From assembly GCF_022370755.2 (NCBI RefSeq), contig NZ_CP092364.2:124001-188000 (forward strand): a stretch of DNA of 64,000 nt, in the 5' to 3' direction. A model generated the notes under the pieces. The model was not told the DNA's origin, did not search any database, and saw only the letters and a list, made by a program, of their open reading frames with translations. Positions 1 through 64,000 of this stretch are shown one piece after another. Position 1 is the first letter of the stretch. The number at the start of each line of letters is the position of its first letter. This stretch comes from Mycolicibacterium goodii. Lineage in GTDB: Bacteria > Actinomycetota > Actinomycetes > Mycobacteriales > Mycobacteriaceae. The position numbers and the translations under genes are program-made.

Positions 1-138
1 GAACAACGGGCCCGCGGACTCGTCCTTGCCGAACGCCGCGACGAGGTCGTTGATGCCGTCGCCCGGGTAGCCGAACACCTGCTCCACGTGCCACTCGCGG
101 AGACGTTCGAGAACATATTCGGCGACTGTTTGGCTCAT
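1..138 (-). CDS. thiamine-diphosphate-dependent enzyme, N-terminal fragment
   Basis: Only the first 46 codons are inside the window; the gene continues past base 1. The visible residues carry VFGYPGDGIN at about 21-30, which is the N-terminal pyrimidine-binding motif of the pyruvate oxidase / acetolactate synthase family of thiamine-diphosphate enzymes. The glycine-rich YPGD turn and the following DLVAAF helix are typical. It starts with ATG and is transcribed away from the neighbouring antiporter gene, 61 nt apart. The reaction (pyruvate oxidase, acetolactate synthase-like or another 2-keto acid decarboxylase) cannot be decided from this fragment. Confidence 0.8.
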   Translation of the reverse strand, partial: MSQTVAEYVLERLREWHVEQVFGYPGDGINDLVAAFGKDESAGPLF

Positions 139-199
139 CTGGCGGTGTTACCCGCGTCGCCACCCGGGAAACCTGACCGATCACTGCGATGATGCCCTC

Positions 200-1408
200 G
201 TGTTGCCGTCGCTGATCGCGATCTCCGTGGTGCTCGCCGTGTGGTCGTTGCTGTCGCGCGGGCTGCAGCGAATGCGGTTGACGGCACCGATGGTGCTGGT
301 GCTGACCGGCATGGCGATCGGCGTCACGCTGCAGGACAAGCTGGGGGTGACGCTGAACACCGACAGCGCCGAGCACATCGCCGAACTCATCCTTGCGGTG
401 CTGTTGTTCGTCGACGCGACCGACGTCCGCGGCGGCTTCCTCGGCGCCGAACCCAAGGCCGCGCTGCGATTGCTGTTCATCGCGATGCCGGTCGGGCTGG
501 CGCTGTCGGTGCTGTTCGGTCTGTGGCTGCTGCCGGGGCTGCCATGGGCAGTGCTGTTGGCGATCGCGTGCATCGTGGTGCCCATCGACTTCGCGCCGAC
601 GTCGACGCTGCTGCGTGACACGCGGATCCCGGAGCGTGTGCGGGGCCTGCTCAACGTGGAAGCCGGCTACAACGACGGCATCGTCTCGCCGGTGTTCATC
701 TTCGCGCTGGTGCTGGCCGCCGACAACGAGCACGCGTCGACCCCTGTGGAGGCGCTCGGCGCGGCCGTGCCGGAGGCGATCAAGGCCCTGATCGCAGGCG
801 TCGTCGTCGGCGCTGGGCTCGCGGTGGCGGCCAACGCCGCCGAACGGCGCGACCTCATGACCGCGCAGGCCAAACGCGTCATCCTGGTCGCCGCCCCGTT
901 GCTGTCGTTCGGCGCGAGCCTGGCCGTCGGCGGCAACGGCTTCGTCGCGGCGTTCGTCTGCGGCATCGCGTTCAACTACCTGCGCCGTTCCGCGGAGTTC
1001 CACACCGAACTCGAGCTGGTCGACGACCTCGGCTTCCTGATGGGGGCGCTGATGTGGTTCGTGTTCGGGTTGACCGCCGTGCTGGCGCTCAGCTCGGGTG
1101 TGCCGCTGGGGCTCGTGGTGTTCTGCCTGCTCGCGCTGACCGTGGTGCGCATCGTCCCGGTGCTGCTGGCCATGGCGGGCTCGTCCGTGAGCTGGCCGGA
1201 GCGCCTGCTGATCGGCTGCCTCGGACCGCGCGGCACCACCTCGATCGTGTTCGGCCTGCTCGCGTTCAACGCGCTGGACGGAGTGGCGGAGACCACGGTC
1301 GCGATGGTGCTGGTGGTGTCGGTGCTCGGCAGTGTCGTGCTGCACGGCGTCGGCGCGCCCGCGGCTGCCCGCGCCTACCAGAGGCAACAAACTAAACTGT
1401 CCTCGTGA
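200..1408 (+). CDS. CPA1/NhaP-type cation:proton antiporter
   Basis: This 402-residue protein is almost entirely hydrophobic and reads as about 11-12 membrane helices. The segment [14 protein letters not shown] (about 151-164) corresponds to the ESxxND motif of NhaP-type Na+/H+ antiporters, with Asn158-Asp159 in the position of the ion-binding pair. It is therefore likely to exchange Na+ or K+ for protons across the plasma membrane. The start is GTG at 200; no strong ribosome site precedes it. Its stop overlaps the GTG of purL by 4 nt, so the two are probably co-translated. The ion specificity is not visible from sequence. Confidence 0.85.
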
Positions 1409-3699
1409 CGTCGGAGCTCACTCACCAGACAGATACCGTTGAGCGGGCAGCCGCCACCCCCGATCAGCCCCAGCCCTACCGCGAACTGGGCCTCAAGGAC
1501 GACGAGTACCAGCGGATTCGCGAGATCCTGGGCAGGCGCCCGACCGACGCCGAACTGGCGATGTACTCGGTGATGTGGAGTGAGCACTGCTCCTACAAGT
1601 CCTCGAAGGTGCACCTGCGCTACTTCGGTGAGACCACCACCGAGCAGATGCGCGCGGGCATGCTGGCCGGTATCGGCGAGAACGCCGGCGTGGTCGACAT
1701 CGGTGACGGCTGGGCTGTGACCTTCAAGGTCGAATCGCACAACCACCCGTCCTACGTCGAGCCCTACCAGGGCGCGGCGACCGGCGTGGGCGGCATCGTG
1801 CGCGACATCATGGCGATGGGTGCGCGCCCGGTCGCGGTCATGGACCAGCTGCGGTTCGGTGCGGCCGACGCCCCTGACACCCGGCGCGTGCTCGATGGTG
1901 TGGTGCGCGGCATCGGCGGTTACGGCAATTCGCTGGGCCTGCCGAACATCGGCGGTGAAACGGTGTTCGACGCGTCCTATGCGGGCAACCCTCTGGTCAA
2001 CGCGCTGTGCGTCGGCGCGCTGCGCAAGGAGGATCTGCACCTGGCGTTCGCGTCCGGTACCGGTAACAAGATCATTCTGTTCGGGGCGCGCACCGGTCTG
2101 GACGGTATCGGCGGTGTGTCGGTGCTGGCGAGCGATACGTTCGCGGGCGACGAGAGCGGCGCGGGCCGCAAGAAGCTGCCGAGCGTGCAGGTGGGTGACC
2201 CGTTCACCGAGAAGGTGCTCATCGAGTGCTGCCTCGAGCTCTACGCCGCCGGCCTCGTGGTCGGCATCCAGGATCTCGGCGGTGCCGGATTGTCGTGCGC
2301 CACATCCGAACTGGCCTCCGCCGGGGACGGCGGCATGCACATCGAGCTGGACAAGGTGCCGCTGCGCGCGGCGAACATGACCCCGGCCGAGGTGCTCTCC
2401 AGCGAGTCGCAGGAACGCATGTGCGCGGTGGTCACACCCGAGAACGTCGAGGCGTTTTTGGCGGTGTGCCGTAAGTGGGAGGTGCTGGCCACCGTCATCG
2501 GCGAGGTCACCGACGGTGACCGCCTGCAGATCACCTGGCACGGCGAGACCGTGGTCGACGTGCCGCCGCGCACCGTGGCGCACGAGGGCCCGGTGTACGA
2601 GCGCCCCGTTGAGCGGCCCGCGAGCCAGGATGCCCTGATCGCCGACACCTCGGCGAAGCTGCCGCGTCCGAGCACCGGCGATGAACTCAAGGCGACGTTG
2701 CTGGCCATGCTGGGTAGCCCGCACCTGTGCAGCCGCGCATTCATCACCGAGCAGTACGACCGCTACGTGCGCGGCAACACCGTGCTGGCCGAACACGCCG
2801 ACGGAGGTGTGCTGCGCATCGACGAGACCACGGGTCGCGGCATCGCGGTGTCCACCGACGCGTCGGGCCGCTACACCCAGCTCGATCCGTACACCGGCGC
2901 GCAGTTGGCGCTGGCCGAGGCCTACCGCAATGTCGCGGTCACCGGCGCCACCCCGGTCGCGGTGACCAACTGCCTCAACTTCGGGTCGCCCGAGGATCCC
3001 GGTGTCATGTGGCAGTTCAGTCAGGCCGTGCGCGGCCTCGCCGACGGCTGTGCCGCACTCGGCATTCCGGTGACCGGCGGCAACGTCAGCTTCTACAACC
3101 AGACCGGCAGCACTCCGATCCTGCCGACCCCGGTGGTCGGTGTGCTCGGCGTGATCGACGACGTGAGGCGCCGCATCCCCACGGGTCTGGGCACCGAGCC
3201 CGGTGAGACGCTGCTGCTGCTCGGTGACACCCACGACGAGTTCGACGGGTCCATCTGGGCCCAGGTCACCGCCGACCACCTCGGCGGCGTACCGCCGAAG
3301 GTGGATCTGGACCGCGAGAAGTTGTTGGCCGAGGTGCTCACCGCGGCCTCACGCGACGGATTGGTCTCGGCCGCACATGATCTCAGTGAGGGCGGGTTGA
3401 TCCAGGCAGTGGTGGAGGCCGCGCTGGCCGGCGAGACCGGGTGCCGGATCATCCTGCCGGAGGATGCCGACCCATTTGTGACGCTGTTCTCCGAGTCGTC
3501 GGGCCGTGTACTGGTCGCGGTGCCGCGCACCGAGGAGAGCCGGTTCCGGTCGATGTGCGAGGCCAGGGGACTTCCCGTGACGCGGATCGGTGTGGTCGAT
3601 CAGGGCAGTGACGCGGTCGAGGTCCAGGGCCAGTTCACCGTCGGACTGTCCGAGCTGCGGAGCACGTCGGAAGGTGTCCTGCCCAGGCTGTTCGGGTGA
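1405..3699 (+). CDS. purL: phosphoribosylformylglycinamidine synthase subunit PurL
   Basis: This is the 764-residue small-type PurL, which with PurQ and PurS converts FGAR, glutamine and ATP to FGAM in purine synthesis. The AIRS-type fold appears twice. SHNHPS and the following [12 protein letters not shown] (about residues 110-128) form the ATP and metal-binding part of the first half, and [10 protein letters not shown] lies in the second half. Length and motifs are complete. The GTG start overlaps the antiporter stop (GTGA) and its own stop overlaps the next gene. purQ and purS are not in the window, so the synthase subunits are split between loci or lie beyond the edge. Confidence 0.97.
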
Positions 3700-5426
3700 T
3701 CGAGGAGCACTTCGACACGCGCCGTCATCCTCTGCTGCGCTGGGCCTGGAGCCTGCTGCGGCTCGATTTCGTCGGTATCGCCTTCGGAGCGCTCTTCTTC
3801 TGTCTGTCCCTGACGCCGTCGTTGCTCCCGCGCGACTGGCTGTTCGCCGGTCTGATCGGCGGTGTCAACGCCGCCATCGGATACGGGATCGGCGTGGTTG
3901 TCGGAAAAGCGCTGTACCGCTTCGCGCTTCGCAATCGCTCGTGGTGGCCGCCGGCAGGCCCGGTGCTCAGGTGGGCCAAGACGCTGGTGGTCGGCGGGTC
4001 CGCCGCGGCGTGCGTGCTGATGCTGATCCCCGCCGCGGCGTGGCAACGTCAGGTATCGGCCCTCATGGGCATGGAGGGCCCGGCAACCCTGGGATACCTG
4101 CGCACCGCGGTCCTCGCGGCCGCTGTCGCAGGAGCGTTGATCGCGACGGCCCGCGTGCTGCGCGACGCGGTGCGCCAGGTCGCGAAGGTGCTCATCCGCC
4201 GGCTGCACCTGCACCGTGAGGTCGCGCAGTTCATCGGTACGGTGATCGTGGTCGTGCTGGTGGTCACCCTGGTCAACGGCGTGCTGTACCGAGGCTTCCT
4301 TGCCGGCGCCAGCAGCGTGTTCCAGCCTCAGAACTCCACCACCCGGGAGGGCGTGAGCCAGCCGACCGAACCCGAAAGATCGGGCAGCCCGGCCTCTTTC
4401 GCGCCGTGGGACACACTGGGATACCAGGGCCGCAACTTCGTCGCGACCGGGCCGCGACCCGACGAGCTCGAAGAGGTCAACGGCAGGGCGGCCCCCGAGC
4501 CCATCCGGGTGTACGTGGGGCTGCAGAGCGCCGACACCGACGAACAGCGGATCGCGCTGCTGCTCAGTGAACTTGAGCGCACCCGCGCCTTCGACCGGGA
4601 GGTGTTGGTGATCGTGCCGACCACGGGAACCGGCTGGGTGAACCCGGTGGCCGCGCGCGCCATCGAGCTGATGTACAACGGCGACACCGCGCTGGTGGGC
4701 ATGCAGTATTCGTATCTGCCGAGCTGGATTTCGTTCCTGGGGGACCGGGAGAAGTCGATGCAGACCGGGCGGATAATGATCGACGCGATCCAATCCCGTT
4801 GGGAGCGGCTACCGCCCGAGCACAGACCGAAACTCGTGCTCTACGGCGAGAGTCTCGGGTCGATGGCCGGGCAGGGCGCGTTCGACTGGCTGCCCGACAT
4901 CGCGCGCAAGGGCTTCTCGTCGGTGCTGTGGGTGGGCCCGCCCAACGCGAGCCCGCTTTGGCACGGGCTGACGGTGCGGCGCGATCCGGGGACCCCCGAG
5001 GTGCGCCCACGTTACGACAACGGGCGTACGGTACGGTTCTCCGAGGCCGCCGATCCGGCTCAGATCGCCAGGGACACCGCGGATCCGTGGGAGGGCACGC
5101 GTGTGCTGTTCCTGCAGCACCCTTCCGACCCGATCGTGTGGTGGTCGACGGACCTGCTGTTCTCGCGTCCCGACTGGCTGGTCGAACCACCCGGCGGAGA
5201 CCGCACGGCGTCGATGCGGTGGTATCCGATCATCACGTTCTGGCAGGTGGCTGCCGACATGACGAACGCGTCCAGCGTGCCGGCCGGGCACGGTCACAAC
5301 TACGGCGAGTCGGTGCTCGACGGCTGGGCCGCGGTGGCGCCGCCTGCCGCGTGGACGCCCGAGGACACCGAACGCATCCGTGTCGCGCTGCAGAAGACGT
5401 CCGCCAACGACGGACCCGAATACTGA
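3696..5426 (+). CDS. membrane-anchored alpha/beta-hydrolase family protein
   Basis: This 576-residue protein has four or five hydrophobic segments in the first 220 residues (for example [20 protein letters not shown] near the N-terminus and a [14 protein letters not shown] helix near 190). A soluble domain follows. That domain holds [17 protein letters not shown], a nucleophile elbow with Ser at about 385, so a serine-hydrolase mechanism is expected. The architecture matches the actinobacterial 'alpha/beta-hydrolase catalytic domain with N-terminal membrane domain' family, whose substrates are not known to me. The GTG start overlaps the purL stop by 4 nt; the stop overlaps the ATG of the CPBP gene by one base. 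A lipid or cell-wall ester substrate is only a guess. Confidence 0.8.
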
Positions 5427-6058
5427 TGGCCGGCATAAAAATTCGTGCGTTGGCACTGGCTGCGCTGCTGACCGTGTGGAACGTCGTGGTCGATCCGAGG
5501 ATACCCGCGCGGATCAGACCGTTGGTGCGGGTTTCGGTGGGAACAGGACTGCTCGGCCTGACCCGCACCGCGCCCGGGCTGAAACCGCCGGCTGTGTGGT
5601 CGGGTGTGCGCACCGGATCGATCGCCGCGGCCGCGGTGGCATCGACCGTGGCCGCGGCGACGGCGCTGCCACCGGTTCGCGGGGCGATGCGGGTGCGAAA
5701 AAGGCCGCCGAGTGTCGTGTCCTGGCTGCTGCTGGGGATTCCGCTGGGAACCGTGTGGTCCGAGGAGGCCGCCTTCCGTGGGGCGCTCGGCGTGATGGGA
5801 ACCGAGGCGTTCGGTCCGGCGGGTGGAAGGCTGTTGCAGGCGACGGCTTTCGGCCTGTCGCACATTCCGGATGCACGCGCGACAGGTGAACCCGTCCTCG
5901 GCACCGTGCTGGTCACCGGGGTGGCCGGTTGGTTCCTGGACTGGTTGATGTACCGCACGCAGAGCCTGGCCGCGCCGTTGCTGGTGCACCTGGCGCTCAA
6001 TGAGACCGGCGCGCTGGGCGCGGTGTGGTACGGGCGAGAATCCGCGCGTCGGCGGTGA
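5426..6058 (+). CDS. CPBP-family intramembrane glutamic endopeptidase
   Basis: This 210-residue membrane protein carries the three CPBP (Abi/CAAX prenyl protease-like) motifs in order: EEAAFR at 113-118, FGLSH with His146, and HLALN with His188 and Asn192. In this family they form the catalytic site that cleaves inside the membrane. It equals Rv0804 of M. tuberculosis in position, next to purL. I start it at the ATG at 5426, whose A is the last base of the preceding TGA. An in-frame reading continues upstream but lies inside the hydrolase gene. The substrate is unknown. Confidence 0.88.
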   Translation: MAGIKIRALALAALLTVWNVVVDPRIPARIRPLVRVSVGTGLLGLTRTAPGLKPPAVWSGVRTGSIAAAAVASTVAAATALPPVRGAMRVRKRPPSVVSWLLLGIPLGTVWSEEAAFRGALGVMGTEAFGPAGGRLLQATAFGLSHIPDARATGEPVLGTVLVTGVAGWFLDWLMYRTQSLAAPLLVHLALNETGALGAVWYGRESARRR

Positions 6059-6109
6059 CCACGGCCGCCATGACCGGTGACAACATGGGCATCGCGCCGG
6101 ATGTGTCGC

Positions 6110-6541
6110 TCAGGCTCCGAACAACTCCCGGATCTCGGCGGGCATGCTGTCGGCATCGGGGGAGACCGTGGTCTTGATCCATCGGCCATCCGGGTGGCGG
6201 TCGACGTGAGCCGAGCCCACTTCGCGCGACAGCAGCCACAACTGGTCTTCGTTGGACAACCACGTGATGTCCGTTTCGTGACCCGCGCTGAACGCATGAT
6301 CGTCGTGGAACACTTCGGCGCCCGACTCGTCGATGATCACGGCCACCCACGTCTCCACACCGTCGCGAACCGGGCCTCGGTCCACCGCGGCGGTGTAGAT
6401 CGTCGACGGCGACACCTTGGGCGCACCGGGTCTGACGAACCGCTCGGCGCCGTGATGGGCACCGAGCGGTTGACATCCCGACAGCGCCACCATCACCGCG
6501 ACACCGGTGGCGACGGCAAGGGGCCGCAGAAATCCCCCCAT
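6110..6541 (-). CDS. putative secreted lipoprotein
   Basis: The 143-residue product begins with a signal peptide ending in VALSGC, giving a lipidation cysteine at residue 23. The rest is hydrophilic, with a WVAVIIDESGAEVFHDDHAF segment, and has no cysteine besides the lipidated one. I recognise no domain. It converges on the CPBP gene and follows the PPOX gene on the same strand after about 20 bp, so it may be transcribed with it. It is expected on the outer face of the plasma membrane. Confidence 0.72.
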   Translation of the reverse strand: MGGFLRPLAVATGVAVMVALSGCQPLGAHHGAERFVRPGAPKVSPSTIYTAAVDRGPVRDGVETWVAVIIDESGAEVFHDDHAFSAGHETDITWLSNEDQLWLLSREVGSAHVDRHPDGRWIKTTVSPDADSMPAEIRELFGA

Positions 6542-6561
6542 CGACCCGATAGTAGGGCGGA

Positions 6562-6984
6562 TCAGACCGTTCGTATATCCGCTTCGAGTTGGTGCGGCGG
6601 AGTCTCCTGGTCGTCGATGCCGAAACTGATGATGCGCCGCGGCGTGATCCGGATGATCGCGGCGTCCAGATCGTCGCCGGCGGCGCCCTTCGCTGCCGAG
6701 GTCACCACTTGTTCTGCGGTGCCGCGAATCTCGAGGCAGCGCACGCGCCAGGGATCACGCGAGAAGATGTCGTCGACCACGAACGCGACCCGGTTGTTGT
6801 GCGCGATGTTGCGGTACTTCCGGCTCTGCGACATGCGGTAGCCCGCGATGTCGATCGTGCCGAGTTCCTCGTTGTAGGTGAATCCCACCGGGCTGTTCTG
6901 AGGTGTGCCGTCCGGCTGGATGGTGGCCAGTCGGCCCAGGTCGCAGGCGCGCAGGTAGGCGATTTCGTGTGGTTTGAAGGTCAT
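6562..6984 (-). CDS. PPOX-class F420-dependent flavin/deazaflavin enzyme
   Basis: This small split-barrel protein (140 residues from the ATG at 6984) has LGRLATIQPDGTPQNSPVGF and a SRKYRNIAHNNRVAFVVDD segment, the hallmarks of the pyridoxamine-phosphate-oxidase-like (PPOX) family. It looks like the F420-dependent subgroup named after an M. smegmatis protein. A further in-frame start exists 7 codons upstream, but MTFKPHE is the usual N-terminus. A perfect 22-bp dyad resembling a SoxR box lies 14-35 bp upstream of this ATG, suggesting induction by redox-cycling compounds. Likely role: reduction of small electrophiles or quinones; the substrate is unknown. Confidence 0.85.
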   Translation of the reverse strand: MTFKPHEIAYLRACDLGRLATIQPDGTPQNSPVGFTYNEELGTIDIAGYRMSQSRKYRNIAHNNRVAFVVDDIFSRDPWRVRCLEIRGTAEQVVTSAAKGAAGDDLDAAIIRITPRRIISFGIDDQETPPHQLEADIRTV

Positions 6985-6997
6985 GACGCCACGGTAG

Positions 6998-7019
6998 GAC
7001 CTCAACGAGAGTTGAGGTC
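6998..7019. promoter_or_regulatory. SoxR/MerR-box-like dyad
   Basis: A perfect inverted repeat with 9-bp arms (GACCTCAAC / GTTGAGGTC) and a 4-bp centre GAGA. Its 18-bp core CCTCAACGAGAGTTGAGG closely resembles known SoxR boxes (CCTCAA...TTGAGG). It lies just upstream of the PPOX gene and immediately behind the stop of the Mce-like gene. No soxR gene is in the window. Alternative reading: a terminator hairpin for the Mce-like gene, but there is no T-run. Confidence 0.6.
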
Positions 7020-7023
7020 AAGA

Positions 7024-8256
7024 TCAGGGGTTGATCGTCGGTTCACCGATCTGACGGCCCCACACGTAGTCGACGAAGATCGGTGAGCCGAGTTCGACGT
7101 GGTTGTACGGCGCGACCGACAGCCCGGTGTCCATCACGAGATACGGCGCGGGCCACAGCTCGCGAGTGATCTTCTGCCAGCATCCCGGACGTCCCTCGGG
7201 ACCGCCCTTGGCGTTCACACGCGGCAGATTGTCCGGGTACACGTACACGTTTCCCACACCGATGCTCGACGGCGTGCCCGCGGCCGACAGCGAGTACCCG
7301 TTGTCGCCACCCAGCGCGCGGTCCAATTCCGGTGCGACGTCGTGATAGTTGCGGATCGTGCAGAAGATCATGCCGCGGTAGTCGTCGAGCAGCCTCGACG
7401 TCGGCGCCAGGTCCGCGGCCCCACGTTGCAGGTAGGGGCCGCCCCGTTCGAGCATGTCCGATCCGGTGCCCGCGAAGCCGATCGCGGCGATCAGCGCCGC
7501 GTCGACGTCACCGCGCTGGGAGTTGAGCGTGGCGGCGCCGCGCTCGGCGTTGTCGAGCCCGGTGAACAGGTCCGGGGCGCCGTCGGCATAGATCCCGGCG
7601 AGATCGGCCAGCCCGGCGACATCGCGACGCAGGGGACCCATGCGGGCATTGACATCATCGAGGATCGCGTTGCCGTCGACCAGCGCCGCGCCGAACCGGT
7701 CACCGACGCCCGTCAGCGCCTGCGCGGCCGCGCTCAGCGTCTGGTTCAGCGCGATCGGGTCGACCTGCTCGGTGATTCTCATGATGGTCTCGAACAACGT
7801 GTTGAACTCGGTGGTGACGCCGGTCGCGTCGATGGGCGTCGATGTCGACACCGGTTGCGCGCTCGGGTGTTCCGGTGAACGCAACGCGACGTACTTGTTG
7901 CCGAACACGGTCGTCGCGGTGACCGATGCCTCGACGTTGGCCGGCAGCAACGACACATAGCGGGGGTTGACGTCGAGCATCACGCGCGCCCGGATCGGAG
8001 CACCGGCCTCGGAATCGGACACGGTGTCGGCAGCGGTGGCCACCTCGGCGACACGGCCGATCGGCACGCCGTTGTAGGTCACCTTCGCGCCGGGGTCGAG
8101 GACCAGTCCGGCGCGCGCGGTCAGCAGCGTGAGCCGGGTCGTGGGGTCGAACGCACCGCGGAACGACTGGCCGACGAGCACGAGCAGCAGTGCCATGATC
8201 ACCAGCGCGGCGACCCCGGCTTTTCTGTACGGCGGTTTGCGGCGCTCGACAGACAC
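7024..8256 (-). CDS. orphan Mce-family (MlaD domain) protein
   Basis: This 410-residue protein starts with a basic stretch and one membrane helix (about 14-31). An Mce/MlaD domain follows (LTARAGLVLDPGAKVTYNGV, about 43-62, then GRVAEV) and a long helical region. This is the layout of Mce proteins, which form lipid-conducting tubes in the mycobacterial envelope. The C-terminal part matches the MceA-type extension. mce operons normally have two yrbE permeases and six mce genes; here a single gene stands alone. It may join another Mce complex as an alternative subunit. Start GTG at 8256; only 16 bp separate it from the divergent SCP-like gene. Confidence 0.85.
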   Translation of the reverse strand: MSVERRKPPYRKAGVAALVIMALLLVLVGQSFRGAFDPTTRLTLLTARAGLVLDPGAKVTYNGVPIGRVAEVATAADTVSDSEAGAPIRARVMLDVNPRYVSLLPANVEASVTATTVFGNKYVALRSPEHPSAQPVSTSTPIDATGVTTEFNTLFETIMRITEQVDPIALNQTLSAAAQALTGVGDRFGAALVDGNAILDDVNARMGPLRRDVAGLADLAGIYADGAPDLFTGLDNAERGAATLNSQRGDVDAALIAAIGFAGTGSDMLERGGPYLQRGAADLAPTSRLLDDYRGMIFCTIRNYHDVAPELDRALGGDNGYSLSAAGTPSSIGVGNVYVYPDNLPRVNAKGGPEGRPGCWQKITRELWPAPYLVMDTGLSVAPYNHVELGSPIFVDYVWGRQIGEPTINP

Positions 8257-8272
8257 TTTGAGACACTAGGGT

Positions 8273-8659
8273 ATGGCCAGCCGCCGTAGTGCCGATCCGG
8301 CGAAGACGCTCGAAGCGGTGTCCGCCGTTGCCGATTGGCTGCGTGACCCGCAACGCGAGGTGCCCGCGCGTCCACAACTCGCCGAAGCCGTCCGCCTCAC
8401 GGCCAGGACCCTGGCGGCCGTGGCCCCTGGCGCGAGCGTCGAGGTGCGGGTGCCGCCATTCGTTGCTGTGCAGTGCATATCGGGGCCCAGACACACCCGC
8501 GGCACGCCGCCCAACGTCGTGGAGACCGATCCGCGGACCTGGCTGCTGCTCGCGACCGGGCTGCTCGACATCGCCGACGCCGGCGACGCCGTGCAGATGT
8601 CCGGTTCGCGCGCCGCCGAGGTCGCGCACTGGCTGCCCGTGGTGCGAATCGACCCGTAA
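8273..8659 (+). CDS. sterol-carrier-family (SCP-like) protein
   Basis: This 128-residue soluble protein resembles the actinobacterial SCP-like family next to purF (Rv0807 in M. tuberculosis). The RVPPFVAVQCISGPRHTRGTPPNVVETDP segment, with conserved PPF and TPPNVVE, and the closing LLDIADAGDAVQMSGSRA are characteristic. The family has a mycothiol-maleylpyruvate-isomerase or SCP2-like fold but no assigned reaction. It starts with ATG directly after TAGGGT, so the mRNA may have almost no leader. It converges on the DoxX-like gene, 17 bp away. Function unknown. Confidence 0.75.
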   Translation: MASRRSADPAKTLEAVSAVADWLRDPQREVPARPQLAEAVRLTARTLAAVAPGASVEVRVPPFVAVQCISGPRHTRGTPPNVVETDPRTWLLLATGLLDIADAGDAVQMSGSRAAEVAHWLPVVRIDP

Positions 8660-8676
8660 CACCCATCCGGCAGGCG

Positions 8677-9996
8677 TCAGCGGAAGTACGGGTACTCCTG
8701 AACCCAGTGAAAACCGCGGCTGCGCAGGGTGAACCCGTCGGGGTCGACCTGGTCGAGGGTGATGTGCGCCGGCCGGCCCGCCAATCGGCCATCGAGTTCC
8801 AGGTGCTGCGGATCCGGTCGTGACACGCGGAAATCGGCGACCGCGACCCCCTGCCCATCCGACACGGTGATGGTGTCGTCGCCGAACTCGGCAGGCGCGG
8901 GTACCAGGGCACCGTCCATACGCTGATACGTCAGCACGCCCGGCTCGTCGAAAACCACATGTTTCCAGCGCAGTTGATCTGTGGTCAACGGCGGCAGCGG
9001 CTTGCCGTCGACGACGAACTCACGCACCGCCCAGATGCCGTACAGCTCGTGCTTGTCGCGGCCGCCGCCGTACTCGAACCAACCGTTCCCGGAGATCACG
9101 ACGCAGCCGATCAACGCCCACACGCCCAGCGCGACCTGAACCCGCGTCGAGATGCGGCGTGACCGCGGATCGTCGAACAGTTCCGGCTGGTTGAGCGGGC
9201 CCGCGGGACGCTGCAGTACGAACAGGTCCACCAGGCGCCGCATCTGCGGCGCGAGCAGCACGAAGCTCATCAACAGCAGATGCCCGGACAGGATCTTGAC
9301 GGGCACGTCGAACGTCATGTTCAGCAGGAACACCTGCGCCATGCTGGCCAGGCCGACGAGCGCGCCCAATGTGGCCGTCCTCGGCCAGAAGAGCAGCACG
9401 CCGGCCAGCACCTCGACCGCGCCCAGCGCCATCTCGTACGGGTAGGAGTTACCGACCTGCAGCCACAGCACCGACGCGGGGCTGAACTCGCCGTAGGTCC
9501 GCAACAGTGTTGCGAGTCCCGGCGCGGGCATCTGCGTCGGGATCAGCTTGGCGACACCGTAGAACAGCATCTGCCCGCCCACGCACAGCCGCAGGAACGT
9601 CAGAAACCACGCCCACAATCGTGCGTGATCGGCCCTGGCGCGGTCGAGGACCGACCAGATCACGGTGGCGACCACCGCCAGCGTGAACAGACAGAACACC
9701 AGCAGCCAGATGACCAGTTGATCACCGCTGCCCGAGTCGAGTCTCAGCGCGGCGTCGACACCGAACACCGTGCGTCCCACCCAGCTCAGCAGCGGGTCGA
9801 GCAGCACCATCTGCCACAGGATCGCCCGGTCGGGCAACCAGCGCCCCACGAAACCGGTGAACACGAACAGGATCTGCGCGAACACCAGGCAGAACAGGCC
9901 GAAATACACGAAGCAGAAACGGAAAGCGATCTTCGTCGCCATCGACCATGGCTGCCGATGGTCGGTCGTCGGTCGCTCGGGGGGTTCGCTCGTCAC
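8677..9996 (-). CDS. DoxX-like integral membrane protein
   Basis: A 439-residue membrane protein. The first 100 residues hold helices around FRFCFVYFGLFCLVFAQILFVF. A DoxX-type four-helix unit follows (LRLCVGGQMLFYGVAKLIPTQMP..., then EVLAGVLLFWPRTATLGALV and a helix around ISGHLLLMSFVLLAP). The last 150 residues are a soluble domain (IWAVREFVVDGKPLPPLT...). The longest reading frame runs to 10215. I prefer GTG at 9996 because AGAGGAG lies about 10 nt upstream and the extra N-terminus is arginine-rich noise. DoxX relatives act in membrane redox chemistry, but the family is too broad for a firm role here. Confidence 0.75.
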   Translation of the reverse strand: MTSEPPERPTTDHRQPWSMATKIAFRFCFVYFGLFCLVFAQILFVFTGFVGRWLPDRAILWQMVLLDPLLSWVGRTVFGVDAALRLDSGSGDQLVIWLLVFCLFTLAVVATVIWSVLDRARADHARLWAWFLTFLRLCVGGQMLFYGVAKLIPTQMPAPGLATLLRTYGEFSPASVLWLQVGNSYPYEMALGAVEVLAGVLLFWPRTATLGALVGLASMAQVFLLNMTFDVPVKILSGHLLLMSFVLLAPQMRRLVDLFVLQRPAGPLNQPELFDDPRSRRISTRVQVALGVWALIGCVVISGNGWFEYGGGRDKHELYGIWAVREFVVDGKPLPPLTTDQLRWKHVVFDEPGVLTYQRMDGALVPAPAEFGDDTITVSDGQGVAVADFRVSRPDPQHLELDGRLAGRPAHITLDQVDPDGFTLRSRGFHWVQEYPYFR

Positions 9997-10233
9997 CTGA
10001 CTGGGGTCTCCTCTCGATCCTGCCGCGGGCCGACCTCTACTGGTACAGGCATCTGCCGATGCCGGGCAAGCGAGTTCCCTTCGGGCGGAGGATTCGGCGC
10101 GTGCGGCGTCGATGGACGCGCCGATACCGCGGGGTCGCCGGGTCACCCGAGCGGAACCTTCCCGACAATTCCCGTGACGGATCTCTTCGGGTCCGTGGAC
10201 GCTGCCGCGTGTCACGCCAACGCGGCGGTTCGG

Positions 10234-11697
10234 TCAGCCCATGCCGATGCGAATGTTCTTGATCTGCTGGAATTCATGTAGGCCGTCGAGGCCTCCCGTT
10301 CGGCCGGATCCGCTCTGCTTGTAGCCGCCGTATGGTCCTTGGGGCGAGATCTGGCTGAACTGGTTCACCCACACCGACCCGGCCTCCAACTGGCGCGACA
10401 CCGTGTGGGCGCGGGTGAGATCAGCTGTGTGGACGAAGGCGTTGAGGCCGTAGGGCGTGTCGTTGGCGAGCCGCACGGCCTCGTCGTCATCGACGAATCT
10501 GATGAGGGAAACGACAGGCCCGAACGTCTCGACTTGCGCGAGCCTGGACCGGTTGTCGACACCACCGAACACGGTGGGTTGCATGTAGAAGCCGCCCGCC
10601 AGTGCGCCGTCGACGAGTCGTTCACCTCCGACGAGCAATTCGCCGGCACGCTCCTCGACAGCTCGGTGGACGACGTTGAGCAAGCGGTCGAGCGAACCGG
10701 CACTGATCACCGGTCCGAAGTTGACCTCGGGATCGAACGGATCGCCCACCCGCGCCGCACCGATGACGGCGAGGAACTGCTCGGTGAACGCGTCGTAGAC
10801 GGATTCGTGGACGAGAATGCGGCTCGCGCATGCGCAGCTTTGTCCCGACTGCATGAGCGGGCCCTGATGGGCCGCCAGCGCGGCGGCTCTGCCGAGGTCG
10901 GCGTCAGGGAAGATGATGTTGGCCGACTTGCCACCGAGTTCGGTGACAACCGGTGTCAGGTTGTCGGTGGCTGCTCTCAAGACCGCGCGTGCTGTCGTAC
11001 CGCCCCCGGTGAAGTGGATCTTTCGGATACCGGGATGGCGGACCAGCGCGTCGCCCCCGTCGGAGGCGGCCGGGAGGATGTTGACCAGCCCCGGCGGCAG
11101 GCCGGCGGCAAGACACAGTTCACCGAAGCGCAGCGCTGCCAGCGGCGCCAGCTCCGATGGCTTGAAGACCACGGCGTTCCCGGCGGCGAGCGCAGGCGCC
11201 ACACACGACGCAGCCACCGCGAGAGCGCCGTTCCACGGGGCGATGACACCCACCACACCGTACGGCTCACGCTCGATGATGTTGACGTCGAACGAGCCGC
11301 TGACCGGTGAACTCGTTCCATGAGGTTTGTCGGCGTAGCCGGCGAAGTGCCGCAGGAAGCGCTCCAGCAGCAGCGCGGTGCCCGCATTGGAGATCGGCAC
11401 CGCATAGTCGTGAACATTGAGGCCGGCCAACTCGTCGAGGTGCTCGTGCACCACGTCGGCCAGACCGACGAGCATGTCGCGGCGCCGGTCGGCCGGGCGC
11501 GCGACCCACTCTCGGTGTGCTTCCCACGCGGCCGAAACCGCAGCGTCGACTTCGGCGGCTCCCGCCAGGGCGACTGTTGCGTTGGGCAGGCCGGTCGCGG
11601 GATAGACGTGCGCGTGTAACCCTCCCGATGAGGCGGTCACGCGTCGATCCCCGATGAGCGAGCCGATCGGATCACCCGGCAGCACCACAGATGTCAC
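10234..11697 (-). CDS. NAD(P)+-dependent aldehyde dehydrogenase
   Basis: A complete 487-residue aldehyde dehydrogenase. The oxyanion Asn156 (APWNG), cofactor Lys179 (FKPSE), general base Glu253 (TELGGKSAN) and catalytic Cys288 (SGQSCACA) are all present, followed by ETFGPVV. It oxidises an aldehyde to a carboxylate. It is last in a four-gene operon behind two SDRs and a CMD-like protein, so it probably handles the aldehyde made by one of the SDR alcohol dehydrogenases. The start is GTG at 11697, overlapping the upstream TGA by 4 nt; a longer frame runs into the neighbour and is not used. Substrate unknown. Confidence 0.92.
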   Translation of the reverse strand: MTSVVLPGDPIGSLIGDRRVTASSGGLHAHVYPATGLPNATVALAGAAEVDAAVSAAWEAHREWVARPADRRRDMLVGLADVVHEHLDELAGLNVHDYAVPISNAGTALLLERFLRHFAGYADKPHGTSSPVSGSFDVNIIEREPYGVVGVIAPWNGALAVAASCVAPALAAGNAVVFKPSELAPLAALRFGELCLAAGLPPGLVNILPAASDGGDALVRHPGIRKIHFTGGGTTARAVLRAATDNLTPVVTELGGKSANIIFPDADLGRAAALAAHQGPLMQSGQSCACASRILVHESVYDAFTEQFLAVIGAARVGDPFDPEVNFGPVISAGSLDRLLNVVHRAVEERAGELLVGGERLVDGALAGGFYMQPTVFGGVDNRSRLAQVETFGPVVSLIRFVDDDEAVRLANDTPYGLNAFVHTADLTRAHTVSRQLEAGSVWVNQFSQISPQGPYGGYKQSGSGRTGGLDGLHEFQQIKNIRIGMG

Positions 11698-12506
11698 GAT
11701 GCGACCTGCGGTTCGGCGGCCCATTCGTCGGACACGCGCCTTTTCTGGTCGTCGATGACCTGGTTGAGGTGAGACGCCTTGGGCCACCCGTAGTGTGCGG
11801 CGAAATGCAGTGCCAGCTCGTCCATTTCCGCGAACGATACGTCGCGGCTCTTCAGTGCCGCGTACACGTGGCTCAGAATCGGGTAGGGGGCGTCCTGAAA
11901 TGCCACGCAGGCCACGGTGATGAGCCTGCGTTCCTTCATGCCGAGCCCTGGGCGCAGCCACATCTCACCGAACACGAAGTTCAGGATTCCCGCGCCCTGG
12001 AAGGGGTTGTCCCGCATAGGCGCGTACGGCAGGCAGTTGATGTCCTTGAACGACTGCTCACCGACCGCGAGACGCTCTTCCGGATCGCTTGGCGTGGTCA
12101 GGGGCAGCAACGGCTCGGGAGCAGGAACAGCCAGCCCGCGTTCATCGTGTATCCGCGCCCACTGCTCGTCCACGGCCGAGTTGAACCGGGATGCTTTCGG
12201 CCACCCACCGTACACCGCGAAATGCAGTACGGTTTCTCGCATTTCGACGATGCTGATGTCGCCGCTGTTGAGGGCGGCATAGACGTGGTCGCGCAGTGGA
12301 CCCTCGGCGTCGGCTGCCGCAACGCAGGGCAGTGTGACGAAGCGACGCTGACGTCGAGTCAGTGCGGGGCGTTGCCAGACCTCGGCGAACACGAAATCGA
12401 GCAGATGTGTCATGGCGGGCGAGCAATCATCCGGGGCGGGAAAGGTCATCACGTCGGCGAAGGCACGCTTGCCGCGTTCGAGCCGCTCGGTGTCAGGTGT
12501 GGTCAC
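11694..12506 (-). CDS. duplicated carboxymuconolactone-decarboxylase-like protein
   Basis: Two copies of a CMD/AhpD-like helical unit follow each other in 270 residues. The first runs through HLLDFVFAEVWQRPALTRRQRR...DHVYAALNSGDISIVEMRETVLHFAVYGGWPKAS. The second runs through LNFVFGEMWLRPGLGMKERRL...SHVYAALKSRDVSFAEMDELALHFAAHYGWPKAS. Neither copy has the CxxC of AhpD, so peroxidase activity is unlikely; a lactone or decarboxylase-like role fits the catabolic operon better. GTG at 12506 is chosen because GGAGGAAG precedes it by a few bases. The stop overlaps the aldehyde dehydrogenase start. Confidence 0.8.
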   Translation of the reverse strand: MTTPDTERLERGKRAFADVMTFPAPDDCSPAMTHLLDFVFAEVWQRPALTRRQRRFVTLPCVAAADAEGPLRDHVYAALNSGDISIVEMRETVLHFAVYGGWPKASRFNSAVDEQWARIHDERGLAVPAPEPLLPLTTPSDPEERLAVGEQSFKDINCLPYAPMRDNPFQGAGILNFVFGEMWLRPGLGMKERRLITVACVAFQDAPYPILSHVYAALKSRDVSFAEMDELALHFAAHYGWPKASHLNQVIDDQKRRVSDEWAAEPQVAS

Positions 12507-12528
12507 TGGAACTTCCTCCAATCTCGGC

Positions 12529-13332
12529 TCACCGCAGGGTGACGCCGGCGTCGACCTTGAACTCAAGGCCCGTGACGTACCTCGATTCGTCGGACACCAG
12601 ATACAAGACCGCGTTGCTGATGTCGATGGCCTCGGCCATCACGATCGGCATCGCGTTGGCGAATATCGGTGCCAGGTCCGGTCGCTTCTCGACCAGCAGG
12701 GTGTGCAGGGAATCGGGTCGCATACCGGTCTCGACGCCGGTGGGATGAACCGTGTTGACCCGAACACCAACGGCCGCCACCTCGTTGGCCAGTGCGCGGC
12801 TCAGCCCGACCACGCCGTGTTTGGAGGCGGTGTACGGCGTGTGCAGTGGAGAACCTTTCACCCCGGCGGCGGAGCTGATGTTGATCACACTGCCGCCGCG
12901 CTCGACCAGGTGCGGCAGCGCCGCGGCACAGGTGTTCCACGTGCCGATCAGGTTGACGTCGACAACGGTTCGCCACTGCTCAGACGTCGTCGTGTCCCAT
13001 GTTCCAGCGGTCAGCACACCGGCGTTGGCGACCGAAGCGTCCAGGCCACCGAGTTGGGCCACCGCATCTGTGACCGCGGCCGACAACGCCTCTCCGTCCC
13101 GAACGTCGACAACGTGTGCCAGAGCATGCCGACCGTGCTCCTCGACGAGCCGCACGGTCTCGGCGAGTTCGTCCTCGGTGGCCAGCGGATACTCGATCTC
13201 GGGTATCGACTCACAGATGTCGACCAGGATGAGGTCGGCACCTTCCTCGGCGAGCCGTACCGCGTGGCTGCGACCCATTCCCCGTGCCGCGCCGGTGACG
13301 AGTACGCGTTTTCCGGCTACGCGCCCGCTCAT
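12529..13332 (-). CDS. mycofactocin-coupled SDR oxidoreductase (first copy)
   Basis: A 267-residue short-chain dehydrogenase. TGAARGMGRSHAVRLAEEGAD (from residue 13) is the NAD-binding loop, with the RSHAVRLA signature of SDRs that use mycofactocin to recycle a tightly bound NAD. The active-site set is Ser153/Ser154, Tyr167 and Lys171 (YTASK). It should oxidise an alcohol or hydroxy-compound. The ATG at 13332 overlaps the stop of the upstream SDR (ATGA), so the two SDRs are translationally coupled. Mycofactocin synthesis genes are not in this window. Confidence 0.88.
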   Translation of the reverse strand: MSGRVAGKRVLVTGAARGMGRSHAVRLAEEGADLILVDICESIPEIEYPLATEDELAETVRLVEEHGRHALAHVVDVRDGEALSAAVTDAVAQLGGLDASVANAGVLTAGTWDTTTSEQWRTVVDVNLIGTWNTCAAALPHLVERGGSVINISSAAGVKGSPLHTPYTASKHGVVGLSRALANEVAAVGVRVNTVHPTGVETGMRPDSLHTLLVEKRPDLAPIFANAMPIVMAEAIDISNAVLYLVSDESRYVTGLEFKVDAGVTLR

Positions 13333-14159
13333 AGCTTGTTGCAGAATCCGGCGTCGACGGGAAAGGTGACCCCGGTGACGTACTCGGCGGCATCGGACAC
13401 CAGATAGGCGATTGCCGCGCTTATGTCTTCTGGCTCCAACAGTTCGACGGGCATCGGGTTCTGCAGATGCGGCCCGCCGTCCGGGTAGTTCTCCAGAAAC
13501 GCCGTCATCGCCGGATTGACCGCCATCATCGTGTTGACCGCCGTGGGATGCACCGTGTTCACGCGGATCCGGTGCGGGGCGAGGGCATTGGCGAGTGTCC
13601 GCATCAACCCGACGATGCCGTGCTTCGACGCCGCGTAGCCCAACCCGCCGCCCTGCATCCCGCCGAAGCCGCGCAGGCCCGCGGTCGAGCTCGTGAACAC
13701 GATCGATCCGCCACGCTCGCCTGCGATCAGATGGGGGATCGCGGCCTTGGCGGTGTGGAACGATCCGACCAAATTGACGTCGACCACGTCGGCCCACATC
13801 TGCAGATCTTCCTCGATGGTCAACTCGCGGAAGGCCATTGCCGCGATGCCCGCGTTCGCGCATACGATGTCCAGTCGGCCGAAGTGGTCGACTCCGGCGT
13901 CCAGAGCCGTCTTCAGCGCGCCGTAGTCACGCACATCGGCGACCGCACTCATCATCTTGCCGCCATGGGCCTCCACCAGCGCGACCGTCTCGTCGAGCTC
14001 CTCGCGGCCGGCCATCGGATAACCGGCCGACGCGATGTCGGCGCAGATGTCCACGCCGATGATGTCGGCGCCCTCGCTTGCCAATCGGACCGCATGGCTG
14101 CGGCCTTGGCCACGCGCCGCTCCGGTGATGAAGGCGACTTTGCCGTCCAGAGAGACCAT
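13329..14159 (-). CDS. mycofactocin-coupled SDR oxidoreductase (second copy)
   Basis: A 276-residue SDR and the first gene of the operon. TGAARGQGRSHAVRLASEGAD starts at residue 12 and again carries the mycofactocin-type signature, followed by VDICADI. Ser157/158, Tyr175 and Lys179 (YAASK) complete the active site. It is clearly paralogous to the next gene but differs in the substrate loop (GLRGFGGMQGGG). ATG at 14159 is used, giving MVSLDGKVAFITG; the longer frame upstream crosses the regulatory region. It faces a TetR gene across 112 bp holding dyads, so local TetR control is likely. Confidence 0.9.
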   Translation of the reverse strand: MVSLDGKVAFITGAARGQGRSHAVRLASEGADIIGVDICADIASAGYPMAGREELDETVALVEAHGGKMMSAVADVRDYGALKTALDAGVDHFGRLDIVCANAGIAAMAFRELTIEEDLQMWADVVDVNLVGSFHTAKAAIPHLIAGERGGSIVFTSSTAGLRGFGGMQGGGLGYAASKHGIVGLMRTLANALAPHRIRVNTVHPTAVNTMMAVNPAMTAFLENYPDGGPHLQNPMPVELLEPEDISAAIAYLVSDAAEYVTGVTFPVDAGFCNKL

Positions 14160-14209
14160 GAACCCTCGCTTCGTTGCGTAAGCCACATCGGCGATCGCGT
14201 GTGATGTCA

Positions 14210-14222
14210 GTAACCGTGTTAC
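14210..14222. promoter_or_regulatory. candidate TetR operator
   Basis: Within the 112-bp space between the SDR operon and the TetR gene, GTAAC-CGT-GTTAC is a perfect dyad with 5-bp arms. A related element, GTACGGTAACC, follows at about 14228-14238. Two related dyads centred about 20 bp apart between divergent genes are the usual setting for a local TetR repressor. No binding has been shown. Confidence 0.45.
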
Positions 14223-14271
14223 AGCGCGTACGGTAACCAAGATACTCGCTGGCGGCAAGGGTGGCTGAGAA

Positions 14272-14919
14272 ATGACGGTTCCGAACGACGGAGTGGGTGA
14301 GGACATCGAGGAGCGCGACGATCGACTCCTCGACGTCGTCACCGAGATCCTCGAGACAGAAGGCTATGAGGCGGTGCAGCTGCGCGAGGTCGCCCGCCGT
14401 GCGCGCACATCGCTGGCCACCATCTACAAGCGCTTCGCCACTCGTGATGACCTGATACTCGCCGCGCTCGAGTACTGGATGCAAAAGAACCGGTACTCGG
14501 GGGTCACGCCGCGCCGTAGGACGCCGGGTGTGTCACTGTATGCGGCGTTGACCGGACTCCTGCGGACCATCTTCGAACCATGGGAGCGGCACCCGGCGAT
14601 GCTCGAGGCCTATTTCAGGGTGAGGTCTTCTCGCAGCGGCCAGAAGCTGTTTCGCTTCGGTTTCGATATCGTCGCCCCGGCGGGCCTTGAGTTGCTCGCC
14701 GACGTGGACGACGAGTTCGTGGCGGACCTCGACACCATCGTGTCCACCGTCGTGTACGGACTGCTCGGACGCTTCGCGGCGGGCGAGATCGCGGTGACCG
14801 ACATCGTTCCCATTCTGGACCGCACGGTCTATTGGCTCACCACCGGATATGAAGCCGCGGGCAATGCGCGTCCCGGGGAACGGCGTCGAAGGTCACCGGC
14901 CCGCCGGCATCGCAACTGA
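14272..14919 (+). CDS. TetR-family transcriptional regulator
   Basis: A 215-residue TetR-type repressor. The N-terminal helix-turn-helix spans about residues 17-60 (VTEILETEGYEAVQLREVARRA, then SLATIYKRFATRDDLILAALEYW). The C-terminal half is a helical ligand-binding domain without recognisable specificity. The wording YEAVQLREVA...IYKRF resembles the KstR branch, which would fit lipid or steroid catabolism, but this is a weak hint. It is divergent from the SDR-CMD-ALDH operon and probably represses it and itself. The C-terminus ends in an Arg-rich tail. Confidence 0.85.
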   Translation: MTVPNDGVGEDIEERDDRLLDVVTEILETEGYEAVQLREVARRARTSLATIYKRFATRDDLILAALEYWMQKNRYSGVTPRRRTPGVSLYAALTGLLRTIFEPWERHPAMLEAYFRVRSSRSGQKLFRFGFDIVAPAGLELLADVDDEFVADLDTIVSTVVYGLLGRFAAGEIAVTDIVPILDRTVYWLTTGYEAAGNARPGERRRRSPARRHRN

Positions 14920-14949
14920 CGGCCACCGCGGAGAATCAACGAAGCCAGG

Positions 14950-16359
14950 TCAACTCCGCGCCGCGATCGGTTCTTCCACTCCGTCGAGCAGATCGTTGTC
15001 GCCGAAGGCCCCGCGGTACCGGGCCGCGGGATGGGTGCCGGGAAGCCGGTCGCCGCGACCGAAGAGCTTGTGCCGCAGCGTTCCAGACTTGTCGTTCGAG
15101 ATCAGGCCCCGCTCCCGCAGCGTCGGGAACAATCGCTGCGACACCTCCAGGAACGAACCCGGCACCGTGGCGTGGTACACGTTGACGCCGTCCACGCCGG
15201 CCTCACGCCATTCTTCGAGGCGATCCGCAATCTCCTCTGCGGTGCCCACCACGCGGTTGGCCCCTTCGAGCACCCACGCCATGTCCCGGATCGTGGGATC
15301 GTCGTTGCCGGAATGCTCAGCGGCCCAACGTTTGAAGCTCTGAACACCCTTGAACTCACCGAGCTGGCTGATGGGGGTGTCCAGTGACAGGTGCCCGGCG
15401 TCGACACCGGCATCCCCGAGCGCGTGCAGGGCCACACCTTCCAGGTCGAGGTACCGCTTGATCTCGTCCTCGCGCTTGACGGCGTCACGGTGCGTCTCGC
15501 CGATCACGAACGACAGGCCCTGCGCGAACGTGATGTCCTCGGGATCGCGGCCGTTGGCCGCCGCGAGCGCGCGGCTCTCGGTGGTCAGACCGTGCGCCGC
15601 CTCGGGGCTGGGACTGCTGATGTAGACGCCCTCGGCGTGACGAGCCGAGAACAACTGCCCCGCAGGTGAAGATCCCGCCTGGAACAGCACCGGGGTACGC
15701 TGTGGCGACGGCGAGACGAAGTGCGGCCCCTCCACCTTGTACCGCTTGCCGACGTGATTGATCTTGTGGATCTTCGTCGGATCGGCGTGGATGCTGCGCT
15801 CCTTGTCCTGCACCAGACCGTCCTCGTCCCAGGACCCCTCCCACAGCTTGTACGCCACCTCGACGTACTCGTTCGCCCACTCGTAGCGCTGATCGTGAGC
15901 GAGGACGTCTTCATGGCCGAAGCTGCGATAGACGTTGGCGTTGAAGCTGGTCACGATGTTCCAGCCGAGACGGCCGTCGGTGTAGTGATCGAGCGAAGAC
16001 ATCCGACGGGCGAAGTTGAAGGGATGATCCTGCACGATCGAACTGGTGAATACGATGCCCAGGTTGTCGGTCGCCGCGGCCAGCGCCGAGGCCAGCACCG
16101 AGGGGTCGTTGACCGGGATCTGGATACCGCCCTCGACGGCCTTGCGCCAGTTGCCGTTCCACGGCGACCGCAGTCCGAACACGTCGGCGAAGAACAGCAG
16201 GTCGAAGCCGGCGTTCTCGACCGAGGTGGCCACCGATGTCCAGTGCTTGAGCTCGTTGAATCGGTGGTTCTGCGCCTCGGGCGCCCGCCACAAGCCGTGC
16301 AGCACATGGGATGCGGTGTTCATGACGAACGCCGAGAAGTACAGTGGACGCTTGCTCAC
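14950..16359 (-). CDS. NtaA/SnaA/DszA-type FMN-dependent monooxygenase
   Basis: A 469-residue luciferase-like monooxygenase. The N-terminus (MNTASHVLHGLWR), FDLLFFADVFGLRS, RMSSLDHYTDGRLGWNIVTS and QAGSSPAGQLFSARHAEGVYI are hallmarks of the NtaA/DszA group. These enzymes use FMNH2 from a separate reductase to oxidise sulfur compounds, chelators or related substrates. It is encoded with a Met-type ABC importer: its GTG overlaps the metQ stop by 4 nt. That context points to sulfur scavenging from an imported organosulfur compound. No flavin reductase gene is adjacent. Confidence 0.9.
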   Translation of the reverse strand: MSKRPLYFSAFVMNTASHVLHGLWRAPEAQNHRFNELKHWTSVATSVENAGFDLLFFADVFGLRSPWNGNWRKAVEGGIQIPVNDPSVLASALAAATDNLGIVFTSSIVQDHPFNFARRMSSLDHYTDGRLGWNIVTSFNANVYRSFGHEDVLAHDQRYEWANEYVEVAYKLWEGSWDEDGLVQDKERSIHADPTKIHKINHVGKRYKVEGPHFVSPSPQRTPVLFQAGSSPAGQLFSARHAEGVYISSPSPEAAHGLTTESRALAAANGRDPEDITFAQGLSFVIGETHRDAVKREDEIKRYLDLEGVALHALGDAGVDAGHLSLDTPISQLGEFKGVQSFKRWAAEHSGNDDPTIRDMAWVLEGANRVVGTAEEIADRLEEWREAGVDGVNVYHATVPGSFLEVSQRLFPTLRERGLISNDKSGTLRHKLFGRGDRLPGTHPAARYRGAFGDNDLLDGVEEPIAARS

Positions 16360-17255
16360 CTGGACACCGGCCCCAGGGTGTCACGGATCAGGGCGTTGTC
16401 GGTGGTCTCCAGGTACTCGCCGATGCGGGGATCCTGAAAGGTGGCGATCAACTTCTGCACGTTTTCGTCGTCGAGGTGCTTGTTGCTCACCACCAGCCCG
16501 CCCTCGCTGCCCTTGGGGGCCTCGTGACGGTCGATGATCTGATCCTCGGTCAGGCCCGCGGCGTAGACGTCGGAGATGTGGACGACGACGGCGTCGACGT
16601 CGGGCAGGCTGCGGGCCAGCTGGCCGATGGGCACCTGGACGAACGTGTAGTTCTTGGGGTTCGACGCGATGTCGGACAGCTGCGGCAGGCCCTCGACGGT
16701 GTCCTTACCGGGCTTCAGCGTTATCTGGCTGGCCTCGGCCAGATCCAGCAGGGCGATGGCCTGTCCGGCGGGATCGTCGCGCAGGGCGATCTTCGCGCCG
16801 TTGGGGATCTCGTCCCAGCTGTCGTACTTGTCGGAGTAGGTGGCCTGGTCCCACGTGAAGGTCGGTGCCGCCAGGGTCAATTCGAAACCGTTGGCGGCGA
16901 TCGCGTCGTTGAGGAACGGCTGGTGCTCGAAGAAGTTGCCCGCGACGACGCCGGCGTCGACGGCGCGGTTGATCTCCACCAGGTTGTCGATCTTGACCGG
17001 CTTGATGGTGATGCCGTGGTCGGGCGCGATCTCGGTGGCGATGTGGTCGAGCAGCGTCTCGGCCGCGATGTCGGTGCTCCAGGTGGCGACCTCGAGCTGG
17101 GTGCCGAATGCCTTGTCCTGGTTGGCGAGGTTGGCGTAGACGACGCCGCCGACGATCGCCGCGACGGCGGTCGCGGCGCCGGCGATCCACGGCCAGCGTC
17201 TTTTCTTCTCGATCTCGATGTCGAGAGCGGACGTGGGGGTGATCTGGTCGGTCAC
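16356..17255 (-). CDS. metQ: MetQ/NlpA-type substrate-binding protein
   Basis: A 299-residue binding protein of the NlpA (MetQ) family. The mature part starts near FGTQLEVATWSTDIAAETLL and continues with NFFEHQPFLNDAIAANGF, a family hallmark. Instead of a lipobox it has an uncleaved-looking helix (about 22-43, WPWIAGAATAVAAIVGGVVYA), so it is probably a membrane-anchored binding protein. It delivers its ligand (methionine or a related sulfur compound) to the permease encoded just upstream. Start GTG at 17255; 15 bp follow the metI stop. The link to a monooxygenase suggests the ligand may not be methionine itself. Confidence 0.88.
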   Translation of the reverse strand: MTDQITPTSALDIEIEKKRRWPWIAGAATAVAAIVGGVVYANLANQDKAFGTQLEVATWSTDIAAETLLDHIATEIAPDHGITIKPVKIDNLVEINRAVDAGVVAGNFFEHQPFLNDAIAANGFELTLAAPTFTWDQATYSDKYDSWDEIPNGAKIALRDDPAGQAIALLDLAEASQITLKPGKDTVEGLPQLSDIASNPKNYTFVQVPIGQLARSLPDVDAVVVHISDVYAAGLTEDQIIDRHEAPKGSEGGLVVSNKHLDDENVQKLIATFQDPRIGEYLETTDNALIRDTLGPVSR

Positions 17256-17270
17256 TGGGTTTCCTTCGGC

Positions 17271-17954
17271 TCAACGGGTGAGGGCTTTGACCAGCCGGTC
17301 GCCCGCGAACTGGACGACCTGGATGGTGATGATCAGAGAGACTGCTGTGGCTATCATGATGTTGTCGTCGAATCGGTTGTAGCCGTAGGTGATTGCGAGG
17401 TTTCCCACACCACCGGCACCGATCGACCCGGCGATGGCCGAGTATTCGATCATCGCGATGACGTTGACCGTGAGCGCACCGGCCAGTGCGGGCAGCGCCT
17501 CGGACAACTGCACCGTGCGCACCACCTGCAGCAGGTTGCCGCCGGACACCAGTCCCATGTCGGCGACGTCGGAGTTCACCTCCCGCAGTGCGTTCTGCAC
17601 CAGACGGGCGAAGAACGGGACACCGGCGAGCGTCATCGGCACGATCGCGGCGGGGATACCGACGGTGGTGCCGACCAGAAAGCGCGTCACGGGGATGATC
17701 GCGGCCATCAGGATCAGAAACGGCAGCGAGCGGCCGATGTTGACCATGGTGTTGAGGACACGGAACACCGACGGGTTGGGGCGCAGCCCGAACTCGGAGG
17801 TGTTGTGCAGGACCACGCCGAGCGGGATGCCTGCCAGCACCACCAGCGTCATGGTGACGCCCACCATGATCCAGGTTTCGCCGTAGGCCGGCAGCAGCAG
17901 CGTGTGGACCTCGCTCCACGGCGTGCTGAAGTCCTGGTGGGCAAGCAGATTCAC
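17271..17954 (-). CDS. metI: MetI-type ABC transporter permease
   Basis: A 227-residue permease with five to six membrane helices. [30 protein letters not shown] is the EAA-like coupling loop of MetI proteins, and [26 protein letters not shown] is a further family mark. It forms the channel of the importer with MetN and MetQ. The start is GTG at 17954, overlapping the metN stop (GTGA). The length is normal for the family. Confidence 0.93.
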
Positions 17955-18952
17955 GCGGCCTGCTCCTGCGCCGTCACAGCGTCGGAACGCACGTGCAATC
18001 CGCGGTCACGCAGGTGCTCGGCGAAGCCGGGTGGGGCGGCCGGTTCGATCGACAGCGTCGCCCGGCCCACCGCGACCCCGCGGATGGCCTCGATGCTGGC
18101 GCTCAGCACACTGATCTTCGCATCGCCCAGGCCCGGTGCCGACTGGATCGAGGTGAGCCAGTCCAGCGGCACCTCACGCGACGCGTAGGACACCTCCCAC
18201 ACTTCCCCCGCGCCGGGAGCGAGCGCGCCGGGGCGGTCCGGCAGCAGTTCGCGCGCCAGCGTGGAGTCGGGATCGAGGATGATGTCGTCGACCCGGCCGC
18301 TCTCGATGATCCGGCCGCCGTCGAGGCGGGCAACGGAGTCCGCGATCTCGCGCACGACCTCCATCTCGTGAGTGATCAGGATGATGGACAGCGCGTACTC
18401 GTCGCGCAGGTGGCTGAGCAGTTCCAGGATGGACTTGGTGGTTGCCGGGTCCAGGCCGGAAGTGGCCTCGTCGGAGAGCAGGTTCGACGGGCCCAGTGCC
18501 AGCGCGCGTGCGATGCCGACGCGCTGTTTCTGCCCACCCGACAGTTGCGCAGGCAGGTAGCTCGCGCGGTCGGTCAGGCCGACGCGCTGGAGCAGTTCGG
18601 AGACGCGCTTGTCGATCGAGGACTGCGTGGCGCCCAGGTACTCCAGCGGCAGCGCGATGTTTCGCGCCACGGTCCGGCGACGCAGCAGCGGAGCCGACTG
18701 GAAGATGACACCCACACCGCGGCGCGCGGCGATCAGTTCGGTGCCGTCGAGGCGGCTGAAGTCCTTGCCGTCGACGCGGACGGTGCCGCTGGTGGGTCTC
18801 TCCAGCGCGCTGACGCAGCGGGACAGGGTGCTCTTACCTGCGCCGCTGGGACCCACGACGGCCAGGATCTCGCCGGCCGCGACCGACAGCGACACCTCGT
18901 CGAGCACGGTGCGATCACCGAACCGCTTGGTGAGATTCTCGATCTCGATCAT
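17951..18952 (-). CDS. metN: MetN-type ABC transporter ATPase with NIL domain
   Basis: A 333-residue ATPase. Walker A is GPSGAGKST at 34-42, the signature LSGGQ is at 137-141 and Walker B is LLSDEA at 158-163. The last ~75 residues form a NIL domain, which in MetN binds methionine and inhibits transport when it is abundant. It energises the importer with MetI and MetQ. ATG at 18952 is chosen: GGAGAAG precedes it closely and the product begins [12 protein letters not shown]. The A of this ATG is also the last base of the stop of a Cys-rich ORF upstream, so translation may be coupled. Confidence 0.93.
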
Positions 18953-19215
18953 GCACTTCTCCGATGTGTAAGAACGTGACAGTGCGCGACGCAGTCGGGA
19001 TTGACATCGCCGCGCGGACCGATCCCCGGGCCAACATCGATCAGGCACTGGATGATCGGCCTCCGTTCCCATGCGGCATCGACGTCGCGGAATGAAATGG
19101 TCTGGTTCGCAACACAATGCGGCTGCGCCGTATGTATTGAGCAACGGAGATGAACGTAGGGATCCAGCCGAGCGCAGCACAGGTTACGGATCGCCGTGAT
19201 CGAAACCGGACTCAC
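18949..19215 (-). CDS. Cys-rich leader ORF before metN (putative)
   Basis: An 88-codon frame from GTG at 19215 ends with TGA overlapping the metN ATG by 4 nt. It encodes seven cysteines, far above the mycobacterial norm, including a CysCys pair at codons 13-14. The early part, [11 protein letters not shown], loosely recalls actinobacterial sulfur leader peptides (R-x-VxL-x-R...C). Together with the overlap this suggests a translated regulatory leader that senses cysteine supply and couples into metN. No SAM riboswitch fold was recognised here. It could instead be a chance frame; the promoter is not defined. Confidence 0.45.
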
Positions 19216-19326
19216 CGTGCGCTTCCGAGCCCCCAGTGCGACGGATCGGGGAAATACCTTCCGGCGATCGCGCGATCGTCACAGTGGGCGACGACGTGTG
19301 GGTGACGGTGACGTTGCCGGCGCGGT

Positions 19327-20022
19327 TCACCCCATGAGAGGTGACGGGATCTTCGTGGACCGGTAGGAGGACCGGTCCCGGGTCAACCGCCAGCGACGCC
19401 AGTGCTTGGCCGACATGCGCACGGGCAGGTGCTGTTGGAGGTGTCGCACCGCGTCTGCCAGACGTTCGTCGCCGGGCAGGCTGAACCACAACGACAGCGA
19501 CGACGCCGTCGTGCCGATCGACGCCCGCATCCCGGACGCCCCGAGCAGCCGGCCGTAGCCGTCGACGGCGAAACGACCGAAGGCCTCCGGACAGACCCCC
19601 TCGTACGGCTCGCGGGTCTGCGCATCGAGGATGCGGACCTCGGCGTCCCAGACCAGCGACGCCAGCGGATGCCCGTGCTCGGTCACCGCCGTGGCACCGG
19701 CGTCCTCGAGCGCTCCGAGCACGCCGTCGACCGCGTCGACACGCACCCGCCACTCCGTACTCGTCCGGCTCTGCGTGCGTGGGCCGCCCAGGTTCGTGGA
19801 CGCGAACTCCCGAAGCGACTCCGACACATCGGGTGGGCCGCCCTTCCAGAGGTGCAGCGTCAGTGTCGGGTCCGCGACGGGGTCGACGCAGGCGTGCGCG
19901 AACGACTGCACGGCCTGCCACGCCGGGCGTGGCCTTTTCACCCGCAGGGCATGCGCACCGCCGGACGCGGCGGGCAGCCCGTCGTAGGTGACCACCTCGA
20001 CGCCGGGGAGCGCGGCGCTCAT
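19327..20022 (-). CDS. hypothetical protein, second of an overlapping pair
   Basis: I do not recognise this 231-residue soluble protein. It has no signal peptide or membrane helix. It contains a DPTLTLHLWKGG segment and a DGYGRLLGASG segment, and ends with a basic stretch. I start it at ATG 20022, which overlaps the stop of the upstream gene (ATGA); much longer frames run through that gene and are not used. The pair appears to be an independent two-gene operon between the MetNIQ operon and an SDR gene. Confidence 0.6.
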   Translation of the reverse strand: MSAALPGVEVVTYDGLPAASGGAHALRVKRPRPAWQAVQSFAHACVDPVADPTLTLHLWKGGPPDVSESLREFASTNLGGPRTQSRTSTEWRVRVDAVDGVLGALEDAGATAVTEHGHPLASLVWDAEVRILDAQTREPYEGVCPEAFGRFAVDGYGRLLGASGMRASIGTTASSLSLWFSLPGDERLADAVRHLQQHLPVRMSAKHWRRWRLTRDRSSYRSTKIPSPLMG

Positions 20023-20378
20023 GCGCGCCCGCGCTCGGACTCGGGCTCGCCGTCGACCAGCTCGGGCAGACCTGCCTGCCGCCGACGCGTGACGATGTGG
20101 TCGATTCGGGGGCCCGGGTTCTCGGTGCTGGATCGGATGTTGCGGATCGTGTTCAGCCACCGCTGGTTCCACGTCCATCCGTTGGACAGCACGTGTCCTC
20201 GTGCCTCCATCGCGATGGCATGGTCGTAGGCCTCGAACGCCGCCTCCCGTTCGGCGGTCGTGTCGGCGATGAGCAGGCGTCCGTCGTCGATCGTGACGTC
20301 GATCCCCATCCATCGCTTGACGGCGCGCACCCGCCGCGCATCCGCGGCGGCGCGTGCACGGGGCCGTTTCCCGATCAC
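20019..20378 (-). CDS. hypothetical protein, first of an overlapping pair
   Basis: A 119-residue basic protein with no family I can name. Visible features are a basic N-terminus, RWMGIDVTIDDGRLLIAD, a central helical AEREAAFEAYDHAIAME, a Trp-rich NGWTWNQRWLNTIRNIRS and a C-terminal acidic-basic tail. The start is GTG at 20378 because CGAGGAGAG lies a few bases upstream; an ATG five codons earlier is also possible. A 14-bp dyad lies about 40 bp upstream. It is coupled to the next gene by a 4-nt overlap, so the two products probably act together. Confidence 0.55.
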   Translation of the reverse strand: MIGKRPRARAAADARRVRAVKRWMGIDVTIDDGRLLIADTTAEREAAFEAYDHAIAMEARGHVLSNGWTWNQRWLNTIRNIRSSTENPGPRIDHIVTRRRQAGLPELVDGEPESERGRA

Positions 20379-20415
20379 GGTCTCTCCTCGCATGCCGACG
20401 GCTGTGCCGTCCAGC

Positions 20416-20429
20416 TTGCCAAATGGCAA
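20416..20429. promoter_or_regulatory. small dyad upstream of the hypothetical pair
   Basis: TTGCC-AAAT-GGCAA is a perfect inverted repeat with 5-bp arms, about 40 bp upstream of the GTG at 20378 and 32 bp past the SDR stop. It is placed like an operator for the two-gene unit, or a weak hairpin after the SDR gene. No T-run follows. Confidence 0.35.
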
Positions 20430-20461
20430 CACCCCCGGCTTGCTTCGCCGTCGACCGGTGA

Positions 20462-21193
20462 TCACACCTGCGCCATGCCGCCGTCGACGCCCAGATCGAC
20501 GCCGGCGACGAAACTGCTCTCGTCGGCCGCCAGGAACAGTGCGGCGGCCGCGACCTCCTCCGGACGCCCGGCCCGCCCGAGCGGTACATGCGAGACCAGC
20601 CACTGCCGAACCTCTTCGGAAGCACGGCGATGCATGGCGGTGTCGATGGGGCCCGGGCTGATCACGTTGACCCGGATGGCCCGCGGGGCGAGCTCGAGGG
20701 TCCATGTGCGGGCGAAGGAACGCACGGCCGCCTTGGTCGCCGCATAGACGCTGAACCCGGGAAAGCCCATGTCACCGGCGGCCGATCCGATGAGGATGAT
20801 CGATCCGCCCGGCCCCATCAACGGCAACGCCGACTGCACCGCGAACAGCAGCGACCGGACGTTGAGTCCGACGATGCGGTCGACGTGGTCCTCGGTGATC
20901 TTGTCGAGTCCGGCCGGTTCGCCGGTCCCCGCGTTCACGACCAGCACATCCAGGTGTCCTGACCGGGCACGGATCACCTCGACCGCCGCCACGAGATCCG
21001 CGCGTCGATTCGGGTCGGCCACGACGGCGTGCGCGCCCGCCCCGATGACCTCGACCGCCTCTTCGAGGTCCGTTCGGCTGCGGCTCGTCACGTAGGTCTC
21101 GGCGCCCTCGTCGGTGAAGCGCTCGGCGATCGCGTGGCCGAGCCCGCGCGCACCGCCGATCACCAGCGCCGTCTTGTCAGTGAGTCGTGCCAT
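20462..21193 (-). CDS. SDR-family oxidoreductase
   Basis: A 243-residue classical short-chain dehydrogenase. The cofactor loop is GGARGLG at 13-19. Asn87-Ala-Gly, Ser137, Tyr150 and Lys154 (YAATK) form the active site, and the C-terminus has FVAGVDLGVDGGM. It should reduce or oxidise a keto/hydroxy group with NAD(P); the substrate is unknown. ATG at 21193 is preceded by GGAGGACG at good spacing, so longer in-frame starts are not used. It diverges from an FAD oxidoreductase gene across 158 bp, so the two may share a pathway. It lacks the mycofactocin-type RSHAVRLA signature. Confidence 0.9.
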   Translation of the reverse strand: MARLTDKTALVIGGARGLGHAIAERFTDEGAETYVTSRSRTDLEEAVEVIGAGAHAVVADPNRRADLVAAVEVIRARSGHLDVLVVNAGTGEPAGLDKITEDHVDRIVGLNVRSLLFAVQSALPLMGPGGSIILIGSAAGDMGFPGFSVYAATKAAVRSFARTWTLELAPRAIRVNVISPGPIDTAMHRRASEEVRQWLVSHVPLGRAGRPEEVAAAALFLAADESSFVAGVDLGVDGGMAQV

Positions 21194-21351
21194 GCAACGT
21201 CCTCCGGTCTCGCAGTGGATTTCACCGGGTTCAAACGTCATGCGGGACCGCACCGTTCGCCACGGCGAGCCTTACGAGACGAGCCGAACGAATGGTTTCG
21301 GCGTATCCGGCGTCCTCACAGAAAAGACCGGAATCTTCCACGGAGACGGTG

Positions 21352-22725
21352 ATGGCACAAGCGGAGAGGTGCACAGTGAGCCGAATCGGTGCGCGCGCAG
21401 TCGTTCTCGGAGCCAGTATCAGCGGGCTGCTCGGCGCGCGGGTGTTGTCGGAGTACTACGACGAGGTCGTCGTCGTCGAGCGCGACACCCTCACGGTCGA
21501 CGCGATGCCGAGACGCGGTGTGCCGCAGGCGCGGCACGGCCACGCGTTGCAGAGCGGTGGCGCGGAGGTGTTGGACCGGCTGTTCCCGGGCCTGCTCGCC
21601 GAACTGTCCGCATCGGGGGCGATCGTGCTGGAGAACGGCGGGCTGTCGCGGGTCAAGCTGTGTCTGCAGGGGCACTGGCTGAAGACCTCTGGCGTCATGA
21701 ACCGTCCGGTGACCATCTATTCGGTGAGCCGGCCGTTCCTCGAAATGACGATCAGAAGAAGGGTTTTCGGCATCCCGAACGTCAAGGTCCTCGACGCGCA
21801 CGACGCCGTGGACATCCTCGCCGCGACACCCGAGCGCATCACCGGGGTACGGGTGACCAACCGCCACGGCGGTGAAGAACATGTGATCGAGGCCGATCTG
21901 GTTCTCGACGCCCTGGGACGCGGCGGACGCACACCTGCGCTGCTGGAGTCGCTGGGTTACGGCAGACCGGCCGAGGACAGCCTCACGGTGAACGTCAATT
22001 ACGTGAGCCAGATGCTCAGGCTGCCCGCAGGGCTCGTCGACGAAGCGATGATCCTGGTCGGTGCGACACCCGAGCGTCCCACCGGTGCGTCCCTGTTCGC
22101 CTACGAGAACGACACCTGGATGCTGACGGTGGCAGGGATCGCCGGGACGGAGCCACCCGCCGATCTGGCGGGGCGGCAGCGTTTCGTCGCCGAGCTCGGG
22201 GTGCCGCAGTTGGACGCCGCACTGCGCGACGGCACACCACTCACCGAACCGCACCGCCACCGGTTGCCCAACAGCCGTCGTCGCAGATACGAGGCGATGC
22301 GCCGGTTCCCGGCCGGACTGCTCGTGCTCGGCGACGCGATCTGCAGCTTCAACCCGATCTACGGGCAGGGCATGTCCGTCGCGGCGTACGAGGCCCATGC
22401 TCTGCGCGACCTGCTGCGCGAGGGCGACCGCGACCTCGCGCGACGCTTCTTCCGGGCCGCCGCCGAGTACGTCGACCAGGCCTGGCGCATGGCCGTCAAC
22501 AGCGACCTCGCCCTGCCCCAGGTGCCCGGCCGCCGCACGGCCGGTGTCAGGCTGTCCAACTGGCTCACCGGTCAAGTCCTCGCCACGGCCGCTGTCGACG
22601 ACGGCGTCGCCGAACAGTTCCTGCGTGTGATGAGCATGCTGGACCCGCCCACCCGGCTGTTCCGGCCGTCGGTGCTGTGGCGTGTCGCAGAACACAGCCA
22701 ACGGCGACGCAGACGTGTTCCATGA
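21352..22725 (+). CDS. FAD-dependent oxidoreductase (p-hydroxybenzoate-hydroxylase-like fold)
   Basis: A 457-residue flavoprotein. ARAVVLGASISGLLGARVL (about 14-32) is the dinucleotide-binding motif, VVVVERD follows, and LLVLGDAICSFNPIYGQGMSVAAYEA near residue 325 is the second FAD motif of the PHBH/geranylgeranyl-reductase group. It could be a monooxygenase or a halogenase/reductase-like enzyme; lysine and KxxW halogenase marks are not evident. ATG at 21352 is chosen because GGAG lies about 7 nt upstream; a much longer frame and a GTG at 21376 are alternatives. It is alone on its strand before purF. Confidence 0.8.
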   Translation: MAQAERCTVSRIGARAVVLGASISGLLGARVLSEYYDEVVVVERDTLTVDAMPRRGVPQARHGHALQSGGAEVLDRLFPGLLAELSASGAIVLENGGLSRVKLCLQGHWLKTSGVMNRPVTIYSVSRPFLEMTIRRRVFGIPNVKVLDAHDAVDILAATPERITGVRVTNRHGGEEHVIEADLVLDALGRGGRTPALLESLGYGRPAEDSLTVNVNYVSQMLRLPAGLVDEAMILVGATPERPTGASLFAYENDTWMLTVAGIAGTEPPADLAGRQRFVAELGVPQLDAALRDGTPLTEPHRHRLPNSRRRRYEAMRRFPAGLLVLGDAICSFNPIYGQGMSVAAYEAHALRDLLREGDRDLARRFFRAAAEYVDQAWRMAVNSDLALPQVPGRRTAGVRLSNWLTGQVLATAAVDDGVAEQFLRVMSMLDPPTRLFRPSVLWRVAEHSQRRRRRVP

Positions 22726-22761
22726 CACGTCGCGGATTCACGTAACCCGGGATATGGCCCG

Positions 22762-22767
22762 TAGACT
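22762..22767 (+). promoter_or_regulatory. -10 element of the purF promoter (candidate)
   Basis: TAGACT fits the mycobacterial SigA -10 consensus TANNNT and lies 39 bp upstream of the purF GTG, leaving a leader of about 30 nt that holds GGGAGCAG as ribosome site. No convincing -35 hexamer is seen. Confidence 0.5.
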
Positions 22768-22806
22768 GAACCAGTCACCCACAGCCCATCCGGGAGCAGC
22801 CATATC

Positions 22807-24342
22807 GTGATCGGCCACGACGACAACGAGTCCGAAAATGAACCCCGTGAGGAATGTGGCGTCTTCGGCGTCTGGGCCCCGGGCGAAGAAGTTGCCAAGC
22901 TGACCTACTACGGCCTCTACGCCCTGCAGCACCGCGGGCAGGAAGCCGCGGGTATCGCGGTCGCCGATGGCTCCCAGGTGCTGGTCTTCAAGGATCTGGG
23001 CCTGGTCAGTCAGGTGTTCGACGAGCAGACCCTGGCCGCGATGCCGGGTCACGTCGCCGTCGGCCACTGCCGGTACTCCACCACCGGGTCCACGACCTGG
23101 GAGAACGCGCAACCCGTGTTCCGCAACACCGCGGCAGGCACCGGCGTCGCCCTCGGACACAACGGAAACCTCGTCAACACGGCCGAACTCGCCGCCCGTG
23201 CCCGCGACAACGGCCTGATCGAACTCAAGGGTGGCCCGGCGGCCACCACCGACTCCGACATCCTCGGTGCGCTGCTCGCGCACGGCGCCGCCGACGCGAC
23301 GCTCGAGCAGGCCGCGCTCGAACTGCTGCCGACCGTCCGCGGCGCGTTCTGCCTGACGTTCATGGACGAGAACACGCTGTACGCCGCGCGCGACCCGCAC
23401 GGTGTGCGGCCGCTGTCGCTGGGCCGGCTGGACCGTGGCTGGGTGGTCGCGTCGGAGACCGCGGCGCTCGACATCGTCGGCGCCTCGTTCGTCCGCGACA
23501 TCGAACCAGGCGAACTGCTCGCGATCGACGCCGACGGCGTGCGCTCCACGCGGTTCGCGAACCCCGAGCCCAAGGGGTGCGTCTTCGAATACGTCTACCT
23601 GGCCCGCCCCGACAGCACATTGGTCGGCCGCTCGGTGCACGCCACCCGCGTCGACATCGGCCGCCGCCTGGCCCGCGAACATCCCGTCGAGGCCGATCTG
23701 GTGATCGGTGTCCCGGAATCGGGCACGCCCGCCGCGGTGGGGTACGCGCAGGAATCGGGCATCCCGTTCGGGCAGGGCCTGATGAAGAACGCCTACGTGG
23801 GCCGCACCTTCATCCAGCCGTCGCAGACGATCCGTCAGCTGGGCATCCGGCTCAAGCTCAACCCGCTGCGCGAGGTGATCCGCGGCAAGCGGCTGATCGT
23901 GGTCGACGACTCGATCGTGCGCGGCAACACCCAGCGCGCCCTCGTGCGGATGCTGCGCGAGGCCGGCGCCCTCGAGGTGCACGTGCGCATCGCGTCCCCT
24001 CCCGTCAGGTGGCCGTGTTTCTACGGTATCGATTTCGCCACCCCGGCCGAACTGATCGCCAACGCGGCCTCGCAGGAGCACGAGGGCGAGGTGCTGGAAG
24101 CCGTGCGGCACGCGATCGGCGCCGACAGCCTGGGCTACATCTCGCAGCAGGGCATGATCGCGGCCACCGAGCAGCCTGCATCCCGGCTGTGCTCGGCGTG
24201 CTTCGACGGCAAGTATCCGATCGAGCTGCCCGGCGAAACCGCCCTCGGGAAGAACGTCATCGAGCACATGCTCGCCTCGGCGGCCCGTACCGGCATCCCC
24301 GTGGCGCAGAACGACAACGCCTCGGCATTGCGCAGGCCGTGA
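22807..24342 (+). CDS. purF: amidophosphoribosyltransferase
   Basis: The 511-residue enzyme makes phosphoribosylamine from PRPP and glutamine, the first committed step of purine synthesis. Cys17 (EECGVFG) is the N-terminal nucleophile exposed when a 16-residue propeptide is removed. YALQHRGQEAAGI and the PRPP-binding LIVVDDSIVRGNT complete the two domains. CSACFDGKYPIELP near the C-terminus fits the Fe-S cluster type of PurF, together with earlier cysteines. The start is GTG at 22807. purM follows 62 bp downstream with its own promoter. Position matches Rv0808. Confidence 0.97.
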   Translation: MIGHDDNESENEPREECGVFGVWAPGEEVAKLTYYGLYALQHRGQEAAGIAVADGSQVLVFKDLGLVSQVFDEQTLAAMPGHVAVGHCRYSTTGSTTWENAQPVFRNTAAGTGVALGHNGNLVNTAELAARARDNGLIELKGGPAATTDSDILGALLAHGAADATLEQAALELLPTVRGAFCLTFMDENTLYAARDPHGVRPLSLGRLDRGWVVASETAALDIVGASFVRDIEPGELLAIDADGVRSTRFANPEPKGCVFEYVYLARPDSTLVGRSVHATRVDIGRRLAREHPVEADLVIGVPESGTPAAVGYAQESGIPFGQGLMKNAYVGRTFIQPSQTIRQLGIRLKLNPLREVIRGKRLIVVDDSIVRGNTQRALVRMLREAGALEVHVRIASPPVRWPCFYGIDFATPAELIANAASQEHEGEVLEAVRHAIGADSLGYISQQGMIAATEQPASRLCSACFDGKYPIELPGETALGKNVIEHMLASAARTGIPVAQNDNASALRRP

Positions 24343-24390
24343 GGCGCCCGTAACGTCGCTGGCCGTGTACCGCCGCGTAAGCCGGGGCGG

Positions 24391-24396
24391 TAGCCT
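24391..24396 (+). promoter_or_regulatory. -10 element of a leaderless purM promoter (candidate)
   Basis: TAGCCT ends 8 bases before the ATG at 24405. With initiation about 7 nt after the hexamer, the mRNA would start at or next to the ATG. That would make purM leaderless and separately transcribed from purF. Confidence 0.5.
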
Positions 24397-24404
24397 TGCA
24401 TGCG

Positions 24405-25496
24405 ATGAGTAAAGGCGCTGAACAGCACGGCACTTCCGAACAACACGGTATTTCCTACGCAGCGGCCGGGGTGGACATAGAGGCCGGCGATCGCGCCGTA
24501 GAACTCTTCAAGCCACTTGCTGCCAAGGCGACGCGACCCGAGGTGCGGGGCGGTCTCGGCGGCTTCGCGGGCCTCTTCGCGCTCCGCAACGGATACCGCG
24601 AGCCGGTACTGGCCTCGTCCACCGACGGCGTCGGCACCAAACTGGCGATCGCCCAGGCGATGGACAAGCACGACACCGTCGGTCTCGACCTGGTGGCGAT
24701 GGTGGTCGACGATCTCGTGGTGTGCGGTGCCGAGCCGCTGTTCCTGCAGGACTACATCGCCGTCGGCCGCACCGTGCCCGAGCGCGTCAGCGCGATCGTG
24801 GCAGGCATCGCCGAGGGCTGTGTTCGGGCCGGCTGCGCCCTGCTGGGCGGCGAGACCGCCGAGCACCCTGGCCTGATGGAACCGGACCACTACGACATCT
24901 CCGCGACCGGTGTGGGCATCGTGGAGGCCGACGATGTGCTCGGCCCCGAGCGCGTCAGGCCCGGCGACGTCATCATCGCCATGGCATCCAGCGGCCTGCA
25001 CTCCAACGGCTACTCACTGGCCCGCAAGGTCCTGCTGGAGATCGACCGCATGAACCTGGCCGGCCACGTCGAGGAGTTCGGCCGCACGCTCGGTGAGGAG
25101 CTGCTGGAGCCCACCCTGATCTACGCCAAGGACTGCCTGGCGCTCGCCGCCGAAACCCAGGTGCGCACCTTCTGCCACGTCACCGGCGGAGGGTTGGCGG
25201 GCAACCTCGAACGCGTGATCCCGCACGGCCTGACCGCCGAGCTGGACCGCGGTACCTGGACCCCGGCACCGGTGTTCGGCATGATCGCTCAGCGCGGACG
25301 CATCGAACGCGCCGAGATGGAGAAGACGTTCAACATGGGTGTCGGCATGGTCGCCGTTGTCGCTCCCGAGGACACCGATCGTGCACTGGCCATACTGACG
25401 GCACGGCATCTGAATTGCTGGACGCTCGGCACGGTCAAGAAGGGCGGCAAGGACAGTGTGCGCGCCCAGCTGGTCGGCCAGCACCCGCGGTTCTAG
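24405..25496 (+). CDS. purM: phosphoribosylformylglycinamidine cyclo-ligase
   Basis: AIR synthetase of 363 residues. It closes FGAM to aminoimidazole ribotide with ATP. SYAAAGVDIEAGDRAVELFK near the N-terminus, STDGVGTK, the LLGGETAEHPG motif and HVTGGGLAGN are all in place and the length is normal. The N-terminal 20 residues (SKGAEQHGTSEQHG) are a hydrophilic actinobacterial extension. The ATG at 24405 is chosen over a TTG nine bases upstream because it lies correctly behind a -10 element. It belongs with purF in de novo purine synthesis. Confidence 0.97.
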   Translation: MSKGAEQHGTSEQHGISYAAAGVDIEAGDRAVELFKPLAAKATRPEVRGGLGGFAGLFALRNGYREPVLASSTDGVGTKLAIAQAMDKHDTVGLDLVAMVVDDLVVCGAEPLFLQDYIAVGRTVPERVSAIVAGIAEGCVRAGCALLGGETAEHPGLMEPDHYDISATGVGIVEADDVLGPERVRPGDVIIAMASSGLHSNGYSLARKVLLEIDRMNLAGHVEEFGRTLGEELLEPTLIYAKDCLALAAETQVRTFCHVTGGGLAGNLERVIPHGLTAELDRGTWTPAPVFGMIAQRGRIERAEMEKTFNMGVGMVAVVAPEDTDRALAILTARHLNCWTLGTVKKGGKDSVRAQLVGQHPRF

Positions 25497-25526
25497 GAAG
25501 CGGGGGTGGTGAGGACGCTGGCCGGC

Positions 25527-25700
25527 TCAGCGCCGCCAGTCGTCCTCGGTCGCCCAGTCGTCGTCGGCGTCATTGACACCGTCGGAGGCGGAACCGCCCG
25601 ACAGCTCGCGCTGGAGCCGTTCAAAATCGGTTTGAGGTGAGCTGTACTTGAGCTCACGTGCAACCTTGGTCTGCTTTGCCTTCGCCCGGCCGCGGCCCAT
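25527..25700 (-). CDS. DUF3073 small protein
   Basis: A 57-residue protein starting MGRGRAKAKQTKVARELKYSS, the fixed N-terminus of the actinobacterial DUF3073 family (Rv0810c position). The N-terminal half is strongly basic and could bind nucleic acid; the C-terminal half is acidic (DADDDWATEDDW). No function is known. A longer frame starts 12 codons upstream, but the family N-terminus and a G-rich site directly before ATG favour 25700. It converges on purM, 30 bp away. Confidence 0.85.
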   Translation of the reverse strand: MGRGRAKAKQTKVARELKYSSPQTDFERLQRELSGGSASDGVNDADDDWATEDDWRR

Positions 25701-25963
25701 GGGGGGACCCCCTCGCGCAATAACGGAGCGGCCCAATTACTAGGCGGCTCCGATCTGTGTGTCTTTATTGTCCTGCCGACACTTTACCGTGCCCGCGAGT
25801 CTCGCGCTGGCAGGGCCTGCCCGGGAATCCGGGTTCTGGGTTCCTGCCACCTCGTTTACCCCGGTGTCACCAGCGTCGAGGCAGGCCGTGAGCCGGTTCC
25901 GACGTGACAGGATTCACCTTCGGCCGCGCCGCGGCTCGCTCATCGGGGACCGGTTCGGCCGCG
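25701..25963. other. gene-free leader region of DUF3073
   Basis: This 263-bp stretch separates the DUF3073 start from the ygfZ stop. At 25724-25752 an inverted repeat (CGGAGC-G-GCC ... GGC-G-GCTCCG) can form a hairpin in the DUF3073 leader. A GGGGGTCCCCC dyad lies directly before the ATG and could occlude the start. Nothing else was found. Confidence 0.45.
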
Positions 25964-27055
25964 TCAGCGGTTCCGGAGCCGCTCGACGGCGAGCCGCCCA
26001 GCGCCCACGCTGTCCGGTGGCGGCAGCGAGTCCGGGTCGATGCTCGCGGGTACCTCGTCACCGCCAGCGTCACTGCCACCGACCACCAGCTCCGTGTCCG
26101 CGGGCAGGCCCCGCTTGAGCAGTGCCAGGGCGATGGGGCCGTCGTCGACATGGTCGACGACGGTGCCGAGTCGCCCGACGGTGCGTCCGCCGGCCAGCAC
26201 CGGGTCGCCCGTGGCGGGGCGGTCCGACGAGCCGTCGAGATGCAGCAGGACGAGCATCCGTGGCGGCCTACCCAGGTTGTGCACGCGTGCGACGGTCTCC
26301 TGGCCGCGGTAGCAGCCCTTGTCGAGGTGCACGGCGCCGACTCCCGGACCGCCGATCCAGCCGACCTCGTGCGGGATGGTGCGCTCGTCGGTGTCCACAC
26401 CGAGGCGGGGACGCTGGGCGGCAACGCGGTGTGCCTCGTACGCCCACATCCCGGCTGGACGCACACCGGCGGCGGTGAGGCGCTGCTTCCAGTCGTCGAT
26501 TCGGTCCCGCGTGACGAGCAGATCGAGTTCGATCCCGTCGGCCGGAAGGCGGCGGACGAACCCACCGCCGGGCAGTGGCCGCGCCGTCGCCTCATCCGGC
26601 AGCGCGTCAAGGCCGAGCGCGGACAGCACGCCGTCCGCCGCGAGACCGGGCCCCAGCAGTGACAGCACCGCGAGGTCGGCGGGTTCGATCTGGACGTCGG
26701 ACCAGAACACCATCTTGCGCAGGTAGGCGGTGAGCGGTTCCCCACGCCACGACTCGGTGTCCAGGTACGTCGTCCCGCCGAGTTCGGTCTGGAACCAGTG
26801 GTCCTCGACGCGGCCCTGCATGTCAAGGCTCAGGTTCTCGGTGACCGTGCCGTCGGGTTGGGCGCTGACGTGCTGGCTGGAGATGTTGTGCAGCCAGCTC
26901 TGGCGGTCCTTGCCGGTCAACGCGAGCACGGCCCGGTGGGAGCGGTCGACGAGGACCGCGTCGGTGGCCGCGCTGCGCTGCTCTCCCAGCGGGTCGCCGT
27001 AGTGCCACACGGCACCGGCATCAGGACTGCCCTCAGGCGTCGGAACTGCTGACAT
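25964..27055 (-). CDS. ygfZ: YgfZ/GcvT-family folate-binding protein
   Basis: A 363-residue tetrahydrofolate-binding protein of the YgfZ family, which supports repair or assembly of Fe-S clusters. The family motif KGCYRGQE lies near residue 245, in LDKGCYRGQETVARVHNLG; its cysteine is essential in studied homologs. It begins MSAVPTPEGSPDAGAVWHYGDPLGEQ, as in Rv0811c. The start is ATG at 27055, and it diverges from pabC with 78 bp between them. Fe-S proteins such as PurF nearby could be clients, but this is inference. Confidence 0.92.
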   Translation of the reverse strand: MSAVPTPEGSPDAGAVWHYGDPLGEQRSAATDAVLVDRSHRAVLALTGKDRQSWLHNISSQHVSAQPDGTVTENLSLDMQGRVEDHWFQTELGGTTYLDTESWRGEPLTAYLRKMVFWSDVQIEPADLAVLSLLGPGLAADGVLSALGLDALPDEATARPLPGGGFVRRLPADGIELDLLVTRDRIDDWKQRLTAAGVRPAGMWAYEAHRVAAQRPRLGVDTDERTIPHEVGWIGGPGVGAVHLDKGCYRGQETVARVHNLGRPPRMLVLLHLDGSSDRPATGDPVLAGGRTVGRLGTVVDHVDDGPIALALLKRGLPADTELVVGGSDAGGDEVPASIDPDSLPPPDSVGAGRLAVERLRNR

Positions 27056-27119
27056 ACATCAACTCTAGGGAACGCGAGACAACCGCACCGCTCGCGGCGT
27101 CGTCACCGGTCACCGGGGC

Positions 27120-27125
27120 TACGCT
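27120..27125 (+). promoter_or_regulatory. -10 element of a leaderless pabC promoter (candidate)
   Basis: TACGCT ends 8 nt before the pabC ATG at 27134, the spacing expected when transcription begins at the start codon. Confidence 0.45.
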
Positions 27126-27133
27126 GTGGCCCC

Positions 27134-28024
27134 ATGGCAAGCCATCCCGCGGTGCTGGTCACTCTCGACGGTCAACTGCACGATCCGAATGCGCCGCTGC
27201 TGTGCGCCGACGACCTGGCGGCGGTCCGCGGCGACGGGGTCTTCGAGACCCTGCTGGTGCGCGACAGGCGACCCTGCCTGCTGGAGGCGCACCTGGCGCG
27301 GCTGGTCCACTCCGCCAGGATGCTGGACCTGCCGGAGCCGGATCTGGATGCGTGGCGCGCCGCGGTGGCCGTTGGCGTGCAGCGCTGGGCGGCCGACCAC
27401 CCGGTCGATCAGAACGGCGAGGGCGTCCTGCGACTCGTGTACAGCCGGGGCCGCGAAGGCGGCGGGCCCCCGACCGCGTTCGCGACGATCGGCGCGCTGG
27501 CCGACCGGGTGGCCGGTGCGCGCCGCGACGGCGTCGCCGCCATCACGCTCGACCGCGGTCTGCCGGTGGGTGCCAGCGAGATGCCGTGGCTGGCGGCCGG
27601 GGCCAAGACCCTGTCGTATGCGGTGAACATGGCCGCGCTGCGCCACGCCCAACGCCGGGGAGCGGGTGATGTGATCTTCGTCAGCTCCGACGGGTACCTG
27701 TTGGAGGGACCACGCTCGACGGTGGTGATCGCCACACAGGGCGACGAGGGACAGCCGCTGCTGCTCACGCCGCCGCCGTGGTATCCGATCCTGCGCGGCA
27801 CCACCCAGCAGGCGCTGTTCGAAACGGCCCGCAACAAGGGCGTCGACTGCGACTATCGCGCCCTGCGCCCCGCCGATCTGCTTACTGCACAAGGGGTTTG
27901 GTTGATCTCGAGCATCACGCTGGCCGCGCGCGTGCACACACTCGACGGTGCGCCACTGCGCGCCACCCCCACGGCCGCCGACGTCACCGGCCTGGTCGAC
28001 GCCGCGATCGTCAGTGATCGCTGA
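27134..28024 (+). CDS. pabC: 4-amino-4-deoxychorismate lyase (class IV PLP enzyme)
   Basis: A 296-residue fold-type IV PLP enzyme in the Rv0812 position. Lys158 in AAGAKTLSYAVNM is the expected Schiff-base lysine. RGDGVFETLLVRDRRP at the N-terminus and SSDGYLLEGPRSTVVI later are family marks. It should release pyruvate from aminodeoxychorismate to give p-aminobenzoate for folate. A branched-chain or D-amino-acid aminotransferase role cannot be excluded from sequence alone. The start is ATG at 27134. Behind its stop lies a separate RNA unit on the same strand. Confidence 0.9.
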   Translation: MASHPAVLVTLDGQLHDPNAPLLCADDLAAVRGDGVFETLLVRDRRPCLLEAHLARLVHSARMLDLPEPDLDAWRAAVAVGVQRWAADHPVDQNGEGVLRLVYSRGREGGGPPTAFATIGALADRVAGARRDGVAAITLDRGLPVGASEMPWLAAGAKTLSYAVNMAALRHAQRRGAGDVIFVSSDGYLLEGPRSTVVIATQGDEGQPLLLTPPPWYPILRGTTQQALFETARNKGVDCDYRALRPADLLTAQGVWLISSITLAARVHTLDGAPLRATPTAADVTGLVDAAIVSDR

Positions 28025-28041
28025 GCGCGGAAAAAAATCCC

Positions 28042-28070
28042 TTGAAGGGTGCAGCACGCACGGGTACCTT
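28042..28070 (+). promoter_or_regulatory. SigA-type promoter of an orphan RNA unit
   Basis: TTGAAG (28042-28047), a 17-bp spacer and TACCTT (28065-28070) match the housekeeping promoter pattern well. The start point would be near 28077. It lies just after the pabC stop and reads into a region with no annotated gene on this strand. Confidence 0.6.
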
Positions 28071-28076
28071 CGCCTG

Positions 28077-28259
28077 TACACAGGGAAGGAGGTGGTCCGA
28101 CAAATTGAGTGACTTATGGACATGTGAGGTGGCTGCCCGCTAGCAGCGCCGGGAGAATTGCCTGCGCGCGCTGGCGAATTCCCCGCAGCCACCCGGCCCC
28201 CGAGTCCCTTGGTCCGTCCAACCAGGAACCACGGCTCGGGGGTCGCCCCATATCTGGGG
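28077..28259 (+). ncRNA. putative structured RNA with coded micro-peptide
   Basis: This transcript would start near 28077. It carries AAGGAGGTG (28087-28094), nine bases complementary to the 16S anti-SD, a 12-codon ORF, and then competing hairpins. GCTGC (28132-28136) can pair locally with GCAGC (28143-28147). Alternatively GGTGGCTGC (28128-28136) can pair with GCAGCCACC (28185-28193). A 10-bp stem (28195-28204 with 28235-28244) and CCCC-ATATCT-GGGG (28246-28259) follow as possible end structures. No U-run is present. No gene on the plus strand follows, so it is not an ordinary leader. The family is not recognised. Confidence 0.5.
28105..28143 (+). CDS. 12-codon micro-ORF with strong Shine-Dalgarno
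   Basis: TTG start, 12 codons, TAG stop: MSDLWTCEVAAR. The AGGAGG core ends 12 nt before the TTG, slightly long spacing but with very strong anti-SD complementarity. The stop codon lies inside the loop of a local hairpin, so a ribosome on this ORF would decide which of two hairpins forms. The Trp-Thr-Cys run may matter for stalling. The peptide resembles no family I know. Confidence 0.45.
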   Translation: MSDLWTCEVAAR

Positions 28260-28264
28260 TGCGA

Positions 28265-28543
28265 TCAGCCCGCAGGCTCTGCGGCGGGGCCCGGAGCCAG
28301 CGTCGCGCACGCGTCCACGGCCTCCTGCCACGTCTGCTGGTCCACCCCCGGCGGCGCACCGACCACCGGCCCGGGCGGTGCCGAGACACCGTGCTCGGAC
28401 AGACAGTGCGCGTACGAGCCGTGACCGTTCGGGGTCTCGGACCCAGAACCCCCTGGCTCGGTGTTCTCGGGCTCACCGGAGCCACAGGCGGTCAACAAAG
28501 CGGCCGCAGCGAAGATCGCCACCGCATGACGGAAATCGGGCAC
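28265..28543 (-). CDS. small putative lipoprotein
   Basis: A 92-residue product with a signal peptide and lipobox LLTAC (Cys20). The mature part is Gly/Pro/Glu-rich and has two further cysteines in SYAHCLSEHGVSAPPG and WQEAVDACATLAP, which may form a disulfide. The layout (Cys...Pro-rich...WQEAVDAC) recalls small actinobacterial lipoproteins with a paired-Cys helical unit. GTG at 28543 shares its first base with the TAG of the upstream gene, so it is coupled to the nitrobindin-like gene. Confidence 0.7.
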   Translation of the reverse strand: MPDFRHAVAIFAAAALLTACGSGEPENTEPGGSGSETPNGHGSYAHCLSEHGVSAPPGPVVGAPPGVDQQTWQEAVDACATLAPGPAAEPAG

Positions 28544-29199
28544 TAGCCGACGTACCTCGACAATCGGGCCGACAGGTGCGGAACCAGCCCGCCGTCGGCG
28601 TCCACACGTTCCTCGACATAACCGAGATCGCCGCCCTCGACGATGCCGTACAGCCGTTTGGCACCGCCGACCAGCATCCCGGACTTGCTGCGGGCCAGCG
28701 CATCGGTGACCAGTTCCCACGAGGACTGGTTGAGCGGCCTGCCGTAGAAGAGCTCGATGTAGCCCGACGAATGTGCCAACAGCAGTTCGATGGCCTGCGT
28801 CTCGTGCGGATCGGCGGGATCGCTGACGAACCGCCAGAACCCCGTCTCGCGCAGCGCGGGGGAGTGGTACTCGCCGGACTCGTCGAGGCGCCACGAGCGG
28901 GCTTCCCAGTTCAGGTAGTCGCCGCCATCGTGGGACACCACGATCTGCTGGCCGAAGCGATAGTCGCCGTGCGCGTCACGGCCCTCGCCCTCGCCGCGCC
29001 ACACGCCGACCAAAGGCAGCAGCGCGAGCAGGGAATCGCTCAGGCTCACACCGTCACGCAGGTTCGCCGTGTCGGCGGGCAGCGGAAGATCGTCGAAGAC
29101 CGGTATGTTGCGGGCGCCGGTGGCTTTCGCCCGTTCGGCAGCCTCGGCCACAGCTCGGTCGCCCGAGCCGCGCTCAGGAGTGTCCCCGGCGGGCGTCAC
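28543..29199 (-). CDS. nitrobindin / FABP-like beta-barrel protein
   Basis: The 218-residue product corresponds to Rv0813c, a 10-stranded lipocalin-like barrel. [14 protein letters not shown] (about 70-83) is the GxWxGxG family signature, and a [31 protein letters not shown] stretch follows. Related nitrobindins bind heme through a C-terminal histidine. No clear counterpart histidine near [11 protein letters not shown] can be proved by eye (one His is present in VPHL). The role is small-ligand or heme/NO binding. GTG at 29199 overlaps the stop of the micro-ORF upstream (GTGA). Confidence 0.82.
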
Positions 29200-29294
29200 G
29201 ACTCGTCGGTGACCAGGCGGTACAGCGCGTACACCGCGAACCACGTGATGACCAGCACGGCCGCGACAAGCAGGATCTCGAAGAAGAGCACCAC
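29196..29294 (-). CDS. 32-residue single-helix membrane micro-protein
   Basis: A short frame encodes one membrane helix: [21 protein letters not shown], flanked by YRLVTDES at the C-terminus. Its TGA overlaps the GTG of the nitrobindin-like gene by 4 nt. TAGACT ends 7 nt upstream of its GTG, so it would be a leaderless first gene of the three-gene operon. Size and coupling suggest a real small membrane protein that may position or regulate the barrel protein. Confidence 0.6.
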
Positions 29295-29301
29295 GTCAAG
29301 C

Positions 29302-29307
29302 AGTCTA
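29302..29307 (-). promoter_or_regulatory. -10 element of the micro-protein/nitrobindin operon
   Basis: Read on the minus strand, TAGACT lies exactly 7 nt before the GTG at 29294. This is the standard arrangement of a leaderless mycobacterial transcript. Confidence 0.55.
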
Positions 29308-29360
29308 ACGCCTGGTGCCCGTGCTGCTGCACGGCCCGTATCGTCGCGCAGCGCACCAAA

Positions 29361-29405
29361 CAGTGATGCCCGCAGCGCCTCGACGAGACGCTGCGGGCAT
29401 CACTG
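29361..29405. terminator. 17-bp stem-loop behind sseC2
   Basis: CAGTGATGCCCGCAGCG (29361-29377) pairs perfectly with 29389-29405 around an 11-nt loop. It lies 12 bp beyond the sseC2 stop on the minus strand and upstream of the next operon promoter. It lacks a T-run, like many mycobacterial terminators, and should insulate the two operons. Confidence 0.7.
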
Positions 29406-29416
29406 CCATCAGGTGC

Positions 29417-29719
29417 TCACGCGACCTTGACGTCGACCTCGTGGATGCCGGCACCGGTCGGCGCGACGGTCACGTTGCCGTTGCCGGCGGGCGACAGGGC
29501 GCGCACGGTCCAGGTGCCCGGCGCGGCGAAGAACCGGAAATCACCGGTCGCCGAAGCCACCACCTCGGCGGTGAACTCGTCGCTGCCGTCCAGCAGACGA
29601 ACGAACGCGCCGCCCACGGCCTGGCCGGCACCGTCGACCACACGACCGGTGATCACGGTTTCCTTCTCCAGGTCAACGCCGGCCGGCAACGTCAGCCCTT
29701 GTTTGGGTGCAGAGCACAT
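29417..29719 (-). CDS. sseC2: DUF1416 protein SseC2
   Basis: A 100-residue protein of the SseC/DUF1416 family (Rv0814c). MCSAPKQGLTLPAGVDLEKETVITGRVVD and GDFRFFAAPGTWTVRAL give a carboxypeptidase-regulatory-like beta-sandwich. It is always paired with the rhodanese CysA and is thought to serve in the same sulfur reaction; its biochemical activity is not settled. It carries one Cys at position 2. The ATG comes one base after the cysA2 stop, so the two are co-translated. The operon is headed by the polyCys attenuator. Confidence 0.9.
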   Translation of the reverse strand: MCSAPKQGLTLPAGVDLEKETVITGRVVDGAGQAVGGAFVRLLDGSDEFTAEVVASATGDFRFFAAPGTWTVRALSPAGNGNVTVAPTGAGIHEVDVKVA

Positions 29720-29720
29720 A

Positions 29721-30554
29721 TCAACTTCCCAACTCGATCGGGGCCCCCACGAGGGAGCCGTATTCCGTCCAACTGCCGTCGTAGTTCTTGACGTTCTTGT
29801 GTCCGAGGAGCTCCTGCAGCACGAACCAGGTGTGCGACGAGCGCTCACCGATGCGGCAGTAGGCGATGGTCTCCTTCTCGCCGTCGAGGCCGGCGTCGGC
29901 GTACAGCTTCGCCAGCTCCTCGTCGGACTTGAAGGTGCCGTCCTCGTTCGCGGCCTTGCTCCACGGGACATTGATGGCACCGGGGATGTGGCCCGGGCGC
30001 TGGCTCTGCTCCTGCGGGAGATGCGCGGGCGCGAGGATCTTGCCCGAGAACTCGTCGGGCGAGCGCACGTCGACCAGGTTCTTGGTGCCGATCGCGGCGA
30101 TCACCTCGTCACGGAACGCGCGGATGCTGTTGTCCGGCTCCTTGGCGGTGTAACTGGTCTGCGGCCGCTCCACCTTCTCGGTCGACAGCGGGCGCGCGTC
30201 GAGCTCCCACTTCTTGCGGCCACCGTCGAGCAGCTTCACGTCCTGGTGCCCGTACAGCTTGAAGTACCAGTAGGCGTATGCCGCGAACCAGTTGTTGTTG
30301 CCGCCGTAGAGGATCACGGTGTCGTCGTTGCTGATACCGCGCTCGGACAACAGCTTGGAGAACTGCTGCGCGTCGACGAAATCGCGACGGATCGGATCCT
30401 GCAGATCGGTCTTCCAGTCGAGCTTCACCGCGCCCTCGATGTGACCGGTGTCGTAGGCGGAGGTGTCTTCGTCGACCTCCACGAATACGGTCTTCGGCGC
30501 GTTGAGATTGCTCTCGGCCCAGTCCGTGCTGACCAGGACGTCGGAGCGTGCCAT
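29721..30554 (-). CDS. cysA2: thiosulfate sulfurtransferase (rhodanese)
   Basis: A 277-residue two-domain rhodanese. The C-terminal active-site loop is AYCRIGERSSH with Cys233. The N-terminal domain (YDTGHIEGAVKLDW) is the inactive partner. It transfers sulfane sulfur from thiosulfate to cyanide or, physiologically, to a thiol acceptor. The position and partner gene equal Rv0815c-Rv0814c. ATG at 30554 follows the DUF4395 gene after about 36 bp. With SseC2, DUF4395 and ThiX it forms a thiosulfate/Cys-supply set that the polyCys ORF would adjust to cysteine level. Confidence 0.95.
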   Translation of the reverse strand: MARSDVLVSTDWAESNLNAPKTVFVEVDEDTSAYDTGHIEGAVKLDWKTDLQDPIRRDFVDAQQFSKLLSERGISNDDTVILYGGNNNWFAAYAYWYFKLYGHQDVKLLDGGRKKWELDARPLSTEKVERPQTSYTAKEPDNSIRAFRDEVIAAIGTKNLVDVRSPDEFSGKILAPAHLPQEQSQRPGHIPGAINVPWSKAANEDGTFKSDEELAKLYADAGLDGEKETIAYCRIGERSSHTWFVLQELLGHKNVKNYDGSWTEYGSLVGAPIELGS

Positions 30555-30590
30555 GTAGGAGATCCTTTCGATTGCTTGGGTTTTGAGGCT

Positions 30591-31070
30591 TCAGGCGTGT
30601 TCAGATGTGCGACGCAGATGCGTCACCAGCGGGTAGATCCGACAGCCGAGACAGATGTCGAAGGCGGCGTTGAGAAACGCCGCCACCAACGCGAACGCCG
30701 TCGCGGCGAGACCGATTGCACTGAGGCCGGAGGCGAACCCGACGGCGCCGACCGCGGCGAAGACGAAACCGACCAGCTGCGCGAACTTCAGCGGCGGCAC
30801 CGGCTCACGTTCGGTGACCGGGCCGAGTCGCGGTGCGACGAGCGTTGCGAACACCCGGCCGTAGGGCTGCCTGCGCGGGCCACCGACGGCGCCGATCGCG
30901 AACACCAGGGCTTGGACCGCGAGCACGACCGCCGCACCGACCGCGCTGATGCCCGAGGCCAGCAGCGCAAGGATCAGCACCGCGGTCGTCACCCAGGCCG
31001 CGAAGCGAGGCCCGCGCACATCCACCTGCTCGACCTGGGGCCGCGGCGTATCGGTGATCGAAGATGACAT
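30591..31070 (-). CDS. DUF4395 membrane protein
   Basis: A 159-residue protein with four membrane helices (about 27-45, 46-65, 97-115, 117-137). DVRGPRFAAWVT at the start and DICLGCRIYPL with a Cys140-x-x-Cys143 pair at the end are the DUF4395 signature. A redox CxxC beside a membrane helix, and a thioredoxin gene next door, suggest transfer of electrons or sulfur across the membrane. The start is ATG at 31070; a longer frame exists but enters the attenuator region. It is the first full gene after the polyCys micro-ORF. Confidence 0.8.
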   Translation of the reverse strand: MSSSITDTPRPQVEQVDVRGPRFAAWVTTAVLILALLASGISAVGAAVVLAVQALVFAIGAVGGPRRQPYGRVFATLVAPRLGPVTEREPVPPLKFAQLVGFVFAAVGAVGFASGLSAIGLAATAFALVAAFLNAAFDICLGCRIYPLVTHLRRTSEHA

Positions 31071-31160
31071 GAGAGAAATTCCTGTTGTTGTCGTTGGCTC
31101 TGGTTGGGTGCAGGTCGGAACGGCGGTTCCGAGCGGGCGCGTCAAAGCGCGCAGCTGCGC

Positions 31161-31250
31161 CTAACAGCAGCAACAACAGCAGCAGCCCGCGACGCGGCAC
31201 AGATCGACTGCGCGGCGCTTGATGAGCACAAGCTCAAGACGGGCGGACAC
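31161..31250 (-). CDS. polycysteine leaderless micro-ORF (Cys-responsive attenuator)
   Basis: The 29-codon frame reads MSARLELVLIKRRAVDLCRV, then AG, then seven consecutive Cys codons directly before TAG. TAAGCT lies 7 nt before its GTG, so it is leaderless. RRAVDLCRV is the conserved core of actinobacterial sulfur leader peptides. Polycysteine leaderless ORFs of this kind in M. smegmatis are known to act as cysteine-responsive attenuators of the operon behind them: ribosomes stall on Cys codons when cysteine is scarce, which opens downstream expression. Its target here is DUF4395-cysA2-sseC2. Confidence 0.9.
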   Translation of the reverse strand: MSARLELVLIKRRAVDLCRVAGCCCCCCC

Positions 31251-31257
31251 GAGCGAC

Positions 31258-31282
31258 AGCTTACCCAATGACCCTCGGGTCA
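31258..31282 (-). promoter_or_regulatory. promoter and dyad of the polyCys ORF
   Basis: The -10 TAAGCT occupies 31258-31263 on the minus strand, 7 nt before the GTG. At 31269-31282 the perfect dyad TGACCC-TC-GGGTCA covers the -35 position and the thiX stop codon. It looks like an operator for a repressor or activator adding transcriptional control to the attenuator. Confidence 0.55.
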
Positions 31283-31720
31283 AGCCAACAGCGGTTCCAC
31301 CGCGGCGCGCAGGTCAGCGGCCTTGGGCACGCCGCTGGTGCGATGGCGCTGGTGACCCTGTGCGTCGAAGATGAACGTCGTCGGCAAAGACAGAACCGAA
31401 AGACGCTTGGCCGCCGCCGGATTCGCGTCCATGTCGAGCTCGACATGGGCGACGGCGGGCAAATCGGCGCACACCTGGTCGACCACGCGGCGTACGCCGG
31501 CACATGGGCCACACCAGTCGGCACTGAAGTGCAGGATGGTCGGCCCGGTGCGCGACAACCCCAGTTCTGCGAGATTGCGTTCGGCATCGGCATCGGCGGC
31601 GACGCCCACACGGGCTTCACGCACGTGCCCCGAGCGCAGCGTCAACATGCGCCCGATCACGTACGCCAGGCCCAGTGCTGCGATCAGCACCGCGATTGCC
31701 GCCAACATCGACGAGCTCAT
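31280..31720 (-). CDS. thiX: membrane-anchored thioredoxin-like protein ThiX
   Basis: A 146-residue protein: one N-terminal membrane helix (about 5-23), a linker, then a thioredoxin domain with the active site WCGPC (Cys70, Cys73) and the cis-Pro loop LSLPTTFIF. It should exchange disulfides at the plasma membrane and may serve the CxxC of the adjacent DUF4395 protein. It is Rv0816c in position. ATG at 31720 overlaps the lmeA stop by 4 nt, tying it to lmeA as well; the sulfur operon has its own promoter behind it. Confidence 0.9.
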   Translation of the reverse strand: MSSSMLAAIAVLIAALGLAYVIGRMLTLRSGHVREARVGVAADADAERNLAELGLSRTGPTILHFSADWCGPCAGVRRVVDQVCADLPAVAHVELDMDANPAAAKRLSVLSLPTTFIFDAQGHQRHRTSGVPKAADLRAAVEPLLA

Positions 31721-32532
31721 GTCTGTCGAAACCCGGCCAGGTCGATGGTTACTCCCTCGGCGATCCCTTCGATGATGATGTCGGATCCGCGCGCCCCCTG
31801 GCTCGTCGGTGCGACACCGAAGGGGAGTCTCTGGCCGGGGATGGTGTTGCTGAACTCGGCGAGCACGGCCGCGGTCTTGTCGTCGGGCACCGGCTCGTCG
31901 GCGGTGTTCGGACCCGTGAGGATGCCGGTGGCGGTCAGCACCAGCGTCGACTGGTCGGGGCCCTCCAGGGACAGGTCCACCGCGACGCTGACGCGTTTGT
32001 CCAGGCCCGATGCCTTGGGTGTGCCCGTGAAGACCAGCCCCTTGCTGCTCGAGATGCCGGATTCGGTCGTTCCCCCGGTGGCGTCGTTGGTGTCCCGCGA
32101 CGGGGCCTCGACCAGCAGGTCGTCGATACCCATGTAGCGCCCGACGTGGGTGGAGTCGATGATGATGCGGCTCTCCAGCTTGCCGACCGGCAACGGGGCA
32201 TCCTCGCGGATCAGCCACGAGGACTCGGAGATGTCGACACCGTGCAGCGTGGTCTCCAGCGACACCTTGCCGACGACGGGGTGCTCGACGCCGTTGGCGC
32301 GGATCTCGATCTCGTCGTACATGTGGTCGCGGGCCTGCGGGATGAACGGAAACCCCAGGATCGCGACCCACGGATCCCAATTGAGCGACGCGGCGCTGCG
32401 GACCGTCCGGGCGAGGCGGTATTCGGCATAGATGGCTGCACCGAAATCGGTGCCGACCGCACCGACGACGAGCGCGGCCACTGCCGCGACGAACCCGACC
32501 ACCAGTCTGCGCACCGGGACATTGTTCCCCAC
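31717..32532 (-). CDS. lmeA: LmeA, lipomannan elongation factor (DUF2993)
   Basis: A 271-residue envelope protein with an N-terminal hydrophobic segment (about 9-28) and a DUF2993 domain. YDEIEIRANGVEHPVVGKVSLETTLHGVDISESSW is its core. The M. smegmatis homolog LmeA is a phospholipid-binding periplasmic protein needed for full-length mannan chains of lipomannan and lipoarabinomannan. The GTG start at 32532 diverges from glnR. It is followed directly by thiX with a 4-nt overlap, a pairing kept in M. tuberculosis (Rv0817c-Rv0816c). Confidence 0.92.
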   Translation of the reverse strand: MGNNVPVRRLVVGFVAAVAALVVGAVGTDFGAAIYAEYRLARTVRSAASLNWDPWVAILGFPFIPQARDHMYDEIEIRANGVEHPVVGKVSLETTLHGVDISESSWLIREDAPLPVGKLESRIIIDSTHVGRYMGIDDLLVEAPSRDTNDATGGTTESGISSSKGLVFTGTPKASGLDKRVSVAVDLSLEGPDQSTLVLTATGILTGPNTADEPVPDDKTAAVLAEFSNTIPGQRLPFGVAPTSQGARGSDIIIEGIAEGVTIDLAGFRQT

Positions 32533-32596
32533 GGCACGGGCAAAGATCGGCTCGGCGCGGCTGACGAGCAGGTGAGGCGTTATCGTTAGGAGACCA

Positions 32597-32680
32597 ATGG
32601 CCGGTAACGGCTACATGTCAGCAATGAATCCGGAAGATCACCCGACACCGGCGTCCGTGTTCTCCCGCAGAGATTCCTGA
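32597..32680 (+). CDS. 27-codon upstream ORF before glnR (putative)
   Basis: AGGAG lies 5 nt before an ATG that opens a 27-codon frame, [20 protein letters not shown]..., ending in TGA 17 nt before the glnR start. It is out of frame with glnR. The ribosome site is better than that of glnR itself, so it is likely translated in the glnR leader. It could tune glnR expression or encode a small peptide. No pattern of repeated codons for one amino acid is seen. Confidence 0.5.
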
Positions 32681-32697
32681 CGAGCCGGGAGGACTTG

Positions 32698-34373
<1,676 letters not shown>

Positions 34374-34384
34374 CCCGCTCAGCT

Positions 34385-34418
34385 GTGAACACGCTGAACG
34401 TGTTCACTGTGCGTTCAC
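34385..34418. promoter_or_regulatory. Pho (RegX3-type) box before pstS
   Basis: GTGAACACG (34385-34393) and CGTGTTCAC (34399-34407) form a perfect dyad. GTTCAC at 34402 repeats exactly 11 bp later at 34413 (GTTCACC), the one-turn spacing of OmpR-type sites. SenX3-RegX3 is the known phosphate regulator of pst in mycobacteria, so induction at low phosphate is expected. Confidence 0.75.
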
Positions 34419-34499
34419 CTGCTGTCCCGAATCCGTCAATGAGCGGCGAATACGTTGCCGGGGAGTCTGAAGCCGTCAACGGAAAGTGGGACACGACAC

Positions 34500-35636
34500 G
34501 TGAAGCTCAACAGCATGGGCCGGAAGGTTGGCAGGCCGGTTGGTATCGCCGCGGCGGCCATCGCGGCGCTCACGCTCAGCGCGTGCGGCAGCGACAACAA
34601 CGCTCCGGCCACCGGCACCTCCGGCGCGGCCACCTCCGGCAGCGCCGCCTCGGCCGAGTGCGGTGGCAAGAACTCGCTGACGGCCGAGGGGTCGACCGCG
34701 CAACAGAACGCGATCGCCGAGTTCAACAAGGCGTGGGGCCAGGTGTGCGGGGGCAAGAACCTCTCCTACAACCCCACCGGATCCGGCGCGGGCCGCGAGC
34801 AGTTCATCGCCAAGCAGGTCGACATCGCGGGTTCTGACTCCGCGCTCAGCGGTGATCAGGTGGCGGCCGCGGCCGAACGCTGCGGTGGCAATCCGGCCTG
34901 GAACCTGCCGCTGGTGTTCGGTCCGGTGGCGATGGCGTACAACCTCGAGGGCGTCGACAAGCTGGTACTCAACGGCGACCTGCTGGCCAAGATCTTCCAA
35001 GGCCAGATCACCAAGTGGAACGATCCGGCGATCGCGGGGCTCAACGAGGGCACCTCGCTGCCCGACGCCGCGATCACACCCATCTACCGCTCGGATTCCT
35101 CCGGCACCACCGACAACTTCCAGAAGTACCTCACTGCCGCCGCGCCGCAGTCGTGGACCAAGGGTGACGGCAGCGAGTTCAACGGCGGCGCAGGCGAGGG
35201 TGCCCAGAAGTCGTCGGGCGTGGTGCAGGCCGTGCAGGCGACGCCGGGTTCGATCGGCTACGTCGAGAAGGGCTTCGCCGAGCAGGCGGGCCTGCCCTTC
35301 GCGCAGATCGACAGCGGTGCCGGTGCGGTCGAGCTGACCGACGAGTCGGCCGCAAAGGCCATCGACGCCGCGAAGTTCGCGGCCGAGGGCAACGACCTTG
35401 CACTCGACCTGAACTCGCTGTACGGCACGAAGGAGGCCGGCGCGTACCCGCTGGTGCTCGCCACCTACGAGATCGTGTGCTCCAAGGGTTATGACGCCGA
35501 CACCGCGGCCGCGGTGAAGTCGTTCCTGACCGTCGCCGCCAACGAGGGGCAGGCCAACCTCTCGGCCGCCGGCTATGTGCCGCTGCCCAACGCCTTCAAA
35601 GAGCGTTTGCTCACTTCCATCGATGCGATCAGCTAG
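34500..35636 (+). CDS. pstS: phosphate-binding lipoprotein PstS
   Basis: The 378-residue high-affinity phosphate receptor of the ABC importer. A signal peptide ends in LTLSAC with the lipidated Cys29. An Ala/Gly/Ser/Thr linker follows, then the binding domain with STAQQNAIAEF, NPTGSGAGREQF and YRSDSSGTTDNFQKYL, whose Ser, Gly and Thr residues ligate phosphate. GTG at 34500 is used rather than the longer frame from 34455, because the shorter form gives a proper basic signal start (MKLNSMGRKVGRP). It is followed by pstC, pstA and pstB. Confidence 0.96.
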   Translation: MKLNSMGRKVGRPVGIAAAAIAALTLSACGSDNNAPATGTSGAATSGSAASAECGGKNSLTAEGSTAQQNAIAEFNKAWGQVCGGKNLSYNPTGSGAGREQFIAKQVDIAGSDSALSGDQVAAAAERCGGNPAWNLPLVFGPVAMAYNLEGVDKLVLNGDLLAKIFQGQITKWNDPAIAGLNEGTSLPDAAITPIYRSDSSGTTDNFQKYLTAAAPQSWTKGDGSEFNGGAGEGAQKSSGVVQAVQATPGSIGYVEKGFAEQAGLPFAQIDSGAGAVELTDESAAKAIDAAKFAAEGNDLALDLNSLYGTKEAGAYPLVLATYEIVCSKGYDADTAAAVKSFLTVAANEGQANLSAAGYVPLPNAFKERLLTSIDAIS

Positions 35637-35684
35637 TCAGCTGGATTTGCAGAACGAATCTGGTGAGGATGGATTTCGGAACAC

Positions 35685-36740
35685 ATGACCGACAGGTTCC
35701 CCGACGGGATAACAGTGACAACACCGAATCCAGCTGACTCAGGGTCGGGGGAGACGCTCGCGTCCCCCTTCCCTGAGCCGGAACCCATCTCCACCAACCC
35801 ATCCAAGGGAGCCAAGGTCCGCCCGGCGGACCGGATCTTCCAGGGGCTCGCCGAGGGCTCGGGCATCCTGATCGTCGCGCTCATCGCGGCGATCGGGGTG
35901 TTCCTGCTCATGCGCGCGATCCCGGCGCTCGCCCGCAACGAGGAGAACTTCTTCCTCTACGGCGGCAACTGGGTCACCACCGACACCTCCGCGATGCACT
36001 TCGGCATCCTCGACCTGCTGCAGGTCACGGTGTTCGTGTCGGTCTTCGCGCTCGTGCTCGCCATGCCGGTGGCCCTTGGCATCGCGATCTTCCTCACCCA
36101 GTACGCGCCACGCCGGCTGGCCGGTCCGCTGGCGTACATGGTCGACCTGCTGGCGGCCGTGCCGTCCATCGTCTACGGCGTGTGGGGCCTGTACGTGCTG
36201 GCCCCGGTGCTGAAGCCGGTCGCGGTGTGGCTCAACGAGAATCTGGGCTGGTTCTTCTTGTTCTCGACCGGCAACGCGTCGGTCGCAGGCGGCGGCACGA
36301 TCTTCACCGCGGGCATCGTGCTGGCGGTCATGATCCTTCCGATCATCACGGCGGTCACGCGTGAGGTGTTCATGCAGACCCCGCGCGGCCAGATCGAGGC
36401 CGCGCTGGCGCTCGGCGCGACGCGGTGGGAGGTCGTGCGCACCACGGTGCTGCCGTTCGGGTTGTCGGGCTACATCAGTGGCGCCATGCTCGGCCTGGGG
36501 CGCGCGCTCGGTGAGACCATCGCGCTGCTGATCATCCTGCGCGGCACCCAGACCGCGTTCGGCTGGTCGCTGTTCGACGGCGGGTACACGTTCGCCAGCA
36601 AGATCGCGGCCACGGCAAGCGAATTCAACGACCAGTTCAAGGCGGGCGCCTACATCGCCGCGGGTCTGGTCCTGTTCATCCTCACCTTCGTCGTGAACTC
36701 GCTGGCGCGTGCCGCGGTCGGCGGGAAGGGACGCGCATGA
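35685..36740 (+). CDS. pstC: phosphate ABC transporter permease PstC
   Basis: A 351-residue permease with six membrane helices after a hydrophilic N-terminus of about 55 residues. [41 protein letters not shown] is the EAA loop region. It forms the phosphate channel with PstA. ATG at 35685 gives MTDRFPDG; a GTG ten codons later is also possible and would give a shorter N-terminus. Its stop overlaps the pstA ATG (ATGA). Confidence 0.95.
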
Positions 36741-37663
36741 CCACGTCGATGACGTCAACACTCGAACAGCCGGTGAAGGCACCGGCATTCCAAGGTGTGA
36801 GCCTGCGGCGCAGGCTGACCGACCACACCGCCACGGTGCTGGTGACCACCTCGGTGCTGATCGCGCTGATCCCGCTGCTGTGGGTGCTGTACTCGGTGAT
36901 CACCAAGGGGATTCACGCCGTGACCTCGCCGACGTGGTTCACCAACTCGCAGGCCGGGATGACGGCGTTCTCGCCGGGCGGCGGCGTCTACCACGCGATC
37001 GTCGGCACGGTCCTGCAGGGACTCGTGTGCTCCCTGATCTCGATCCCGATCGGTGTCATGGTCGCGGTGTACCTCGTCGAGTACGCGGGTGGTTCGCGTC
37101 TGGGCAAGATCACCACCTTCATGGTGGACATCCTCACCGGTGTGCCGTCCATCGTCGCGGCGCTGTTCATCTATGCGCTGTGGGTCGCGACCCTGGGTTT
37201 CCAGCGGTCCGGCTTCGCGGTGTCACTGTCATTGGTGCTGCTGATGATCCCGGTGATCGTGCGTGCCACCGAGGAGATGCTGCGCATCGTGCCGATGGAC
37301 CTGCGTGAGGCCAGTTACGCACTGGGCGTGCCCAAATGGAAGACGATCGTCCGCATCGTGATCCCGACGGCGCTGTCGGGCATCGTCACCGGTGTGATGC
37401 TGTCGCTGGCCCGTGTGATGGGCGAGACGGCGCCGCTGCTGGTCCTCGTCGGCTACGCCCAGGCGATGAACTTCGACATCTTCAGCGGCTTCATGGGCTC
37501 GCTGCCCGGCATGATGTACGACCAGATCTCGGCAGGCGCGGGCGCCAACCCCGTGCCCACGGACCGGCTGTGGGGTGCGGCGCTCACGCTCATCCTGCTG
37601 ATCGCCCTGCTGAATGTCGGCGCCCGCTTCGTCGCGAAAATCTTTGCCCCGAAAAAGGTTTAG
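36737..37663 (+). CDS. pstA: phosphate ABC transporter permease PstA
   Basis: A 308-residue permease partner of PstC with six helices. The coupling loop is [41 protein letters not shown], and [16 protein letters not shown] precedes it. The ATG overlaps the pstC stop by 4 nt. pstB follows after 8 bp, so the ATPase is made from the same transcript. Confidence 0.95.
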
Positions 37664-37671
37664 GAACTCCT

Positions 37672-38448
37672 ATGGCCAAACGGCTTGATCTCAAAGACGT
37701 CAACATCTACTACGGCGCGTTCCACGCGGTTGCCGACGTGTCACTCGCGGTGCAGCCGCGCAGCGTCACGGCGTTCATCGGCCCGTCGGGCTGCGGCAAG
37801 TCCACGGTGCTGCGCACGCTCAACCGCATGCACGAGGTCATCCCCGGCGCGCGCGTCGAGGGGTCGGTGCTGCTCGACGGCGAGGACATCTACGGTCCTG
37901 GCGTGGATCCGGTGGGTGTCCGCAAGACCATCGGCATGGTGTTCCAGCGTCCGAACCCGTTTCCCACCATGTCGATTCGCGACAATGTGGTGGCGGGTCT
38001 CAAGCTGCAGGGCGTGCGCAACAAGAAGACCCTCGACGAGGTGGCCGAGCGGTCGCTGCGCGGGGCGAACCTGTGGAACGAGGTCAAGGACCGGCTCGAC
38101 AAGCCGGGCGGCGGCCTGTCCGGCGGCCAGCAGCAGCGCCTGTGCATCGCGCGTGCGATCGCGGTGCAGCCCGATGTGCTGCTGATGGACGAGCCGTGCT
38201 CGGCGCTCGACCCGATCTCGACGCTGGCGATCGAAGACCTGATCGCGACGCTCAAGCTCGACTACACGATCGTCATCGTCACACACAACATGCAGCAAGC
38301 GGCGCGCGTCAGCGATCAGACCGCATTCTTCAATCTCGAAGCCACCGGCAAACCGGGCCGGCTCATCGAGATCGACGACACCGAGAAGATCTTCTCCAAC
38401 CCCAGCCAGAAGGCGACCGAGGATTACATCTCCGGCCGTTTCGGCTGA
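37672..38448 (+). CDS. pstB: phosphate ABC transporter ATPase PstB
   Basis: A 258-residue ATPase energising phosphate uptake. Walker [10 protein letters not shown] is at 37-45, signature LSGGQ at 149-153, and Walker [14 protein letters not shown] follows, with the His switch in [13 protein letters not shown]. Start ATG at 37672, eight bases after pstA. In M. tuberculosis the equivalent gene next to mshD is phoT. It converges on an oxidoreductase gene; phoU lies 1.6 kb further on the other strand. Confidence 0.96.
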
Positions 38449-38468
38449 CGTACCGGCGGCCGGGGCGC

Positions 38469-39440
38469 CTAGGGGGTCACCACGACCCGCGTGCCCGACG
38501 GTGCCGAATCGGTCCAGATGCGCTCGATGTCGGACAGCGGGCGTGCCTGCGTCCGCAGCTCGATCTCACCGGCAGCGGCCATGGACATCAGTTTGGGCAG
38601 GGCTTCGGTCTGGGCTTGCCGCCACACGTCGGGCGGCACACTGCCGAGCCCCACGCCGCTGACGGTGATACCGGTCGCGCGCAGCACCGCGGCGTCCAGG
38701 GTCAAGCTCGCGCCTGCCATCGAGCCGACCTGGATGTACCGGGTGGCCTGAAACCCGCCTGCGGGGGTGGCTGCCGCGAGAGCACCGAGCACCTGTTCGG
38801 CAGGTTCTCCCCACAGATAGTCCAGGACCGCGTCGAACGGCCTCGCGCCGTGCAGATCTGCGATCCGCGCAGCGAGATCGCCCTCGCCGAGCCGGATCGT
38901 CTGTGCCCCGGTCGATCCCAACCACTGCAACCGGTCGGGGTCGCGACCCACGGCGACCACGGCGCCCGCGCCGAACATCGATCGGGCCAATTGGGCGGCC
39001 AGCGATCCGGTCACGCCGGTGGCGCCGAGCACCAGGACGTGATCGCCTGGCTTGACCGACGCGGCATGCGACAGCGTGATCCACGCGGACATGCCCGGAT
39101 TCGGCAGCGCGGCCGCGGTCACGGAGTCGACGTGTTCGGGGACCGCCACGGCCCGGCGGGGATCGATGAGCGCACGCTCGGCCATCATGCCGCCCGATCC
39201 GAGGCCGACGGTGCAGACCCGCGTGCCATCGGCGAGTCGGGCCACTCCGTCGAGCCCGGGGACCATGGGAAGCTCGATGCCCTTGGCGGCGTAGTGCCGT
39301 CCCGAGGCAATTCCCTTGGTCAGGTTGGTGAGCGCGCAGGCTTCGACATCGGCCACCTCGGCGCCGGCACTCGGCTGCGGGTCCGGCAGATCGGCGTAGA
39401 CGGGTGCCTGTCCCCAGGCGCGGACGACGGCGGCTTTCAT
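38469..39440 (-). CDS. quinone-oxidoreductase-like MDR enzyme
   Basis: A 323-residue zinc-independent medium-chain reductase. It starts MKAAVVRAWGQAPVYADLPDP. The NADPH-binding loop is VLVLGATGVTGSLAAQLARSM, then VVAVGRDPDRLQWL. No zinc-ligand cysteine pattern is present, as in quinone oxidoreductases. It probably reduces quinones or enals with NADPH. ATG at 39440 is the family start. Immediately upstream lies a perfect 24-bp dyad shared with a divergent MarR gene, so it is probably induced by a MarR ligand such as a quinone. Confidence 0.88.
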   Translation of the reverse strand: MKAAVVRAWGQAPVYADLPDPQPSAGAEVADVEACALTNLTKGIASGRHYAAKGIELPMVPGLDGVARLADGTRVCTVGLGSGGMMAERALIDPRRAVAVPEHVDSVTAAALPNPGMSAWITLSHAASVKPGDHVLVLGATGVTGSLAAQLARSMFGAGAVVAVGRDPDRLQWLGSTGAQTIRLGEGDLAARIADLHGARPFDAVLDYLWGEPAEQVLGALAAATPAGGFQATRYIQVGSMAGASLTLDAAVLRATGITVSGVGLGSVPPDVWRQAQTEALPKLMSMAAAGEIELRTQARPLSDIERIWTDSAPSGTRVVVTP

Positions 39441-39463
39441 GGCTGTCCCCTTTGTTTCCATGG

Positions 39464-39487
39464 ATATGGTTTCTTCGGAAACCATAT
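39464..39487. promoter_or_regulatory. MarR operator (primary dyad)
   Basis: ATATGGTTTC-TTCG-GAAACCATAT, a perfect inverted repeat with 10-bp arms between the divergent MDR and MarR genes. It sits 24 bp upstream of the MDR ATG. A second copy of the half-site (ATATGGTTTC at 39520) overlaps the MarR start. Confidence 0.7.
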
Positions 39488-39519
39488 TGTCACTATGCAC
39501 CACCTTGGGCGGCGGGGCA

Positions 39520-39538
39520 ATATGGTTTCCGTGAAAAC
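39520..39538. promoter_or_regulatory. MarR operator (second, imperfect copy)
   Basis: ATATGGTTTC-CGT-GAAAACCA repeats the upstream operator with one extra A in the right arm. It covers the ATG of the MarR gene and begins 56 bp from the first copy, which fits autorepression. Confidence 0.55.
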
Positions 39539-40067
39539 CAAGAGCGGGCTCGTCGAGAACATCACCGCCCTCATCCGTGAGGTCGGCGACAGGTTCGACG
39601 ACGCGGACGAGGACGGCGATGCCGAACGCGACTTCGTCGCAGCGCGTTGCCCGGCCCACCTCATTGCCTCCGCACGGTCACTGCCGATGCTGTCGATGCA
39701 CCTGCTCGACGCGATCGCCGAGGAACCGGTCAGTGTGGTCGGCCTCGCCGCGAAGTCCGGACAGCTGAAAGGCACGGTGTCCAAACACGTTCAGCGTCTC
39801 GTGGAGGCCGGCCTGGTGGTGCGCACACCGGTCCCCGGCAACCGCAAGGAGATCGAGCTGCGACCGAGTGCCGACGGGGAACTGGTGGTCGCGGCGCACC
39901 GCGAACTGCACGAGGAGATGAACCGCGGCTGGCACGACTTCCTCATGCGCTACAGCGCGAACGAGCTGCAGGTGCTCACCAGGGTCCTGCGCGATCTCGC
40001 GACCGCGCAGAAGGTGGGGGTGCGCGTGGTGGCGGCGGATCAGCCGTCCGTCACTGCTGCGAGGTGA
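39522..40067 (+). CDS. MarR-type transcriptional regulator
   Basis: A 181-residue winged-helix regulator. The DNA-binding part is about residues 62-115 ([46 protein letters not shown]). The helices around it look like a MarR dimer domain. ATG at 39522 is used; GTG three codons later is possible. It is divergent from the MDR oxidoreductase with dyads at both promoters, so it likely represses both. Its 3' end overlaps the convergent phoU gene by 17 bp. Confidence 0.82.
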
Positions 40068-40719
40068 CCTTCTCGCCGTCGGGATAGCTGCCGGTGACCT
40101 GGAAGATGACCCGGCGGGCCACCTCCACCGCATGGTCGGCGAAGCGCTCGTAGAACCGGCTGAGCAACGTGACGTCGACCGCGGCCATCACGCCGTGCTT
40201 CCACTCGCGGTCCATCAACACCGTGAAGAGGTGACCGTGCAGATCGTCCATCGCATCGTCTTCCTCCTGGATCCGGGCGGCCTTCTCCGGATCCCGCGTG
40301 ATCAGCACCTCGCGCGCAGCGTGCCCGAGCTCGACGGCGACGCGGCCCATCTCCGCGAAGTAGCCGTTGACCTCTTCGGGCAGCGCATGCTGGGGATGGC
40401 GCCTGCGGGCGATCTTCGCGACATGCAGCGCGAGGGCGCCCATGCGATCGACATCGGCGATGATCTGGATCGCGCTCACCACGGTGCGGAGGTCACCGGC
40501 CACCGGGGCCTGCAGCGCGAGCAGTACGAACGCCGACTCCTCGGCCTGGGCGCTGAGCGTCGTCATCTTCTCGTGGTCGCTGATCACCTGCTCGGCCAGT
40601 ACCAGGTCGGCTTGCAGCAGCGACTGGGTGGCACGCTCCATCGCCGTACCCGCCAACTCACACATCGCGCCGAGCTGGTCGTTCAGTGACGCAAGCTGTT
40701 CATGGTACTGGATCCGCAT
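40051..40719 (-). CDS. phoU: phosphate transport regulator PhoU
   Basis: A 222-residue PhoU with two three-helix bundles. [31 protein letters not shown] opens it, and EVISD-type and [10 protein letters not shown] metal-binding motifs are visible in each half ([22 protein letters not shown]). PhoU signals phosphate status between PstSCAB and the SenX3-RegX3 system. It is Rv0821c in position. ATG at 40719. Pho-box-like repeats lie just upstream. Confidence 0.95.
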
Positions 40720-40736
40720 GCACCCAGATTAGGCGG

Positions 40737-40781
40737 TGAACACCCGTTCAGTCACGAAGCTGCTGGTGAACGCCCGATGAA
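40737..40781. promoter_or_regulatory. Pho-box-like repeats before phoU
   Basis: TGAAC occurs at 40737 and 40767, with TGAAT at 40778 exactly 11 bp after the second. On the minus strand this reads TTCATC-N5-TTCACC, as in RegX3 sites. It lies 18-62 bp upstream of phoU, between phoU and the stop of the LCP gene. Confidence 0.5.
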
Positions 40782-40795
40782 TGGCGTCCGTCGGA

Positions 40796-43204
40796 TCATT
40801 CGCAGGTGGCGTCGGCGGCGTTGGTCACCGACAGATCCTCCGGCAGTTGCGTCGGGGTGCTGCTCGTGCCACGCACCAGCTTGACCTGGATGGCCGAACC
40901 GCTGGGGCTGGGTGGGTTGACGGCCATGAAGTCCGTTCCGAGCACCACCTGGACCACATCACCGAGGCCGGCGACCCGCTCGATGGCGGCATTGGAGAAC
41001 GATGACGCGACGGTCGCGGCCGCCTCCTCGTTGCCGGGGGAGAAGAACACCGTGGTGGCGTCCAGGGGACCCGGGTAGTCGTCCGGGGTGGTCACGTTGA
41101 AACCGTGCTGCTCGAGTTCACCGGCCGCGGTCGCCGCGAGCCCGCTCTGACCGGTCGAGTTGGACACCTTGACGGTGACCTGTTGCGGTTCGGTCGTCAC
41201 CGTGTCGACCATCTCGGCGGAACCGGGAGCCGGTGCCGCGTGTGCGGGCTGCGGGGCGGGGGAAGTGCTCTGCGGCGCCTGTGCGGTGTTGGTGGTCGAT
41301 TCCGGCGTGCCCGGGACGGGCGTGTTGTCCGGGTTCTTCTCACCGGGCAGCGGGTCGTCGTTGATGATCGCGTCGAACAGCGCCCGCACGTCGTCGAGGC
41401 GCGGCTGCTCGTTGCCCCATTCGTCGGCGTAACCCGTGGTCGGGATCGTCACGAAGGTGATGCGGCCGGCATTGACGCCCTGCACCGACTGGCCGAGGTC
41501 GACGAGATCCTTGGTCTTGATGTTGTCGACGTAGCTGTCGGCGATGAACATGTTGACGACGTTGTTGAGCTTGCTCAACGAGAAGAACGTGTCCTTGGAG
41601 ATCAGCGAGCGCAGCAGCGACGAGAGGAACAACTGCTGACGCTTGATGCGGCCGTAGTCGCCGTTGTACTCGGTGGTGACCTGACGGGCGCGCACGTAGT
41701 TCAGCGCGGTGTGCCCGTCGACGATCTGCCGTCCGGCGGTCGGCAGCACGGTGCCGAGTTCGTAGTCCTCCAGCGGCGTGGTGCTGCACACCTCGACCCC
41801 GCCGAGCGCGTCGACCATTTTCGAGAAGCCGGCGAAGTCGACGGCCATGAACCGGTTCACGGACAGCCCGGAGATCTTCTGGATCACCTTCACCAGGCAC
41901 TTCGGGCCGCCGAACGCAAACGCCGAATTCAGCTTGGTCTCGGTGTAGACCTTGTCAGGGCCGTAGGTGCCCGATGCCTCGTCCCAGATCGGTCCGTACG
42001 TGCCGGTCTCGGGATCCCATGGCTCGCACTGCATGGGTGTGATGGCGAGGTCACGCGGGAACGACACCGCCACGACGCGTTCACGGCTGGCGGGGATGTT
42101 CACCAGCATGATCGTGTCCGACCGGGCGCCGTCGGCGTCCTCGGTGTTCCCCGCGCCCATCTGTGCGTTCTCACCGAAGCGGCTGTCCATGCCGACGATC
42201 AGGAAGTTCTCGTCGCCGAACTGCGCGTTGGGGTCGAGGATGTCGCGTGACTCGGGGTCGAGCGCGGCCACCTTGTTGAGGGAGTCGTTCTTCGATGACT
42301 GCCACTGCCACGCGCCGCCGGTCAGCACGAGCGTCAGTGCGGCGATCATCGCCGCTGCCGCGCGGCCCACGATCATCGCCTTGCGGTTGTGGGTGCGTGG
42401 TCGGGGTTCGTCGACGTCGTCGGCGCCGATGTGCAGCGGACGGGCGCGACGACCGGGCCGCCACGAGTCGCGGTGCGTATCGGGCAGATCGGCGTGCTCG
42501 TCGGACCCAGGGACGGCCGGGATGATCTCCGTGTCGCACGCGTCGGGATCGGGGTTCGCGGTGGCGAACGGCAGCGGCGCGAACGCCGGTTCGAAGAGGG
42601 GAGCGAGGTTCTGTGGCCCGGGGTCATCGACGTCCGCGTACCCGTCGTCGGGGTACTCGGCCTCGTCGACGGGATACCGGATCGCCTGTAGGACCTCGGT
42701 CGGGTCGGCGGACGGGGCCGGTTCGGGAGCCGCGGCGACCCCGGGTTCCGGCTCGGGCTCGTAGGCGGGCTCATGTCGAGCCTCGAACTCGGGCTCGGGA
42801 CCGGCCTCGTACTCCGGTTCGGGTTCCGGCTCGGCCTCGCGGCGGCGACGCGACCGGCGTGGCCTGGCGGCCGCATCGCCGCCCGCGATCTTCGCGATGA
42901 GATCGGCGACGGTGACACCGTCGGCGTGGTTACCGGTGGGCTCGTCGGCCGGGGTCACGTCGTCGGATTCGTGGGCCGCGTCGGACTCGTGGGGCGCGTC
43001 GGACACGTCGGCGAACCGCGGCTCGGTCCGAGGATCCCGGATGCGCGCGTCTTCGAGACGCTCCCACGGCGCGGCGCCTGGTGAAGGCCGCGGTGATCGG
43101 GTAATCCATTCACTGTCGAAGCTGGTGTCAGCGGTGGTGTCGAAGCCGTCTTCGGGGGCGCGATGGCGCCGACGGCCAGGAGCGGCGTTGTCGCCGTCAC
43201 TCAT
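40796..43204 (-). CDS. LytR-CpsA-Psr (LCP) cell-wall ligase with long cytoplasmic N-terminus
   Basis: An 802-residue protein in the Rv0822c position. Residues 1-285 are cytoplasmic and disordered, with many Glu-Pro repeats (about 122-160). One membrane helix (about 287-305) follows. The LCP domain begins with FLIVGMDSRFG and has RSDTIMLVNIPASRERVVAVSFPRDL and GRIKRQQLFL. A LytR_C domain (VKVSNSTGQSGLAATAAGELEQHGFNV) closes the protein. LCP proteins attach arabinogalactan to peptidoglycan or transfer other polymers. The cytoplasmic part is far longer than in typical LCP enzymes and could be a phosphorylation or docking platform. Confidence 0.9.
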   Translation of the reverse strand: MSDGDNAAPGRRRHRAPEDGFDTTADTSFDSEWITRSPRPSPGAAPWERLEDARIRDPRTEPRFADVSDAPHESDAAHESDDVTPADEPTGNHADGVTVADLIAKIAGGDAAARPRRSRRRREAEPEPEPEYEAGPEPEFEARHEPAYEPEPEPGVAAAPEPAPSADPTEVLQAIRYPVDEAEYPDDGYADVDDPGPQNLAPLFEPAFAPLPFATANPDPDACDTEIIPAVPGSDEHADLPDTHRDSWRPGRRARPLHIGADDVDEPRPRTHNRKAMIVGRAAAAMIAALTLVLTGGAWQWQSSKNDSLNKVAALDPESRDILDPNAQFGDENFLIVGMDSRFGENAQMGAGNTEDADGARSDTIMLVNIPASRERVVAVSFPRDLAITPMQCEPWDPETGTYGPIWDEASGTYGPDKVYTETKLNSAFAFGGPKCLVKVIQKISGLSVNRFMAVDFAGFSKMVDALGGVEVCSTTPLEDYELGTVLPTAGRQIVDGHTALNYVRARQVTTEYNGDYGRIKRQQLFLSSLLRSLISKDTFFSLSKLNNVVNMFIADSYVDNIKTKDLVDLGQSVQGVNAGRITFVTIPTTGYADEWGNEQPRLDDVRALFDAIINDDPLPGEKNPDNTPVPGTPESTTNTAQAPQSTSPAPQPAHAAPAPGSAEMVDTVTTEPQQVTVKVSNSTGQSGLAATAAGELEQHGFNVTTPDDYPGPLDATTVFFSPGNEEAAATVASSFSNAAIERVAGLGDVVQVVLGTDFMAVNPPSPSGSAIQVKLVRGTSSTPTQLPEDLSVTNAADATCE

Positions 43205-43431
43205 GTCCTATCGGCCTCCGACTCTTCGAACAGTGCGCGTCGGTGCGCGGTGATGCAGGCTGGGCGCTGCCGTCGAAATTTCCCTATGTCTTCTAGCAGC
43301 ACACCGTGGGACTCCGCCACTCGGAGTCGACCACGGCAAGATCCACATCGTACTTAGACATCCTTGGAGACAGCTAGTCACAGCCGATGACGGGATGATC
43401 TCGAAGGTGTCTCGGCCCGGCGCCGACCAGG
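43205..43431. other. gene-free region between dusB and the LCP gene
   Basis: This 227-bp stretch serves as the 3' end of dusB and the leader of the LCP gene. At 43304-43336, CCGTGG-GACTCC and GGAGTC-GA-CCACGG form a strong imperfect stem-loop without a T-run; it may be the dusB terminator or a leader structure. Nothing else was found. Confidence 0.5.
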
Positions 43432-44601
43432 TCAGCCGCCCGAATGCATGACGTCCGCGCCGACCGGCACGGCGCAGTCGTCGGGATCGTTCAACCAGCC
43501 CTCGGGCAGATGAACCGACGACGCCGAGCCCTGTCGACCGCGCGGCCCCGAGGCCGCGGGCGGGAACGGGACGTCGCGATCGAGCTGATCCAGCAGCTCG
43601 TCGAGTTCGCGGCGGGTCTTCACCAGGGCCAGTGCGCGACGCAGATCGGCACCCGCGGGGAAGCCATGCAGGTACCACGCGACGTGCTTGCGGATGTCGC
43701 GCATGCCCTTGTCCTCGCCGAAGTGTTCGCTGAGCAGCTCGCCGTGGCGACGCACGATGTCGGCGACCTCGCCGAGCGTGGGCGGGGTCGGGATGGGCCG
43801 GTTGTTGAATGCCGCCGACAGCTCGGCGAACAGCCAGGGCCTGCCGAGGCAGCCACGGCCGATCACCACGCCGTCGCAGCCGGTCGCGGCCATCATGGCC
43901 AGCGCGTCGTCGGCTTCGAAGATGTCGCCGTTGCCGAGCACCGGGATGCCGGTGACGTGTTCCTTGAGCGCCGCGATCTGCTCCCAGTCGGCGGTGCCCG
44001 AGTAGCGCTGTGCGGCTGTGCGCGCATGCAGCGCGACCGCTGCCGCACCTTCCTCGGCCGCGATGCGTCCGGCGTCGAGGTGCGTGTGGTGCTCGTCGTC
44101 GATGCCGATGCGGAACTTGACGGTGACCGGGATGTCGGTGCCCTCGGTCGCGCGTACCGCGGCCGCGACGATCTGGCCGAACAGCCGTCGTTTGTAGGGC
44201 AGCGCCGCGCCGCCGCCGCGCTTGGTCACCTTGGGCACCGGGCAGCCGAAGTTCATGTCGATGTGGTCGGCGAGGTTCTCGTCGACGATCATCTTCGCGG
44301 CCCGGTAGGTGTTGTCCGGGTCCACGGTGTACAGCTGCAGCGACCGCGGCGATTCCTCGGGGGCGAACGTCGTCATGTGCATGGTGACCGGGTGGCGCTC
44401 GACGAGCGCCCGGGCGGTCACCATCTCGCACACGTACAGACCGCTCACGGTGCCTGCACGCGCGATCTCGAGTTCCCGGCACAGCGTGCGGAACGCGACG
44501 TTGGTCACGCCGGCCATGGGCGCGAGGACGACGGGACTGCGCAACGCGATCGACCCGATCTGCAGGGTAGACCGGGCCGGATCGAGAACTGTCGGACTCA
44601 C
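43432..44601 (-). CDS. dusB: tRNA-dihydrouridine synthase
   Basis: A 389-residue flavoenzyme that reduces uridines in tRNA D-loops. The TIM-barrel start is SPVVLAPMAGVTNVAFRTLCRE. The catalytic loop is MNFGCPVPKVTKRGGGAALP with the Cys general acid. VTVKFRIGIDD and the FMN phosphate site (GNGDIF, IGRGCLGRPW) follow. The GTG start at 44601 overlaps the desA1 stop (GTGA). The same order desA1-dusB is found in M. tuberculosis (Rv0824c-Rv0823c). Which uridine it modifies is not visible. Confidence 0.95.
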   Translation of the reverse strand: MSPTVLDPARSTLQIGSIALRSPVVLAPMAGVTNVAFRTLCRELEIARAGTVSGLYVCEMVTARALVERHPVTMHMTTFAPEESPRSLQLYTVDPDNTYRAAKMIVDENLADHIDMNFGCPVPKVTKRGGGAALPYKRRLFGQIVAAAVRATEGTDIPVTVKFRIGIDDEHHTHLDAGRIAAEEGAAAVALHARTAAQRYSGTADWEQIAALKEHVTGIPVLGNGDIFEADDALAMMAATGCDGVVIGRGCLGRPWLFAELSAAFNNRPIPTPPTLGEVADIVRRHGELLSEHFGEDKGMRDIRKHVAWYLHGFPAGADLRRALALVKTRRELDELLDQLDRDVPFPPAASGPRGRQGSASSVHLPEGWLNDPDDCAVPVGADVMHSGG

Positions 44602-45596
44602 GAAGGAGACGATACGAGCAGGTTCTTCATGGCCTTCTTCTCGGCCATCTTGCGCTCGCGCTCGAGGCGGCGCTCCTTGGCGATCTCGAACTTGTCGCAG
44701 GCGTCCTCGAGCTCTTCGACGAGTCGGCCGAGGTCGTCACGCAGGCGCGCACCCTCACCGGTGAAGTCCTCGCGCTCGAAGATGCGCCACTTCTTGAGTA
44801 CCGGCATCACGACGTCATCGAGGTGGATGCGCGGGTCGTACACACCGCCGACGGCGATGACGACGGCCTTGCGGCGGAAGTCCGGCACGGTGTAGCCGGG
44901 CATCTTGAAGTTCGCGAGCACACGGTGCAGCGATGCCATCGCCTGGTTGGGGGCGATGTCGAGACCCGCGGCCGATACGTCGCGGTAGAAGATCATGTGC
45001 AGGTTCTCGTCGGCGGAGACGCGCTGCAGGAGCTGATCGGCGATCGGCTCGTTGCAGGCCTTGCCGGTGTTGCGGTGTGACACGCGGGTCGCAAGTTCTT
45101 GGAAAGTCACATAGATGACCGAGTCGAACAGGCTCTCGGCAAACAGATCGCCCTGCTGGTTCTGGCCGGGCGAGAAGCCGCGGGTGACCTGCTCGACACG
45201 CAGCTCTTCGAGCTCGACGGGATCGATGGCGCGTGTGACCACGAGGTAATCGCGCAGCGCGATGCCGTGGCGGTTCTCCTCGGCGGTCCAGCGGTTGACC
45301 CACTGACCCCATGCGCCGTCCATGCCCATGTTCATCGCGATCTCGCGGTGGTAGGAGGGCAGATTGTCCTCGGTGAGCAGGTTCTGCACCATCGCGGTCT
45401 GCGCGACCTCGGACAGCTTCGACTGCCCCGGCTCCCAGTCCTGACCGCCGAGCGCGTAGTAGTTCTTGCCGTCGGACCAGGGGATGTAGTCGTGGGGATT
45501 CCAGTCCTTACGCATCCGCATGTGGCGGTTGATGAGGGTCTCGACGACAGGCTCAAGTTCGTGCAGGAGCTGCAGGTCGGTGTATTCGGTCGACAT
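44598..45596 (-). CDS. desA1: acyl-ACP desaturase DesA1
   Basis: A 332-residue soluble diiron desaturase. Likely iron ligands are Glu76 (LTED), Glu107 and His110 (EENRH), Glu167 (FQE) and Glu197 and His200 (DENLH). It introduces a double bond into acyl-ACP chains and is implicated in mycolic acid synthesis in M. smegmatis. ATG at 45596 is preceded by GGAAGAG. A -35/-10 pair and a GTAAC/GTTAC dyad lie upstream. It is coupled to dusB by a 4-nt overlap. Confidence 0.96.
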   Translation of the reverse strand: MSTEYTDLQLLHELEPVVETLINRHMRMRKDWNPHDYIPWSDGKNYYALGGQDWEPGQSKLSEVAQTAMVQNLLTEDNLPSYHREIAMNMGMDGAWGQWVNRWTAEENRHGIALRDYLVVTRAIDPVELEELRVEQVTRGFSPGQNQQGDLFAESLFDSVIYVTFQELATRVSHRNTGKACNEPIADQLLQRVSADENLHMIFYRDVSAAGLDIAPNQAMASLHRVLANFKMPGYTVPDFRRKAVVIAVGGVYDPRIHLDDVVMPVLKKWRIFEREDFTGEGARLRDDLGRLVEELEDACDKFEIAKERRLERERKMAEKKAMKNLLVSSPS

Positions 45597-45609
45597 CGCG
45601 CTCTCTTCC

Positions 45610-45638
45610 AGTTATCTGTACCTGTTGGTTGCAGTCAA
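45610..45638 (-). promoter_or_regulatory. desA1 promoter
   Basis: On the minus strand TTGACT (45638-45633), a 17-bp spacer and ATAACT (45615-45610) give a SigA-type promoter. The dyad GTAAC-N13-GTTAC at 45648-45670 lies directly upstream of the -35, where a lipid-responsive regulator could bind. Confidence 0.5.
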
Positions 45639-45801
45639 TATATCTGTGTAACCCGGTGACATCAAGTTACGCCGCGCATGTCACACGATGCACTGCGCCA
45701 CGCGGAGGATGACCGGTAGGATCCGCTCAGCCGTCGAGCGATCTTGTTTGCCCGGCAGCCATCCATCCCCTCGGTTACCCAGACTCGGAGGTCGGGCACA
45801 C

Positions 45802-46215
45802 GTGAACAAACGCAGCATTCTCGGGGTCTCAGCGGTGGTTGCCGCCGGTGCGACCGCATCCCTCGTATTCGGAGCGGGGCTCGCGGCCGCGGCGCCGGAT
45901 GTCGTCGGCGAGACCTACGGGGATGCTGCCTCGGCGATCGAGGACTCGGGAGGTTCCCCGAAGATCGCGGTGACCGTCGGGAGCAAATTGTCGCAGGACG
46001 ACTGCATCGTGACCAACGCGTGGAACGCTCCGACGTTCGAGCACACCGGTGGCGTGGTGATGGTGTCGCTGAACTGCGACGGTGACCACGCGACCGCCAA
46101 GAGCCCGGGGGCTTCGGTCGCCAGCCCGGCAGGCCGTGAGGCCAAGGCCGCCGCCGACGAGGCGGCATCGGCAGAGGAGGCCGTCCTCAGCGAGGTCAGC
46201 ACGCCCGACGAGTGA
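45802..46215 (+). CDS. secreted PASTA-like small protein, copy 1
   Basis: A 137-residue exported protein. The signal peptide ends near GLAAAAPD. The mature part begins PDVVGETYGDAASAIEDSGGSPKIAVTVGS, which reads as one PASTA-like unit, followed by a segment with two cysteines (DDCIVTNAW and SLNCDGD) that probably form a disulfide. It ends in a helical Ala/Glu tail, AGREAKAAADEAASAEE, and STPDE. I use GTG at 45802. A TAGGAT -10 lies about 80 bp upstream. It is the first of three tandem paralogs. PASTA domains bind peptidoglycan stem or beta-lactams in other proteins; here that is inference. Confidence 0.8.
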   Translation: MNKRSILGVSAVVAAGATASLVFGAGLAAAAPDVVGETYGDAASAIEDSGGSPKIAVTVGSKLSQDDCIVTNAWNAPTFEHTGGVVMVSLNCDGDHATAKSPGASVASPAGREAKAAADEAASAEEAVLSEVSTPDE

Positions 46216-46323
46216 CGCTCCGCATTCCCGCGAGGTTCGCCTGATGTTCACGAGCGCTCGGGCGTTCTGCTGGGTAGTCTCCACCCAGATCGACAGCGCG
46301 TATTCGGGGGAGAAGGAGTCACG

Positions 46324-46758
46324 GTGAACGTCAAGAAACTCGTCTTGGTGGGGGCTGCGGTCGCGGCCACTTCTGCCTCGACCGCTCTGTTCGGCGCCGG
46401 AGCGGCTGCCGCCGCCCCGGACGTCGTGGGGCAGACCTATGCGGACGCGTCGACGGCGATCGAGGATTCCGGCGGCACGCCGAAGATCGCGGTCACGGTC
46501 GGAAGCAAGCTGTCGCAGGATGACTGCATCGTCACCAACGCCTGGGACGCGCCGTTCATGCGTGACGTCGGTGGCGAGTTCGGCCACGCCGAGGGCGAGG
46601 TGATGGTCGCATTGAACTGCGACGGTGACCATGCGACGGCCACCCATCCGGGCGCGTCGATCGCGAGCCCGGCGGGACGTGAGGCCAAGGCCGCCGCCGA
46701 CGAGGCCGAGGCCGCCGAGCAGGAACAGCTCGAAGAGGTCAGCACGCCTGACGAGTAG
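46324..46758 (+). CDS. secreted PASTA-like small protein, copy 2
   Basis: A 144-residue paralog of the preceding gene. The signal peptide ends GAAAAAPD; PDVVGQTYADASTAIEDSGGTPKIAVTVGS and DDCIVTNAWDAP are nearly identical to copy 1. It carries an eight-residue insertion (RDVGGEFGHAEG) between the two cysteines. The C-terminal tail again ends EVSTPDE. The start is GTG at 46324 behind GAAGGAG. The 108-bp gap upstream holds a small hairpin (CTGGGT/ACCCAG at 46270-46288). Recent tandem duplication is evident. Confidence 0.82.
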   Translation: MNVKKLVLVGAAVAATSASTALFGAGAAAAAPDVVGQTYADASTAIEDSGGTPKIAVTVGSKLSQDDCIVTNAWDAPFMRDVGGEFGHAEGEVMVALNCDGDHATATHPGASIASPAGREAKAAADEAEAAEQEQLEEVSTPDE

Positions 46759-46911
46759 CCGGGCCCGTTCCCTCTGCCGTTTCGACGGCTAGAATTCTGG
46801 TAGCTCCCGAAGCGCACGGCACGTGCCGTGCGCTGGGGGCGACTGAGAGCACGATCGGCGCTGGCCGTCCCCAATCCGGGAGTGATCACCGGATAGGGGA
46901 GGTCGCGCCAG
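46759..46911. promoter_or_regulatory. structured leader of PASTA-like copy 3
   Basis: TAGAAT (46790-46795) is a very good -10. The predicted leader of about 110 nt contains a perfect 24-bp palindrome at 46811-46834 (AGCGCACGGCAC and its complement), flanked by CTCCC and GGGGG that extend the stem. GGGAGG lies before the ATG. A regulatory leader or a dimer-binding operator is possible. Confidence 0.55.
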
Positions 46912-47346
46912 ATGAAGATTGAGCTCGGAACTGTTCTCGGTGTCTCGACCGCGGGATGCGCGCTGGCACTGTGCGGGGCGGGACCCGCTGCGGCTGTCCC
47001 CGACGTGGTGGGGCAGCCCTATTCGGATGCGGTCACCGCCATCGAGGACAGTGGCGCCACTGCGCGCATCGCCGTCACCGTTGGAGCCCGGTTACCTCAG
47101 GAAGAGTGCATCGTCACCAACGCGTGGGCCACCAGGTCGCTGGTGCCCATGACCGACGACGTCTACTGGGAGCACACCGAGGACGTCGTGCAGGTGGCGC
47201 TGAACTGCGCGGGCGATCACGCCACGGCCACCAACCCGGGTGCCTCGCTGGGTAGTCCGGCTGGTCGTGAGGCCAAGGCGGCCGCTGACGAGGCCGCGAC
47301 GGCCGAGGAAGGCGAGCTCGCCGAGGTCAGCACGCCCGACGAATGA
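46912..47346 (+). CDS. secreted PASTA-like small protein, copy 3
   Basis: The most divergent of the three tandem paralogs (144 residues). The signal peptide ends GPAAAVPD. PDVVGQPYSDAVTAIEDSGATARIAVTVGA, EECIVTNAWATRS and ALNCAGDHATATNPGAS show the shared core, and the tail ends EVSTPDE. An additional AGC-AL-C pair lies inside the signal sequence. The start is ATG at 46912. It has its own promoter and a structured leader, unlike the other two. It ends 3 bp before the convergent TetR gene. Confidence 0.8.
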   Translation: MKIELGTVLGVSTAGCALALCGAGPAAAVPDVVGQPYSDAVTAIEDSGATARIAVTVGARLPQEECIVTNAWATRSLVPMTDDVYWEHTEDVVQVALNCAGDHATATNPGASLGSPAGREAKAAADEAATAEEGELAEVSTPDE

Positions 47347-47349
47347 TCC

Positions 47350-47934
47350 CTAGAAATTCCCGACCCGCCCGAGCAGCATGTCGACACAGAAGTCGATGAA
47401 CTGATCTCGCGTGGCGGGCAGTCGGTCGTTGAGGTACGCGGTGAACAGCGCCGTCAACGCACCGATCAGACTCGTGGCGACCATCGCCTGGCGCACCGGG
47501 TCGGCGATGCGGGTCAGCTTGCGCTGCAGCAGGTCGATGAAGTTCGGCATCCACTCCGCGCCCGAGCGTGTCAGCACGGGTTCGGACTCCGGTGCGAGCA
47601 GCAGCACCCGGCCGCGCGTCGGGTCGTCGACCATGAGCGCGACGAACTGTTCCACGGCCTTGCGTGGGGTGTCTGCCGTGGTGAGGGCGGACATCGCGGC
47701 CGCGCACACGTCGTCGTACACGGCGCGTACGAAGCCGTCACGGTCGTTGAAGCACTCATAGAAGTAGCGCTCGGTGAGTCCGGCTTCCCGGCAGACCGCG
47801 CGCACGGTCAACGCCGGCCCCTCGGCGGCGCCGAGCAGTTTGACCCCGGCGGCGATCAGTTCGTCGCGGCGCAGGGCCGTGCGTTCCCGCAGCGGGACGC
47901 CGGACCATCGGCCACGTCGTTGACCGGACGGCAC
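47350..47934 (-). CDS. TetR-family regulator
   Basis: A 194-residue TetR protein. The helix-turn-helix spans about 15-60 (AAGVKLLGAAEGPALTVRAVCREAGLTERYFYECFNDRDGFVRAVY). The rest is a helical effector domain. GTG at 47934 has AGGAG 5 nt upstream and is preferred to a TTG eight codons earlier. It diverges from an MpaB-like oxygenase gene, 78 bp apart, and probably regulates it. Ligand unknown. Confidence 0.85.
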   Translation of the reverse strand: MPSGQRRGRWSGVPLRERTALRRDELIAAGVKLLGAAEGPALTVRAVCREAGLTERYFYECFNDRDGFVRAVYDDVCAAAMSALTTADTPRKAVEQFVALMVDDPTRGRVLLLAPESEPVLTRSGAEWMPNFIDLLQRKLTRIADPVRQAMVATSLIGALTALFTAYLNDRLPATRDQFIDFCVDMLLGRVGNF

Positions 47935-48012
47935 ATGTACTCCTAAGCTCGATGACAACGCACGTAGTCAAAGTCCGAATCTGGCTACGCCCAGGCGGCA
48001 GAAAGTGATCCT

Positions 48013-49026
48013 GTGACACAAGATACTTCTGGGACGTGCCCGGTGACCAGCGGATCCACCCGCCTGGCCGCGGGCTGTCCGGCTGCGCTCGGTGGCTACG
48101 AGGCACCGCCGGAGGTTCTCGGCCCCGACTCGCTGACCTGGAGAATCTTCGGGGACTGGCGCGGTCTGCTGCAGGGTCCCTGGGCCGGTTCGATGCAGAA
48201 CATGCATCCGCAACTGGGCGCGGCCGTCGAGGAGCACTCGATCTTCTTCCGGGAACGCATCCCGCGCCTGCTGCGCTCGCTGTATCCGATCGGCGGGGTG
48301 GTGTTCGACGGTGACCGGGCCCCGCAGACCGGAGCGCAGGTCCGTGACTACCACATCGGCATCAAGGGTGTCGACGCGCAGGGGCGCCGCTACAGCGCAC
48401 TCAACCCCGACGTCTTCTACTGGGCGCACTCGACGTTCTTCATGGGCACGATCCTCACCGCCGAGCGGTTCGGCGGCGGGCTCACCGAGGATCAGAAGCG
48501 CCGGCTGTTCGACGAGCACATCATCTGGTATCGCCAGTACGGCATGAGCATGCGGCCCGTACCCAAAACCTGGGAGGAGTTCGGTGAGTACTGGGATCAC
48601 ATGTGCCGCAACGTGTTGGAGAACAACTATGCGGCCCGCGAGGTGCTCGACCTGTCGACGATGCCCAAACATCCCTCCCTGCAGTGGATTCCGGACTGGC
48701 TGTGGAAGCTGAACCTGAAAGTCCTTGGCCCTTTCGCGGTCTGGGTCACCGTGGGGCTCTACGACCCGCCGGTACGCGAGCTCATGGGCTACACGTGGTC
48801 GAACCGCGACGAGAAACTGCACCGGTTGTTCGGCAAGGCCGTGCACTACACCTTCAAGATGGTGCCGGAACGCCGTCGCAGGCATCCACGCGCACGGGCC
48901 GGCTGGGATCGCGCCACGGGTCGCATCCCGGCCGACGCGCCGCTGGTGGAGACGCCGGCCCGCAACCTGCCCCCGGAGGATGTGCGGGACAGCCCGTGGC
49001 ATTACTGCCCGGCGGCCACCAGATAG
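48013..49026 (+). CDS. oxygenase MpaB-like (DUF2236) protein
   Basis: A 337-residue protein of the DUF2236 family, related to MpaB and latex-clearing oxygenases. Residues PEVLGPDSLTWRIFGDWRGLLQGPWAGSMQNMHP open the domain; NPDVFYWAHSTFFMGTIL and RQYGMSMRPVPKTWEEF follow. Conserved His and Asn or Asp residues in these motifs suggest a heme-type oxygenase active site. Substrates in mycobacteria are unknown. The start is GTG at 48013. It is divergent from the TetR gene and converges on a DUF732 gene 5 bp away. Confidence 0.82.
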   Translation: MTQDTSGTCPVTSGSTRLAAGCPAALGGYEAPPEVLGPDSLTWRIFGDWRGLLQGPWAGSMQNMHPQLGAAVEEHSIFFRERIPRLLRSLYPIGGVVFDGDRAPQTGAQVRDYHIGIKGVDAQGRRYSALNPDVFYWAHSTFFMGTILTAERFGGGLTEDQKRRLFDEHIIWYRQYGMSMRPVPKTWEEFGEYWDHMCRNVLENNYAAREVLDLSTMPKHPSLQWIPDWLWKLNLKVLGPFAVWVTVGLYDPPVRELMGYTWSNRDEKLHRLFGKAVHYTFKMVPERRRRHPRARAGWDRATGRIPADAPLVETPARNLPPEDVRDSPWHYCPAATR

Positions 49027-49031
49027 CGGGA

Positions 49032-49373
49032 CTACCGCCCGACCAGACTGGTGTACTGCGGGCAGTACACGCTGACCGCGCCGCGCACGAGGCCGGCCGC
49101 CTGGCCCTTGCTGATGCCGGCCTGGTTCATCAGATGGCTGATCACGCCGCGGACGGTGCGCGCGGGTTCGATCTTCCCTGCCTCCATGGCGTTGCATATC
49201 TCATGCCCGACCTGGATCGCGGCCTCCGCTGAACCCGGGACCTTGAGCTGTTCGACGATGGCCAGATATCGGTCGTCCTCGACCGACGCGTGCGCGGGTG
49301 CGATACCGGCCGTCATGCCGACGGCGACCGCTGCCGCGCTGATGGCCAGGACAGTCCTGCGCCCGAAGAACAT
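49032..49373 (-). CDS. DUF732 secreted protein
   Basis: A 113-residue exported protein with a signal peptide ending APAHAS and the DUF732 core DDRYLAIVEQLKVPGSAEAAIQVGHEICNAMEAG...GISKGQAAGLVRGAVSVYCPQY. Two cysteines (in EICNAM and VYCPQY) probably form one disulfide. Function is unknown; the family is widespread in mycobacteria. The ATG at 49373 has GAAGGGG 8 nt upstream and is preferred to an ATG nine codons earlier. Confidence 0.85.
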   Translation of the reverse strand: MFFGRRTVLAISAAAVAVGMTAGIAPAHASVEDDRYLAIVEQLKVPGSAEAAIQVGHEICNAMEAGKIEPARTVRGVISHLMNQAGISKGQAAGLVRGAVSVYCPQYTSLVGR

Positions 49374-49492
49374 CGCGATGCCCCTTCGTCGAGCCTTCAT
49401 TTCTGAACGAAACGATAAACGGCTGTCCGGCAGGATGCGAGACGTTCCTGGTCACAGACCTGTGCGCGGCGCATGGCGGACCCACAACACGT

Positions 49493-50098
49493 TCACCGGT
49501 CGAGCGGATTGCCCTTGATGCGGCCGGCGCCGTTGGTGCGCATCGAGGTGGCGGCCGCGGATTCCGGCTTGCGCACCGCCTGGTCGGCGAAGCACGCGAG
49601 GAACTCGTCACCGAAACCAAGCCGCGGGTAGCGGGTGAGGATCTCCGTGCGGGTCGGCATCGAGAACTCCTCGGCGTGACGGCCGGCGACATCCCAGCTC
49701 GTGGCGACCTGCAGCAGGTGCGATTCGGCGTCGTCGGCCGGTGCGACGTCGTCGCGCATGTGCAGCACGATGACCTCGGCGGCCCGCGCGGCCCGCTCGG
49801 TCGGCCAGCCTGCGGCGACCCCGAACACCCACGCGAGTTCTCCACCGGCTTCCTCGAACGCGATCCGGTGGCTGTCGAACGGATCGGTGAGGCCGATGTC
49901 GTGCAACAGTGCCGCTACATAGAGGAGTTCGGCGTCGAAGGCGATGCCGTGCTTCGCGGCGTACGTCGAACCCCACAGGTAGGAGCGGAGGCAGTGATTC
50001 AGCATGGCCGGTGAATAGAACCGGGCGGCCGCGGTGAACGCTGCCATCGCCGTCGGTGTCTGCGGAAACATCGGGCGAAGCGTTGTCGGTGTGTTCAT
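49493..50098 (-). CDS. HD-domain protein
   Basis: A 201-residue HD-superfamily protein. His34 (LNHCLRSYLWG), His66-Asp67 (ALLHDIGLTDPF) and a later aspartate form the metal site of phosphohydrolases or hydratases such as cyanamide hydratase. It is the last of a run of minus-strand genes under the MocR regulator. The ATG at 50098 follows GGAGG at good spacing, so the much longer frame upstream is not used. Substrate unknown; the cyanamide hydratase-like subfamily is the nearest by motif (ALLHDIG). Confidence 0.82.
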   Translation of the reverse strand: MNTPTTLRPMFPQTPTAMAAFTAAARFYSPAMLNHCLRSYLWGSTYAAKHGIAFDAELLYVAALLHDIGLTDPFDSHRIAFEEAGGELAWVFGVAAGWPTERAARAAEVIVLHMRDDVAPADDAESHLLQVATSWDVAGRHAEEFSMPTRTEILTRYPRLGFGDEFLACFADQAVRKPESAAATSMRTNGAGRIKGNPLDR

Positions 50099-50111
50099 GT
50101 GATTCCTCCGA

Positions 50112-50786
50112 TCAGGTGAGGGATTCGGCGACGAGTTCCGCCAAAGCGGCGGGTCGGGACAAAAACGGCGAATGCGACGTGGGCAGGCGCTTGACCGCAT
50201 CGGCGTTGCGCGCGAACACTTCCTGCCTGGCGACCGGGATCGCATTGTCGGCCTCACAGACGATGTACGTGCTCGGGATGACCTGCCACGCGGTGGCGGT
50301 GAGCTCCTGGTGCATCGACGCGTAGGACTGGTAGCCGAGCCACGCCATGGCCTTCCTGGCGATGACGGGGTCGACGTCGTTGTAGAAGGTGTGCAACGGT
50401 GTCTCCGCCTGGACGTGGCCGTCGCGGCGCGCGACCCACGGCATCAGCCTGCCGCCGTTCGTCGACAGCAGGGACTGACCGGCCTGCAGCTGGAACGACG
50501 CGAGGTAGACGATGTGACGTACGTTCGTCGCGTACCGCAGCCCCTGCGTGGTGGGAATGCCGCCGTAGGAGTGCGCCAGGACCGCCACGGGCCCGTCGAT
50601 CGCCGCGGCCGCGGCCGCGATGACCGCGGCGTCGGTGTACATGTCCCCGAGCGTGCCCGGGTCCGTACCACTGCTCGTCAGGGCGACCGTATGCACGTCG
50701 AAATCCGAGAGTTCTTCCACCAGGAGGCCGAAGTGCTCAGGGCGGTGCCATGCGCCGTGAACGACGAGCAGAGCGGGACGCGGCAT
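50112..50786 (-). CDS. alpha/beta-hydrolase
   Basis: A compact 224-residue hydrolase. VVHGAWHRPEHFG (about 8-20) forms the oxyanion loop and AHSYGG holds nucleophile Ser73. Asp and His of the triad probably lie in EADNAIP and TSHSPFLSRP. It resembles plant methylesterase/hydroxynitrile-lyase-type hydrolases. The ATG at 50786 follows the MDR stop by 2 bp. It is third in the MocR-linked cluster. Confidence 0.88.
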   Translation of the reverse strand: MPRPALLVVHGAWHRPEHFGLLVEELSDFDVHTVALTSSGTDPGTLGDMYTDAAVIAAAAAAIDGPVAVLAHSYGGIPTTQGLRYATNVRHIVYLASFQLQAGQSLLSTNGGRLMPWVARRDGHVQAETPLHTFYNDVDPVIARKAMAWLGYQSYASMHQELTATAWQVIPSTYIVCEADNAIPVARQEVFARNADAVKRLPTSHSPFLSRPAALAELVAESLT

Positions 50787-50788
50787 GG

Positions 50789-51721
50789 TCAGGACTCCTC
50801 ACTGACCTGGATGATCGACTTGCCGCGCGGGCGGTGCGCCGGGGCGAACGCTGTCTTCGCTTCGGCGAGCGGGTAAATCGTTCCGACGCGTGGGCGCAAC
50901 CGTCCGTCGCGGAGCCTGCGTTCGAGTTCGACGAGGCCGGCGCGATCGGGTTCGACGACGAAGAACACGGGCCTCCCGTTGTCGGCCGGGATACGCGGTG
51001 GTTCGACGATGCTGACCACCGTTCCGGTCGGAGGCACCAATGCCGCTGAGCGGTAGAGGATCTGACCGCCGATGACGTCAAGGACGAGGTTCACCTCACC
51101 GACGTCCTCGAGTCGGTCGTTGTCGAGGTCGACGAATTTCTCCGCTCCCAGATCGAGCACGTACTCGCGGTCGGCGGTGCGTCCCGTGCCGATGACATGG
51201 GCTCCGGCCTCCTTGGCGAGCTGCACCGCGATCGATCCCACCCCGCCTGCGGCACCGTGGATCAGGGCGGTCTCGCCCGGAGTCAGATGGCCGTGCGTGA
51301 ACAATGCCTGCCATGCGGTGAGGCCGGAAATCGGCAGCGCCGCAGCGGTGGCGTGGTCGATGGTGGCCGACAGCGGCGCGAGGTTGCGTGCCTCGACGGC
51401 CACGTACTCGGCCAGTGTGCCGTTGCGGCACCAGTCGGTCAGACCGAAAACCCTTTGCCCGACCGACAACCCGGTGGTTCCGAAGCCGAGTTCGGCGACC
51501 ACGCCGGACACCTCGTGCCCGGGGACCGACGGTGTGCGGTCGCGCCCGGCCCGGTCGGTCCAGGTCGCCGGCCAGTCGAGTTCGCCGGGTGTGAACGCCG
51601 CCGCGCGCACCGCGACGATGACGTCGTTCTCGGCAGCATGCGGATACGGCACCTCCGCGAGGGTCAGGCCGTCGATTCCGGCTGCGCGGTCCTGCGTGAT
51701 GATCGCTCGCATCGTGTTCAC
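50789..51721 (-). CDS. NADP-dependent quinone/enal reductase (MDR family)
   Basis: A 310-residue medium-chain reductase. PGHEVSGVVAELGFG, then ALIHGAAGGVGSIAVQLAKEAGAHVIGTGRT (the NADPH loop) mark it. The C-terminal VFFVVEPDRAGLVELERRLRDGRLRPRVGTIYPL is typical. No zinc-binding cysteines are seen. GTG at 51721 overlaps the cupin stop (GTGA) and is preferred; ATG three codons later is possible. It forms a pathway unit with the cupin and hydrolase genes. Confidence 0.88.
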   Translation of the reverse strand: MNTMRAIITQDRAAGIDGLTLAEVPYPHAAENDVIVAVRAAAFTPGELDWPATWTDRAGRDRTPSVPGHEVSGVVAELGFGTTGLSVGQRVFGLTDWCRNGTLAEYVAVEARNLAPLSATIDHATAAALPISGLTAWQALFTHGHLTPGETALIHGAAGGVGSIAVQLAKEAGAHVIGTGRTADREYVLDLGAEKFVDLDNDRLEDVGEVNLVLDVIGGQILYRSAALVPPTGTVVSIVEPPRIPADNGRPVFFVVEPDRAGLVELERRLRDGRLRPRVGTIYPLAEAKTAFAPAHRPRGKSIIQVSEES

Positions 51722-52128
51722 CGCGCGAACTGCCGGGCAGAGGGGTGGCGCAACGCATCTCGTTCGGCGATCTCCTCCGGGTCGAGCATGGTGATCATGT
51801 CGACACCCGGCGCGCACAGGCACACGGCGAGAAAGCGGGTCCACGAGGTGGCCTCCAGATTGCGCATCTGGTAGTGCACCACGTCTCCACCGGGCTCCCA
51901 GAATGCCTCGCCTGCAATGATTTCGCGCGGCTCCTCGCCTTCCAGTTCGAACAGCATCCGTCCTTCCAGGACGTAGCCGAAGACGGGCCCGGAATGGCGG
52001 TGCGGAGCCACACCGTCATCGGCCGGAGGGATCTCCACCAATTGCGTCATCGCGTGGGCGCCCTGAGGTATGGGCGGCGGCATGACGCTCAGGAGATCGG
52101 ACACTTTGACATTGCCTGCGTTCAACAT
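51718..52128 (-). CDS. cupin-domain protein
   Basis: A 136-residue single cupin. Motif 1 is HRHSGPVFGYVLEGRMLFELEGE, with two of the metal-binding histidines, and motif 2 is EAFWEPGGDVVHYQMRN with the last one. It could be a small metal-dependent isomerase or dioxygenase, or a sensor. The ATG at 52128 opens the operon cupin-MDR-hydrolase-HD. A GTCCA repeat lies 36-67 bp upstream, the probable MocR target. Confidence 0.85.
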   Translation of the reverse strand: MLNAGNVKVSDLLSVMPPPIPQGAHAMTQLVEIPPADDGVAPHRHSGPVFGYVLEGRMLFELEGEEPREIIAGEAFWEPGGDVVHYQMRNLEATSWTRFLAVCLCAPGVDMITMLDPEEIAERDALRHPSARQFAR

Positions 52129-52163
52129 GCTTCCACGCTAGGCGCGGAATGTCGTCTCGCTGG

Positions 52164-52195
52164 GTCCACTTGGACGCCGCGAACGGGGTCCAGTT
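52164..52195. promoter_or_regulatory. candidate MocR operator
   Basis: GTCCACTT (52164) and GTCCAGTT (52188) form a direct repeat with 24-bp spacing, and the first one also lies in a GTCCA-CT-TGGAC dyad. Direct repeats of this spacing are typical of MocR/PdxR-type binding. It sits in the 78 bp between the mocR gene and the cupin operon. Confidence 0.5.
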
Positions 52196-52206
52196 CCGGG
52201 TGGGTG

Positions 52207-53598
52207 TCAGGGCAGCTGCCGGACCACAGCGGCGAGCGCAGCCGACCACGCGCTCGGTGACGGTGCGGCATAGCTCAACACCAAACCGTCACGGACACCG
52301 TCGAATTCGGGGTGGCGAAACCGGTCGAGGCCCTCGACCCCGAGCCGGCGCCATGCGAGTTGGTGAGCCAGCGCGCTCGCGTTGACGCCGGCGATCTCCA
52401 ACGTCACGTGCAGACCGGCGGGCATACCGGCCACCGTGGTCGCGGCCGACGCCGCGGTCACCGCGGCGACGAGTTGTTCGCGGCGGCGCTGGTACTGCGC
52501 CCGCATGGTGCGGATATGCCGGTCATAGGAACCGGATTCGATGAACTCGGCCATCGTCAGCTGGTCGACGAACCCGGAGGTCTCCTCGGTCTCGCCCTTC
52601 TGGCGTAACACCGCATCGACGAGGCGGTCCGGCAGCACCAACCAGCCCAGGCGGAGACCGGGAGCCAGTGACTTGCTGGTCGTGCCCAGATAGACGACGT
52701 GCGCGGGGTCGACGCCGTGGAGGGCGCCCACCGGGCTGCGGTCGTAACGGAATTCGCCGTCGTAGTCGTCCTCGATGACCACCCCGCCGGTGCGTCGCGC
52801 CCAGTCGATGACCGCGGCGCGGCGGTCTGAGTGCAGCGGTACGCCGAGCGGGAACTGGTGGCTCGGGGTGAGCAGCACGCCGCCGACATCACCCATGGTG
52901 TCGAGCGCCGCCACGTCGGCGCCGTGATCATCCACCGGCAGCGGGGGACAACGCAGGCCCGCCCGGGCGATCGCGGCGCGTTGCGTGGGCAGGCCGTACG
53001 CCTCGACGGCCACTGCGTTGACCCCGGTTTCCGCCAGCGCGCCGGCGACCAGGCTCAGCCCCTGCGCGGCGCCGCAGCACACGACGATGTTGCATGGCCT
53101 GGCCCGCACGCCCCGCGCACGGGCCAGGTACTCGGCCAGCATACGGCGCAGTTCGAGACGGCCCTGCGGGTCGGCGTAGCCGAACGCCTCGGACGGCGCG
53201 TTGCTCAGTGCCCGTTTGACCGCGCGACTCCACTCCGCGCGCGGAAACGAGGACAGGTCAGGATGGCCGGGGCGCAGGTCGTGGTCGAGGCGGCGGGGTG
53301 CCCGCGGCCTCGGCGGTGGGGAAACCGAACGGGCCGCCTCGGCCGCGCGCGGCGAAACCGTGGTGTGCGAACCGTGCTGGGACGTCAGCCAGCCCTCGGC
53401 GATCAGCTCGGCGTAGGCGCGCGCGACGGTGTTGCGCGCGATGCCGAGGTCGACCGCCAGGGCGCGGCTCGACGGTAGGCGGGTGCCCGAGACCAGCCGG
53501 CCCGATCGGATCGCGTCGCGGATGGCGTCCATGAGGCCCTCACGGGTCCTGCCGGCCGGGCGGTCCAGGTGAAGATCCAGCCCAGCGATTCGGTCCAT
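52207..53598 (-). CDS. MocR/PdxR-type GntR regulator with aminotransferase domain
   Basis: A 463-residue fusion. The N-terminal GntR winged helix (about 17-85: SGTRLPSSRALAVDLGIARNTVARAYAELIAEGWL) is followed by a type-I aminotransferase-like domain. That domain contains YGLPTQRAAIARAG, DDYDGEFRYDR and LGTTSKSLAPGLRLGW, with the PLP lysine near residue 308. MocR proteins sense PLP adducts of amines or amino acids and activate neighbours. It is upstream of the cupin-MDR-hydrolase-HD genes on the same strand and probably controls them. Confidence 0.9.
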   Translation of the reverse strand: MDRIAGLDLHLDRPAGRTREGLMDAIRDAIRSGRLVSGTRLPSSRALAVDLGIARNTVARAYAELIAEGWLTSQHGSHTTVSPRAAEAARSVSPPPRPRAPRRLDHDLRPGHPDLSSFPRAEWSRAVKRALSNAPSEAFGYADPQGRLELRRMLAEYLARARGVRARPCNIVVCCGAAQGLSLVAGALAETGVNAVAVEAYGLPTQRAAIARAGLRCPPLPVDDHGADVAALDTMGDVGGVLLTPSHQFPLGVPLHSDRRAAVIDWARRTGGVVIEDDYDGEFRYDRSPVGALHGVDPAHVVYLGTTSKSLAPGLRLGWLVLPDRLVDAVLRQKGETEETSGFVDQLTMAEFIESGSYDRHIRTMRAQYQRRREQLVAAVTAASAATTVAGMPAGLHVTLEIAGVNASALAHQLAWRRLGVEGLDRFRHPEFDGVRDGLVLSYAAPSPSAWSAALAAVVRQLP

Positions 53599-53699
53599 GG
53601 CGTCTCCTCGTCGTGATCATAGGAAAACGCCGAACCGCGCACGGGATATTGCAGTCGCCACCGAACCTCGGAACTGCCGAGGTCGAGAAGAGAGTTTTG

Positions 53700-53772
53700 T
53701 GCCCCCACCAGGGCTCGAACCTGGGACCTGCGGATTAAAAGTCCGTAGCTCTACCAACTGAGCTATAGGGGC
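53700..53772 (-). tRNA. tRNA-Lys (TTT)
   Basis: Cloverleaf with acceptor GCCCCTA pairing TGGGGGC, TTCGAGC T-loop and anticodon loop CTTTTAA, anticodon TTT. The discriminator is A at 53700. CCA is not encoded. Confidence 0.95.
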
Positions 53773-53867
53773 GCGGAAAAACAGGATACTTGGTGTCTGC
53801 GGCGGTGTCTGCGGGCACCGGTCACTCGGCGCGCCCGGACCTCACGCAGCGCGGCTGACCAGCCAAT

Positions 53868-53897
53868 TTGAGGATTTGGGCGTTCGTACCCTAAGCT
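53868..53897 (+). promoter_or_regulatory. promoter of the tRNA-Glu/Asp/Phe operon
   Basis: TTGAGG, an 18-bp spacer and TAAGCT precede tRNA-Glu by about 55 bp. The three tRNAs follow within 300 bp and end at a terminator, so a single precursor is likely. Confidence 0.55.
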
Positions 53898-53951
53898 ATC
53901 CAAGCTCCCAACGGAAACGTTGCGAACGCGCCCCGGAGAGATTCGGATTAG

Positions 53952-54024
53952 GCCCCCATCGTCTAGTGGCCTAGGACGCCGCCCTTTCACGGCGGTAGCA
54001 CGGGTTCGAATCCCGTTGGGGGTA
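53952..54024 (+). tRNA. tRNA-Glu (TTC)
   Basis: Acceptor GCCCCCA pairs with TGGGGGT at the 3' side; the D-arm, anticodon loop CTTTCAC (anticodon TTC) and the GTTCGAATC T-loop are present. 73 nt with discriminator A. Confidence 0.95.
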
Positions 54025-54059
54025 CGCAACGCGGAAACGCGGAGCACGCAGGAAAGCAA

Positions 54060-54133
54060 GGCCCTGTGGCGCAGTTGGTTAGCGCGCCGCCCTGTCACGG
54101 CGGAGGTCGCGGGTTCAAGTCCCGTCAGGGTCG
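54060..54133 (+). tRNA. tRNA-Asp (GTC)
   Basis: Acceptor GGCCCTG pairs with CAGGGTC; anticodon loop CTGTCAC gives anticodon GTC; T-loop GTTCAAGTC; discriminator G. 74 nt. Confidence 0.95.
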
Positions 54134-54175
54134 CCAGCACGGCGAGGTAACGGTTCGACCGAGCCGGTGCCTTCC

Positions 54176-54252
54176 GGCCAGGTAGCTCAGTTGGTACGAG
54201 CGTCCGCCTGAAAAGCGGAAGGTCGCCGGTTCGATCCCGGCCCTGGCCACCA
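54176..54252 (+). tRNA. tRNA-Phe (GAA)
   Basis: Acceptor GGCCAGG pairs with CCTGGCC; anticodon loop CTGAAAA gives GAA; T-loop GTTCGATCC. Discriminator A is followed by an encoded CCA (54250-54252), unlike the other three tRNAs here. Confidence 0.95.
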
Positions 54253-54256
54253 AAGG

Positions 54257-54282
54257 AACCACCTGGCGACGGGTGGTTTTTT
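54257..54282 (+). terminator. intrinsic terminator of the tRNA operon
   Basis: AACCACC (54257-54263) pairs with GGTGGTT (54272-54278) around an 8-nt loop and runs into six T (54277-54282). It ends the Glu-Asp-Phe transcript. Confidence 0.85.
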
Positions 54283-54412
54283 CGTTTCCGGCGGTGCCGG
54301 GCACTCATCTATGCGGCACAGTGCGCCGTGCCGACCTCGGCGAACGGGTCGCTCTCCACACGCGAGGCCGGCGCCTTCCGGAACTGACGGACGTGCAAAT
54401 TCCGGCTGCCCC

Positions 54413-54418
54413 GGGTAC
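54413..54418 (+). promoter_or_regulatory. SigF-like -10 of the 68-aa membrane protein gene
   Basis: GGGTAC is close to the SigF -10 GGGTAT; 16 bp upstream stands GTGC, a poor match to GTTT. The same GGGTACTCC string precedes the paralogous gene at 55821-56156, supporting a shared promoter type. Confidence 0.4.
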
Positions 54419-54443
54419 TCCTCATATGTTTGAGGAGGTCATC

Positions 54444-54650
54444 ATGCGAGTACTGAACGGACTGCTCGGCGTGGTGCTGGGAATTCTGGGAGCGGTGCTC
54501 GGGGTCGTCCTGGGCATCGTCGCGGCCTTGGTGTGGCTGGTCGGCATCGTGTTGTGCGCGACGATCCTGCTGTTGCCGCTCGGAATCCCCGTGACGAAAC
54601 TGGGTAGTCGCCTGTTCCAATTGGCCGGCGACCTGATGCATCTCGGCTGA
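54444..54650 (+). CDS. small membrane protein, paralog A
   Basis: A 68-residue protein of two membrane helices: MRVLNGLLGVVLGILGAVLGVVLGIVAALVWL and GIVLCATILLLPLGIPVTKLGSRLF. The second block (CATILLLPLGIPVT-LGSRLF) is repeated in the product of 55821-56156. ATG at 54444 follows GAGGAGG, so the longer frame is ignored. No function is known; genes of this type lie beside stress-response genes in actinobacteria. Confidence 0.75.
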   Translation: MRVLNGLLGVVLGILGAVLGVVLGIVAALVWLVGIVLCATILLLPLGIPVTKLGSRLFQLAGDLMHLG

Positions 54651-54656
54651 GACGGA

Positions 54657-55238
54657 TCAATCGCTGGCGGCGCGTACCGCCACGATCACCGCTACGACCA
54701 GCAGGGCCAGCAGCAGGACGATGACGAGCACCGGCAGCAGCAGGATCGCGACGATCACCGCGAGCAGCAGCAGGGCTCTCGCTGCTCCGCTCAATCCCGC
54801 CCACAAGCCTTTGATCGCGGCCCAGACGGGATTCTTGCCGGACAGCACCGCGCGGATCGCCTCGACCGCCGCTTTCAAACGCGGACCGCCGTTTTCGATC
54901 GCATCGAAGAGTTTGTCCATCCATTCCTGGAGCTGCGCCGTCAGCGCCTGACTGCGATCCCGCACCGCGTTCAGCAGGCGGCGAACCTGGTCCTTCACCC
55001 AGTCGATGGCCCGCTCGAAGATCGATCCTCGTCCAGAGCCTTGCTCACCGGAATCGGCCGTGCGCAGATCGGGTTCGGCTTGCGGGCGTGGTGTGCGCGA
55101 CCGGCCTCCGGGGACCTTGCGCGAAGTGGCGGTCGTCGAAGAGCGGCGACGCGGGGCGTCGGCTGCTGCCGGCACCCGCCGTTTGGTGGGGGTGCTGCGT
55201 TCGCCGGCCCGGCGTCGGGCGTCGTCGCGGGAAGTCAT
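54657..55238 (-). CDS. basic-tailed membrane protein
   Basis: A 193-residue protein. The first 70 residues are disordered and rich in Arg, Ser, Thr and Pro. An amphipathic helical region (IDWVKDQVRRLLNAVRDRSQALTAQLQEW) follows. The last 40 residues are one or two very hydrophobic helices (LLLLAVIVAILLLPVLVIVLLLALLVV). No family recognised. It comes third on the minus strand after CsbD-like and 96-aa genes and likely shares their SigF-type promoter. Confidence 0.7.
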   Translation of the reverse strand: MTSRDDARRRAGERSTPTKRRVPAAADAPRRRSSTTATSRKVPGGRSRTPRPQAEPDLRTADSGEQGSGRGSIFERAIDWVKDQVRRLLNAVRDRSQALTAQLQEWMDKLFDAIENGGPRLKAAVEAIRAVLSGKNPVWAAIKGLWAGLSGAARALLLLAVIVAILLLPVLVIVLLLALLVVAVIVAVRAASD

Positions 55239-55269
55239 ACTGGTCAGCGCTTTCCGGTGCGGTGTGGCA

Positions 55270-55560
55270 TCACCGACGACGCCACACCGCGGCGCCGATG
55301 ACGATCGCCGCGCCGACCACCAGCACGATGGCCGGCTGCGATCTCAGGATGCCGGTAGCGCGGGCGACGATTCCGCCGATCGCGGATTGGGCGGCCTCGA
55401 TGGTGTCCAGGGCCTCCGCGGCCGCCGTGTCCGCGTCGTCGATGACGGGTTCAGCGACCTCAGCGCCCAGGTCACCGACATTCCCGACGGTCTCGCCGAG
55501 CGTCTGACCGGTCTGTTCGATCGTCTTGTCGAGACCGTCTTTGTCGTCCGGGGCAGTCAC
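55270..55560 (-). CDS. small tail-anchored protein
   Basis: A 96-residue protein with an acidic amphipathic region (KTIEQTGQTLGETVGNVGDLGAEVAEPVIDDADTAAAEALDTI) and one C-terminal membrane helix (PAIVLVVGAAIVIGAAVW) ending WRRR. The N-terminal repeats recall LEA- and CsbD-like stress proteins. The GTG start overlaps the stop of the CsbD-like gene (GTGA), so the two are coupled. Function unknown; a role in envelope stress is inferred from neighbours. Confidence 0.7.
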   Translation of the reverse strand: MTAPDDKDGLDKTIEQTGQTLGETVGNVGDLGAEVAEPVIDDADTAAAEALDTIEAAQSAIGGIVARATGILRSQPAIVLVVGAAIVIGAAVWRRR

Positions 55561-55772
55561 GGCGTCCTCCGTCCCGGTCCGGCTCCACGATGGTGCACGA
55601 GCCTGTCGAAGGTGTCCTTGACCTTCTCGCCGGCGTCGTGCAGATGAGCCTTCGTCTGGTCGGCCCGGCCGTGATGTTCAGTACCTCGATGGCCAGTGAC
55701 CTTACCGGCCGCCTCCTTGGCCTGGCCGATGAGATGCTGGGCTTTGTTCTTCGCCTTGTCCATACCACTCAT
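55557..55772 (-). CDS. CsbD-like stress protein
   Basis: A 71-residue hydrophilic protein: MSGMDKAKNKAQHLIGQAKEAAGKVTGHRGTEHHG, the helical GxAKExxGKxxG pattern of the CsbD family, whose members are general-stress proteins under SigB in Bacillus. A perfect SigF-type promoter (GTTT-N16-GGGTAT) precedes it, matching that biology. ATG at 55772 is used; an internal ATG (MDKAKNK) three codons on is possible. Confidence 0.82.
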   Translation of the reverse strand: MSGMDKAKNKAQHLIGQAKEAAGKVTGHRGTEHHGRADQTKAHLHDAGEKVKDTFDRLVHHRGAGPGRRTP

Positions 55773-55781
55773 ACGGCTCGG

Positions 55782-55807
55782 ATACCCTGACGCAACCGTC
55801 AAAAAAC
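55782..55807 (-). promoter_or_regulatory. SigF-type promoter of the CsbD operon
   Basis: On the minus strand GTTT (55807-55804), exactly 16 bp, then GGGTAT (55787-55782). This is the full mycobacterial SigF consensus, 9 bp before the CsbD ATG. Confidence 0.75.
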
Positions 55808-55820
55808 ACGGATTCCTTTG

Positions 55821-56156
55821 TCAAACAAGGAGCTTGCGCTGCTTGCGCATGGCCTTGCGGGCCTTCTTGGTGGTGCTGGCCACGGCGTCCGACGATGTCG
55901 AGCGGATCTTCCGGCCCTTCTTCCTGGTCGCCTTCGCCAGATCGTCCGTCGTCTTTGTCACTTCCCGAACGGGGTGAGCAAGCTGGCGCGGCAACATCAG
56001 GCGCACCGCGTGGGCGAAGAGTCGGCCGGCGAGCACGGTGAGTGGAATGCCGAGCGGCAACAAGATCACCGTCACGCACAGCACGACGCCGACAAGGCCC
56101 AACAGCGCGGCGACGATCCACAGCAGGGTGCCGAGCAGGCCGCGTAGTAGTCGCAT
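55821..56156 (-). CDS. small membrane protein, paralog B with basic tail
   Basis: A 111-residue protein. Residues 1-50 (MRLLRGLLGTLLWIVAALLGLVGVVLCVTVILLPLGIPLTVLAGRLF) are two membrane helices, paralogous to the 68-residue protein at 54444. Residues 60-111 form a Lys/Arg-rich cytoplasmic tail (TTKKARKAMRKQRKLLV). GGGAGG lies 7 nt before ATG 56156. A SigF-like GGGTAC element lies 48 bp upstream. Function unknown. Confidence 0.75.
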   Translation of the reverse strand: MRLLRGLLGTLLWIVAALLGLVGVVLCVTVILLPLGIPLTVLAGRLFAHAVRLMLPRQLAHPVREVTKTTDDLAKATRKKGRKIRSTSSDAVASTTKKARKAMRKQRKLLV

Positions 56157-57163
56157 GATGGGCCTCCCGTCGAACGACGTGGATCCTGTTGGTGCAGGTG
56201 GGAGTACCCACCGGAGCGACGATCAACCGAGGCGTGGGAAGTGGTGCGGCCTGACATGAGGCGGTCATTTGCCGGTCCGAGCCGCGGTCACAAACCGGAT
56301 GAGACGCTGAATTGACGTATTCGACAATTGTGGCAAGCGGCGGTCGGGTCGAGGGCGGTGAGTTCGATCGTTGCGGCTCGACCGGGTTCTCGCCTGCGTC
56401 CAACTGTCGTTGCGGCAAATAGGGCGATGGCGTGTGTCGGCGCCGCGATGCGTCGCCGCGGCGAGCGAAGGGCGCAGTCGCCGCGGCCTGTGCGAGGACG
56501 GGTCGCCCGTTCGGTTGAGAATACGAGCGCACGTAAATCCGGCTCGGTCATCGCCGCCGGTGCCTCACACCGATCGTGTTGTGCCGCAACGGCAATCCTC
56601 GGGCACACTGCCACCTATGCGCGGGATTCGATACTGATCGGGGTCCGGGCCGGCGGCGTACCTCTGAAAGTCGCGGAGAAAAAGTACGTGAATGGGTGTG
56701 CGCGCTGAACGCAATTTTCGTGCGTTGTCGATAGCGCCATGTAGCGCTTGCGGAATTCGTTGTATTTGCATTTGTAGCAATCACAGGCACGGTGCAAGTG
56801 CATTGATTTCCCCAGCCTAAGGCGTCGGTATCGGTGTGTGAATGCAGTTTTCTGTCGGCGTATTTGTTGCGCGGGTGTGCCCGTGCCTGATATCGGAATA
56901 AAGGGCGGCTTGTCACCGGTCGGATGGTTTGCCAACTCATTTTCGCTGCCACTGTGCGATGGCGCGTTCTGATGCGGTCGACTCGGTTCGATGGTGTTGA
57001 AACTCCAGGTCAGTGGGGTTCGGCAAGTATCGAGGGTGTGCCGGGGCGTGTTACGCGCGCGGAGACTCCATATTTGTTGAGCCCACAAATATCCGCGCAG
57101 ATATCGCATTGACGGTGCCATTCACCAATGGCGTGAAAATATCTTCGCCAAAGACGTATGAGC
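56157..57163. other. 1-kb gene-free region upstream of the gas-vesicle operon
   Basis: No frame here has a credible start, ribosome site and mycobacterial codon use; the short frames present are Arg/Ser-rich or odd in composition. From about 56640 the sequence is visibly AT-richer than its surroundings (TTTGCATTTG, AATTTTCG). Dyads cluster at 57070-57132: ATATTTGT/ACAAATAT, ATATC/GATAT and GCCATT/AATGGC. This looks like a regulatory region or the remains of a lost gene. Confidence 0.5.
56204..56227 (-). promoter_or_regulatory. SigF-like promoter of paralog B
   Basis: On the minus strand GTTG (56227-56224), a 14-bp spacer and GGGTAC (56209-56204). Both elements deviate slightly from consensus and the spacer is short, so this is tentative. 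Confidence 0.35.
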
Positions 57164-57189
57164 GTTTTAGTGATGTGGGTCACGGGTAT
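57164..57189 (+). promoter_or_regulatory. SigF-type promoter of the gas-vesicle operon with CRP-like dyad
   Basis: GTTT (57164-57167), 16 bp, GGGTAT (57184-57189): full SigF consensus. The spacer contains GTGA-N6-TCAC (57170-57183), the core of a CRP site, placed where bound protein would block the polymerase. Initiation near 57196 would give a 92-nt leader to the GTG at 57288. Confidence 0.7.
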
Positions 57190-57287
57190 TAGCACTGAGG
57201 CGCGGGTCGAAGAGTGGCCGGTATCCGATCGGCTGAACACGACGTCCCGAGGTGTCAACTGAACTGAGGCTCGTAAAGGAGACTGTC

Positions 57288-58049
57288 GTGAAATGCGGAG
57301 CTCGCATCGCCATGGGTGTCGCCGGTGGCTACTTCCTCGGCAGGACGAAGAAAATGAAGCTCGCCCTGATGATGGGCGGCTGGGCGGCGGGCCGCCAGTT
57401 GGGCGGTCCCGGGCAGATTCTCGGCCAGGCGAGCAAGGTCCTCGGGCAATCGCCTGAGCTGACCGCATTGACCGACCAGGTTCGGGGACGTCTGTTCGAG
57501 GCGGGCAAAGAGGCGGCGATGGCCGTCGCGGCCCGCCGTGTTGAGGCTTTGACGGACCGCGTGGGGCAACGGGTTGAAAGCCTCGCCGATGTCCGCCGGT
57601 TGAGAAATCTCGGTGAAGAGGACCTCGGCGACGAAGACCGCGACGAAGACCGGGGCGACGACTACGACGATTCCGAAGACGTCGAATCCGGGGACGTTGA
57701 AGCCGTCGAGGAAGAGGCCCCGGCGCCACGCACTCGTCGTCCCCGCTCAACCACTACCTCGCGCGCGCCACGTGCCGCCGGCCGGGCGTCGGGTGGTACG
57801 ACCCGCAGCGCATCCGGCACCGGTCGGTCGGCCCGGCCGTCAGGTGGCGCGTCGAAGGCGTCGCGCGGCACCTCGGGGACTTCCAAGAGCGCCTCGAAGG
57901 CGACCGCGAAGGGCGGCGCGCGTTCACAGCCGGCGAAGAAGGCGGCGAAGAAGGGCACGGCGGCGTCTGCGCGGACACCGAAGAAGGCCGGATCCGGCCG
58001 GCGGGCCGCGCGCACCACACGCACACGTCGGGAGGGTAGCGATGGCTAG
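57288..58049 (+). CDS. gas-vesicle cluster protein, GvpY-like, with basic tail
   Basis: A 253-residue protein. Residues 1-85 hold AMGVAGGYFLGRTKKMKLALMMGGWAAGR and amphipathic helices. Residues 110-145 are acidic (GDEDRDEDRGDDYDDSEDVE). Residues 150-253 are Ser/Thr/Ala/Lys/Arg-rich with AKK repeats, like a histone-H1 tail. By position (first gene, before a GvpZ-like SRPBCC gene) it corresponds to the GvpY of streptomycete clusters; the role is unknown. GTG at 57288 follows AAAGGAG. It overlaps the next gene by 8 nt. Confidence 0.65.
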   Translation: MKCGARIAMGVAGGYFLGRTKKMKLALMMGGWAAGRQLGGPGQILGQASKVLGQSPELTALTDQVRGRLFEAGKEAAMAVAARRVEALTDRVGQRVESLADVRRLRNLGEEDLGDEDRDEDRGDDYDDSEDVESGDVEAVEEEAPAPRTRRPRSTTTSRAPRAAGRASGGTTRSASGTGRSARPSGGASKASRGTSGTSKSASKATAKGGARSQPAKKAAKKGTAASARTPKKAGSGRRAARTTRTRREGSDG

Positions 58050-59247
58050 GCAGGACTCGTCGAGGTCGAACGGCGGTACGGCAACTGACACGTTGCGCGA
58101 TGCGGGACAACAACTGCTCGGTGTCATGTTGCAGCGCGCGGCATCCTCGGCCACCGATCGGGTCGCGGATTTCTCGGACCGCCTGACGAACGTGGCGGAG
58201 AACGGGGAAGGGCTGCGCTCTTTGGTGCGTCGCCCCGATCGACACGACCGCGATGACGGAGACGACGGAGACGACGGCGACGGTGGAGACGGTAAGGGTT
58301 CCGGTCTCGGTTCGATGCTCGGTGGTCTGAAGGACAAGGTTCAGAATGCGCTGGGCGGTGGATCCAAGGGCGGCAAGGGAGGCAAGAAGAAACTCAAACT
58401 CACCAACATCGTCGAGACGCTCGATGTCGGTGTGCCGCTGCGGACCACATATGACCTGTGGACTCAGTTCACCGAGTTCCCGACGTTCATGAAGAAGGTC
58501 GAGAGCGTCACCCAGCCCGAGGACGAGGTGACGCAATGGAAGGCCCAGGTCTTCTTCTCGCATCGCGAATGGGAGGCCACGATCCTGGAGCAGGTGCCGG
58601 ATTCGCACATCGTCTGGCGGTCGAAGGGGGCCAAAGGACACGTGGACGGCGCCGTGACGTTCGCGGCGCTCGCCCCGAACCTGACCAGGGTGGCATTGGT
58701 GATGGAGTACCACCCGCAGGGACTGTTCGAACGGACCGGCAATCTGTGGCGTGCCCAGGGGAGGCGGGCCCGCCTGGAGCTCAAGCACTTTGGCCGTCAC
58801 GCGATGACGCAGACGCTGCTGCATCCGGAGGAGATCGAGGGTTGGCGCGGCGAGATTCACGACGGTGAGGTCGTCAAGACCCACGAGGAGGCGCTCGAGG
58901 AAGAGCAGTCCGGCCGGGGCGACGAGCAGGATTACGAGGAACCCTCCGAGCCAGAGGATTACGGCGACGAGGGTGACGAAGGCTACGAGGAACAAGACGA
59001 GGACGAGGGCGCGGACGAGGACGCCGGGGACTACGAAGAGGACTACCTCGACGAGGATGCCGACGAGGATTACGACACCGAGCCCGACGAAGGCGAGGAC
59101 TACGAGACCGAGGATTACGCAGACGAGGACAACGAGGGCGAGGACTACGCAGACGAGGATTACGAAGACGAAGAAGAGCCACCCAGCCGTAGTCGCGGTC
59201 GACGGACCGTCGGCGCCGGTGGCGGCCGGAGGGGTGGGCGGTCATGA
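58042..59247 (+). CDS. SRPBCC-domain protein with acidic tail, GvpZ-like
   Basis: A 401-residue protein in three parts. Residues 1-110 are a helical and Gly/Lys-rich linker. Residues 112-255 are an SRPBCC (polyketide-cyclase-like) domain: [39 protein letters not shown] and [19 protein letters not shown]. Residues 285-385 are a very acidic tail of Glu, Asp and Tyr repeats, before a basic end. Streptomycete gvp clusters have a similar GvpZ. It may act as a chaperone or lipid/ligand binder in vesicle assembly. ATG at 58042 follows GGAGG. Confidence 0.75.
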
Positions 59248-59690
59248 CCATCACGACGCAGCGGGAAAGTAGCGGCAGCAACGTCGAACGCTATACCGGC
59301 GGAGGATCGAGCGGGCTTGCCGAGGTCATCGAACTGATCCTCGACAAGGGCCTCGTGATCGACGTTTTCGTCCGGGTTTCGCTGGTGGGTATCGAGATTC
59401 TCACGATCGACGCACGGATCGTGGTGGCGAGCGTGGACACGTTCCTGCGGTTCGCCGAGGCCACCAACCGACTCGACCTTTACGCAAAGGGCAAGGGCGG
59501 CAAGGATCTTTCTGAGCTGGCCCAGGGAATGATGGAGGGCGGCGCGAAGGGCAAGACCTCCGGGGTGCTCGAGGGTGCCGTCGAGAAGGTCGACGACCTG
59601 CTCGGTAAAGGGCGGGATCGGCGTGACCGAGAGGAAGAACCCGCGCCCCGACGACGTCCGCGGCCCCGCCGACGCGAGGATGACGAATGA
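59244..59690 (+). CDS. gvpA: gas vesicle structural protein GvpA
   Basis: A 148-residue member of the GvpA/J/M family. The core (about 24-78), [46 protein letters not shown], is the beta-sheet that builds the gas vesicle wall. A 70-residue hydrophilic C-terminal extension ending in an Arg-rich tail follows; actinobacterial GvpA proteins share such extensions. Of the three family members here this one is the best match to the wall protein. ATG overlaps the previous stop (ATGA), and its stop overlaps gvpF. Confidence 0.9.
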
Positions 59691-60418
59691 GCGCCACCTA
59701 CGTCTATGGTCTGATCCGCTCGGACGCCGAGCTTCCCCGGCACCTCCGCGGGCTCGGCCCGTCCGGGCGGGTCACGACCATCTCACATCGGCGGGTGGCC
59801 GCCATCGTGAGCGATCTGCCGGCCGATCGTCCGCTCGGCACGCGTGACGACCTGATCGCGCATGAGCGGGTGCTCGACACTGTGGCGCAACAGTGCGCGG
59901 TGCTACCCATGCGCTTTCCTGCCGTGGTCGAAGAATCGGGTGTGGTGGACGAACTTCTCGCACCGCACGAGGAGCGTTTTCTCGAGGTTCTGACGCGCCT
60001 GGACGGGATGGTGCAGTTCACGCTGAAGGCCCGTTACGAGCAGGACGTCGTGCTGCGCGAGATCGCCGAGGGCGACGACGAGATCATGGCTCTGCGCGAG
60101 CGCGTGCGTAAACTGCCGGAAGACGCGTCGTATTACGACCGGATACGCCTGGGCGAGTTGGTGGTCGGCGAGATGGAGCGCCGCCGCAGCGACGAGGGCA
60201 ACCAGGTGCTGGAGCGGCTGCGACCATATGCCGCGGCAGTCGCCGTTCGTCCTCAGACGCAGCCCGACGAGGTCGTCAACGCCGCATTCCTGGTCGCCCG
60301 TGACCGGATCCAGCCGTTCGACGACGCCGTGGAACAGGTGGGCCGGGACTTCGCCGGCCGCATGAGGTTCCGTCTTCTCGGGCCGCTGGCGCCGTACGAC
60401 TTCATACCGGAAGGCTGA
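59687..60418 (+). CDS. gvpF: gas vesicle assembly protein GvpF
   Basis: A 243-residue GvpL/GvpF-family protein: [16 protein letters not shown] at the start, [13 protein letters not shown], then [44 protein letters not shown] at the end. These proteins help nucleate vesicles. The ATG overlaps the gvpA stop. The gene order A-F-G matches streptomycete clusters, so I name it F and the later copy L. Confidence 0.9.
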
Positions 60419-60420
60419 AC

Positions 60421-60651
60421 ATGGGCTTGATCACCGGACTGTTGACCCTTCCCTTGGCGCCCGTCCGCGGAGTGGTGTGGTTGGCCGAGCAGATCGCGGA
60501 CTACGCCGAGTCGCAGTACTACGACCCGGCGAACATCCGTGCCGAGCTTGAGCGGGTCGAAGAGGCTCGGCAATCCGGCGAGTTGTCGGAGGAGGAATGT
60601 GCCGAGTGGGAGAACGCATTGCTCAGCCGGTTGATGTACCGGCGAGGCTGA
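60421..60651 (+). CDS. gvpG: gas vesicle protein GvpG
   Basis: A 76-residue GvpG: MGLITGLLTLPLAPVRGVVWLAEQIADYAE..., then a helical, acidic part (ELERVEEARQSGELSEEECAEWENALLSRL). This is the usual size and pattern. It starts 2 bp after gvpF. It is a minor assembly protein whose action is not defined. Confidence 0.9.
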   Translation: MGLITGLLTLPLAPVRGVVWLAEQIADYAESQYYDPANIRAELERVEEARQSGELSEEECAEWENALLSRLMYRRG

Positions 60652-60672
60652 GCCACTCAGCGGTGGAGCGCC

Positions 60673-60993
60673 ATGACTGAACACTCCGGGGCAAGCAATG
60701 GGGCACGGCAACACCGACGGCCGCCTCGGCGGCTCGCCGCAGCGGATGTCGCGCGTGCCGCGGTGGCGGAGATCGGCGGGCTCATCGACCACGACGTGGA
60801 GAGCGTGATCGCCGTGCAACGCAACGACGACGGTTGGCAGGTCGGCGTCGAAGTCGTTGAGAGCCACCGGATACCGGACTCCGCCGACATTCTGGCGATC
60901 TACGAGGTGTGCCTGGACGGCGAGGGTGAGCTGTTGTCCTATCGTCGTACCAGACGCTATGCCCGCGGTCAGACGGTCGGGCGGTCACGATGA
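60673..60993 (+). CDS. gvpO: gas vesicle protein GvpO
   Basis: A 106-residue GvpO: a disordered basic N-terminus of about 25 residues and the domain AADVARAAVAEIGGLIDHDVESVIAVQRNDDGWQVGVEVVESHRIPDSADILAIYEVCLDGEGELLSYRRTRRYARG. In Streptomyces gvpO heads the cluster; here it is in the middle. In haloarchaea GvpO is essential for vesicles. Its stop overlaps the next ATG. Confidence 0.9.
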   Translation: MTEHSGASNGARQHRRPPRRLAAADVARAAVAEIGGLIDHDVESVIAVQRNDDGWQVGVEVVESHRIPDSADILAIYEVCLDGEGELLSYRRTRRYARGQTVGRSR

Positions 60994-61334
60994 ACGGCGA
61001 CCTCTACCCGACGGGGCGTTCCCACCAACTCGACCATCGGCAGGAGAGCACGAATCTCGCCGACATCCTGGAGCGGGTGCTCGACAAGGGCATCGTCATC
61101 GCCGGCGACATCCGGATCAATCTGTTGGACATCGAGTTGCTGACGATCAAGATCCGGCTGCTGGTGGCGTCGGTGGACAAAGCCAGGGAGATCGGCATCG
61201 ACTGGTGGGAGCACGACCCGTCGCTCAGCTCGGGCCGTGGTGACCTTGCGCTCGAGAATCGCCAACTGCGGGAACGGATCAGCGAACTCGAGGCGTCCAA
61301 CGGCCATCGGGAAGAAGCACCCCGTGATGAGTGA
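60990..61334 (+). CDS. gvpJ: gas vesicle protein GvpJ
   Basis: A 114-residue GvpA/J/M-family protein: LADILERVLDKGIVIAGDIRINLLDIELLTIKIRLLVASVDKAREIGIDWW (about 23-72), followed by an acidic helical tail. The core is like GvpA but with IAGDIRINLLDIELLTIKIRLL, the J-type wording. It is a minor component that shapes vesicle tips. ATG overlaps gvpO by 4 nt and its end overlaps gvpL by 8 nt. Confidence 0.88.
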   Translation: MNGDLYPTGRSHQLDHRQESTNLADILERVLDKGIVIAGDIRINLLDIELLTIKIRLLVASVDKAREIGIDWWEHDPSLSSGRGDLALENRQLRERISELEASNGHREEAPRDE

Positions 61335-62091
61335 GCACAGCGTCTACCTGTATGCGGTGGGTGATGCGGCGATCGCGGATTCTCTGGGAGAGATCATCGG
61401 TGTCGACGACGTGCCGGTGCGTGCCGTCGTGGAGGGTCCGCTGGCCGCGATCGTCGCGTCCGTGGATCGTGAGGAATTCAGCGAGCAGTCCATCCGGAGC
61501 CACCTGGAGGATCTGGTTTGGCTCGAGAAGCTGGCACGCGCGCACCACGCGGTCGTCGACCTTCTCGCGCGGGAACATTCGATAGCTCCCGTGCGGATGG
61601 CGACGGTCTACCACGAAGACGGGGGAGTCCGCGACCTGCTCCGCAACCGCGGCGACGAGCTGGCCGAGACGCTCGATCGGGTTCGCGGTCGTTCGGAGTG
61701 GGGGGTCAAAGGGTACGCGGCGCCCGACGACGCGATGGCCGATACGGATCCATCGGATGTCCCCTCGGACAAGCCGGGTACCTCCTACCTGATGCGGCGC
61801 CGGGCCGAACGCACGCGTGCCGCACGACGTCGCGAGCACGTCACCGAGGCGGCCGACAAACTTCATCACGAACTGGCCGGACTCGCGGTCGACCATCGGC
61901 TCTATCCTCCGCAAGATCCGAGGCTCACCGGACGCCGCGACGAAATGGTGCTCAACGCGGCATATCTCGTCGACGACGACGGCGCCGAGCGGTTGGCGCA
62001 ACGTGTCGGCGCCGCGAACGGCGAGGAGCTGCGCCTGGAAGTCACCGGCCCGTGGGCGCCCTACTCGTTCACCAGCCTGGGGCAGCGATGA
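61327..62091 (+). CDS. gvpL: gas vesicle assembly protein GvpL
   Basis: A 254-residue second GvpL/F-family protein: HSVYLYAVGDAAIADSLGEIIGVDDVPVRAVVEGPLAAIVASVD at the start, APVRMATVYHEDGGVRDLL, and MVLNAAYLVDDDGAERLAQRV...GPWAPYSFTSL at the end. It differs from the first copy by an insert of charged residues (about 141-170). The ATG at 61327 is the family start; a longer frame is not used. It overlaps both neighbours. Confidence 0.9.
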   Translation: MSEHSVYLYAVGDAAIADSLGEIIGVDDVPVRAVVEGPLAAIVASVDREEFSEQSIRSHLEDLVWLEKLARAHHAVVDLLAREHSIAPVRMATVYHEDGGVRDLLRNRGDELAETLDRVRGRSEWGVKGYAAPDDAMADTDPSDVPSDKPGTSYLMRRRAERTRAARRREHVTEAADKLHHELAGLAVDHRLYPPQDPRLTGRRDEMVLNAAYLVDDDGAERLAQRVGAANGEELRLEVTGPWAPYSFTSLGQR

Positions 62092-62276
62092 CGGTGGCGA
62101 GCATCCCCTCATCGAGGACCGATGACGTCGCGCTGGTCGACCTGCTCGACCGTCTGCTCGTAGGCGGTGTGGTGATCGCCGGTGATCTGACGATCAGCCT
62201 CGCCGATGTCGATCTGGTGCACATCTCACTGCGGGCGCTGATCAGTTCGGTTGGCACCCTGATGGAGCCACCCTGA
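62088..62276 (+). CDS. gvpS: short GvpA-family protein, GvpS-like
   Basis: A 62-residue member of the GvpA/J/M family: ALVDLLDRLLVGGVVIAGDLTISLADVDLVHISLRALISSV. The core is complete but lacks any tail. By position between L and K it matches GvpS of actinobacteria. The ATG overlaps the gvpL stop (ATGA). Its last codons lie in a 14-bp near-repeat that may have shifted the stop. Confidence 0.82.
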   Translation: MTVASIPSSRTDDVALVDLLDRLLVGGVVIAGDLTISLADVDLVHISLRALISSVGTLMEPP

Positions 62277-62298
62277 TGGAGCCGCGCTGATGGCGGCC
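62257..62298. repeat. 14-bp tandem near-repeat at the gvpS-gvpK junction
   Basis: CCCTGATGGAGCC(A/G) occurs at 62257-62270 and 62271-62284, and a decayed third unit (CGCTGATGGCGGCC) at 62285-62298. It offers ATG and TGA triplets in different frames across the gvpS end and the gvpK start. Confidence 0.7.
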
Positions 62299-62589
62299 GA
62301 ACGGCGCGGCCGTATCGAGATGGATCCCGAGGAGGTGGGCCGGGATCTTGGCCGATTGGTGCTCACGATCGTCGAACTGCTCCGCCAGTTGATGGAACGG
62401 CAGGCGCTGCGCCGGGTGGACGTCGGTGACCTGCCCGACGAGACCGTCGAACGGCTGGGGGTCGGCCTCATGCGCCTCGAGGAGGCGATGGAAGACCTGC
62501 GGGACTACTTCGGGCTGCGCCCCGAGGATCTCAACATCGATCTCGGACCGCTCGGTCCGCTGCTGCCGCGCGACCCCGGCCGCGGGTGA
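62290..62589 (+). CDS. gvpK: gas vesicle protein GvpK
   Basis: A 99-residue GvpK: IEMDPEEVGRDLGRLVLTIVELLRQLMERQALRRVDVGDLPDETVERLGVGLMRLEEAMEDLRDYFGLRPEDLNIDLGPLGPLL. The pattern is full length for the family. It starts 13 bp after gvpS. Its stop overlaps the GTG of the patatin gene (GTGA), which ties the lipid genes to the vesicle operon. Confidence 0.92.
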   Translation: MAAERRGRIEMDPEEVGRDLGRLVLTIVELLRQLMERQALRRVDVGDLPDETVERLGVGLMRLEEAMEDLRDYFGLRPEDLNIDLGPLGPLLPRDPGRG

Positions 62590-63440
62590 CGGTCATGTCC
62601 CGCGTGGCGTTCGTACTGGGAGGCGGCGGCGTCCTGGGCGCCGCCGAGGCCGGGATGGCGCTCGCACTGCTCGAGGGCGGGATCCGTCCCGACCTGGTGT
62701 GTGGAACGTCGGTGGGGGCGATCAACGGTGCCGCCCTGGCGGCCGACCCCACGCCGGAAGGTGCCCGCGCACTGGTGAAGTTCTGGGATGAGTTGGGCGA
62801 CCAGGAGGTGTTCGGCGGTTCGCTTCTGCGCCGGGCCGCGGAGGTCCTTCGCAAACCGACGTCGCTGCACGACAATTCCGAACTTCGCCGGCTGCTCCGG
62901 GAATGGCTGCCTGCGCAGACGTTCGAAGATCTCGTGGTGCCGTTCGAGTGTGTCGCGGCCAGCATCGAGCGTGCGCGTGAACGCTGGTTCGACAGTGGGG
63001 ATCTGATCGAGCCGGTCATGGCCTCGTGTGCGCTGCCGGGCGTCCTGCCACCGGTGCGCATCGGCGACGAGCACTTCTTCGATGGTGGACTGGTCAACAG
63101 CATTCCGTTGGACCGGGCTGTCGCGCGCGGCGCGGACACGATATGGGTGTTACATGTCGGGCGTCTGGAGGAGGAACTCCGGGCCCCGCGGTTTCTGTGG
63201 GAGGTCGGTTTCGCGGCGTTCGAGATCGCGCGTCGGCACCGGTTCCACGGAGATCTGGAACGGGTCGGTGCCGGCGTCGCCGTCCATGTGCTGCCGTCCG
63301 GGTTGCCGCAACGGTCCGCGGCGACGTGGTCCAATCTGCGCTACCGCGACCGTCGCCGGATCGGGCGGCGCGCGCAACTGGCGTACGACGCCACCCGCGC
63401 CTATCTGGATGGCCTGCAGGCCCCGGAGTCGTCGCTATGA
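62586..63440 (+). CDS. patatin-like phospholipase
   Basis: A 284-residue patatin. The oxyanion loop is LGGGGVLGAAEAG, the nucleophile elbow is CGTSVGAING (Ser near 42), and the catalytic Asp is in FDGGLVNSIPL. Together they form the Ser-Asp dyad. It should hydrolyse acyl chains of lipids. The GTG start at 62586 overlaps the gvpK stop and the next gene overlaps its stop, so it is expressed with the gas-vesicle genes. It has no signal peptide, so it acts in the cytoplasm or at the inner membrane face. Confidence 0.9.
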   Translation: MTVMSRVAFVLGGGGVLGAAEAGMALALLEGGIRPDLVCGTSVGAINGAALAADPTPEGARALVKFWDELGDQEVFGGSLLRRAAEVLRKPTSLHDNSELRRLLREWLPAQTFEDLVVPFECVAASIERARERWFDSGDLIEPVMASCALPGVLPPVRIGDEHFFDGGLVNSIPLDRAVARGADTIWVLHVGRLEEELRAPRFLWEVGFAAFEIARRHRFHGDLERVGAGVAVHVLPSGLPQRSAATWSNLRYRDRRRIGRRAQLAYDATRAYLDGLQAPESSL

Positions 63441-64000
63441 CCCGGCTGCGGCGCGCGGTCACGGTGCCCCTGGTGACCGTGCTCATGGTGGGTGTACTGC
63501 TGTACGGCGTACCCCTGATGGCCCTGGCCGTGGCGGCAGATCTGGTGCTGCGGTCGACCCGGCCGAGCCGCACCGTCGCCGCCGTCGTCGCGTACGCGGC
63601 GATGGAGCTGTACGCGCTGGCGAAACTGCTGCGCGGCGGTCTGGACGGTGATCGCTTCACCCGCGAGCTTGTCGGGAAGATCTACACGGCGTCGCGCCGG
63701 ATTCTCGACGTGGAGGTGCTGCTGGACACCGGTTCGACCGATCCGGACGAGGTTCCCCGCGCCGACCCGGTGATCGTGTTGTCGCGGCATTGTGGCCCTG
63801 GGGACAGCCTGCTGGTGGCCTGGTTGCTGACGTTCCACTACCGTCTGCGCACGCGCATCGTGCTCAAGGGGCTCCTGCGGTGTGAACCTGTGCTCGATCT
63901 CGCGGGTGATCTGGGCTGCCTGTGTTTCCTGGACCGCGGCGGAAAGCGGGCACGGGCGCAGATCCGCGAACTCGCCGCCTCGCTTGAGGGCGGCGACGCG
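63437..64000 (+). CDS. PlsC-like acyltransferase (incomplete at window end)
   Basis: At least 188 residues; the gene runs past base 64000. Two hydrophobic segments lie in the first 60 residues, and SRHCGPGDSLLVAW gives the H-x4-D acyltransferase motif, followed by LKGLLRCEPVLDLAGDLGCLCFLDRGGKRA. It should acylate a lysophospholipid or a related alcohol at the membrane. ATG at 63437 overlaps the patatin stop (ATGA). With a deacylase next door, a lipid-remodelling pair is plausible. Confidence 0.82.
   Translation, partial: MTRLRRAVTVPLVTVLMVGVLLYGVPLMALAVAADLVLRSTRPSRTVAAVVAYAAMELYALAKLLRGGLDGDRFTRELVGKIYTASRRILDVEVLLDTGSTDPDEVPRADPVIVLSRHCGPGDSLLVAWLLTFHYRLRTRIVLKGLLRCEPVLDLAGDLGCLCFLDRGGKRARAQIRELAASLEGGDA

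What the first reader, a model, noticed from the sequence alone, without database searches (positions are those of the whole stretch)
57164..63440. Complete SigF-type gas-vesicle operon in a mycobacterium
Ten gvp-type genes in the streptomycete set (Y/Z-like, A, F, G, O, J, L, S, K) form one run of overlapping genes behind a full SigF consensus. Mycobacteria are not known to float; vesicles may serve another stress or stationary-phase role. Only one clear promoter is seen.
Basis: partly seen in the sequence, partly recalled or inferred. Interest (0 to 1): 0.8.

Follow-up and report, generated by a model that had tools for sequence, protein, structure and literature searches.

The report
Stress-controlled gas-vesicle operon in mycobacterium
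This mycobacterium carries an intact set of gas-vesicle genes of the kind known from Streptomyces and its relatives, placed behind a general-stress promoter on a stretch of DNA probably acquired from outside the genus; the genes look maintained, but what they build is still unknown.

Summary
Ten genes in one run (Y Z A F G O J L S K, 57288-62589) are a gvp operon of the actinobacterial type behind an exact SigF box (57164-57189). The ten genes and the lipase show purifying selection against M. goodii. Only 19 such boxes exist genome-wide (reversed control: 1); a second stands before a divergent CsbD gene 1.4 kb away. The cluster lies on a roughly 10-kb block beside a tRNA-Glu/Asp/Phe cluster, missing there from three gvp-less relatives. 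It is one of two separate gvp lineages in Mycobacterium: this one groups with another family (inferred Pseudonocardiaceae), the commoner one with other Mycobacteriaceae (one origin rejected, AU p 7e-58). GvpN was not found over cut-off and GvpC not found; GvpA has a conserved extension. "Complete" thus holds only against the Streptomyces set. Such clusters are known in Streptomyces (SigB-controlled, vesicles doubtful) and Nocardia; M. goodii proteins are already named gas-vesicle proteins. So: a new member of a known kind, most likely making small GvpA shells under stress rather than floats. The co-occurring lipase-acyltransferase pair is a new clue.

The parts
53952..54252 (+). tRNA-Glu, tRNA-Asp, tRNA-Phe cluster at the left edge of the variable block
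   Evidence: ARAGORN; same cluster in M. goodii
54657..55238 (-). protein with a hydrophobic C-terminus, no Pfam family, conserved beside gvp in M. goodii
55270..55560 (-). small protein, no Pfam family, downstream of CsbD
55557..55772 (-). CsbD-like general stress protein; ATG 9 nt after the -10, so probably leaderless (inference)
   Evidence: PF05532; sequence
55782..55807 (-). second SigF box, GTTT-N16-GGGTAT, before CsbD
   Evidence: conserved in M. goodii
55821..56156 (-). small hydrophobic protein; PF13796 match below cut-off
57164..57189 (+). SigF box GTTT-N16-GGGTAT of the gvp operon
   Evidence: conserved in M. goodii
57288..58049 (+). gvpY by position (glycine-rich hydrophobic N-terminus, helix, charged tail)
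   Evidence: no Pfam family
58042..59247 (+). gvpZ by position (START/Bet v 1-type domain, acidic tail)
   Evidence: PF03364; low-confidence model matches that fold class
59244..59690 (+). gvpA, shell protein with C-terminal extension
   Evidence: NF006872 172.7 bits, cut-off 151; 7r1c and 8gbs
59687..60418 (+). gvpF
   Evidence: PF06386; 4qsg, 6l5d
60421..60651 (+). gvpG
   Evidence: PF05120
60673..60993 (+). gvpO
   Evidence: PF05800
60990..61334 (+). gvpJ (GvpA family)
   Evidence: PF00741
61327..62091 (+). gvpL
   Evidence: PF06386
62088..62276 (+). gvpS (GvpA family, nearest to GvpM)
   Evidence: PF00741; best NCBIfam match halo_gas_GvpM, 40.9 bits, below cut-off 109
62290..62589 (+). gvpK
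   Evidence: PF05121
62586..63440 (+). patatin-like phospholipase, overlaps gvpK by 4 bases
   Evidence: PF01734
63437..64000 (+). PlsC-like acyltransferase; continues to 64432 outside the window
   Evidence: PF01553

Best explanation
A working actinobacterial-type gas-vesicle operon under SigF. In stationary phase or stress, SigF transcribes gvpYZAFGOJLSK and, by overlap, the lipase and acyltransferase, together with the divergent CsbD unit. GvpF/G/L and the GvpA relatives J and S, with O and K, nucleate and assemble GvpA into a shell. Without the AAA-ATPase GvpN and the reinforcing GvpC the shells should stay small and give little lift; they more likely serve a stress role (osmotic, desiccation, envelope) than flotation. 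The cluster entered this branch of Mycobacterium from another family of the order and sits in a variable site beside tRNA-Phe. Shown: gene content, the box, purifying selection, two lineages, the variable block. Inferred: SigF dependence, co-transcription, shell formation, small size, stress role, transfer and donor family.
For: Families and intact frames. GvpA core identical to the solved shell proteins of B. megaterium and Anabaena at 40 of 55 and 38 of 54 positions; predicted helix-strand-strand-helix core at low confidence. Review of haloarchaeal work: without GvpO no vesicles, without GvpN only tiny ones (PMC9501494, passages). dN/dS window vs M. goodii 0.02-0.28 for the ten genes, patatin 0.10. 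SigF box: 19 in the genome, 2 of them here 1.4 kb apart, 2 more 2.9 and 4.5 kb upstream of the only SigBFG-family gene over cut-off. Box near the gvpY start within one mismatch in 12 of 14 loci of MYC1, f14 and f15, 0.6 expected from shuffles. S. coelicolor gvp operon is SigB-regulated and induced by salt. Tree and AU tests. Variable block.
Against: Functional vesicles are said to be unreported in actinobacteria (PMC6629963), and the S. coelicolor cluster tested in E. coli is not among those that gave vesicles (PMC10344784; that paper calls such failures unsurprising). The commoner mycobacterial lineage lacks a strict SigF box: 0 of 19 within one mismatch, 16 of 19 within two against 7.9 expected; other Mycobacteriaceae 1 of 5 within one. 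The main text of a M. smegmatis sigF regulon paper names no MSMEG_574x gene (PMC4694148), although MSMEG_5745 is an annotated gas-vesicle gene; its supplements were not seen. No expression data for this strain. The two-lineage tree could also come from ancient duplication and loss. No integration repeat was found at the block.
Confidence: 0.6

Rival explanations
1. Ordinary gas vesicles used for flotation or for holding cells at an air-water interface.
For: A, F, G, J, K, L, O and an M-like S are present; GvpA core about 70% identical to true shell proteins.
Against: No gvpN over cut-off in the genome, and none at E <= 1e-30 in 24 of 26 other gvpK-bearing mycobacteria; no GvpC found; S. coelicolor gvp disruption did not change buoyancy (van Keulen 2005, as cited in PMC5839063).
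Confidence: 0.2
2. The GvpA shell is not gas-filled but a lipid-associated body: the START-type GvpZ, the lipase and the acyltransferase supply or remodel its lipid, under SigF control.
For: GvpZ has a domain of a lipid-transport family; patatin and acyltransferase genes adjoin gvpK here, in M. goodii and in G054, which has the other gvp lineage; the pair occurs in 13 of 27 gvpK-bearing and 6 of 369 other genomes.
Against: No lipid in a GvpA shell is known to me (recalled); 14 of 27 gvpK genomes lack the pair; co-occurrence was not corrected for relatedness.
Confidence: 0.12
3. A relic: transferred genes without function, on the way to loss.
For: Patchy occurrence (27 of 396 genomes); one remnant with part of gvpK only (G182).
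Against: dN/dS 0.02-0.28 in every gene; intact overlapping frames; box conserved in M. goodii.
Confidence: 0.05

Closest known systems
Streptomyces coelicolor gvp clusters (SCO6499-6508, SCO0649-0657)
   Same: Same ten gene names O A F G Y Z J L S K for SCO6499-6508; SigB-family control (here SigF); no gvpN in the passages seen; stress-induced. S. coelicolor sequences themselves were not compared.
   Different: Order differs: here Y Z come first and O lies after G; a patatin and an acyltransferase are appended; divergent CsbD unit.
Nocardia gvpAFGOJLMK cluster (PMC7600791)
   Same: Same order from A to K, S being called M (passages).
   Different: Next to narGHIJ there. Whether it belongs to the other gvp lineage, as the unnamed f1 genera do, was not tested.
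gvp genes of Mycolicibacterium goodii, Mycobacterium sp. URHB0021 and JS623
   Same: M. goodii: orthologous block (GvpL 83%, GvpA 96%), named gas-vesicle proteins by NCBI (its GvpA as 'GvpJ'); URHB0021: GvpL 70%, so named; JS623: only GvpZ seen, 73%, named a polyketide cyclase. Same chromosomal site in M. goodii.
   Different: M. goodii has about 2.3 kb more between tRNA-Phe and the block.
Haloarchaeal, Bacillus megaterium and cyanobacterial gas vesicles
   Same: GvpA shell core; F/L, G, K and further GvpA relatives; O as in haloarchaea.
   Different: GvpN not over cut-off and GvpC not found here; GvpA 148 aa instead of 71-88 aa in the solved chains.

Membership tests
Gas-vesicle gene cluster (general) | GvpA-type shell protein | tested here: met
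   NF006872 over cut-off; 7r1c E 2.6e-20
Gas-vesicle gene cluster (general) | GvpF/L, G, K and two further GvpA relatives (J, M/S) | tested here: met
   Pfam over cut-off
Gas-vesicle gene cluster (general) | GvpN AAA-ATPase (called conserved in all clusters in PMC9501494) | tested here: not met
   best 30.8 bits, cut-off 266.8, in own genome
Gas-vesicle gene cluster (general) | GvpC reinforcing protein | tested here: inconclusive
   no PF01304 match in the ten proteins or the genome, but that search rang in no control genome
Gas-vesicle gene cluster (general) | Gas-filled, pressure-collapsible particles | not testable with these tools
   needs microscopy
Actinobacterial (streptomycete-type) gvp cluster | A F G O J L S K plus Y and Z, in one run | tested here: met
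   Y and Z by position in L084
Actinobacterial (streptomycete-type) gvp cluster | Long GvpA with C-terminal extension (my criterion, from the alignments) | tested here: met
SigF regulon of mycobacteria | GTTT-N14..19-GGGTA box (PMC4694148) upstream of the first gene | tested here: met
   57164-57189
SigF regulon of mycobacteria | A SigF-type sigma factor in the genome | tested here: met
   one gene over the TIGR02980 cut-off
SigF regulon of mycobacteria | Loss of expression in a sigF mutant | not testable with these tools
   no expression data
Genomic island at a tRNA gene | Block absent from the same site in relatives | tested here: met
   G020, G021, G019 have both flanks without it; the fourth, G017, gave no right-flank match within 20 kb; no block protein in the four stretches, M. 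goodii as positive control; no gvpK in the four genomes
Genomic island at a tRNA gene | Flanking repeat of the tRNA 3' end | tested here: not met
   no second copy of the tRNA-Phe end within 115.8 kb
Genomic island at a tRNA gene | Integrase gene | not tested
   not searched for

The most novel reading that the evidence does not exclude
Actinobacterial gvp operons without GvpN and GvpC do not make buoyancy organelles at all; they make a SigF/SigB-induced, lipid-associated GvpA shell, to which GvpY and GvpZ bind through charged tails and whose lipid is handled by GvpZ and, in many mycobacteria, by the patatin-acyltransferase pair. Two separate gvp lineages in Mycobacterium both became tied to that pair.
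Probability: 0.12. Interest if true: 0.78.

Novelty: new member of a known kind. Interest (0 to 1): 0.42.

Why it matters
What gvp genes do in soil actinobacteria is still called unknown in papers on S. coelicolor. A mycobacterium with a single intact cluster, one clean promoter and a well-studied type of sigma factor makes the question testable. Two separate gvp lineages within one genus, and the link to a lipase-acyltransferase pair, suggest a shared use that selection keeps, and point to lipid besides buoyancy as something to test.
Full report
What is there. The window is bases 124001-188000 of a single 6.74-Mb contig. Near its right end, ten + strand genes, Y Z A F G O J L S K, run from 57288 to 62589; nine match Pfam families over the curated cut-offs (eight of them gas-vesicle families, Z a polyketide-cyclase/lipid-transport family) and Y matches none. 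Neighbours overlap by 4-8 bases except at three gaps of 2, 21 and 13 bases. A patatin-like lipase (62586-63440) and a PlsC-like acyltransferase (63437-64432, partly outside the window) continue the run. The genome has three GvpA-family matches, all here.

Parts against known vesicles. The GvpA core is identical at 40 of 55 positions to the B. megaterium shell protein and at 38 of 54 to the Anabaena one; its model has the helix-strand-strand-helix core at low confidence and finds those two structures first. It carries about 70 further residues, whose motif (here [14 protein letters not shown], then an Arg-rich end) recurs across most of the loci compared. S is nearest to haloarchaeal GvpM, below that model's cut-off. 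GvpN is not found over cut-off, nor at E <= 1e-30 in 24 of 26 other gvpK-bearing mycobacteria; the two that have it, G209 and G355, carry a different cluster type with two gvpF-like genes. A GvpC search of the genome found nothing but had no positive control. A review states that haloarchaea without GvpN make only tiny vesicles and that GvpO is essential (PMC9501494, passages). Hence the prediction of small shells.

Promoter. GTTT-N16-GGGTAT lies at 57164-57189, 98 bases before the gvpY start that I prefer. Exact GTTT-N15..17-GGGTAT occurs 19 times in the genome, against once for the pattern reversed. Two of the 19 are in this window, 1.4 kb apart and divergent; the second ends 9 bases before an ATG of a CsbD-like stress gene. 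Two more, at 4089608 and 4091239 on the minus strand, lie 2.9 and 4.5 kb upstream of the only SigBFG-family sigma gene over cut-off (4086050-4086727). Both boxes of the window are conserved in M. goodii. In a 400-base stretch around the gvpY start, a box within one mismatch occurs in 2 of 2 MYC1 loci (the window's lineage), 6 of 8 of family f14 and 4 of 4 of f15, 0.6 of these 14 expected by dinucleotide shuffles; but in 0 of 19 of the commoner mycobacterial lineage (MYC2; 16 of 19 within two mismatches, 7.9 expected) and 1 of 5 other Mycobacteriaceae. In MYC2 a related form, G[AG]TT-N16-GGGTA[AG], is seen in 13 of 19; I chose this pattern after looking, so it is weak evidence. The consensus is in print (GTTT-N14..19-GGGTA, PMC4694148; GGWWT-N16..17-GGGTAY, PMC7693655; passages).

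Distribution and origin. gvpK occurs in 27 of 396 genomes of the genus. Of these, 21 including this one have all ten genes on one strand in one run; three are cut by contig ends (L033, L051, L054); one is a remnant with part of gvpK (L055); two are the other type (L056, L057) (positions there are stop-to-stop, so overlapping genes may list out of order). In a tree of nine concatenated proteins from 45 loci (those with at least five of the nine; L054, L055, L057 and L087 thus left out), the window and M. goodii join four genera of family f14 at support 100, while the 21 MYC2 loci join five loci of other Mycobacteriaceae at 100. Forcing the two mycobacterial groups together costs 280 log units (AU p 7e-58), forcing all Mycobacteriaceae together 224 (p 1e-48); L056 was dropped before these tests. 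Transfer is the simpler reading; ancient duplication with loss is not excluded.

The variable block. Both flanks are conserved in M. goodii, and in both genomes the block lies downstream of tRNA-Glu/Asp/Phe, with about 2.3 kb more between in M. goodii. I examined four relatives in which gvpK was not found: G020, G021 and G019 have the tRNA cluster and, further on, the right flank (from about 69135; pieces from 64406 in G021 and 65196 in G020) without the gvp block, with about 1, 7.8 and 4.9 kb of other sequence before the first right-flank match; G017 gave no right-flank match within 20 kb. None of the block's proteins was found in the four stretches, while M. goodii, as positive control, gave all of them. 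The size of about 10 kb (54.3-64.4 kb) rests on the right edge in G021. Copies of the tRNA-Phe 3' end 4 to 43 kb downstream in G016, G022, G024, G012 and G015 suggest that this tRNA is a general insertion site, but no such copy flanks the block here.

The lipase-acyltransferase pair. Close relatives of both (E <= 1e-70 and 1e-60) occur in the same 19 of 396 genomes, 13 of them among the 27 with gvpK and 6 among the 369 without (one-sided Fisher p 6e-13, not corrected for relatedness). In G269 and G366 the pair is about 650 and 910 kb from gvpK on the same contig; in G054, of the other gvp lineage, it directly follows gvpK. GvpZ has a START/Bet v 1-type domain (PF03364; a low-confidence model matches that fold class).

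What is known. S. coelicolor has two gvp clusters, one with the same ten gene names; its operon promoter is SigB-regulated (PMC5733086); disruption did not affect buoyancy (PMC5839063); [quoted passage not shown] its cluster was tested in E. coli and is not among those that gave vesicles (PMC10344784). A 2022 review does list Streptomyces among vesicle formers (PMC9501494), which conflicts with that. Nocardia has the same A-to-K order (PMC7600791). In mycobacteria, single proteins are already annotated as gas-vesicle proteins. All papers were seen as passages. I found no paper on a mycobacterial gvp cluster in the searches listed under Tried and rejected.

Verdict. The finding is real and was well read from raw sequence; it is a new member of a known kind. 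Added here: the two lineages, the variable block beside tRNA-Phe, the paired SigF boxes, the missing GvpN, and the lipase link. The function remains open, with small stress-induced shells as the best guess.

Noticed in passing
window 55557-55807 (-): CsbD-like stress gene with its own exact SigF box, probably leaderless, divergent from gvp and conserved in M. goodii.
   Followed up: yes
window 57630-58046 and 58909-59244: GvpY and GvpZ tails are strongly charged: basic Y with acidic Z here and in M. goodii, acidic Y with mostly basic Z in the other mycobacterial lineage, but both acidic in several other families.
   Followed up: partly
L056, L057 (G355, G209): Two Mycobacterium assemblies carry a different gvp type with two gvpF-like genes, and gvpN; one of them (G355) is listed with 8% contamination.
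   Followed up: partly
L055 (G182): Remnant with only the second half of gvpK recognised; no other gvp gene found in 15 kb.
   Followed up: no
window 45688-47346 (+): Three tandem, similar, secreted-looking proteins (144-175 aa, shared motif PDVVG) that cross-match in M. goodii.
   Followed up: no
G016, G022, G024, G012, G015: Extra copies of the tRNA-Phe 3' end 4 to 43 kb from the tRNA cluster, suggesting an insertion hotspot in mycobacteria.
   Followed up: no
L004 8885-12511 (-): 1208-aa protein to the right of the block that looks like a carboxylic acid reductase (recalled, not tested).
   Followed up: no
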